A DNA stretch of 33,940 nucleotides from a virus. The notes below the pieces were generated by a model. That model searched no databases. It saw nothing but the letters and a program-made list of their open reading frames with translations, and was not told the origin of the DNA. The stretch lies in IMG/VR virus record IMGVR_UViG_3300042898_000561, positions 1 to 33,940 of that record; one strand, written 5' to 3'. The first letter of the stretch is position 1, and every line of letters starts with the position of its first letter. The position numbers and the translations under genes are program-made. Below, piece by piece: positions 1 to 33,940 of this stretch.

Positions 1-751
1 CTGAAAATAATTGTCCTTGTGCTCCTTCTACATCAAATAATGGATCTGATGCACTTGATCCTGATTTTGTAATAATAACCGAGCCAGATGTAACAGTTAA
101 ATTACCTGAAGTAACTGATAATGCTCCATTTAAACTAGCTGTTGTAGTAGTTAAAGATAAAATAGGATTTGAATACTGGCCTAATCTAATAGAAGCATCT
201 GAAAATACTTCCATTACGGGCAATCCCGATATTGTATTTACAGAAAATAAAGAACCTGATAATCCATCTACTACTGAAAATAATTGACCCGATGGTCCAT
301 TAACATCAAATATTGTAGCTTCTAATCCTGATCCTTGTATTGATAATACATTGGATGAACCTGATGCTACAGTAGGTCCATTAATTACTGTTAAGTTAGC
401 TGTACCAGTCAATGATCCTGTCATTGAACCAGATACAATTGCTTGTGAACCTACTGTCTTTAAAGGATTAAATCCATACTTACCAATGTTAACAGTTTCA
501 TCTGAAAATACTTCCATTAATGGTAAACCAGAAATAGTATTTACAGAAAATAAAGATCCTGATAAACCGTCTGTTACAGTAAATAATTGTCCTGATGTAC
601 CTAATATGTTTAATAAAGTTCCACCTGCAGTAGAACCTTGTATAGTATTTACATCAGTTGATCCTGAAGTATATTGAGATCCAGTTACTGTAAGTGAACT
701 AGATACAGATTCATTATTATATACTCGTAAAAAGCCGTTCCTTAAATCCAT
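1..751 (-). CDS. Repeat-built tail fiber/virion surface protein, 3' end off the window
   Basis: Open on the minus strand from an ATG at 751 (protein begins MDLRNGFLRVYNN) to the window edge with no stop, so about 250 N-terminal residues are visible. The composition is Ser/Gly/Thr-rich and beta-prone, as in phage fiber shafts. A unit containing GQLF(T/S)V, DGLSGSLFSVNTISGLP and MEVFSD occurs twice, 303 bp (101 codons) apart, at about 501-592 and 198-289. A third unit begins at the extreme left edge. This type of repeat is common in structural proteins of uncultured T4-like phages. The protein is inferred to be part of the adsorption apparatus because it follows five other fiber/adhesin genes. 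The start is chosen because the upstream gene stops 25 bases earlier and an ATATTTAT motif lies just before this ATG. The exact role and full length cannot be seen. Confidence 0.8.
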   Translation of the reverse strand, partial: MDLRNGFLRVYNNESVSSSLTVTGSQYTSGSTDVNTIQGSTAGGTLLNILGTSGQLFTVTDGLSGSLFSVNTISGLPLMEVFSDETVNIGKYGFNPLKTVGSQAIVSGSMTGSLTGTANLTVINGPTVASGSSNVLSIQGSGLEATIFDVNGPSGQLFSVVDGLSGSLFSVNTISGLPVMEVFSDASIRLGQYSNPILSLTTTTASLNGALSVTSGNLTVTSGSVIITKSGSSASDPLFDVEGAQGQLFS

Positions 752-759
752 GGTCTAAT

Positions 760-767
760 ATAAATAT
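760..767 (-). promoter_or_regulatory. ATATTTAT motif before the leftmost fiber gene
   Basis: The coding-strand octamer lies 8 bases upstream of the ATG at 751, in the 25-base intergenic gap. Confidence 0.5.
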
Positions 768-776
768 GTGTTTGTT

Positions 777-1511
777 TTAGACTTGCCTGCCTAGGGTTGT
801 TTGAAAGCGTTGGACTGCGGTGTATAAGCTGGCGTTATCGCTATCTGCTAACAAGTCGGATATAAAAGCAAAAGAAATTGTCCCTGATCCTCTTTGACCT
901 CCTGAGGTGAGAAAATCTCCTAATAGGAAAGTTGTTGTACTAGTTGCGTTTAGGTTGTGACTATAACTGGTTACGGATCCTGTTATTGCTATTTTTATAG
1001 TTGATGAAGAATCCCTAGATATAGTTTTAAACCCGTTTGAAAAAGTGGGAGTGAGTATTGCAGAATTATTACCAAATGCTGTGATTGTGCTCCAATCATA
1101 TGTATACTGTCCTGATGATCCCATTATTACAGCTACTCCATTTTTTCTATAAGCTCCAAAAGAGTATAGGCCTGAGCTATACAGGCTAGAAGGGGTTAAA
1201 TAAGTGTTCGCATATGTAGTGCTTCCATCTAAAGTACCGCCGGCTGCATCGTGAGTCCAAGAGCCTGAAAAGTTTAACCTATATGCTCCATTAGTGTCTT
1301 GTGGATCTTTTAAATTAAATTTATGAGAACCGGAAGTACCTCCTATAAACGGATAAACGGCTTTCATTTTATTCCAAAGTCCGTAGTTTTTTAAATCCGT
1401 AGTTAACTGACAAGTTGCTATTATAATAGAACTGTTTGCTTCTGTACGAGCAATACCGGCTGCGTCTAAGAAATTAAATGCTTCTGGGTTTGGTCTTAAT
1501 AGTATTGCCAT
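777..1511 (-). CDS. Putative tail adhesin, paralog 3 of a tandem family
   Basis: 244 aa, no recognised catalytic domain. It shares with the next two upstream genes an N-terminal block (TDLKNYGLWNKMKAVYPF, then a Gly-Gly and NLKDPQD), a Ser/Thr/Gly-rich beta body, and an identical C-terminus (TAVQRFQTTLGRQV). Relatives of this family are seen in fiber regions of Bacteroidota phages and metagenomic phages; the fold is probably a lectin- or LamG-like beta sandwich, but no sugar-binding residues can be assigned by eye. Spacing to the upstream gene is one base. The two end blocks are conserved and the middle diverges, as expected for a receptor-binding domain under diversifying selection. Function is inferred from context; the gene call itself is secure. 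Confidence 0.8.
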   Translation of the reverse strand: MAILLRPNPEAFNFLDAAGIARTEANSSIIIATCQLTTDLKNYGLWNKMKAVYPFIGGTSGSHKFNLKDPQDTNGAYRLNFSGSWTHDAAGGTLDGSTTYANTYLTPSSLYSSGLYSFGAYRKNGVAVIMGSSGQYTYDWSTITAFGNNSAILTPTFSNGFKTISRDSSSTIKIAITGSVTSYSHNLNATSTTTFLLGDFLTSGGQRGSGTISFAFISDLLADSDNASLYTAVQRFQTTLGRQV

Positions 1512-1512
1512 G

Positions 1513-2280
1513 TTATACTTGTCTCCCTAGTGTTGTTTGAAATCGTTGGACTGCGGTGTATAGGTTAGATGCTTCTGCAGTAGTAAATCCATCGCCTAGT
1601 GAAGCAAACGCACATTCATAGCTTAAATTATTAGTGCCTATGTTACTATTGTTCATAGCATTAATCATGACATTCCAACTAACTATAGATCCAGATGCTG
1701 CAGTTGCTGACTTTAATAATACGCCGTTTTGGTAATACTGCTGAGTTGTCGTATTTACTCTATTAGCATGTAGTAACCCTAATGTATTAGTAATAATAAC
1801 ATCGGTTTCTACAGAACTATTAATAGAATATCTAGTATTACCATTATAATTTGGTATAAGTTCATAATATGACGGCGGCGATGGATTGTTTGCTCCCATT
1901 TGATTTACACTTGAACTTCCCGAAGTTCTAGAATAATACGTAAAATGACCGCGTTCATTAAATGACTGACTCGAAGGAGTATAAAACGTATTAGCATATC
2001 CAGTTGAACTACCCGATACGCCTGTCGATGAATGTATTAATGATCCTGAAAATTGTATTCTATATGCTGCATCTGAATCTCTAGGATCTTTTAAATTCCA
2101 TTTATGTGAAAATGCTGTACCTCCTACCATAGGATAAATTGCTTTCATCTTATCCCATATGCTATAATTTTTTAAATCTGTTACTAACGTTGCAATAGCA
2201 ATACATTGAGTTGTATCAGTAATGTTTGCTGCTGAAATAAAATTTAGAGCATCGGTATTTGGTTTTGCTACAAAATACAT
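1513..2280 (-). CDS. Putative tail adhesin, paralog 2 of a tandem family
   Basis: 255 aa. The N-terminal 70 residues are clearly related to the downstream paralog: PN(T/P)xA(L/F)NF, then TDLKNYSIWDKMKAIYPMV and NLKDPRDSDAAYR. The C-terminus TAVQRFQTTLGRQV is identical in all three paralogs. The centre (about residues 80-210) carries Asn/Ser/Thr-rich strands not shared in detail with the others. The gene sits between its two paralogs with one-base gaps, so the three are almost certainly cotranscribed and translationally coupled. A receptor-binding or fiber-tip role is inferred from the position at the end of the fiber cluster. No signal peptide or membrane segment is present. Confidence 0.8.
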   Translation of the reverse strand: MYFVAKPNTDALNFISAANITDTTQCIAIATLVTDLKNYSIWDKMKAIYPMVGGTAFSHKWNLKDPRDSDAAYRIQFSGSLIHSSTGVSGSSTGYANTFYTPSSQSFNERGHFTYYSRTSGSSSVNQMGANNPSPPSYYELIPNYNGNTRYSINSSVETDVIITNTLGLLHANRVNTTTQQYYQNGVLLKSATAASGSIVSWNVMINAMNNSNIGTNNLSYECAFASLGDGFTTAEASNLYTAVQRFQTTLGRQV

Positions 2281-2281
2281 A

Positions 2282-3091
2282 TTATACCTGCCTCCCTAAT
2301 GTGGTTTGAAATCGTTGAACTGCTGTGTAAAAATTGGCTGCTTCTGTGTCTGTAAGACCGTCACCTATTGAGGCAAAAGCCAAATTCGCTGTAGAAAATT
2401 CACCAAATGTACTTCCTTCGTTACCTGCTAATAATGTGTAAGTAACATTAAGTAATGCAGTAGATGCATTAGTGAATGTTTCTATTGTTAGATTATTTTG
2501 TTTTTTAAAGAAATTAGCAGATGAGTTTCTTGATAAAATAAACATACCTTGCTGAGGTGTTTCAATACTACTTACAGCCTGTGTTGAACTTTGAAGAGAT
2601 AAATATTCACTACCATTATAATTTAAATAGAATCTTGAAAAAACTGATCCACTAACTAAACCCATTGAAACACCTGAATTGCTTGATAATATATTTCTTT
2701 GATAAATAGATATATGTAAATTATTTGAAGTTTGCTCGGTGCTTTGATTCAAATTTGTATTCATATATCCACTTGTCCCATTCCCAGTAATTCCTAAATT
2801 TGAAAATGTAACACCCCCGTTAAAAGTACCCGTAAATGAACTACTCTTTAAATTCTGTGCACAGGCGGCTGCACTTGCTCCAACCATTGGATAAATAGCT
2901 TTCATCTTATCCCATATGCTGTATAATTGCAGGTCTGATACTAAATTATAAATAGCATACCGTTGTTGTTGGTTTGTTATACCTGTAGATTGGAAAAAAT
3001 TATTAGTAGGTACAGCAGCCGCGATGTTATTTACTGGTGTTATAATTTCACCATTGTAATTTATAAAAAGTCCGTTTTTAAATACTGCCAT
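2282..3091 (-). CDS. Putative tail adhesin, paralog 1 of a tandem family
   Basis: 269 aa. The first 50 residues (MAVFKNGLFINYNGE...) differ from the other two copies. From about residue 52 it has the family block LQLYSIWDKMKAIYPMVGAS, and it ends in GDGLTDTEAANFYTAVQRF plus the shared QTTLGRQV tail. The body is beta-rich and Asn/Ser-rich. It is the most divergent of the three: the NLKDP(R/Q)D segment is reduced to NLKSSSF. The gene follows the 460-aa fiber protein by six bases. A host-recognition role is inferred from location and the pattern of conserved ends with a variable middle; no biochemical activity can be read from the sequence. Confidence 0.8.
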   Translation of the reverse strand: MAVFKNGLFINYNGEIITPVNNIAAAVPTNNFFQSTGITNQQQRYAIYNLVSDLQLYSIWDKMKAIYPMVGASAAACAQNLKSSSFTGTFNGGVTFSNLGITGNGTSGYMNTNLNQSTEQTSNNLHISIYQRNILSSNSGVSMGLVSGSVFSRFYLNYNGSEYLSLQSSTQAVSSIETPQQGMFILSRNSSANFFKKQNNLTIETFTNASTALLNVTYTLLAGNEGSTFGEFSTANLAFASIGDGLTDTEAANFYTAVQRFQTTLGRQV

Positions 3092-3097
3092 AACTTA

Positions 3098-4480
3098 TCA
3101 TACTATTTGAGTTGTGATGGTTGCTCTCCATGCATAAGGCTCTGAAGTAGATCCTGTAACTGATAAAATAGCATTTGAACCAGAAACTATAATGTTTGCA
3201 TCTGAACCTGAGAAGTCCGCAGCAATAAATCTAATATTATTTCCGACAATAGAAGCATTTCCACCTACTCTCTTAACAGTAGATCTGATTTCACCTGTGA
3301 TTGTGTCTCGTGAACCTGTACCGTAACCGGTTACTAGAGCAATAATTGATACTGAGGATGAGGTGTTTAATCCTAAAGTATATAAGGATGCTGTTGGAAT
3401 GGCTGCTGCTGCAGTAGAAGCAGATACTTGAAGCATTGTGTATGTTACACCAACACCCTCATTGAAAATAATATCATTCCGGAATGTGGTAGGCTGTGTG
3501 AATGAGGCCGGTCCTGTAAAACTAGAAGAAGCTTGAACGGTTACTAATGAACCTGTTGAACCTGAAACACCTAATAATAAAGCAGAACCTGTTTTCTTAA
3601 ATACAACGTTTGGATAGTTGTACATATTAACTGTCCAATCTGAAGTAGCTTCTATGATTGGAAGACCGGATACATCATTTACCATATAAATGGAACCTGA
3701 GGTAACGTCTGTGATTGTTAATTGTGATCCTACTGATGATGCTCCAAAGTCTGCAATTATATTTGAGGTACTTGACCCGGTGTAAGACCCGGTAAATGTA
3801 GCATTAACTCTAAATGCTGTTTGTGTTTGACTAGGAGCTGTATTAGTAAATACCGGTGATACATCTAATCCATAAATAAATGAAGCAGTAGAATTAGTAT
3901 GAGTTAATGACTGTGTAACATCAAATCCTGCTGAACCTGATGCAATTGAAAATGCACCTGCAGCTAATACTGGCCCTACTGTCGTGATAGAACCTGATGT
4001 ATTTAAAGAACCAGTAATTGTATGATAATCAGTAGAAGCATTTCCTATTTTTACTCCTAGGTTTGTAACTTCAAGTTCAACTGCCGATCCTGTAAATACT
4101 GTAAATGATCCGGTAACTACTGTATTACCGTTAGTTATTTGTGGTCCAGTTACTGTTAATGAACCTGTTAAAGTAGTTGAACCAGTTACTGTTAAATTAC
4201 CATTTGAAACTTGCGGACCAGTTACTGTTAATGAACCTGTTAAATTTGTAGATCCTGAAACTGTACTTGAACCAATAACTGTTAATGAACTAGAAACAAT
4301 TGACGAGCCAGTAACTCTAGCAACTCCAATTACATTTAATGAAGATGATAAAACAGTTGACCCTGTTACTTGTAATGTATCAATTCCAAATGTAGCTACA
4401 CGTGTATTTTCAACCGAGACAGAAACAGATCCACTCGCTACTTGATTTATTCCACTTGGATTAAGTCCTGTATATCTCAT
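3098..4480 (-). CDS. Tail fiber/virion structural protein with SGSLTVTG-type shaft repeats
   Basis: 460 aa. Residues about 35-140 are an array of short beta repeats of the form (S/T)xxSSSLxVxG and TGSLTVTGPQ(V/I)xNGN. This resembles the beta-structured shaft of phage fibers. The middle holds an ISGLP-type element (VNDVSGLPIIEATSDWTV), related to the unit repeated in the leftmost fiber gene. The C-terminal approx 130 residues (from about TYTMLQVSAS) form a non-repetitive domain with ITGEIRSTVKRVGGNASIVG, which looks like a terminal knob. It lies in the fiber cluster, six bases after the 109-aa gene. Which fiber it builds is not known. Confidence 0.78.
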   Translation of the reverse strand: MRYTGLNPSGINQVASGSVSVSVENTRVATFGIDTLQVTGSTVLSSSLNVIGVARVTGSSIVSSSLTVIGSSTVSGSTNLTGSLTVTGPQVSNGNLTVTGSTTLTGSLTVTGPQITNGNTVVTGSFTVFTGSAVELEVTNLGVKIGNASTDYHTITGSLNTSGSITTVGPVLAAGAFSIASGSAGFDVTQSLTHTNSTASFIYGLDVSPVFTNTAPSQTQTAFRVNATFTGSYTGSSTSNIIADFGASSVGSQLTITDVTSGSIYMVNDVSGLPIIEATSDWTVNMYNYPNVVFKKTGSALLLGVSGSTGSLVTVQASSSFTGPASFTQPTTFRNDIIFNEGVGVTYTMLQVSASTAAAAIPTASLYTLGLNTSSSVSIIALVTGYGTGSRDTITGEIRSTVKRVGGNASIVGNNIRFIAADFSGSDANIIVSGSNAILSVTGSTSEPYAWRATITTQIV

Positions 4481-4486
4481 TTGTTA

Positions 4487-4816
4487 TTAGCTAATTTCCA
4501 ATACCGACACTACTATATCTGCAGATCCTGCAGTATTTGATCTTAATGTTAAATAATCAGATGCTTCTAATACTACTTTTTGTTCTCCACCTACTAATAC
4601 AATATTTGATCCGGGCGGAATTAATGAACCCGAACATAATACAATGTTTTTAGATGTAGAACTATCATACATTTTTACATCGATATTAATATTTGATTGT
4701 ATTCTATTTGCAACAGATACTCCGATAACAGTTGCAGTAACACCGGTTGCAGTGTATACTGTTGTTTCGGTAGTTCCTATAGAGCCGGATATACTGTTTT
4801 TAAATGTATTTGCCAT
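4487..4816 (-). CDS. Small conserved virion structural protein
   Basis: 109 aa. It matches from memory a family common in T4-like marine and freshwater phages: start MANTFKN, then GTTETTVYTATG, IGVSVAN, IPPGSNIVLVGGEQKVVLE and a VVSVLEIS end. It is predicted to be a compact all-beta protein with no membrane segment. In related genomes this family sits among fiber and baseplate genes; the precise structural role is unknown to me. The intergenic region before it (31 bases) carries the ATATTTATTAGTA motif. The gene lies between two fiber genes. Confidence 0.75.
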   Translation of the reverse strand: MANTFKNSISGSIGTTETTVYTATGVTATVIGVSVANRIQSNINIDVKMYDSSTSKNIVLCSGSLIPPGSNIVLVGGEQKVVLEASDYLTLRSNTAGSADIVVSVLEIS

Positions 4817-4824
4817 ATATACTA

Positions 4825-4832
4825 ATAAATAT
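4825..4832 (-). promoter_or_regulatory. ATATTTAT motif before the 109-aa gene
   Basis: Coding strand reads ATATTTATTAGTATAT, 8 bases before the ATG. The extended form TTAGTA is shared with the motifs before the 281-aa and 887-aa genes. Confidence 0.5.
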
Positions 4833-4847
4833 TTGTTTTATATATTC

Positions 4848-5642
4848 TTAGCCCAAAGCAATCGCCATTGCAATTGCATTGTCTACTACGTTGATTCCAT
4901 TTGAAATAACAGGTCCTAATACATCAATACTACCAGTCACTCTTAATGATCCTGATAAGTTCATTGAGCCTGTTGCAGTAAATGCTGAGAATAAACCTGC
5001 TCCTTGGAATGAACCTGAGAATGAACCCGAATATCCTGATATAACATTTGATGCTAATGTTCTTCCTACGTATTGGTATGATGTTACATATAATGAAGAA
5101 ACACCTGCAGCAGCTGCATTTGTTAAAAACTGAAATACACCTGTCTTATAATCAAATACAAAATCTGTTTCTGCTACTTGAGTTGATGTTCCATTTTTAT
5201 ATGCAATTACGTTATATGCCCTACTAGCTCCAGCTGTCTCTGCGTTGTTCGATGCTAAACTAGCAGCTGCGTATTTATTTGAAAGAAAGTTAGTAACTTG
5301 GTTAGCATTAACTGCGAATGGAGTACTAGTAGTTCCAGGATATGGATCTACGAAAAACCATACTTCTGTATATCCATTTGCTCCTGTTCTACCCGATGGC
5401 GTCATTTGTTGACGATACCAATACTTCATGATCGGATCAGATCCTAATGAAGCAGAATATACTTGACTAGCAGCTAATAATGGAATACTAGATGTAGGTA
5501 TTAAACTAGTCTGTGTGTAAATTTCACCTTCTCCTAAGTCTAAGACTCTAGTAAAATTGTCTTGAGAGTCAGAAATATCATCATGGGTATATCGTCTACT
5601 TGCTAATAAGCGACCGGATTTGATTGTACTGTTAACTGGCAT
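4848..5642 (-). CDS. Short fiber protein sharing the virion-attachment domain of its giant neighbour
   Basis: 264 aa. Residues 1 to about 205 are homologous to the N-terminus of the 1254-aa protein encoded just upstream. Shared marks are SxRLLxxRR(Y/F)T, FT(R/Q)VLDLGxxEIY, KYWxRxxMxPxG, (F/Y)VFDYKTG, YQY(V/I)GRTLA and GYSGSFSGSFQG. After this domain only a short shaft (about 50 residues, NLSGSLRVTGSIDVLGPVIS) remains, ending in a hydrophobic Ala/Ile-rich tail. The pattern suggests a common N-terminal virion-docking domain carried by both a short and a very long fiber. The start is set 16 bases after the neighbour's stop. No ATATTTAT motif is present here. Confidence 0.78.
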   Translation of the reverse strand: MPVNSTIKSGRLLASRRYTHDDISDSQDNFTRVLDLGEGEIYTQTSLIPTSSIPLLAASQVYSASLGSDPIMKYWYRQQMTPSGRTGANGYTEVWFFVDPYPGTTSTPFAVNANQVTNFLSNKYAAASLASNNAETAGASRAYNVIAYKNGTSTQVAETDFVFDYKTGVFQFLTNAAAAGVSSLYVTSYQYVGRTLASNVISGYSGSFSGSFQGAGLFSAFTATGSMNLSGSLRVTGSIDVLGPVISNGINVVDNAIAMAIALG

Positions 5643-5658
5643 GATCTATATATAATTA

Positions 5659-8600
5659 TTAAGCACCTGTTATTGTTAATGATGTAGGAACGGTGTGCGA
5701 AGCATATGTTGAGTTATTTAATCTAGCTATAATGAATATTTTATTTGAGTTATTCACTGCTTGACCTTTTGAGAAGTCTAAAGTAACTGTATATGCAGTA
5801 CTTACAGCTGATGTAGGATTATATACAACATTTACTGTATTTGCAAATGGATTTTGGTTACCCGTAGTTTGTGATGTTGGACCTGCAATTGCAGCTGCAC
5901 CTACTTCAAATCCTAATAATGTTGCTCCAGCGCCAGTATCTTTTTGAGCTTCTAATAATAATGCAACTGACCATCCATCAGCTGTCGATGACCAAGCATT
6001 TAATGTAGTTCCTAAATTAACTGTTACCGATCCTAAACCTCCACCTGATGCATATTGAATCTCTCTAATATAATACTTAGTAGTAGCACCGTATGAAGCT
6101 GGATACCAATATCCCGATGTTGAACCTGGATCTACTAATTTAGCAGGCGCTACTTGTAAATCTTTTGTTTCTAATCTTGAACCTGAATTCCAAATAGTTG
6201 TTCCTGGTAATGTAAATGTCAATACATCATTTGATATATTTCTTCTATAAGTTTCTCCTCCAAAGTTTTCAGTTCCGGTAGTACCTTTAGTAAATGTAGC
6301 TGAACTATTATCAAATCCATCTGCTTTACCATAGTAAGCTAATGAACCTGATGCACTAGGTTGACTAAAATCACCCGCTGTATGATATACTGAAGCTGTC
6401 GTTGCTAATGTATTTGAAGCACCTAATCTATTAAAACCAGTTCCAGTTAATGTAAACGTAGTTGGTGATAATGTAGATTTATTAGTAAAGTTATTTGTTC
6501 CATCTGGTGCGGTAAATGTAATTGCAGAATTTAATCTTACTACATCCGATGCGGTAGGAATCATTCCAATTGTTTTTAAGTTACCAGTTGCATCATAAAA
6601 TACATTTGATGTATTATATGTTCCACCCGATGTAGCAGATGTTGTATTACCTGTTTGTGCAACGCCAGTTCCTGATATTCCAATAGTAGCAATTGTACCA
6701 TCATTATACATAGGATTAAAACAATTCGATGCAGTTATATTAGTTGCATATGTAGCAGATGTTAAATAAGGAGCTCCTGATAATGATCTAGAAACAGCTG
6801 TCAATTTTTGCATTGAAGTAAATGCACCTGCAGGTGTTGTAGATGCTATACTAGAATTAATATGTGTAATTGGAGCATAAAATATTCTAAATCTTTGAGT
6901 CGCTGCTGTAGGAGCAAATGTATAATTACCTGATCCGGTTGCAATTCCTAATGATGCTGTTAATTCATAGTATCCTGTTGAACTAGAATTAGCAAATGCA
7001 ATTGACGATGTAAAGTTATAGTTAGTAACTAATCCCGTAAATCTAGAATCTTGATATGTATTTGGAATTACTCTAGGAGCAGCTGTATTAATTTGAAATC
7101 TATACAATCCATCACTATTAGTTGTATCTAAAGTTGTATTTGTAGTTATAAATTGTGATGAACTAGTATGAAGTAATGTTAATGAATTATTATCATAAAA
7201 CTTCCAGTTTCTAGAAGCACTTACTGATACATTATCTGCTAATAAGCCCGAACCAAATAATAAAGAAGCATTTACTGCAGATGATGATACTGAAAATGTA
7301 CCATTAGCTTGGTTAGTAAATGTATAATTTAATAAACTATTTGTTTCTATTGCAGATGTAAATCCACCAATACTATAAAATAATTTTTGACCAACTAATG
7401 CAAATCCTTTATTAATTAAATACTGAATGGTTGTATCTGCATGGTTAAATGATACATATCCCGCGGGTTGTGATACGGTACTTGTACTTGCAACTGCCGA
7501 TGTAACACCATCATATAATCTACTATTTGCTACAGGCGCAGGAGTTGATGCACTTAAAAATCCAGCAATAAATCTTACAATTGTAGCTGTATCTGTATTT
7601 TGATTAAATAAATTAAAATAAGAACCATCTAAGTTATATCCCCATTGGTTAGTTCCTACTGGATATCCAATGTTATCGGAATAGTGCCATGTAGATTGAC
7701 TTACCACTAATCCATATTTAGATGCGCCTGTTCCATCTGCGGCTGGTAATAAAGTACTACCTGTAATTACTACAGTACCTACAATATCAACATCACCCGA
7801 ACCCGTAATAGATCCTTTATTAATAGTAACCTTACTACCAGATGAATAAATACTAGATCCTTCTAAGTGATCACTACCTTGTCCTCTTAGTACTGAATAA
7901 TGGGCTGGATAAGCTTCATCTCCTAATGATCCGGTGTTTCTAGGGCCAGACATTAATCCTCCGCCATGATAGTTACCGCCTTGTGGGTTTTCATAAACCC
8001 AATGGTTTCTTTCTGAATCCCAAAGTAATGAGCCTGTAGAATCAGTTCCAAATGATCCTGAATCAGTAACTATAATTCCTCCAAATCTAACAACTGGGTC
8101 ATTAGTATTTAATGTAATTGTACTTGCACCAACAACTACTTGAGATGATGTAACTGACGTAAATGATGCAGTACCTAAAACAGTTAAGTTTTGAGTTACT
8201 GTCATTGACCCAGTAACAGTCGTATCTTTTAACGAAGATGAACTTTGTACTGTTAATACACCTGCTACCGTAGTATTATTATTTACTGTTAATGTATTAT
8301 TTACTATAGTACTACCAGTAACAATTAAATTTCCAGCTGCTGTAATATTATTTCCTATAAATTCACTACCGCTAACTGTTAAGTTACCTGTATTAGTTAA
8401 CGACAATAATGTCGATGAACCTGATACTATTTGAAATGATGTAGCGCCTGGTAATACAGATGCAGATACAGATCCTGTTGCAGTTTGTGATAAATTTAAA
8501 CCAACAATCGAAGCTGCTGGTAAATTAGTTAATCCTGCTCCATTTCCTTGGAACGAACCCGAGAATGAACCTGATCCAACGCCAGTTACTAATCCTGAAA

Positions 8601-9423
8601 ATGAACCCGTTGATGCACCTTGAAATGATCCTGAAAATAATCCAGTTGCAGATCCTTGAAATGATCCCGATGTAGAACCTGACAATGCGCCTATTACCGT
8701 TCCGGTTAATAATCCGGTTGTATTAATATTTCCTTGGAATGATCCTGAGAATGAACCAGAATAACCAGCTACTTGTTGAGTTGCTAATGTTCTACCTATG
8801 TACTGATAAGCAGAAATATAAACGTATTGATTCGATGCAGGAGCTTGGCCGGTAACCCAAGATAAGATACCTGTCTTATAATCAAATACATAATTGTCAT
8901 CTGTAATAGCAGATTCTGTAATACCAGCTGCTGTCGCTGATGTACTTTTATAAACTTGTACTTTATAACCCGGAGGATTGGCTTCTGTGTTGTTTGAAGC
9001 ATCTGCAGGTATAGAAATGTACTTTGGAGATATAAAATTTGTTTGTTGATCTGATTCAATTAACTGATCAGATGCAACTGAATTTGTAGGTGAACTAGGA
9101 TTGCTTAAAGTAAAGTAATACACTTGACGAGTACCATCACCTGCAGGTTTCATTTTCTTTCTATTCCAATACTTTGCAATTGGTAGATTTATGACGATGC
9201 TAGGTGATACTATACTTGCGGATATAATACGTTGATCTTGAGATGATCCGCTATATGGAATTTGCGAACTACCAGTAGGTATAAATGCAGTATCTAAATA
9301 AATTTCAGATACACCTAAATCTAATACCTGTGTAAACGCTTCTTGAGTTAACGTGTTACCGTCAGTCGTAAATCGTCTATTTTGTAGTAATCTCTCCGAT
9401 CTATTCGCTGAATTATATGCCAT
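5659..9423 (-). CDS. Giant tail fiber protein (1254 aa)
   Basis: Domains in order: residues 1-about 225, docking domain shared with the 264-aa protein, ending GYSGSFSGSFQG; about 225-295, SGSFQG-type Ser/Gly-rich shaft repeats; about 295-450, longer shaft units (LTNLPAASIVGLNLSQ, SGS-LTVTG strands); about 470-560, a segment with GLMSGPRNTGSLGD; about 590-1230, a large beta-rich body. That body is paralogous to the end of the 1086-aa fiber (shared: GSYFN, RFIAG(F/L)LSAS, LSGAPYLT(S/A)ATY, YHTAG, GYWYP). The gene stands between the 1086-aa and 264-aa genes. The role is inferred as a long host-contact fiber or a baseplate-proximal appendage. No enzymatic motif is evident. Confidence 0.8.
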   Translation of the reverse strand: MAYNSANRSERLLQNRRFTTDGNTLTQEAFTQVLDLGVSEIYLDTAFIPTGSSQIPYSGSSQDQRIISASIVSPSIVINLPIAKYWNRKKMKPAGDGTRQVYYFTLSNPSSPTNSVASDQLIESDQQTNFISPKYISIPADASNNTEANPPGYKVQVYKSTSATAAGITESAITDDNYVFDYKTGILSWVTGQAPASNQYVYISAYQYIGRTLATQQVAGYSGSFSGSFQGNINTTGLLTGTVIGALSGSTSGSFQGSATGLFSGSFQGASTGSFSGLVTGVGSGSFSGSFQGNGAGLTNLPAASIVGLNLSQTATGSVSASVLPGATSFQIVSGSSTLLSLTNTGNLTVSGSEFIGNNITAAGNLIVTGSTIVNNTLTVNNNTTVAGVLTVQSSSSLKDTTVTGSMTVTQNLTVLGTASFTSVTSSQVVVGASTITLNTNDPVVRFGGIIVTDSGSFGTDSTGSLLWDSERNHWVYENPQGGNYHGGGLMSGPRNTGSLGDEAYPAHYSVLRGQGSDHLEGSSIYSSGSKVTINKGSITGSGDVDIVGTVVITGSTLLPAADGTGASKYGLVVSQSTWHYSDNIGYPVGTNQWGYNLDGSYFNLFNQNTDTATIVRFIAGFLSASTPAPVANSRLYDGVTSAVASTSTVSQPAGYVSFNHADTTIQYLINKGFALVGQKLFYSIGGFTSAIETNSLLNYTFTNQANGTFSVSSSAVNASLLFGSGLLADNVSVSASRNWKFYDNNSLTLLHTSSSQFITTNTTLDTTNSDGLYRFQINTAAPRVIPNTYQDSRFTGLVTNYNFTSSIAFANSSSTGYYELTASLGIATGSGNYTFAPTAATQRFRIFYAPITHINSSIASTTPAGAFTSMQKLTAVSRSLSGAPYLTSATYATNITASNCFNPMYNDGTIATIGISGTGVAQTGNTTSATSGGTYNTSNVFYDATGNLKTIGMIPTASDVVRLNSAITFTAPDGTNNFTNKSTLSPTTFTLTGTGFNRLGASNTLATTASVYHTAGDFSQPSASGSLAYYGKADGFDNSSATFTKGTTGTENFGGETYRRNISNDVLTFTLPGTTIWNSGSRLETKDLQVAPAKLVDPGSTSGYWYPASYGATTKYYIREIQYASGGGLGSVTVNLGTTLNAWSSTADGWSVALLLEAQKDTGAGATLLGFEVGAAAIAGPTSQTTGNQNPFANTVNVVYNPTSAVSTAYTVTLDFSKGQAVNNSNKIFIIARLNNSTYASHTVPTSLTITGA

Positions 9424-9442
9424 ATTTTATTTATGTTAAATA

Positions 9443-12400
9443 TTAACTAATTGTTATTCTTTGTAATGCGTTACTAGGTGTTCCGCAGTATCTAACTGCT
9501 AACCAAATTTTAGGGCCTGCAGCATTAATTGTTTGATTAATACCATTATTTAATGATAATGTAAGTGTACCACTACTATTTGTAAATCCTGAAAAGTTTG
9601 CTACTATATCAATATTATCAGAGAATGGATTGTATTGAGCACTTGTAGCTTGGTTATTTAATGCACCTCCATAAGATCCGTTACCTTTTACTGCGTCAAA
9701 CATTACTACTCGACCAGCTCCCTTATTATCTACTTGATATTGGAATATTACTCCAATTGCAATTTTACCGGTTGTCGATGTTTGAAAATCTACTAAATCA
9801 GCACTAGTACCAGGTAACAATGATATAGTTAATGTTCCTTTGTTACTTACAACTGCGGTATCAAATTCACGCAAATACCATTTAAAATTAGTTGCGCTAT
9901 AACCAGCTGTTGGATACCAATATCCATTTGAACTTTCTGGGTTAACTAAAAATCCCGGTTTAACTTGTAAAGGTCCGCTATCACCTAAAGTTAATCTAGG
10001 TATTTGATCCCATTGGGTAGACAATGAAGTTGAATTACTTATTTGCCTTCTAAAACTTTCTGAGGTAAAGTATTCAATCAATGTTGTATTTGTAGATCCA
10101 CCTCCAAAATACCCCAACGAACCTGAAGATACTGGCTGGCCAAATGTACCAGCTGTATGATAAGGAATAGTCAATGTATTTAAAGTAGATTCACTACCAT
10201 CTTTATTTGTACCAAATGTAACTGCAGTAAACGTAGATGGTGAAACTGATGATGTCTGCACAATATTTGTACCAGTACCTATACTCAAACTAATACTACC
10301 TGTTAATTCAACAATATCTGTTAATAACGGTACAGTTGAAGTAGCTCTTGCCGTAACACCTGTCGAATCATATACTGTATTTGCTGTATTAATTAATCCC
10401 GATGTAATACTAGCTGCAAATGCTCCGCCGCCTCCGTTTGAAATAGTTACGTTACCCGACGTTCCTTGTCTAGCTAATGTTGCACTTGAACCATATAATG
10501 GATTAAATAATCCTGTTATTGATGATGAAACTTCATATGTAGCAGCTGTTAAATAAGGAGCTCCTGATAATGATCTAGATGTTGCAGTTAAATATCTATA
10601 TCCTGAATATCCTATTGCTAATGTATTAGTACCAACATTTGTTGATATAGTTGACAATGGAGCAAAGAATATTTTATCTTGTGCGGTTTTAATCGAGCCT
10701 GATGAATACGCTGAACTACCAGATGATAAAATAACTGACGCTGTTATTTGATAATATCCTGATGAACTTACACTACTAAAACTTCTTGCATTATTGTATA
10801 ATCCAGATGAAAATACTGAAGCGAATTTACCATCTTGATAAGCCGGAGGAATTACAGCTACATTCGCTGTATTAATCTTAGCTAATGTAATTCCGTTAGT
10901 AGTACTAAAAGAATTATTTGATATTAAGTTTTGAGACTGTGAAGTCGCTGTTGCTGATTGTGCACTACTATCTGAATATAACCAGTTAATAGATCCTGAT
11001 ACATTTACTTGAGTCGGGCCGCCCGATGATAATGATCCTAATCCAAATAATTGTGTATCGGCAGATGAACTAACAGATGTTGAACCTCCAAATACACTAG
11101 AATAACTTATACTGTAAGCTGAACTATTATAAATTGATGCAATACCCGAAAACAATGTTCCTCCATTAGCTGCAAATCCTTTAGATATTAAATATAAAAT
11201 ATCTGTATTAGTAGATGATTGAGGTACATATCCTGATGTAACAGTGCCTGTACCATTATTAGCATATACTTGTGTAATAGATCCTAATGTTTTTGTATTA
11301 GGTGATGCATCAGGTGCGGAAGCACTTAATAAACCAGCTATAAATCTTAATACTTCTGATACATCTGTTTGAGAAGAAAAGTTATTAAAATATGATCCGT
11401 TTAAATTTGAACCCCATGCATTTGATGTAGGCGTACCTGCATTAATATTATATGCATTTACTGATCTACTTACAAATAATGACCCTGATCCAATTGTTAT
11501 TTTAGATGCAGATACTGATAAATATGTGTTACTACCTGATGCTACATTAAAAAACGTATCTGATAATGTAACTGACGCAGATATTGATCCGGTAGCTACT
11601 TGAGATAAATTTAATCCTACAATTGAAGATGCAGGTAAATTAGTTAATTGTGTACCATCTCCTGCGAATGTGCCTAAGAAGGAACCAGAGCCTATTCCTA
11701 TAAATGATCCTGTTAATGAACCGGTTGTATTACTTTGGCCTATTAATGAGCCCGAAAATGTAGTAGCAGTTACTTTAGATGCATTGTTAACAGTTAATAA
11801 ATTAACAGATGCACTTGTTACAGTAAATGGTGTACTAGTAGATGATACAGACGCCGATACTTGTGAATCACCTATTTGCGTTAAATTTAATCCTACAATT
11901 GAAGACGCGGGTAAATTAGTTAATTGTGCTCCACTACCTTTAAATGAACCCGATGTTACTCCATCACTTTCAACTCTTAAATATACCGTAGATCCGTTTT
12001 TAACTGTAAATGCATCTCCTACTGAACTAACTGATGCAGTTACTGTTCCGGCTTTAATTTTATCTAATGTTAAATCACCCGCAGTTGTAAGTGCTTGACC
12101 ATTTAATGTAGCACTACCAACTAAAGTAGTTACTCCGCTAATTGTGGTACTAGATAATACACTACTTCCATTAACATTTAATGTTCCATTTAATAATGTA
12201 TTTCCAGGTACTGTTAATTGTCCACTTGAATTAACTGATAATTTACTACTACCAGCTGATGAAATATCAAATATCGTAGCTCCTATACCAACTGATGCAG
12301 ATACAGACCCTGTTGAAATTTGTGATAAATTTAACCCCGTAATACCTGTTGCTGGAATATTTGTTAATTGTGCTCCTGATCCAGAAAATACATTAGCAGT

Positions 12401-12703
12401 TAATGAACCTGATATCTCTACCGATCCAGTGAACTTTGCAGGTCCAATATTAATAAAAGTATTTGACCCTGATACAGTTAATGAACCAGTAATTACTGTA
12501 TTTCCAATTACTTTAATTGTAGGCGCTAATCCATCAGCTGAACCCGAAAAGATCGATGATCCGGTAATATTTAATCCCGAATTTGAATTGATTGTACCAG
12601 CTACACCTTGTAATCCACGCTCACCGCGCTGGCCTGCCGGTCCGGGAGAATTTACGACTACTACATTTGTATTTGTGTTTGTTGTTACTAAATTAGTACT
12701 CAT
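9443..12703 (-). CDS. Giant tail fiber protein with N-terminal collagen-like stretch (1086 aa)
   Basis: Residues about 21-36 are Gly-X-Y triplets (GPAGQRGERGLQGVAG), a collagen-like element often found in phage fibers and thought to help trimerisation. Residues about 45-100 are SGS/TGSLTVSG shaft strands. Residues about 107-410 hold three copies of a roughly 60-residue module (G(S/D)G(A/T)QLTN(I/L)P, GLNL(S/T)Q, (V/I)SASV) plus a partial copy. Residues about 429-1070 are the large beta body shared with the 1254-aa fiber, and the protein ends at ALQRITIS. Its first codon overlaps the stop of the 130-aa gene (ATGA), so the two are translationally coupled. It lacks the docking domain of the 1254-aa protein, so it probably attaches differently. 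Confidence 0.8.
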   Translation of the reverse strand: MSTNLVTTNTNTNVVVVNSPGPAGQRGERGLQGVAGTINSNSGLNITGSSIFSGSADGLAPTIKVIGNTVITGSLTVSGSNTFINIGPAKFTGSVEISGSLTANVFSGSGAQLTNIPATGITGLNLSQISTGSVSASVGIGATIFDISSAGSSKLSVNSSGQLTVPGNTLLNGTLNVNGSSVLSSTTISGVTTLVGSATLNGQALTTAGDLTLDKIKAGTVTASVSSVGDAFTVKNGSTVYLRVESDGVTSGSFKGSGAQLTNLPASSIVGLNLTQIGDSQVSASVSSTSTPFTVTSASVNLLTVNNASKVTATTFSGSLIGQSNTTGSLTGSFIGIGSGSFLGTFAGDGTQLTNLPASSIVGLNLSQVATGSISASVTLSDTFFNVASGSNTYLSVSASKITIGSGSLFVSRSVNAYNINAGTPTSNAWGSNLNGSYFNNFSSQTDVSEVLRFIAGLLSASAPDASPNTKTLGSITQVYANNGTGTVTSGYVPQSSTNTDILYLISKGFAANGGTLFSGIASIYNSSAYSISYSSVFGGSTSVSSSADTQLFGLGSLSSGGPTQVNVSGSINWLYSDSSAQSATATSQSQNLISNNSFSTTNGITLAKINTANVAVIPPAYQDGKFASVFSSGLYNNARSFSSVSSSGYYQITASVILSSGSSAYSSGSIKTAQDKIFFAPLSTISTNVGTNTLAIGYSGYRYLTATSRSLSGAPYLTAATYEVSSSITGLFNPLYGSSATLARQGTSGNVTISNGGGGAFAASITSGLINTANTVYDSTGVTARATSTVPLLTDIVELTGSISLSIGTGTNIVQTSSVSPSTFTAVTFGTNKDGSESTLNTLTIPYHTAGTFGQPVSSGSLGYFGGGSTNTTLIEYFTSESFRRQISNSTSLSTQWDQIPRLTLGDSGPLQVKPGFLVNPESSNGYWYPTAGYSATNFKWYLREFDTAVVSNKGTLTISLLPGTSADLVDFQTSTTGKIAIGVIFQYQVDNKGAGRVVMFDAVKGNGSYGGALNNQATSAQYNPFSDNIDIVANFSGFTNSSGTLTLSLNNGINQTINAAGPKIWLAVRYCGTPSNALQRITIS
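11489..12385 (-). repeat. Three direct copies of a fiber shaft module inside the 1086-aa gene
   Basis: Copies lie at about 12197-12385, 11759-11941 and 11489-11668. Each encodes a G(S/D)G(A/T)QLTN start, a PA(S/T)(S/G)I(V/T)GLNL segment and an SASV strand. The 1254-aa gene carries one further related copy. Confidence 0.7.
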
Positions 12704-13092
12704 CTTGTTACTTCTTTTGATATTCTAATAGGACCTTGTATTATTCTAGTTACATAATCACAGTTATTGTAATTAGTAAATACTTCTAAGTCATATACTG
12801 CTTCGGTAAATGTCATTGCACTTGTATCACATGATGATATAAATATACCTATCGATCCTGATGTAGGAGACTTAGTAGCATGTGACCCTGATATTGATAG
12901 ACATGATGCTCCATCGACAAATGAACTACTTAATGATAAATAAACTGTCGAAGACTCAGCTGATGGTCTAATTTGCATTCTAGCGCTATAACCCGATAAA
13001 TCAACTGGTGTGTTAGTAGAATCCTTATATTGAATTTCAAAATCCAACGTACTTCCTTGTTCTATTAATATTGGATATCTTCCAGCTGACAT
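12700..13092 (-). CDS. Small baseplate/neck-type virion protein
   Basis: 130 aa. It has the layout of a beta-sandwich family widespread next to phage fiber genes: an N-terminal I(L/E)QGSTLDFEIQYKD, the segment PVDLSGYSARMQIRPS, a central Ser-rich part, AVYDLEVF, and a C-terminal V(T)RIIQGPIRISKEVTR. Such proteins are usually listed as phage structural or baseplate proteins; the precise position in the particle is not known to me. Its stop overlaps the start of the 1086-aa fiber gene by four bases (ATGA). It is the first gene after the 194-base non-coding gap and so probably heads the fiber transcript. Confidence 0.75.
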   Translation of the reverse strand: MSAGRYPILIEQGSTLDFEIQYKDSTNTPVDLSGYSARMQIRPSAESSTVYLSLSSSFVDGASCLSISGSHATKSPTSGSIGIFISSCDTSAMTFTEAVYDLEVFTNYNNCDYVTRIIQGPIRISKEVTR

Positions 13093-13158
13093 AGTTTATT
13101 TTTGGTTGGATTTGTTTCTATTTTCTAGTAATAGGAAATAGTATAGTTTCCATCTTCT

Positions 13159-13166
13159 ATAAATAT
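13159..13166 (-). promoter_or_regulatory. ATATTTAT motif in the gap before the fiber cluster
   Basis: It lies 66 bases upstream of the 130-aa gene, next to the GGAAA/TTTCC inverted repeat (13134-13151). Confidence 0.45.
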
Positions 13167-13262
13167 TAAATCTACCAAAAACTTAATATAGTATTTGGAA
13201 ATACAAAATAAATTAATTATCTTTATATAGGTAACTAACACCTATTAATAGAACATATAAAC

Positions 13263-13281
13263 AAGCCTATAAGACTAGCTT
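13263..13281 (-). terminator. Weak candidate terminator after the HAD gene
   Basis: On the coding strand the arms AAGCTA and TAGGCTT pair with one bulged G around a 6-base loop, five bases after the HAD stop. It is followed by GTTTATA rather than a clean T run, so termination would be inefficient if it occurs. Confidence 0.3.
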
Positions 13282-13286
13282 ATTCA

Positions 13287-13922
13287 TTATACATCTATAC
13301 TATGCGCCTCCGTTGTATGAACGGTTTTAAGGGCCACAGTAGGATACTTTTGTTTAAGTTTATCAACTGCTTGAATATTTTTAATTGAATCATCTACAAA
13401 TAAAATATCATTGTATCCTTTTAGAATTTGACCCTCAATCCAATCAGCTTTCTTTTGTGGGTTTGCATCTCCTAATGCAACTACATATACATCTAATCCA
13501 AATTTCTTTTTTAAATAATTCTTTGGCGGATAGCCTAACATTCTAGCAGTTAAAATTGTGGTCTTTGTAGTAGGCTGACTAGCTGCTTTTTTTAATAATT
13601 CAATATTCTTACCAATTGGAGTACCTGATTTAATCATTGCATTAAATTCTTTAAAGTTAAAAGAATCATCTGGCAATGGTTCATATACTGCAAACTCAGC
13701 TGGAGTTAATGTCTTTTCATGTCCATTATTTTTTACAATAATGTTTGCTTTTACTTTAACTAATGTATCATCAAAATCAAATACTCTAAGTCTTTTTATA
13801 CTAGGGCCTTCATTAATAGAACCAAATGCGGTATGCCTAGGATCTGAATACACTGTCATTTTTTTAAACTGTGCGGTTGTTTGACGTTCAAAGTCGTTAA
13901 AGTAAAAGTTTAGTTGGTCCAT
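13287..13922 (-). CDS. HAD-superfamily phosphatase
   Basis: 211 aa. HAD motif I is VFDFDDTLV (residues 47-55, nucleophile D49 and acid D51). Motif II is ILTAR (123-127, T125). A lysine pair (157-158) precedes WIEG. Motif III is ILFVDDS (173-179, D177/D178). These are the catalytic residues of Mg-dependent aspartyl-phosphate phosphatases. The closest phage precedents are the 3'-phosphatase half of polynucleotide kinase and deoxynucleotidases; there is no kinase P-loop here, so the substrate is open. It overlaps the PhoH stop by one base (TAATGG), so the two are coupled. An ATATTTAT motif sits 17 bases before the start, inside the end of phoH. The approx 45-residue N-terminal extension before motif I is unassigned. 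Confidence 0.85.
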   Translation of the reverse strand: MDQLNFYFNDFERQTTAQFKKMTVYSDPRHTAFGSINEGPSIKRLRVFDFDDTLVKVKANIIVKNNGHEKTLTPAEFAVYEPLPDDSFNFKEFNAMIKSGTPIGKNIELLKKAASQPTTKTTILTARMLGYPPKNYLKKKFGLDVYVVALGDANPQKKADWIEGQILKGYNDILFVDDSIKNIQAVDKLKQKYPTVALKTVHTTEAHSIDV

Positions 13923-14611
13923 TATGATCCGTATTCTTTATAAATATCTAATATTTCTGGAATAATAGGATGCCTATGATTTTGTTTTAATGTAATTACT
14001 TTTACTCCCCTAACACGAGATTCTAGTATTTTAAAAAAATCAATTCCAGATTCTTTTTTGTTTCTTAAATCTATCTGAGAAGTATCTCCGCAGAATATCA
14101 TTTTAGACTCTAATCCTAATCTACCAATAATCATTTCTGTTTGATTACTGTTTACGTTTTGGCATTCATCTACAATTACTATTGCATTAACAAATGTTCT
14201 TCCTCGTACAAATGCAAATGGCAAAATTTCAATGTCTTGTTTTTCAATCAATTTATCAATTGATTCTTTAGTATATAACATATACAAGTTAGCATAAATA
14301 GGAGCTAACCATGGATCCATTTTATCTTTAATATTACCCGGTAAGTATCCAATATCATCTGCAGCTGCAACTACTGGTCTTGTAATAATAATTTTTTCAA
14401 TTTTACGATTAAAAAACATATCTAATGCAATCTGACATGCTAATAATGTTTTACCTGATCCCGCCTGCCCTCTTAATAATGTAATCGGATTAGCATTGTC
14501 AATAATTACTGACTTAGCTTGTTTCTGTTCTTCATTAAGTGAAATGTTAAATTTAATAGGATTTTTTGGTTTTCTCTTTTCTGTATTTGGTATAGGTGCA
14601 ACTGGTTCCAT
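13922..14611 (-). CDS. phoH: PhoH-like P-loop ATPase
   Basis: 229 aa, the usual length of the phage PhoH-like core without added RNA-binding domains. Walker A is GQAGSGKT (residues 48-55). ITRPVVAAADDIGYLPG (76-92) is the characteristic PhoH segment. Walker B is IVIVDECQN (144-152), followed by NQTEM and the sensor-like CGDTSQID (174-181), and a C-terminal KQNHRHPI. PhoH-like genes are frequent in T4-like phages of aquatic bacteria. Their function is unsettled; an RNA-related ATPase/helicase role is proposed for the superfamily, and a phosphate-starvation link is not supported here by any Pho-box reading. It follows the capsid terminator and is coupled to the HAD gene. Confidence 0.93.
   Translation of the reverse strand: MEPVAPIPNTEKRKPKNPIKFNISLNEEQKQAKSVIIDNANPITLLRGQAGSGKTLLACQIALDMFFNRKIEKIIITRPVVAAADDIGYLPGNIKDKMDPWLAPIYANLYMLYTKESIDKLIEKQDIEILPFAFVRGRTFVNAIVIVDECQNVNSNQTEMIIGRLGLESKMIFCGDTSQIDLRNKKESGIDFFKILESRVRGVKVITLKQNHRHPIIPEILDIYKEYGS
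13940..13947 (-). promoter_or_regulatory. ATATTTAT motif before the HAD gene, inside the end of phoH
   Basis: It lies 17 bases before the HAD ATG, within codons for the PhoH C-terminus (DIYKE). Because it is coding, it is weaker evidence than the intergenic copies. Confidence 0.3.
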
Positions 14612-14615
14612 ATTA

Positions 14616-14650
14616 CTTTAATTTACTATAAATATCTACTAGAATTAAAG
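14616..14650 (-). promoter_or_regulatory. ATATTTAT motif within an inverted repeat before phoH
   Basis: The octamer at 14628-14635 is in the loop of an 8-bp inverted repeat (CTTTAATT / AATTAAAG, 14616-14623 and 14643-14650), just after the capsid terminator. As the first signal after a strong terminator, it is a good promoter candidate for phoH. Confidence 0.5.
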
Positions 14651-14654
14651 ATCA

Positions 14655-14682
14655 TAAAAAAAGCTCCCATTTCTGGGAGCTT
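14655..14682 (-). terminator. Intrinsic terminator after the major capsid gene
   Basis: A 9-bp perfect stem (AAGCTCCCA / TGGGAGCTT) with a 4-base loop is followed on the coding strand by seven T. It starts 25 bases after the capsid stop. This is the strongest terminator in the window. Confidence 0.92.
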
Positions 14683-14707
14683 CTTCTATTAAAATGTTCT
14701 AATTAAA

Positions 14708-16411
14708 TTAGATAGTATTTAAACCAGCTACTTTAATGGTTCCGTAAAATTCGGGTCTAACCATCTTCTTCGCGTAACGAGTCATTACACCCTTACGTGG
14801 AGTGAAGTTAGTAGGATCATACACCAAAGGAGTCATAATTAAAGGAATATAAGGAGCATATACAGCACCTGTTTCCAAGAATTGAGCACCTCTGTAACCT
14901 AATAAAATTACGTTATCTGTCATGTATGGGTTCTTGTATACTGTGAAGCGGCTATTCAACATACCCACTTTTTGTACACCCATTGCAAATTGCATTTTGT
15001 CACCGTTAGTATCGGCAGCATATCCTGGGATAGACTCAAGGATAGTAGCAACATCAGGAGAACATACTAAGAAGTTAGCTCCTCCACGCATTGTTTTTTG
15101 GTGGATTTTGTTACTTACTTTTTGGATCTTAGTTCCCAATGTTTGGAACCATGTACCTTGGTTATATGCAGCAGCACCGGTAGTTCCGTTATGAGGAACG
15201 AAAGTATCAGTAGCGGCATCATAATCATAACCAACTCTTGCTGACCACTGCTCGGTTGTTACAGCGTTTTGAATCAACATATCCAAAATCTCTAAATCAA
15301 TCTCTTGAGAGATATACTCAGACAACATAGAAGTTAATTCAGCTTCTGCATCAATTGAATGGTAAGCATTTAAATCTTGAGCAAATTCAGGTGTCCAAAT
15401 TGCTTTCAATTTACGTGTCTTAGCAACGATTGCTTCAGAACGAAGTTCTACGTTAATTTCAGGAATGTTTAAGTTAGCACCTGAGTTAGGGAAGTTACCT
15501 GGGTTAGTATCTTCAAAATCACCACGACCAGTAGCGGTAGGTTGTTTAGCATATTGAACTGCGATCAACGTACCTGGGTTGGTTGTAGAAGCGATTGAAC
15601 CTGATACTACAAAAGTAACATTACTTGTATTAGTATTAACAGTGGTAAACTGAGGGAAGTAAGCAGAAATAAGAGATCCAGTAATACCAAATGCTCTTAC
15701 ACCATTTAAATCAGGAGTAGTTAAAGAAGCAGAAGCAACTGTAATTTTCTTGAAGTGACCAGCAGCGATAGAAGCTGAATAAGCTGTTGTAAACTTAGAA
15801 TCGTAGTTAAACGTATCAAAGTCAGCATCACTAGCCATTGTTAAAGCGGTTGAGATAGAAGCAGATGCTGCACTAGGAGTAGCAGAACCAGATGCATTAA
15901 TTGAAGTAGTTAAATCGTTTAAGGTATAACCAAAACGACCTTGACCATAAAGACCACCACTTGGATCACCAGTAGTATTAGTTACACCAAATACTGAATT
16001 CTGTTGGTAACCACCTTGTGAAGGGGTGTTAGTAGTATTAGTAGTTGAAAAACCAGGTGCGGTAGTTCCGTATTTGAAATCCATCCAGAAAACAAGTCCT
16101 GAAGGTAAATTCATTGGCTGAACTGATACGAAATCTTTCGCAGCAATTTCAGCAAATACACGGCGAACCAATGGAAGGGCCACGCCACTCCATTCTTCAG
16201 CATTACCAGAAGTACCAGTAGCATTAGCTTCAGATACCAATTGTTTTGCTTGGTTTTCTAACATAATGGCCATACCATGTTTTTCATATTCATGGTCGAT
16301 GCCTTCCAAAAGACCGGTTTTGTTCCATTTAGAAACTAAACCTTTGGTCTCTTCCATTTGGCGACGGATCATTCCGTTGCTCTCGTTAAGGATGTTCGAT
16401 AATTGAGACAT
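14708..16411 (-). CDS. gp23: Major capsid protein, T4 gp23-like
   Basis: 567 aa (T4 gp23 is 521). The N-terminal precursor part contains HGMAIMLENQAKQLVSEA, then AEEWSGVALPLVRRVFAEIA and DFVSVQPMNLPSGLVFWMDF, the hallmark gp23 block. Residues about 130-300 form a Ser/Thr/Ala-rich insertion typical of the accessory domain of gp23-type HK97 folds. A second conserved core follows from about GRGDFEDTNPGN (ELRSEAIVAKTRKLKAIWTPE, AELTSMLSEYISQEID) to the C-terminus. Cleavage by the prohead protease is expected near SE|A (E61/A62), the place equivalent to the T4 site. A further (L/I)xE match is at residue 10 (ILNE). It is the last gene of the scaffold-capsid unit, ended by a strong terminator. Confidence 0.95.
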   Translation of the reverse strand: MSQLSNILNESNGMIRRQMEETKGLVSKWNKTGLLEGIDHEYEKHGMAIMLENQAKQLVSEANATGTSGNAEEWSGVALPLVRRVFAEIAAKDFVSVQPMNLPSGLVFWMDFKYGTTAPGFSTTNTTNTPSQGGYQQNSVFGVTNTTGDPSGGLYGQGRFGYTLNDLTTSINASGSATPSAASASISTALTMASDADFDTFNYDSKFTTAYSASIAAGHFKKITVASASLTTPDLNGVRAFGITGSLISAYFPQFTTVNTNTSNVTFVVSGSIASTTNPGTLIAVQYAKQPTATGRGDFEDTNPGNFPNSGANLNIPEINVELRSEAIVAKTRKLKAIWTPEFAQDLNAYHSIDAEAELTSMLSEYISQEIDLEILDMLIQNAVTTEQWSARVGYDYDAATDTFVPHNGTTGAAAYNQGTWFQTLGTKIQKVSNKIHQKTMRGGANFLVCSPDVATILESIPGYAADTNGDKMQFAMGVQKVGMLNSRFTVYKNPYMTDNVILLGYRGAQFLETGAVYAPYIPLIMTPLVYDPTNFTPRKGVMTRYAKKMVRPEFYGTIKVAGLNTI

Positions 16412-16441
16412 TTTTATTTTTGTTTTTTTAATTGTTTAACA

Positions 16442-17329
16442 TTATTTAATTAAACCTGCTAATTTCTTAAAACGATCAGCTAAATCTGATCCTTCTGATA
16501 ACACTTGCTTTGCAGGTTTAGTTGAAGCTACAGGCTTCGAAGCAAATGATTCTTTTACTACTTTTCTATTAGATCTTTCTAAGTTAGATTTGAATGATTC
16601 AGCTAACGTAGAATAAACTAATTTCACTTCACGTAAATTGTGTGCTCTGTCAAAGTTTTCAATTACTTTCATTTTTTGACCTTCAGCTAATACAAAATTA
16701 CGGAACAATTTGTTTGAATAAAGAAGTTTTGCATTTAACAAATTAACTTCATTAATCTTACCTTTCAAGAAACGAATAACGTTGTAAGCTTCTTCTAAGT
16801 CTTCAGCTGAAGAATCTTCTTCAGTCATTTCTTCTTTTTCGCTTTCTTCATCTTCTTCTTTTAATGCACGAATAATTTCGTTAATGTCGATGTCTTCGTC
16901 CATGTCCATGCCTGCGTCCGCAGTCATATCCATTTCTTCTTCTTCGTCCATCATAGTAGCATCTACTTCATCTTCTGAACCTTCTAATTCTCTAATGATT
17001 TCTTCTAAATCTAAATCATCATCTTCTTCAGTCATTTCATCTTCAGGAGCAGGTGCTGCTTCAGGAGCAGGTGCTGCAGGAGCAGGTGCTGCTTCAGGGG
17101 CAGGTGCTGCAGGAACTTCTTGTGTTGGCTCAGTAGCTACGTCTACATCCATTTCTTCTTCTTCACCTTCATACATGTCATCATCTTCTAATTCTTCAGA
17201 TAATTTAGCAGAAAGCATAGATTGGATTCTAGGTGTAAAAGCTTCTTCAAGAGCTAACTTTGCATTGGCAAGAGCAGTTTCTCTAACTGCCTTCGCATCG
17301 GCGATTGCGTCTTTTAATAAATCTTTCAT
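16442..17329 (-). CDS. gp22: Prohead scaffold core protein, T4 gp22-like
   Basis: 295 aa, very acidic in the middle (runs of Glu/Asp at about 45-60, 95-175) with a Pro/Ala hinge (about 70-95, APAPEAAPAP repeats), and helical ends. The C-terminal half has AYNVIRFLKGKINEVNLLNAK, LLYSNKLFRNFV and KMKVIENFDRAHNLREVK, a conserved block in scaffold proteins of T4-like aquatic phages. Scaffold proteins fill the prohead and are degraded by gp21; many Glu-containing sites such as LALEE|A fit that. Position directly upstream of the capsid gene, as in T4, supports the call. The transcript leader is the 189-base gap upstream. No Shine-Dalgarno site precedes the ATG. Confidence 0.88.
   Translation of the reverse strand: MKDLLKDAIADAKAVRETALANAKLALEEAFTPRIQSMLSAKLSEELEDDDMYEGEEEEMDVDVATEPTQEVPAAPAPEAAPAPAAPAPEAAPAPEDEMTEEDDDLDLEEIIRELEGSEDEVDATMMDEEEEMDMTADAGMDMDEDIDINEIIRALKEEDEESEKEEMTEEDSSAEDLEEAYNVIRFLKGKINEVNLLNAKLLYSNKLFRNFVLAEGQKMKVIENFDRAHNLREVKLVYSTLAESFKSNLERSNRKVVKESFASKPVASTKPAKQVLSEGSDLADRFKKLAGLIK
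17044..17109 (-). repeat. 33-bp tandem repeat, two copies, in the scaffold gene
   Basis: Copies at 17044-17076 and 17077-17109 differ at one base. Each is itself an 18-bp plus a 15-bp sub-unit. They encode the Pro/Ala/Glu hinge, so copy-number change would keep frame and alter only linker length. Confidence 0.85.
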
Positions 17330-17455
17330 TGTGTTTGTTTAATCCGTTTATTTAAATTGGAAATAAGATTATTAGGAATCTTAACAGAATTGGTTATAAA
17401 TAAGCACCCTCGAATGATAGACTACATGTTAGCGAGGTATTTTGCTTTAACAAAA
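17330..17455 (-). promoter_or_regulatory. Structured leader ahead of the scaffold-capsid unit
   Basis: Between the terminator hairpin and the scaffold ATG lie a 5-bp CCTCG/CGAGG inverted repeat (17408-17412 with 17433-17437, 20-base loop) and a 7-bp TAAGATT/AATCTTA hairpin (17364-17383, 6-base loop). A promoter and 5' leader for the scaffold-capsid transcript is expected here because a terminator lies directly upstream. The transcription start cannot be fixed by eye. Confidence 0.45.
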
Positions 17456-17489
17456 ATAAATATAGGCATGATCCGAAAACCATGCCTAT
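17448..17489 (-). terminator. Intrinsic terminator upstream of the scaffold-capsid unit
   Basis: A 9-bp perfect stem (ATAGGCATG / CATGCCTAT at 17462-17470 and 17481-17489) with a 10-base loop is followed on the coding strand by ATTTATTTTTGTT. It lies 29 bases after the stop of the 264-aa gene. It would end the packaging/protease transcript. Confidence 0.8.
17456..17463 (-). promoter_or_regulatory. ATATTTAT motif at the foot of the terminator before the scaffold gene
   Basis: It overlaps the downstream end of the terminator stem, 127 bases before the scaffold ATG. Confidence 0.35.
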
Positions 17490-17518
17490 TCTTAAATATT
17501 TTTTAAAAAATGTTTAAT

Positions 17519-18313
17519 TTATTGTAATCTCGTATCAGAAAACTCTGCAGTATCATCATCACCTTTCATAATATCAGGATTTTCTTCAACTTTTTGTTTA
17601 ATTAAAGCAAATATCTTTTTAACTAAATTAATAGTCTCTGCTCCTTTACCTAATAAACCTGTTACAGAAAATAACATGCCTATTGATGAAGCTCCCAATA
17701 CTGGAAAGTGCATTACACCAATTGTTCCTAATATTAGTATTATTATTAACAAACCAGAATAGCCTGCTACTTTTTGTCCCCACTCGCCTGCACCTAATTT
17801 TTTACTTATCCATGCAAATGCTTTTTCAATTGCTTTAGCCGGGAAGCCTGTTACTTGTTTAAGTCCTTTAAAAAATGTATTTAATCCTTTTTGTAATTTA
17901 CTTGCATTAATTTTTAATCCTGTTAATTCTTCTATTGCAGATGAAATTTCATTTAATAAAGCAGTATTACCTAATATATTACCAACCATTTCAATAGCAT
18001 GAATAAATCCATCACTTGATTCGTTAATAGTATATCCTCTACTTTCTTTTATTTCAGTTTTAATATTTTCAATATCCGAAGTATCAACTGCAGTTACATT
18101 TCCATTAGCATCAATTAATGCACTTAACATCGCTGCTTGTACTTCATCATCAGTTATGTCCTCACCATCGGCTTGTAATTCCTTAGATAAAGCCATTGTT
18201 TGTTGTAGTATACTATTAGCAGTACTTTTAGTATCTTCAAACAAACGTTTAATACGATGTTCAAACAGTACCTGTTGTGCTAAATCAGATACTTTAATGT
18301 AATTATGCTTCAT
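17519..18313 (-). CDS. Head-operon protein with two transmembrane segments, unknown function
   Basis: 264 aa. Residues 1-about 180 are mostly helical and mixed-charge. Two adjacent hydrophobic segments follow at about 184-202 (GLLIIILILGTIGV) and 203-222 (LGASSIGMLFSVTGLLG), forming a probable membrane hairpin. A charged C-terminal tail (KKIFALIKQKVEENPD) ends the protein. The N-terminus has the DLAQQVLFE|H and KRLFE|D patterns that recur in neighbouring head proteins and fit the (L/I)xE processing site of gp21-type proteases. Candidate roles are an internal head protein that engages the host membrane on ejection or a prohead-initiation protein that anchors the core to the membrane. A holin is less likely given the long soluble N-terminus. 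None is proven. Confidence 0.7.
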   Translation of the reverse strand: MKHNYIKVSDLAQQVLFEHRIKRLFEDTKSTANSILQQTMALSKELQADGEDITDDEVQAAMLSALIDANGNVTAVDTSDIENIKTEIKESRGYTINESSDGFIHAIEMVGNILGNTALLNEISSAIEELTGLKINASKLQKGLNTFFKGLKQVTGFPAKAIEKAFAWISKKLGAGEWGQKVAGYSGLLIIILILGTIGVMHFPVLGASSIGMLFSVTGLLGKGAETINLVKKIFALIKQKVEENPDIMKGDDDTAEFSDTRLQ

Positions 18314-18314
18314 A

Positions 18315-19346
18315 TTATCTTACTTTACCCGATTGTTGCAATGCTCTATACATTGATTCAAAGTGCTCACCTGATAAGTCATCTACCAATTCATTTAAAT
18401 CATCTGAATCAATAACTGGTAATTTTGTACCTGCAATTGAATTAGCTATTGCACCTAATTTTTTAATAGTAGAAATATTAGAAGAATTTTTCATAATATA
18501 ATTCCAAACCTTTTTTCTAGCTGCGCCTTCTAATGCAGGATTGCCAAATGCATATTTACTTTCGTTTGTTTTTGTTTTTTTACTACCTCTTCTTTTATCT
18601 CCTCTTCCATAATACCCTTCCTCAACATCGCTTTCTTTTGGTTCTTCTTTTTCTTTAGGAGCGGCAGTAGCTGCTTTTTCTTTTTCTGATGTATAATTTG
18701 CATCTACATAATTAAAAAACTTCTTCTTTGTCTTATCAGATTCTAAATCTTCTGGACCAGCCACTTTAAATTTCTTTAAAGCTTTTTTAAAGAATTGTTG
18801 ATAATCAGGACCTGACTCAGCAGCTTCATTTACCATGCTACCAATATCATAATACTTACCTAACACACCTCCAATGTCTTCATATGCAGATTCTAATCTT
18901 TGTTGCAATGTTGACATTTCTGCGGCTGTTTTATCAAATATTTTTTGAGCTTCGCCTAGTTGCTTCATGTGTCTAGACACAGTAACTTTATCGAACCAAT
19001 CTTCGGTTTCTGATAATGTTAAATGATTTGCAGCTTCGATCATATGGTTTAATGCATCAGCTGTTTCTTTTAATGAATGCTGACGATATATACCAGGTGC
19101 ATGTTCTGCAAATTTATATACTGCTTCTAAAAAAGCCTTCTTTTGTTCAGTGGACATTCCTTCCATGCCACTTGCATTTTCTTTTACTAAATTTGATAAT
19201 TTCATAGAATTAGTTTCATGCATATGTAATGCGCCTAAATATTTTTTTAATGATTCTTTGTTACCATCAGTACATCCAACTTTACTGCCATCTTCTTTTT
19301 TGAAGACGCAATATTTGTTTCCTTGTTTTCGTACTGAATATGGCAT
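18315..19346 (-). CDS. Head-operon protein of unknown function with small N-terminal module
   Basis: 343 aa. Residues 1-about 44 (MPYSVRKQGNKYCVFKKEDG..., ending LGALHMHE) form a small module seen at the ends of many phage proteins, with two Cys (C13, C25). Immediately after comes MKLSNLVKEN (48-57), which resembles the short N-terminal leader of other head-operon proteins, as if the module had been added in front of an older start. The rest is helical; a charged Lys/Glu linker lies at about 220-265, and a C-terminal helical domain includes NPALEGAARKKVWNYIM. It overlaps the following gene by one base on its upstream side (TAATG). Role unknown; its place between protease and scaffold suggests a prohead component. 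Confidence 0.7.
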   Translation of the reverse strand: MPYSVRKQGNKYCVFKKEDGSKVGCTDGNKESLKKYLGALHMHETNSMKLSNLVKENASGMEGMSTEQKKAFLEAVYKFAEHAPGIYRQHSLKETADALNHMIEAANHLTLSETEDWFDKVTVSRHMKQLGEAQKIFDKTAAEMSTLQQRLESAYEDIGGVLGKYYDIGSMVNEAAESGPDYQQFFKKALKKFKVAGPEDLESDKTKKKFFNYVDANYTSEKEKAATAAPKEKEEPKESDVEEGYYGRGDKRRGSKKTKTNESKYAFGNPALEGAARKKVWNYIMKNSSNISTIKKLGAIANSIAGTKLPVIDSDDLNELVDDLSGEHFESMYRALQQSGKVR

Positions 19347-19753
19347 TAATAGTTTCTAAATTGGTATTTACCTTGTGTGAAGAACATTGTACCAACAGTG
19401 AGGCCATTTGACCCACCCGATGGATGTGTATAACTCCATTGGAATTTAAATGAATAACCTCCAATTTCGTTTTGTAATGGATATACTGTTACAGATAAAG
19501 TTAAAGATTTAAACATACTTCTCATTACAGCTGTTTTAATTTCTTTTGAGAAGTCATATTCGTATTCTATATAACCTCTTCTTTCTTTACCGGTAGGTAA
19601 TGGACCTGCAGGAATAATAATACCTGTTTGTTGTTTAAATGTTTTTAAAGCGCCATTCATTATTTGTTCTGAAGGTGCTTCAAATTCTCCTGGTACTGCC
19701 TCTGCTAATGCTTTCTTAACTTCGGCTAATATAAATTGTTTTAGGTCTTTCAT
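19346..19753 (-). CDS. Head-operon protein of unknown function (135 aa)
   Basis: Starts MKDLKQFILAEVKKALAEA, an amphipathic helix with two (L/I)xE-type sites (LAE at residues 9-11 and again at 16-18). The remainder is beta-rich (YIEYEYDF, LTLSVTVYP, YSFKFQWSYTHPSG) and ends GKYQFRNY. No known domain is recognised. It sits one base after the prohead protease gene and overlaps the 343-aa gene by one base, so it is made with the protease. The helix looks like a capsid-targeting leader followed by a compact cargo domain, which is an inference. Confidence 0.7.
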   Translation of the reverse strand: MKDLKQFILAEVKKALAEAVPGEFEAPSEQIMNGALKTFKQQTGIIIPAGPLPTGKERRGYIEYEYDFSKEIKTAVMRSMFKSLTLSVTVYPLQNEIGGYSFKFQWSYTHPSGGSNGLTVGTMFFTQGKYQFRNY

Positions 19754-19754
19754 A

Positions 19755-20363
19755 TTAGTTTATATCTGTTAAAATATCTGTAATAAGTTTATTGATTTGT
19801 ATGTATTTGTTTTCTTGTGAAACTAAACCAGATTGTTTAGATTCATTTACTGGCTTTAAAAATGCGCCATGGGTCGACGGATTAGATACGAAATCAAATG
19901 CAATTAATTCAAAATCGTCTTGCACTTGCACTGATCCTTCACCTAAGTTTTTAACAGATCCTAATCCTCTAGATGAAATACCTAATTTAATACCTGCTTT
20001 AAAAAGTTCTTTAAGAATGTTACCAGCTGGCGTACCTAATACTTCTACAGTACCAACTAAATCATCTGCATCCCAATGCATTTCTACTACATTATGTGAT
20101 ACATTATTTAAGTTAACAACAGATGAATCTGGATGATCTAATTCGCCTAATGCTCTTCTTTCTTTAATGTTAACATCGGCATATTTTTTAGCTTCGCGCA
20201 TTAAAATATTACGAGGATATACTCTACCATTTTGGTTTTGAGCTTCTGCTCTTTGTAATACACCCTTGACCAATAAACGTCCGTTATTTTTCTCCATTGA
20301 TTCATTGATCATTTCTGGAGTTACGTCAAAGGTAATGGTATCTACTAATAATTTCTTTTCCAT
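19755..20363 (-). CDS. gp21: Prohead maturation protease, T4 gp21-like
   Basis: 202 aa, close to the T4 enzyme (212). Conserved features: GVLQRAEAQNQNGRVYP (34-50), ERRALGELDHPDS (68-80, catalytic His H77), VGTVEVLGTPAGNILKELF (103-121) and GISSRGLGSV (128-137, with the catalytic Ser in the SS pair). FELIAFDFVSNPST follows. These match the herpesvirus-assemblin-like prohead protease fold of the T4 group. The enzyme cleaves scaffold, capsid and internal proteins after (L/I)xE and finally itself; NES near residue 174 could be a self-cleavage site. It is located between the portal and the scaffold, as in T4, though three extra genes separate it from gp22 here. Confidence 0.93.
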   Translation of the reverse strand: MEKKLLVDTITFDVTPEMINESMEKNNGRLLVKGVLQRAEAQNQNGRVYPRNILMREAKKYADVNIKERRALGELDHPDSSVVNLNNVSHNVVEMHWDADDLVGTVEVLGTPAGNILKELFKAGIKLGISSRGLGSVKNLGEGSVQVQDDFELIAFDFVSNPSTHGAFLKPVNESKQSGLVSQENKYIQINKLITDILTDIN

Positions 20364-20364
20364 T

Positions 20365-20805
20365 TTATATCATTTGTTTTGCCATTCTCATAAAGACTGA
20401 CTCTTTTACATTCTTTTTAGATTTAGATACTTGCGTAAATCCTAATTGATTAACTGTATCACTTTTAGCTTTACCAAATGCAGCTGGAATATTATATCCA
20501 TCGACACTAGCGGTGGTAGATTCTTCATCTAATTGATCTGTTTCACTACCATCAACAACAAAATTTAAAATTTCAATACCATGTTGGTCGAACTTATCTC
20601 TTAAATCTAGTAAGTCTTCATAGGTATTAACTGGAAATTCATTTGATGCTCTATAACCGGGGAGCATTCTTTTAAAATAAGGGTCATCTTCAGCAATATC
20701 ATTTGCGTGACTAGCATCTCTTACCGATGTTACAATCATAAATTGATTGTCAGCTGCTTCTTTTAAATGCTTCATACTTTCGAATATGTAATTTTTATAT
20801 GACAT
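20365..20805 (-). CDS. Head-operon protein of unknown function (146 aa)
   Basis: Starts MSYKNYIFESMKHLKEA, giving IFE|S as a possible prohead-protease site at residue 9. The middle contains FMIVTSVRDASHANDIAEDD and a YEDLLDLRDKFDQHGIEILNFVV alpha/beta stretch. The C-terminus is Lys-rich (SKSKKNVKESVFMRMAKQ). No family is recognised. It is one base upstream of the protease gene and two bases downstream of the 109-aa gene, so it belongs to the head transcript. Its place corresponds roughly to that of T4 genes 67 and 68 (small prohead core proteins between 20 and 21), and such a role is possible, but no sequence similarity is evident. Confidence 0.68.
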   Translation of the reverse strand: MSYKNYIFESMKHLKEAADNQFMIVTSVRDASHANDIAEDDPYFKRMLPGYRASNEFPVNTYEDLLDLRDKFDQHGIEILNFVVDGSETDQLDEESTTASVDGYNIPAAFGKAKSDTVNQLGFTQVSKSKKNVKESVFMRMAKQMI

Positions 20806-20807
20806 TA

Positions 20808-21137
20808 TTAATAGTTGTATAATATTGTAATATCACCCGCATTTGATGCGGATACATATGATAATGCAATCGGGAATATTGTATGATTTTGGGCTGCTTC
20901 ATGAAAATCTATAGCTACGTAGCCAGTACCATTCGATGATGATAATACTATACTCCCTGTATTCATTACAAGAAATCCTGAATTATTTGCATAACTACCT
21001 GTCAATGTTAATGGATTATTCAAAGTAGCTGTTACTCGTACAGTACGTATATATTCCGCAGTTGTATTTGCATTAGCAGTTGTAAAATTAACAGCGGGTG
21101 CATTATATGGACCTGATATTGGAGTTGCGTCTGGCAT
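20808..21137 (-). CDS. Small beta-rich virion protein, paralog of the next gene upstream
   Basis: 109 aa. The segment LTLTGSYANNSGFLVMNTGSI is clearly related to FIFTGSYANNIGFIISN in the 82-aa protein encoded just upstream. The rest is beta-prone and Ser/Thr/Asn-rich, with no signal peptide or membrane segment, and ends ITILYNY. Small paired beta proteins in a head operon suggest capsid decoration or head-to-tail connector parts. This is inference from size and location only. It follows the 82-aa gene by 12 bases. Confidence 0.68.
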   Translation of the reverse strand: MPDATPISGPYNAPAVNFTTANANTTAEYIRTVRVTATLNNPLTLTGSYANNSGFLVMNTGSIVLSSSNGTGYVAIDFHEAAQNHTIFPIALSYVSASNAGDITILYNY

Positions 21138-21149
21138 ATATTTTAAAAT

Positions 21150-21398
21150 TTAATTTGTTTTTTGTAAAAGTACTAATACACGACCTGTTCCTAAAACATT
21201 TATTTGATAAACCGAGTCTGGATTATAAACAGATGTTTTAAAACTTTCTCCTGTTTTCATAGTTTTGTTTGAACCTGTAATTTCAACTTGATTTGAATTT
21301 GAAATTATAAATCCAATATTATTTGCATAACTACCTGTAAATATAAAAGGACTGTTTTGAGCTGAAACGACTAAAAATGCAGACCCTTCATTATTCAT
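21150..21398 (-). CDS. Small beta-rich virion protein (82 aa)
   Basis: Contains VVSAQNSPFIFTGSYANNIG, shared in part with the downstream 109-aa protein, then KTMKTGESFKTSVYNPD and a C-terminal GTGRVLVLLQK strand. It resembles the small decoration-type or fiber-associated domains of T4-like phages, but I cannot name the family. The start overlaps the stop of the 281-aa gene by one base (TAATG), so its translation depends on that gene. The two small paralogs probably arose by tandem duplication. Confidence 0.68.
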   Translation of the reverse strand: MNNEGSAFLVVSAQNSPFIFTGSYANNIGFIISNSNQVEITGSNKTMKTGESFKTSVYNPDSVYQINVLGTGRVLVLLQKTN

Positions 21399-22243
21399 TA
21401 TAACTTGTTTAATTCTTTTATTAGTTCGTGATAACGTAATAAAGACACTAAATGACTTTCTTTAATTGTTTTTGCTGTAGCAAATGTATTAAGTAAATTT
21501 GCTACTTCAGTTAATTTAATAGAAATAACAGTATCATTTACTTTTTTAGATAAAGTTAAAATGTTTTTTCTTAATTTTTTAGATTCAGTAACAATAAAAT
21601 CTTTAAGTTCACTTCCTTCAGTTACTGAATTAATATACGCCCTTAATACATTTTTCTGACCTTCATTTAAATCAAAATACTTTTCATTAAATTTATCAAC
21701 TAAAATTTTATAAGTCAACAATCTAACGTCTTTATCTTGTTTAGTAAACAACTCCATTTCATTAATCGTAGTAGTTGCTTTTTTAGTAGATCTAGTAATA
21801 TGTTCTACTAAAGTATATTTAGTATTAACAATATCAATAGGTGAATCAGCTACTGTATATTCAAACAATTTATATGCGGATGCTAATACTTTATAGTTAT
21901 TAACTTTTGATTTAAAGAAGTTTTCTAATACATAAGTATTTTTAATTTCTTTAATCAATGCATATTTTTGCCTACTTAGAATAGAATTATTCAAACCCTT
22001 TCGAGCAGATACTACCGCATCAATTAATGAAGCTGCCTTATCTTCTTTTGAAAATTGCTCCTTAACCAAAGTTTGATAAAGATTTAATTCTTTTGCTAAT
22101 TCAGTAGATTTTGCAAAATACTTTTTAAGTAATGGTAGTGCATATGAATCTACATTGTTTAATGTATCTGATGCTACTTGCCTGACTAATAGTTCAAACA
22201 ATACACCGGTGTTTTTGAATTTAGAATGTTTTAAACTTTTCAT
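21398..22243 (-). CDS. Conserved protein following the portal gene, unknown function
   Basis: 281 aa, Lys/Leu-rich and almost wholly helical. The N-terminus MKSLKHSKFKNTGVLFELLV is a conserved mark of a family found directly after the portal gene in T4-like aquatic phages. Further marks are LLKKYFAKSTELAKELNLY, NNSILSRQKYALIKEIK and LRAYINSVTEGSELKDFI. No enzymatic motif is seen. A role in prohead core or portal-linked initiation is plausible from gene order (T4 genes 67/68 occupy this place), but similarity to those is not visible. The 39-base gap before it contains ATATTTATTAGTA, so it may have its own signal. Confidence 0.75.
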   Translation of the reverse strand: MKSLKHSKFKNTGVLFELLVRQVASDTLNNVDSYALPLLKKYFAKSTELAKELNLYQTLVKEQFSKEDKAASLIDAVVSARKGLNNSILSRQKYALIKEIKNTYVLENFFKSKVNNYKVLASAYKLFEYTVADSPIDIVNTKYTLVEHITRSTKKATTTINEMELFTKQDKDVRLLTYKILVDKFNEKYFDLNEGQKNVLRAYINSVTEGSELKDFIVTESKKLRKNILTLSKKVNDTVISIKLTEVANLLNTFATAKTIKESHLVSLLRYHELIKELNKL

Positions 22244-22266
22244 TCAGTTTATTTTCTAGCTTACTA

Positions 22267-22274
22267 ATAAATAT
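22267..22274 (-). promoter_or_regulatory. ATATTTAT motif before the 281-aa gene
   Basis: Coding strand TTGATATTTATTAGTA, 23 bases before the ATG in a 39-base gap. The same 16 bases occur before the 887-aa gene. Confidence 0.5.
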
Positions 22275-22282
22275 CAATTATT

Positions 22283-24172
22283 TTATATTTCCGATTGAAT
22301 TAAGTTTCGTTCATCTAATAATGACGTAGTAACAACTTCTTCTGTTAATACTCTTTTATTATTTAACTTTGCTTTTAATCCTTCCATGTCAAATTTAGAC
22401 TCATTTCTAGCATTTTTCCATGCTATTTTACCAATTGGATCATACCCTCTAGGGTGATTATGAGAATTATACTTCATTGGTTCTTTAGGTCTGCCTGCAC
22501 CAGGCCATCCTCCTTTTGGAGCTTTTGCTCTATTATGGACGGGATCTTCATCTTCCGATACTCTTTTAGATAAGTATGGATTTGTAGATTCGAATGGATT
22601 TGCAGCGCCCGTTTCTCCACCTTCTCCTTTTTCAGCTCCACTTGTTTCTTCTTCGCCGCTTTCAACTGCTGCGCCCTCTTCCGAGCCTTCTTCTTTTTCA
22701 GCTGCAGGACTAGCATTTGCAGGATCTTCTCCGTCTTCTTTAATTTTTGTTTTTCTAAATTCTTCTTTTAAATCATAGATCTGTTGTTGATCTAATTCTT
22801 CAATTTCAGATGATTCAAAGTTAAAGATATTTTTATAAATCCATTCTCTAGACATTAATTGCCCTTCGATCATTGATTTAGCTAAATCTACTTTACTAGT
22901 ATATAATGTTAATTTTTCTTGTTCATAAATTACTGACGGCGACGTCATATTTAATTCAAAATCAATTAATTCTTCATTTTCAAAGCCTTGTGCAATTAAA
23001 TGAATAACTGCCATTTTAGATAATTCTGAAATAGTAATTCGTTGAATTCGCTCAACTGTTCTAGCAAAACGAACATCTTCAGCTGCTAATGTAGCTTTAC
23101 CTGATATGCCTTCTTCATATCCTAAGAATGACTTAGGAATTTTTAATCCTGCCATCATTTTATTTCTTAAGTATTCAATATCATCAATACCAGTAAACTC
23201 CATTCCACTTAAAGTATCTATTTCAGTACCTGATTGACCTCCACGAACTGGTAGGAAATAATCTTCTAACATGTTTTGAAGATTAAATTTCAAATTATAT
23301 TCACCTGTTTGTTGATCTACATATGGAGTCTTTTTCATTTGATTGATAATACGTTGCATGTATGTATCAACTTCATTCGGTGGAATATTACCTACGTCAA
23401 TTTTAAATATACGTCGTTCGGGTGCTCTCATAATACGATGAATAAGCATCGCATCTTCCATCATTACTAATTGTTTCCATACCTTTCGTGCTCCTTCAAT
23501 CATTGATTTACCATATGGTAAAAAGTTAGAATCTGTTAAGTTTCTAAAATGAGCAATTTCAAAGTCTTTAAATGTAACATTACCCGATCCCAATTGTTTA
23601 AACTGAACTGCATATGGATTTTCTGGATCCATGCCTTCTTCTCTTATAATTTCATATGCAGATAATGGAGTAACGTTAACAATTCCTATTTCTTCTTGTA
23701 TATCTAATTTAAGATATGTATCGCCATATTTACACATGTTACGAACCCATGGCCATAAATTAAATTCTACATTTAATACATCATAAAATAAGTTATAAAG
23801 AATCTTTTTTATGTTTTCGTTATTTGACTTAATAGTTAATACATCACCGAAGTCATCTTTCATTACTGTTTCATCAGCATATATATCTAACGCAGATGCA
23901 ATAATTGGATCTTGGTCCATTATTTCATAGTCAGTGTATAATTCTGTTTTAGATGAAAAGTAATTGTAATTAGGATTGTATGTATTGTTAGCATGTGGTC
24001 TAACACCGTGTAATCTAGTAAATCTATCTACATATCTTGAGTTGTGTGCATTACCAACTGACTGGATATGATTTGAATCGATTGTACGTAACTTGTCTTT
24101 ACCAACTCGTCTAACTACAACGTTAGATGAAAATAATTTGGAAAGTCGTTTATATAAGCTTGTATCTGCCAT
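22283..24172 (-). CDS. gp20: Portal vertex protein, T4 gp20-like
   Basis: 629 aa (T4 gp20 is 524). Conserved portal marks: YEIMDQDPIIASALDIYADE (about 82-101), NMCKYGDTYLKLDI, PLSAYEIIREEG, LPYGKSMIEGARKVWKQL, AMLIHRIMRAPERRIFKIDVG and the LKIPKSFLGYEEG motif. The extra length is a disordered acidic C-terminal extension (about 490-560, Glu/Gly/Ala-rich) followed by KGGWPGAGRPKEP and a short helical end. The portal is the dodecameric ring through which DNA is packaged by the terminase, encoded immediately upstream. The 32-base gap from the terminase gene is filled by an inverted repeat with the ATATTTAT motif in its loop. Confidence 0.95.
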   Translation of the reverse strand: MADTSLYKRLSKLFSSNVVVRRVGKDKLRTIDSNHIQSVGNAHNSRYVDRFTRLHGVRPHANNTYNPNYNYFSSKTELYTDYEIMDQDPIIASALDIYADETVMKDDFGDVLTIKSNNENIKKILYNLFYDVLNVEFNLWPWVRNMCKYGDTYLKLDIQEEIGIVNVTPLSAYEIIREEGMDPENPYAVQFKQLGSGNVTFKDFEIAHFRNLTDSNFLPYGKSMIEGARKVWKQLVMMEDAMLIHRIMRAPERRIFKIDVGNIPPNEVDTYMQRIINQMKKTPYVDQQTGEYNLKFNLQNMLEDYFLPVRGGQSGTEIDTLSGMEFTGIDDIEYLRNKMMAGLKIPKSFLGYEEGISGKATLAAEDVRFARTVERIQRITISELSKMAVIHLIAQGFENEELIDFELNMTSPSVIYEQEKLTLYTSKVDLAKSMIEGQLMSREWIYKNIFNFESSEIEELDQQQIYDLKEEFRKTKIKEDGEDPANASPAAEKEEGSEEGAAVESGEEETSGAEKGEGGETGAANPFESTNPYLSKRVSEDEDPVHNRAKAPKGGWPGAGRPKEPMKYNSHNHPRGYDPIGKIAWKNARNESKFDMEGLKAKLNNKRVLTEEVVTTSLLDERNLIQSEI

Positions 24173-24177
24173 TTTTT

Positions 24178-24204
24178 ACTGATATATTAATAAATATTAT
24201 CAGT
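24178..24204 (-). promoter_or_regulatory. Inverted repeat with ATATTTAT loop before the portal gene
   Basis: Arms ACTGATA and TATCAGT (24178-24184 and 24198-24204) enclose 13 bases with the octamer at 24190-24197. The element fills nearly the whole gap between terL and the portal gene. Confidence 0.5.
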
Positions 24205-25803
24205 TCAAATTAACCAGGTTAAATCCTCCGGTGGCGTCTGGCTGTTACCGACTTGCATTGCCCAACCCATGTCTTTCATGTTATGACCCATAGAAGTAAA
24301 TGCGCTTTGATAGTTGCCCATATAATCTAAAGTCTTTTTATTTAATTCAATACCTTGTTGTCTTAAAATTAACGCAGTATCTCTAATCCAAAGTCCGATT
24401 GCAAATGACATTGTTAAGTCGTCATTATAACCATGTTGTGCTTCAGGTCGGCCATTTATATAAATAAATACGAACATCTCCTCTATTAATCGTTTAGATT
24501 TAATAATAGGAACTCGTTCTCTCATATATGACGACATTTTAGAAATAGCCAATGGTCTGGTTCTAGATGAATTAGTAAATCCTGCTACCATTTGAGAGGT
24601 ATCTTTTAAGTCTACATATCTAGCTAATTGTTGAGTAACATCTGAAATATTAGAATCTTTAGGAGAATAGTATAAATTCTTATAGTTTCTATTAATTGCT
24701 ACTTGAATAGATGCCCAACCTATATTTGAATTTTCTATTACTAGTAATGCATCGTTGTATTCTGTTGCAATAGTTACTAGCATATTACCATAAGTCTCAG
24801 TATCTACTTGGCCTTTGTATTCTGCTACCTGCGTAACAGATTCTACATCTATAACATGAAATGCAGAATAATCTGCGCCATCGCCTCGAGCTACGTCAGC
24901 TACTACTATATAGTCTCTACTGTAATTAGCAGGTTCCCATACCCAAAGATTACCATCAAATCCTCGTTTTTCTAACGGTTCTGCAACATGAGTTTGTTCA
25001 TACCATTGCAACACAGTACCATCTACTACAGTATTACCTGATGAAATAAAATCACAATCACATTCTTGACTTGCTTCTTTAGGACCTAATAATTCATCTT
25101 GTTTATCTCGCCATGATTGATTTCTTTCAGGATGTACCGTCCAATGTAATTTAATTGGATTGAATCGACTTCCTATTCCTGATTTAGTTTCTGCACCTGT
25201 CCATACTTTATGGAAAAAGTTACCAGTACCATTAGGAGTTGAAAGAACAATTGCTCCTCCACCTGTTGCTAACGTTTGTTGAGCTGCCGTCCATATTTCT
25301 TCAATATTTCTAATAAACGCAGCCTCATCTATAATAAGAAGTGATAATGCTTCTGAACGACCTGATGTACCTGATGATGATACAGCTTTAATTTGTGATC
25401 CGTTATCAAATCTAAGAGACAATTTATTTGCTTCCGTAGCAGGCTTTCTAAGCCAACTAGGCAAATACTCATGCATTACTTTTACTTTAAGTACTAAGTT
25501 TTTAGCTACTTCTTGAGTTGTTGCAATTACAAGAATATTTTTATCATCAAAAAATGTCATTAACCAAAGCGCATATCCCGCAGATAATGTAGATATACCT
25601 AATTGTCTGGACTTTAAAATAACATTATAATCATTATCTCGTAATGACTTTAATGTATCTTCTTGGAAAGGATAAAGATGAAATGGAATTTTACCTTTTT
25701 TAGGATGTTGAATTTTACAATACTTTTTCATGAAGTATACCGGATCTGATATACATCGTTTGTATTCTTCCCTAATTAAATCTTTAATATTTTGTCCTGA
25801 CAT
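24205..25803 (-). CDS. terL: Terminase large subunit, T4 gp17-like
   Basis: 532 aa. The ATPase half has KSRQLGIST (residues 64-72, deviant Walker A), LLIIDEAAF (155-163, Walker B D159/E160) and STPNG (189-193, coupling motif). The nuclease half has ADVARGDGADYSAFHV (302-317, metal ligand D303), VIENSN (355-360, E357) and HGYNDDLTMS (457-466, D461/D462), the RNase H-like catalytic set. It cuts concatemeric DNA and drives it into the prohead through the portal. The usual P-loop lysine (GKT) is Ile-Ser-Thr here, and Lys64 at the front of the loop may replace it. The 108 residues shorter than T4 gp17 are largely at the termini. No small terminase (gp16) was recognised in the window. Confidence 0.95.
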   Translation of the reverse strand: MSGQNIKDLIREEYKRCISDPVYFMKKYCKIQHPKKGKIPFHLYPFQEDTLKSLRDNDYNVILKSRQLGISTLSAGYALWLMTFFDDKNILVIATTQEVAKNLVLKVKVMHEYLPSWLRKPATEANKLSLRFDNGSQIKAVSSSGTSGRSEALSLLIIDEAAFIRNIEEIWTAAQQTLATGGGAIVLSTPNGTGNFFHKVWTGAETKSGIGSRFNPIKLHWTVHPERNQSWRDKQDELLGPKEASQECDCDFISSGNTVVDGTVLQWYEQTHVAEPLEKRGFDGNLWVWEPANYSRDYIVVADVARGDGADYSAFHVIDVESVTQVAEYKGQVDTETYGNMLVTIATEYNDALLVIENSNIGWASIQVAINRNYKNLYYSPKDSNISDVTQQLARYVDLKDTSQMVAGFTNSSRTRPLAISKMSSYMRERVPIIKSKRLIEEMFVFIYINGRPEAQHGYNDDLTMSFAIGLWIRDTALILRQQGIELNKKTLDYMGNYQSAFTSMGHNMKDMGWAMQVGNSQTPPEDLTWLI

Positions 25804-25818
25804 AACTAATTAAATTAT

Positions 25819-26394
25819 TTACTTACCTATTTTCCAATACACACCAGCATTTACAGTAGGTGTTAATCTAGTAGTTAATCCTATGCCTAATTTATAAATG
25901 GTACTTCCTTTATGTTCATATTGGCCTTCAAAATTTAATGAAGCAATTGGACCTAAATTAACTGACGGTCCTACAAACATTGCATGTTGCCTAACAAGTT
26001 CTTTTGTAATAACTCGTTCAATAATTTTATGTCTAACCGATGCAACTAAATCATTTTTAACTGAATCAATTGGACATTCTGTATAAATTGTAGTATAAAA
26101 TTTAACTGTAAATGAATCTGTTTTATATTCAAATGTATCAATTGTTGTATATTTTTTAATATCAATGACAGTTACATTACCAGATGAATCTACAATTGTA
26201 TCATGTAACCATTTAATAACAGTTACCGGCTTAATTTTAGTTTTACCTTTTAATTGAATAGTATCATGTACATATGACACGGTTTCTACTGTATCTATGT
26301 TATCTACAATTGTTCCATTATGTCTACCACAATACATCAAAACTAATATCACTGCCATTAAAATGGCTATTACGTAATTTTTTGCATTTTTCAT
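25819..26394 (-). CDS. N-terminally membrane-anchored protein, unknown function
   Basis: 191 aa. Residues about 7-21 (YVIAILMAVILVLMY) are a signal-anchor, after a short Lys-containing N-terminus, so the rest would lie outside the cytoplasm. The region to about residue 110 is rich in Thr/Asp/Val with repeated HDTI motifs (VHDTIQ, LHDTIV). The C-terminal 50 residues (VGPSVNLGPIASLNFEGQYE...) alternate polar and apolar residues, like outer-membrane beta-hairpins. A spanin-like or envelope-spanning lysis accessory role is conceivable, but it has no lipobox (Tyr precedes Cys22). Similar anchored HDT-rich proteins are seen in Bacteroidota phages. The gene lies directly before the terminase. Confidence 0.7.
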   Translation of the reverse strand: MKNAKNYVIAILMAVILVLMYCGRHNGTIVDNIDTVETVSYVHDTIQLKGKTKIKPVTVIKWLHDTIVDSSGNVTVIDIKKYTTIDTFEYKTDSFTVKFYTTIYTECPIDSVKNDLVASVRHKIIERVITKELVRQHAMFVGPSVNLGPIASLNFEGQYEHKGSTIYKLGIGLTTRLTPTVNAGVYWKIGK

Positions 26395-26395
26395 A

Positions 26396-26917
26396 TTAAT
26401 CTTTTACAGGACCGCCAGTTACCCATGCATTACAAGTTCTTGATCCAGCACATTTAAATTTAAACATTGTACAATATCCTAATTTACCTGCATCTACTGT
26501 ATCCCATGCTTCTATACTAGGTGTTTGATTTTGTTGATCTGGCTTTGTAGGTTGTGGCGCAGGAGCAGGAGCAGCTTGGGCTACTTGTGCATTTGGATCT
26601 TCTCCTTCAGCTACTGGTACACTTATTTCTTTCTCGCCCTTAGACAAGCCTATTTCCATACACTTTAAGATTCTAGATGTAATATTAAAAGCAGCACAAT
26701 TATTGCATCTAGCAGATTTTGCTTCATCGATTGAATCTAACTTCCACAATTCCATTTTTTCTTTCCAGAATTTAATGGATGGATTGTTAGGATTATATGG
26801 ACCATATCCATATCGTTCAATAGCAATTTGTCTATGCTTTAAGTTTACTGCTACATCCTGGGTAGCAACTGGACATTTAATTGTCTCTTCGTTTAATAGT
26901 TCTGTTAATTTTATCAT
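26396..26917 (-). CDS. Conserved cysteine-rich phage protein, possible metal-binding domain
   Basis: 173 aa from the ATG at 26917. Conserved marks: CPVATQDVAVNLKHRQIAIE (15-34), NNPSIKFWKEK (44-54), ARCNNCAAFN (69-78), KCMEIG (85-90), AGKLGYCTMFKFKC (143-156) and SRTCNAWVTGG (159-169). Seven Cys (15, 71, 74, 86, 149, 156, 162) in this spacing recall Fe-S or zinc sites; the C-x2-C...C...GYC order is loosely like high-potential iron-sulfur proteins. A Pro/Ala/Gln linker (about 118-140) splits the domain. Homologous proteins are common in T4-like marine phages, function unknown. An ATG at 26977 is open but would overlap the upstream gene by 56 bases; 26917 lies just after that gene's stop and gives the leader MIKLTELLNE. 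Confidence 0.75.
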   Translation of the reverse strand: MIKLTELLNEETIKCPVATQDVAVNLKHRQIAIERYGYGPYNPNNPSIKFWKEKMELWKLDSIDEAKSARCNNCAAFNITSRILKCMEIGLSKGEKEISVPVAEGEDPNAQVAQAAPAPAPQPTKPDQQNQTPSIEAWDTVDAGKLGYCTMFKFKCAGSRTCNAWVTGGPVKD

Positions 26918-26921
26918 AATA

Positions 26922-27713
26922 TTACCATGCTTTACATGACCAATAACGTGCCTTATGACGAGGTCCTGGATTTTCACAATTATGTCTTGCTCTAAAAGAT
27001 TTTCTTCTTTCGGGATTAGACTTTTTAATTTTCATATTAGGGTCTCCAAAATTTACCTTTACGACATTTCCTTTATCATTACGTACATATACTGAACGCT
27101 TTCTAGGTCCGTCTGGTGTATAAAATGGTTTACCTAATTTTACTTTTCTTCCTTTATATTCAGCTTCTTCTAATTCTTGCGTTTCTTCTTTAACACAATT
27201 ATTAACTCGCTTACCTGTTTTAGAAGATACTTTTGTTTTAGGATTGCCTATTTTATATCCGTCCCAACAAGAAGGATCTAATCGTTGACCGGCTTCATTT
27301 ACTTTTTTTTTTGACTCAGTCTTTAATTTTTTTAAATCTCCAACTATGATGTCCGTAGGTGATGATTTAGGTGATTTATTTTTTTTATCATAGTCACCCA
27401 TTTTAACTCCTTTTTGAAGCTTCTTATCACCGAATGCAGCAGTTTCTAAATCTTTTTCTTCTGGCATTTCTGCTACTTCCTGGTCTGCAAACCAATCTTG
27501 CATTTTAGCACAATTGTTCATAAATTGAGCTATATCGTCTTGGTCTGACTCAGGAAATTTATCAAATCCTAATTCATAGAAGCCATCAATGTCATCGTCA
27601 TCTAATAAATTTTCTAACTTTTTCTTGTTAGAATCAAACCATTTAGTTACTTGGTTTTGTAGTGATACCGCAGCTTCTTCGGTTTCTTTTAATAAGTCTT
27701 TTAAACGTATCAT
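26922..27713 (-). CDS. Conserved phage protein with two Cys-containing C-terminal modules
   Basis: 263 aa. The N-terminal leader MIRLKDLLKE (1-10) matches other head-operon proteins. A helical acidic part (about 15-100) is followed by a Lys-rich linker. Module 1 (about 143-174) has DPSCWDGYKIG...KTGKRVNNCV. Module 2 (about 186-263) has YKGRKVKLGKPFYTPDG, RKRSVYVRN, VNFGDPNMKIKKSNPERRK and FRARHNCENPGP...YWSCKAW. Both modules are found as add-ons in structural proteins of T4-like aquatic phages; the Cys/His residues (H244, C246, C260) may bind zinc. The start overlaps the preceding stop (ATGA). Function unknown; packaging into the head is suggested by the leader. Confidence 0.75.
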   Translation of the reverse strand: MIRLKDLLKETEEAAVSLQNQVTKWFDSNKKKLENLLDDDDIDGFYELGFDKFPESDQDDIAQFMNNCAKMQDWFADQEVAEMPEEKDLETAAFGDKKLQKGVKMGDYDKKNKSPKSSPTDIIVGDLKKLKTESKKKVNEAGQRLDPSCWDGYKIGNPKTKVSSKTGKRVNNCVKEETQELEEAEYKGRKVKLGKPFYTPDGPRKRSVYVRNDKGNVVKVNFGDPNMKIKKSNPERRKSFRARHNCENPGPRHKARYWSCKAW

Positions 27714-28303
27714 GATATGTTAAGGTCGTTTTCTAATTTTTGTATAAAGTTAACTTTGAATTCTTTAAATTCCTTTTCTATTTTATCTGCAACTTCTTCT
27801 GGCGTAACATTATGATGCCATTTTTCATATGTACCATCTGAATTAGCATATGTAGCAGGATTTCTAAATCCATCGATAATTTCTTGAGCTTCTTGTTCCG
27901 CATCTTTTAACCAAGCCAATGCATTGTTAAGTATTTTACGTTTTTCATATTCTTCATACTTACCTTCAATTTTCAAGTCATGCTCAAATGCTACTTGACA
28001 ATTAAAACAATGACCCTCAATACCCCAAAACTTTTTATCGAATCTATGAGTCATTTCCTTATTACATTTAGGACACATAGATGGCATTCTAGTAGATGCT
28101 ATTTCATCTAAAAACTTATTTACAGAAATTTTAAATCCATCTTTTTGAATCCATTCTTTACCATTAGCGTCTATCCATGTTTCGCCTACTTCCTTTGTAG
28201 AGGTATTTTTATCACCTTCATAGCCAACAGTTGTTTTAGACTGCATACGATGTGTACCGTCTAACATTTGTTTGATTGCTTTGATATTCTGTAATTTTGC
28301 CAT
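27710..28303 (-). CDS. Zinc-ribbon protein of unknown function
   Basis: 197 aa. One zinc ribbon is clear: CPKC at 77-80 and CFNC at 99-102, with GIEGH between. The N-terminus has GETWIDANGKEWIQKDGFKIS, a short beta element, and the C-terminal half is helical and strongly charged (EKRKILNNALAWLKDAEQEA, EKEFKEFKVNFIQKLEND). Related zinc-ribbon proteins occur near packaging genes in T4-like phages of aquatic bacteria. Whether it binds nucleic acid or a protein partner cannot be told. It overlaps the next gene by four bases (ATGA) and follows the 887-aa gene by 17 bases. Confidence 0.75.
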   Translation of the reverse strand: MAKLQNIKAIKQMLDGTHRMQSKTTVGYEGDKNTSTKEVGETWIDANGKEWIQKDGFKISVNKFLDEIASTRMPSMCPKCNKEMTHRFDKKFWGIEGHCFNCQVAFEHDLKIEGKYEEYEKRKILNNALAWLKDAEQEAQEIIDGFRNPATYANSDGTYEKWHHNVTPEEVADKIEKEFKEFKVNFIQKLENDLNIS

Positions 28304-28320
28304 AACTTTATATTAAATAA

Positions 28321-30984
28321 TTATTGATTTTTTTGAAATTGAGATGTTTGTCCGGTTATAATAAACTGACCTGTCAACTTAAATGGTTTATCATAGATCT
28401 TTTCATCTCTAATTACTACACCTTCGTGGTCTGATACAACTCCTAATTTAGAATCTAAATTCTTTAATACTTCATCTCCTAATTTGGCAGTAGCTAAATA
28501 TGTAATTGCTCCATTGATTGCCATTGGAATGTCTTTAGGATCGGCCACGAATTCATTCATAGGCGTGCCGGCTAAGACTGCGTTTAACACAGCCTTTGAA
28601 AGCGCGTTAACTGTTTTACCATCGGTTAACTTAATAGTCTCATTTTCAGGTACTTTGATTGTAGACAACCAAGCTGATAAAGGTTTTGTTTCTTCTTTAT
28701 CACCCATATTAATTGTTATTTTTTCTGATAATACTTTTGCAAAATTAGGTTCTGATTTCATTTCAGTTGGCACTGATCCTACTACTTCATATCCTTTTGT
28801 TTGAGCAACTGCACCTAATTTATCAATATAACTTTGCATTATACTTTCGTTATAGTCAATTTCAGTAGTTGTTCTAGCACCTGGTTTACCTGTTTTAGCA
28901 TTTGTTTGTCTAGCTATTTCTAATAAACCATGAATAGCTAAAAAGTTATTTCCATAGTCAATTACATTAGATGTACCTGATACATATTCAACATTAAACA
29001 TTACATTTGGATTATCCCATAAACCTAACTTAACTAGTTCTGATTTTGTTTCATTTAAAGCTGCATTAAATATATCTAATACTTCGCCACCTACTTTAAT
29101 CATGCCATGGCCTTCGCCGAATCTACCTAATAAATCGTCTTTAGTAATTCCTTTAATGTCTAAGTCTTTTTGTGATCCTCTATCTAATACAAATTGTTTT
29201 TTACCATCTAACTCAATTAATCTAACAGAAGCATTTAATCCATCAATTTTAACTGCTCCCGGGCCATTTTTAAGATACTCGACTGCCATCTTAAATACTT
29301 CTAATAAATCCTTTCCGTTCTTTACCCAATCAATATTAAATGGATGTGCCATATGACCTGCGGCCCCACCGTCCGATATAAGTTTCTTACCTGATGAGCT
29401 AGGTATAAATGTTACACCTTCTTGTATACCTACTCCTACAACTGTTTTAGGGAATGTATCAAAATCATAAACAAACTCTCTACCTATGTTAGCATTTAGA
29501 AAATTCTTTAATTTATCTAACTTAGCATTGTGCTTTTTAGTTTGTTCAGCTCCCATATAACCTTCAGTAACCGCGCCTGGTAATGTAGCTAATATTAAGT
29601 CTCCAATTTTTTCAAATTTGGTTCCTGGGAATGCTTTAGAAATAAAGGCTTTATATAAATTATCTCTTTGAGTGCCAAAATTTTCTTCATTTGATTTTTT
29701 AGATGGAGAATAAATAATGGCTTGAGCTTTAGATGTTTTAATATATTTTTTAACTATATCAGCAACTGTAGCCATTACTTTATAAAGTTCGCCTTTATTA
29801 ACTACTATTTTAGCGGATCCACCTGCAGCACCTTTAGGTTTAGCTGAGAATTCAATTTCTATGGTTCTTAAATTTTTTAAGTTATCATCAATATAATTAG
29901 TTGATTTTAAATCTACATCGTATTGAGTTTCACTATCTGTTACAAAACGAGTATAAATAAAATAACTTTCTCTATCTATTTCTTCCCATTTATATGGTTT
30001 AAGATTTGCCTCGCCTACCTCGTTTACAAAAGCTGATGGGGTAACTAATGATTCTTGACCTAATAATTTTAATAATGCTCCTACGATTATACCACCTGGT
30101 GCTACAGCAATTGCAGTTAATCCAGCTAATTTTAATGTATCTTTTAACTGTTCACCTATTTCTGACTTTTGTGTATCAGTTAATTTAATATCACCTTTTG
30201 CAGCTTTAATTATTAGATTAAATGCTTTTTTAGTTTCTGCATTTTCTTGTTTTAATTTACTTAAAAATACTTTAAATTTACTTTTAATCTGTGTTAGTAT
30301 ATTTTCTTCTGTAATTGAATTTTTTGTTTTTTCATCAATACTTTCAAATATACTTTTCCACCAATTTTTACTAAATACGGTTTCGTTTAGTGCTTCTAAT
30401 TTTGCCATCATGTTATTTGCTATTTTAGCATCGTACCATCCAAATATGTCTTTAAATACTTTGCTTTTTTCTTCTCTAGAAATTGTTTTATCGCCTAATA
30501 CTTTTCTTAATTCAGTACCTGACATTTCACCATATCCTGGTATATTAATAGATACATGCGGTGCTGTTATTAAATATCCATGTTTATCAAATCCTTGAAG
30601 ATTACTTTTATTGTCTTTATATATTTGAAAGTAACTAGGAGATCCGTCTTTTTTAGTTCCTATCTTAAATCTAGGATCTTCTTGCATGTCCTTTTCTCCT
30701 ACCATAAATACTACTGCAGTATCTTCTGGATCGAAGTCTTTCATTAACTCTTCAGCTTTATATGGATTTTTAACTTGAATTACATGGTCAAATCCGTATT
30801 GAGTAATAATGTCTTTTTTGTCTTCGAAACTAAATGGAGATTTTGGTGGATCTACTTTATCTGATGTTACGATATATGCATTTGCTTGGCCAAATTCTTT
30901 TTGTAACCACTTAAATGCAGCTGCATGATGCTTTCCAAAAGGTTGAAATCTTCCTGGATAAATTGCTATAATATGTTTAATCAT
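28321..30984 (-). CDS. NMN-adenylyltransferase-like / polynucleotide-ligase-like fusion protein
   Basis: 887 aa, four parts. (1) Residues 1-about 190: HIGH-family nucleotidyltransferase like NadM, with YPGRFQPFGKHH (9-20) and SGTELR (155-160, the ISSTxxR motif). The first His of (H/T)xGH is Gly17 here. (2) About 262-320: LETM1-like segment with AVAPGGIIVGALLK and TPSAF, hydrophobic enough to touch a membrane. (3) About 330-470: alpha/beta domain with RDNLYKAFISKAFPG. (4) About 530-880: covalent nucleotidyltransferase fold, motif I KIDG (579-582, nucleophile Lys579), motif III FNVEYV (663-668), motif IV EGVVIRD (854-860), motif V PFKLTG (867-872). Ligase-like activity is inferred; substrate unknown. 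The gene stands alone between virion genes and is preceded by an inverted repeat holding ATATTTAT. Confidence 0.75.
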   Translation of the reverse strand: MIKHIIAIYPGRFQPFGKHHAAAFKWLQKEFGQANAYIVTSDKVDPPKSPFSFEDKKDIITQYGFDHVIQVKNPYKAEELMKDFDPEDTAVVFMVGEKDMQEDPRFKIGTKKDGSPSYFQIYKDNKSNLQGFDKHGYLITAPHVSINIPGYGEMSGTELRKVLGDKTISREEKSKVFKDIFGWYDAKIANNMMAKLEALNETVFSKNWWKSIFESIDEKTKNSITEENILTQIKSKFKVFLSKLKQENAETKKAFNLIIKAAKGDIKLTDTQKSEIGEQLKDTLKLAGLTAIAVAPGGIIVGALLKLLGQESLVTPSAFVNEVGEANLKPYKWEEIDRESYFIYTRFVTDSETQYDVDLKSTNYIDDNLKNLRTIEIEFSAKPKGAAGGSAKIVVNKGELYKVMATVADIVKKYIKTSKAQAIIYSPSKKSNEENFGTQRDNLYKAFISKAFPGTKFEKIGDLILATLPGAVTEGYMGAEQTKKHNAKLDKLKNFLNANIGREFVYDFDTFPKTVVGVGIQEGVTFIPSSSGKKLISDGGAAGHMAHPFNIDWVKNGKDLLEVFKMAVEYLKNGPGAVKIDGLNASVRLIELDGKKQFVLDRGSQKDLDIKGITKDDLLGRFGEGHGMIKVGGEVLDIFNAALNETKSELVKLGLWDNPNVMFNVEYVSGTSNVIDYGNNFLAIHGLLEIARQTNAKTGKPGARTTTEIDYNESIMQSYIDKLGAVAQTKGYEVVGSVPTEMKSEPNFAKVLSEKITINMGDKEETKPLSAWLSTIKVPENETIKLTDGKTVNALSKAVLNAVLAGTPMNEFVADPKDIPMAINGAITYLATAKLGDEVLKNLDSKLGVVSDHEGVVIRDEKIYDKPFKLTGQFIITGQTSQFQKNQ

Positions 30985-30986
30985 GA

Positions 30987-31010
30987 TTTGATATACTAAT
31001 AAATATCAAA
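30987..31010 (-). promoter_or_regulatory. Inverted repeat with ATATTTAT before the 887-aa gene
   Basis: 8-bp arms TTTGATAT and ATATCAAA around an 8-base loop. The octamer at 30999-31006 spans the arm-loop border. Lacking a T run, it is not a typical terminator. Confidence 0.5.
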
Positions 31011-31019
31011 CGTGTTAGA

Positions 31020-32627
31020 TTAGGCTATTTGTTGGAATGTCGTAATTATTGACGGAACTGCTGGTCTATCAGGTGTTGACCTAACATCCGTATATACTAA
31101 ACTTGTAGTTGAATCTGTAGATGACCACATTATTTCTACTAAATCATTTTGTTTTAAATTTAAAAAATAATTTATTACATATAGATCTGTTGCGCCATTT
31201 CCTTTTAATTTTAAGTCAGTGGCGGAGTTACTTAAATTTACTCCATTGATTCTAACCCAAGAAGTAATTATATCAGTACCACCTCCACTATGTACAAATT
31301 GTATAGATGAAATTACCGAATATACACCTGTACTAGCTATTAGAAATGTATTATTAAGTGAGCCTGTTACTGATATACCATATGCAAAATCGGTAGTGTT
31401 ATGTTTTATCGCATATGCTGTATTCGCACTACCGGATTGAGTTTGTGTATCAAAGAATGATCCATATGCCATCCTAAATTGCGTAGAATTGTCATATGTA
31501 TTTACGACTTGAGTAGATGGAACTCCATATGGATTAATAAATTCAAATTTAAAATCTAAATTAGTACCTCGCAATGAATCAGGTAATGGCATATTCAATG
31601 TAACACTACCAGTTGTATATCCATATGTCGATTCTGTATTTGTTATATCAGATTCATTTAAAAAAACATACCCGTCTAGTCCAGTAACTTTATAATACGT
31701 TTTAATTTTAGTAATATTACCTGCAATTGGTTCTAAATCAGTAATTACAAATGTTATGTTATTATACGTACTAGTCGCAAATGAACTACTGTTAGGTATT
31801 TGTTCATATATAATTTTAGCACTAACTGTTCCAGATTTAAATTCATTGATTGAATTGGAATTTGATTGCTTAATTAATAATGGATTAGATAATGTAATCG
31901 AACCCGAATTTATAAACGATTTAATTGATTCGGATATTACAGTAGTTACATTTGTTGTATTGGGTATTAAATTACTTATAGCAGACGACGAAATGTAAAT
32001 GTTACCATTAACCATATCTGGCCTAAATGGTATTGATAATGAGCCGGTTAATAGTACAGGTGTATTATTATACAATAAATAACTTAATCCAGAATGCAAT
32101 GACGATGTAAATCGACCGTTATTTCCGGGATAAAAATAATTTATGTGATTTTTAATTGAACTAGATACTGTAACTACAGGCAATGAGCCAAATACAATTG
32201 ACGAACTATTTCGTTTAGATGAATAAATTTGTATTGGGGTTGACCATCTAATATTAACTCCCATTGAAGTATCAATAGGATTTCCATTTGCATCAGTATC
32301 AACAGTACCGCATAAAATAATTTCACCCGAACCAGGTGCTGACGTATCATCAATGAATATAGATACTATAGCATATTGATCATCTGATTCAGCGTTAATA
32401 CTTACTTCCGTGTAAATAGGAGTACCAGTTGAATCTACAACTTCTACATATAATGTAGATCCTTCAGCAAATGTATACGGATTACCTGAAAATGAAAATA
32501 AATTTTTACCAGCTGTTAGTTCAGTAGGTAAACTGTTTATTCTAAAATACGATAATGAATTTTTAGACGTATCTTCTATTAAAACAGGTAACTCTGATAA
32601 CCCTTGATACAGTACTTCTTTGGTCAT
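31020..32627 (-). CDS. Virion structural protein with C1q/TNF-like C-terminal domain
   Basis: 535 aa. The N-terminus (VLYQGLSELPVLIED, NSLPTELTAGKNLFSFSGNP, GSTLYVEVVDSTGTPIY, VNIRWSTPI) is a conserved block of large structural proteins in T4-like aquatic phages. The middle is made of beta-domain repeats (SGSITLSNPL, GSVTLNMPLPDSLRG). The last approx 130 residues (ASTGVYSVISSIQFVH, ITSWVRINGVNLSNS, LKQNDLVEIMWSS, PSIITTFQQIA) have the strand pattern of C1q/TNF-like jelly rolls used on phage and bacterial surface fibers. The role is inferred as a neck, baseplate or fiber component. It follows the SbcC-like gene by 17 bases, with an ATATTTAT motif five bases before the ATG. Confidence 0.75.
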   Translation of the reverse strand: MTKEVLYQGLSELPVLIEDTSKNSLSYFRINSLPTELTAGKNLFSFSGNPYTFAEGSTLYVEVVDSTGTPIYTEVSINAESDDQYAIVSIFIDDTSAPGSGEIILCGTVDTDANGNPIDTSMGVNIRWSTPIQIYSSKRNSSSIVFGSLPVVTVSSSIKNHINYFYPGNNGRFTSSLHSGLSYLLYNNTPVLLTGSLSIPFRPDMVNGNIYISSSAISNLIPNTTNVTTVISESIKSFINSGSITLSNPLLIKQSNSNSINEFKSGTVSAKIIYEQIPNSSSFATSTYNNITFVITDLEPIAGNITKIKTYYKVTGLDGYVFLNESDITNTESTYGYTTGSVTLNMPLPDSLRGTNLDFKFEFINPYGVPSTQVVNTYDNSTQFRMAYGSFFDTQTQSGSANTAYAIKHNTTDFAYGISVTGSLNNTFLIASTGVYSVISSIQFVHSGGGTDIITSWVRINGVNLSNSATDLKLKGNGATDLYVINYFLNLKQNDLVEIMWSSTDSTTSLVYTDVRSTPDRPAVPSIITTFQQIA

Positions 32628-32632
32628 ATAAA

Positions 32633-32640
32633 ATAAATAT
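32633..32640 (-). promoter_or_regulatory. ATATTTAT motif before the 535-aa virion gene
   Basis: Coding strand TTTGATATTTATTTTAT, 5 bases before the ATG. The left half (TTTGATATTTATT) equals that before the 887-aa gene, but no second arm is present. Confidence 0.45.
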
Positions 32641-32644
32641 CAAA

Positions 32645-33940
32645 CTACTGATATTGTATTCTAGATTGACCATTATGCTTGGTTATTTCAACTAATGAAT
32701 CTACTACATCTCGCATTGAATCTATATGCGATATAACAAATAAAAATGAAAACTGAGACTTTAAATAATCAAATAATAAAAACATGTTATTTAAATTATC
32801 AGCATCTAATGCACCAAACCCTTCGTCAATTGCTAAGAAATTAGGTCTAGGTAATGATGATACATTAATCAATGATGTTCTAATAGCTAATGAAGCAATA
32901 AACTTTTCCATACCAGATGTTAATTCAATTGGCCAAAAATTGTCTTGATCATATACAATATAAGCATTAATGTTTTTTCCATCGGTATGTAATGCCAATG
33001 TAAAGTCTACAATTTGTATTAATATATTATTAATTTCTTGTTCAATATAAGGAATTGTAGAAGCAATTAAATCATATGGTACGCCGTCTCTATCTACTGC
33101 TTCTAAATAATACTGATAAAACTTATACTGCTGTTCTAATTCATTTAATTTATTAATTGATTGTTCCGCAGTTGTTTTAGTATGTTTCGCTGTTTGAATT
33201 GCTGCGATATAATTAATTAATTCTGAATTAATATAGGATAGTTCAAGCTCAGCTGCATCAATATGATTATTTACTGTATCGATATCATCTTCTATTTTTG
33301 CATTAGATGAAATTGCATCTTCGTGTTTATAATATTCAATAATATTATTTTCGATATCTGTTAATTTGTTTTCTAACCCATGTAATTTAGTAGTTAAACT
33401 GTGGATATCAGAATCCATTTTTCCCTTTTCTTTTTGCTTAATTACTAGTTGTTGTTGCAATCGTTGTAGTTCAGCTTTTTCTTCAGTTACTGAAATTAAT
33501 GAAGCAATATTAATTCTAATTTTTTCCAATAAACTTTGTACTGAATTTAATGCATCAGTATCACTTTGAATTAACTTTTTAGTTTCAATTGCATCTTTTA
33601 CAAATACATTATTCATACAAAACTGACAATTTTCGTCATATTCAAGTTCATCTAATTTAAACATTTTATCTTGTTTATGTTTTAATTCAGTTGTTAATTG
33701 TTGAATTTTAATTTGGCATGTTTTTTCTTTATCTTTTAAATCGTTTAATACATTCATTTTTTCATCTAATGATACACTGTCGATTGTAGTTAAACTATCA
33801 GTTAATGAATTGACCGATTCAATTAATTTAGAATTCTTGGTTTGTAAATCTTGTATAGATTCTACTGTATTTGTAATTGCAGATACTATTTGATTTTTTG
33901 TAGAATTTAATTTATCAATATCGGAATATGATTGTGATAT
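32645..33940 (-). CDS. gp46: SbcC/Rad50-type recombination ATPase, T4 gp46-like, 5' end off the window
   Basis: The reading frame is open to the right edge, so about 431 C-terminal residues are visible; an internal Met at 33757 is not the true start. The visible part opens in a coiled coil, then the zinc-hook CQFC (33617-33628), then the returning coiled coil (about 220 residues). The C-terminal ATPase lobe follows: ELTSGMEKFIASLAIR (signature/C-loop), PNFLAIDEGFGALD (Walker B and D-loop) and FVISHIDSMRD (H-loop). Gp46 works with the Mre11-like nuclease gp47 in end resection, recombination-dependent replication and host DNA breakdown. Gp47 and the N-terminal Walker A half must lie beyond the window. 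The signature has SGMEKF in place of the usual SGGE. Confidence 0.92.
   Translation of the reverse strand: MSQSYSDIDKLNSTKNQIVSAITNTVESIQDLQTKNSKLIESVNSLTDSLTTIDSVSLDEKMNVLNDLKDKEKTCQIKIQQLTTELKHKQDKMFKLDELEYDENCQFCMNNVFVKDAIETKKLIQSDTDALNSVQSLLEKIRINIASLISVTEEKAELQRLQQQLVIKQKEKGKMDSDIHSLTTKLHGLENKLTDIENNIIEYYKHEDAISSNAKIEDDIDTVNNHIDAAELELSYINSELINYIAAIQTAKHTKTTAEQSINKLNELEQQYKFYQYYLEAVDRDGVPYDLIASTIPYIEQEINNILIQIVDFTLALHTDGKNINAYIVYDQDNFWPIELTSGMEKFIASLAIRTSLINVSSLPRPNFLAIDEGFGALDADNLNNMFLLFDYLKSQFSFLFVISHIDSMRDVVDSLVEITKHNGQSRIQYQ

Follow-up and report, generated by a model that had tools for sequence, protein, structure and literature searches.

Gene content of the window and domain layout

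The window, that is, the whole 33,940-base stretch of uncultured-virus DNA analysed here, carries head genes of the T4 type, namely, those for a gp20 portal, a gp23 capsid protein, a large terminase, and an S77 protease of the gp21 type. Its source is an uncultured T4-like virus of bacteria. The original prediction of a NadM-like and a polynucleotide-ligase-like domain within a single ORF of 887 aa was confirmed on the minus strand. The features are given below, with centered dots marking module borders.

28321..30984, (-): whole modular ORF, 887 aa; from the ORF call and relatives
30382..30984, (-): HIGH-superfamily nucleotidylyltransferase (NTase) domain as assigned by profile and structure searches, residues 1-201, with GRFQPFGKHH, VGEKD, and SGTELR; C-terminal end LNE·
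30307..30381, (-): linker, residues 202-226, with WWKSIFE..SITE; similar by eye to N-terminal leaders of relatives (e.g., NWLAKQILTE)
30019..30306, (-): hydrophobic APGG module, residues 227-322, C-terminal end FVNE·; shared with other proteins (L017, L018)
29563..30018, (-): DUF6934-like module, residues 323-474, C-terminal end VTE·; occurs by itself or in duplicate elsewhere (other proteins, L019 and L020)
29419..29562, (-): small module, residues 475-522, GYMGAEQ...GIQE·
28324..29370, (-): ligase-like covalent nucleotidyltransferase domain, residues 539-887, starting GGAAGHMAHPF
29248-29250, 28987-28989, 28423-28425, and 28378-28380, (-): codons of Lys579, Glu666, Glu854, and Lys869, respectively
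19755..20363, (-): S77 prohead protease, T4 gp21 type (PF03420, E 9e-30; phrog_207, E 1e-54); candidate enzyme for processing the modular protein
24205..25803, (-): large terminase; in most relatives, its gene is close to the ligase ORF

The hydrophobic APGG segment described originally is real and conserved. The LETM1 identity proposed for the middle segment was not supported, as the LETM1_RBD profile matched one of seven members, at E 0.18, and did not match the window protein itself.

N-terminal nucleotidylyltransferase domain

Searches with the single NTase sequence gave weak matches to PF01467 (E 5e-4) and to phrog_395, annotated as cytidyltransferase (E 6e-7). When the profile of the 58-member family was searched against the PDB, archaeal NadM (1f9a, E 7e-6), the Francisella NMNAT-Nudix protein (2qjt), and phosphopantetheine adenylyltransferases (PPATs) were found. 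Foldseek matched the AlphaFold2 model (pLDDT 94) to PPAT, NadD, and NadM at about 1e-5. Because of these profile and model matches, the N-terminal domain is assigned to the HIGH-superfamily nucleotidylyltransferases, and both the fold and the SxTxxR motif of that superfamily are present. The NadM-type label of the original prediction is upheld at this level by the profile match to 1f9a and the agreeing fold search, and the domain resembles PPAT as much as NMNAT in both kinds of search. The curated cut-off for NadM was not reached by the window NTase (TIGR01527, 12 bits vs 181).

The domain shares with NadM, NadM-Nudix, and NadR the HIGH fold and the GRFQPF and SGTxxR motifs, whereas the HxGH signature is missing: GxHH stands in its place in the window NTase and in about nine tenths of the family (AxHH or SxHH in a few), and HxGH is intact in a few relatives only. 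Moreover, the partner in NadM-Nudix and NadR is a Nudix domain or a riboside kinase, whereas the partner here is a ligase-like domain.

C-terminal ligase-like domain

The polynucleotide ligase motifs I (KxDG), III (E), IV (EG), and V (K) are present in order in the C-terminal domain. K579, D581, G582, E666, E854, G855, and K869 were invariant across 52 aligned sequences, and the same pattern was invariant in a second, divergent subfamily (33 sequences). A chance match is ruled out by this invariance across 85 sequences, and the ordered motif set on which the original prediction relied holds far beyond chance. A pairwise comparison of the profiles of the two ligase types gave a match at E 5e-16. 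IMG/VR holds more than 340 relatives of the window type and more than 580 of the second type. A single partial match on a 3-kb MAG contig was the only cellular homologue, and no close ones were found.

The C-terminal domain had no sequence match in Pfam, PHROGs, or the PDB, and a PDB sequence search with the profiles of both ligase families returned nothing. In the case of the structural model (pLDDT 85), the first Foldseek match in the PDB was T4 Rnl1, followed by other RNA and DNA ligases at E 0.02 and up; the top 16 matches were mostly polynucleotide ligases, with weak scores (best E 0.02, TM-score 0.22). In the viral fold library (BFVD), members of the model's own family ranked first; proteins of S-PM2 and other phages came next, followed by viral RNA ligases. 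The predicted fold points weakly to T4 Rnl1-type ligases, and the chemistry of the domain is likely of the ligase type, with nucleic-acid end repair as a plausible role. The domain is like T4 Rnl1, Rnl2, Rnl3, Rnl5, and T7 DNA ligase in the order of KxDG, motif III Glu, EG, and motif V Lys, and its best, although weak, PDB fold matches are to such ligases, but it differs from T4 Rnl1 and the other ligases in the lack of any match at the sequence level. It also has a conserved start, GHMxHPF, of its own and carries extra sequence, a long insertion, between motif III and motif IV. This ligase-like family, which numbers hundreds of members in environmental data, had been without annotation.

Pairing and exchange of modules among relatives

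The pairing of NTase and ligase recurs, either fused or as adjacent genes in either order. The two domains are joined without a spacer in L008-L011 and through different spacers in further relatives, and the ligase is joined to another NTase type in L013 and L014. In L091, they are separate adjacent genes and the ligase starts with MNLIKILLSE·GGTGGHM; in the jumbo phage LR756500, the adjacent genes are in reverse order and the ligase starts with MKFLKSYEEFLNENLILE·GG. The middle modules of the window ORF were found in other proteins (L017-L020), and some relatives with the second ligase type add a zeta-toxin/AAA_33 P-loop kinase. No clear co-evolution of NTase and ligase beyond shared vertical descent was seen, the two domains being not clearly closer to each other than either is to the terminase.

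Several of these proteins carry further modules. In a jumbo-phage version (L023:6465-9221), a ParB-like N-terminal module (E 4e-4) precedes the NTase and ligase. The protein at L019:2845-5244 contains a duplicated DUF6934-like module and a YHAT...GL...VYLA.D...YA module that resembles an ADP-ribosyltransferase or Tpt1-like fold. Insertions directly before the ligase domain turn LxE·GG into LLxC·GG in L015:907-3006, L059, and L095; the insert of L015, which has a ROS_MUCR match (E 6e-4), is homing-endonuclease-like. Another modular ORF lies at 26922-27713 (-) in the window, with the leader MIRLKDLLKE·, followed by VNE· and a cysteine module with CWDGYK, which also occurs inside the ligase-ORF relatives L015 and L034.

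A more distant candidate counterpart was found in cyanophages. The replication block of Synechococcus phage S-PM2 encodes a DUF6267-NTase fusion (S-PM2d138; 521 matching phage records) without spacer modules. Many other cyanophages have DUF6267 directly before a separate cytidyltransferase gene. DUF6267 and the ligase family were linked by a BFVD fold match (E 5e-4), a weak hhalign match (E 0.027), and common KxDG, EG, and Lys columns; DUF6267 is tentatively placed in the same superfamily as the window ligase domain on these profile and model comparisons. The DUF6267 (PF19782) and cytidyltransferase pair shares with the window pair the KxDG...EG...K pattern and a place adjoining or fused to a HIGH NTase, but differs in its reversed order, in its location in the replication/nucleotide block, and in having no obvious leaders. 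A limited open-access literature search found no papers on DUF6267. The recurrent NTase-ligase pairing and this candidate pair point to a common chemistry.

Module borders and prohead-protease-type sites

The borders in the window protein are LNE·T, VNE·V, VTE·G, IQE·G, and LISD·GG. T4 gp21 cuts after L/I-x-E, and leaders of 10-19 residues direct its internal proteins into the head (PMC9026906). The [LIVMF]xE border sites are close to this specificity, and a gp21 homologue is encoded in the window. A first breakpoint test was non-independent, and its cluster version, a crude one that took in all 162 clusters, did not reach significance (44 vs 35.8). A test of module-indel junctions, which included motif controls, took their place. 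With the junctions in ligase ORFs, [LIVMF]xE lay within 2 aa in 44 of 69 clusters, against 11.7 expected; the clusters are not fully independent. After junctions at the ligase start were set aside, the motif remained at 25/41 clusters vs 7.2 expected, a value reached in 0 of 1000 shuffles; this test was chosen after two earlier breakpoint tests, and its p-value is to be read accordingly. In the same 41 clusters, xD, xK, xQ, xN, and polar-xE were not enriched. In the case of junctions in other ORFs, [LIVMF]xE was present at 7/19 vs 3.6 expected and [LI]xE at 1/19 vs 1.8.

The residue before the ligase GG was Glu in 80 of 88 distinct contexts and Cys or Met in seven others. The window protein has Asp there, and Asp at the cleavage residue blocked processing of the CTS in T4 IPIII (PMC9026906). 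By analogy, the last junction, LISD·GG, may not be cut in the window protein. Many relatives carry leaders of a capsid-targeting type (MNLGNWLAKQILTE·, MNKLTKWLVESILTE·, MNLIKILLSE·GG), whereas an N-terminal targeting leader is absent from the window protein. Terminase or other head genes were found in the retrieved flanking sequence of 128 of 173 ligase loci. Elsewhere in the window, two ORFs, at 19346-19753 and 26396-26977 (-), have N-termini, MKDLKQFILAE and MIKLTELLNEE, that resemble leaders of the capsid-targeting kind.

Possible functions of the modular protein

The original prediction coupled the two domains through NMN or NAD+, which is unlikely. In one version, an NAD+-dependent ligase would release NMN and the NMNAT domain would return it to NAD+. 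Both domain types do share one ORF, and their pairing recurs in other arrangements, but the first His of HxGH is lost in about 90% of the NTase family, the nearest fold is that of the ATP-using T4 Rnl1, no NAD+-binding Ia-type domain was matched in a Pfam search that was general rather than Ia-specific, and the net effect would equal direct use of ATP; such recycling is very improbable. In the other version, NAD+ would be restored against NAD-depleting host defences while the ligase domain did something separate. The NadM-like fold and an early injected delivery would suit this role, but the resemblance of the NTase is to PPAT as much as to NMNAT. Moreover, NadV accompanied every NadM phage in a literature survey (PMC9503650), unlike here, where no NAMPT/NadV partner was found in the complete Microcystis phage Mel-JY01, a relative, or in a pair of contigs, each about 180 kb long. 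There is little chance that this version is correct.

Coupling within one polypeptide is itself probably wrong for the mature form, as the module borders fall on sites of the prohead-protease type. The protein could instead be an uncut cytoplasmic multidomain enzyme made late, with [LIV]xE borders that reflect linker composition and with NTase and ligase acting together on nucleic acid or nucleotides in the infected cell. The missing leader and the last site of the window protein (LISD, not LIxE) would agree with this, as would the S-PM2 version in its replication block, fused without spacer modules. However, the border enrichment is specific to hydrophobic-x-E and absent for polar-x-E, xK, and xD, most relatives are located in the head block, and many of them have leaders. 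We consider an uncut enzyme rather unlikely.

The border sites, the leaders of the relatives, and the position near the terminase gene suggest a head-packaged, cut precursor rather than one bifunctional enzyme. There is about an even chance, in our judgement, that the ORF encodes a modular precursor that is packaged in the head, cut by the phage's own protease, and injected as separate enzymes, including the NTase and ligase-type pair. The precursor would be co-assembled into the prohead of the T4-like phage, a gp21-type protease would cut it wherever an [L/I/V]xE site separates two modules, and the separate enzymes would be injected together with the phage DNA. Lys579 would attack ATP, or possibly another nucleotide, to form lysyl-NMP, after which a 5' end would be activated. 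The most likely job would be to seal or repair the ends of nucleic acids as infection begins, at a stage when the synthesis of new phage proteins is still to come. Here, we infer packaging, cleavage, and injection as well as the substrate of each enzyme and the cooperation of the enzymes. Virion-associated delivery, already guessed in the original prediction, gains circumstantial support from the head-block location, the leaders of relatives, and the border sites. If the border sites are cut, a single precursor would yield, through the head-maturation protease, a set of injected enzymes that can be swapped.

Comparison with known head-packaged proteins

Head-packaged enzymes and polyvalent proteins are already known (PMC5512222). 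The proposed precursor resembles the T4 internal head proteins (Alt and IPI-III, with a CTS cut by gp21) in that it goes with T4-like head genes and an S77 protease, has relatives whose short leaders end in xxE, and is proposed to act early, after injection. It differs from them in that a single precursor would combine several enzyme modules, separated by candidate cut sites, and in that modules are swapped among phages. Polyvalent proteins are large multidomain phage proteins thought to be packaged in the head and injected (Iyer et al. 2017; PMC5512222). The likeness to them lies in the multidomain build, the variable domain order, and the encoding with head and packaging genes, whereas the domain set differs and their description (PMC5512222) was not found to mention module borders with sites for the prohead protease. 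Domains that define polyvalent proteins (e.g., MuF, DarB-type, MPTase) gave no Pfam match in the window protein.

In a limited open-access literature search, neither a multi-enzyme precursor with border sites of the prohead-protease type nor the ligase family was found. The ORF may tentatively be viewed as a cargo polyprotein, in which exchangeable modules would be split by prohead-protease sites so that one gene could load and release a changing set of injected enzymes, and the conserved NTase-ligase pair would perform a two-step nucleic-acid end chemistry unseen elsewhere.

Other observations in the window and its relatives

An HAD-type protein at 13287-13922 (-) in the window matches phrog_415, annotated as polynucleotide kinase (E 9e-8), and is a possible end-healing phosphatase adjoining PhoH. 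In L104:9385-12120 and L105:6048-8783, the terminase gene is interrupted in frame by an intein-like insertion of 377 aa, which has C(FSGN) at one boundary and VHN·C at the other. In L029, L034, L037, and L038, terminase similarity extends over two or three ORFs, which suggests introns, inteins, or homing endonuclease insertions. Three paralogous ORFs in tandem at 777-3091 (-) in the window have the common end AVQRFQTTLGRQV and are probably tail-fibre or appendage proteins.
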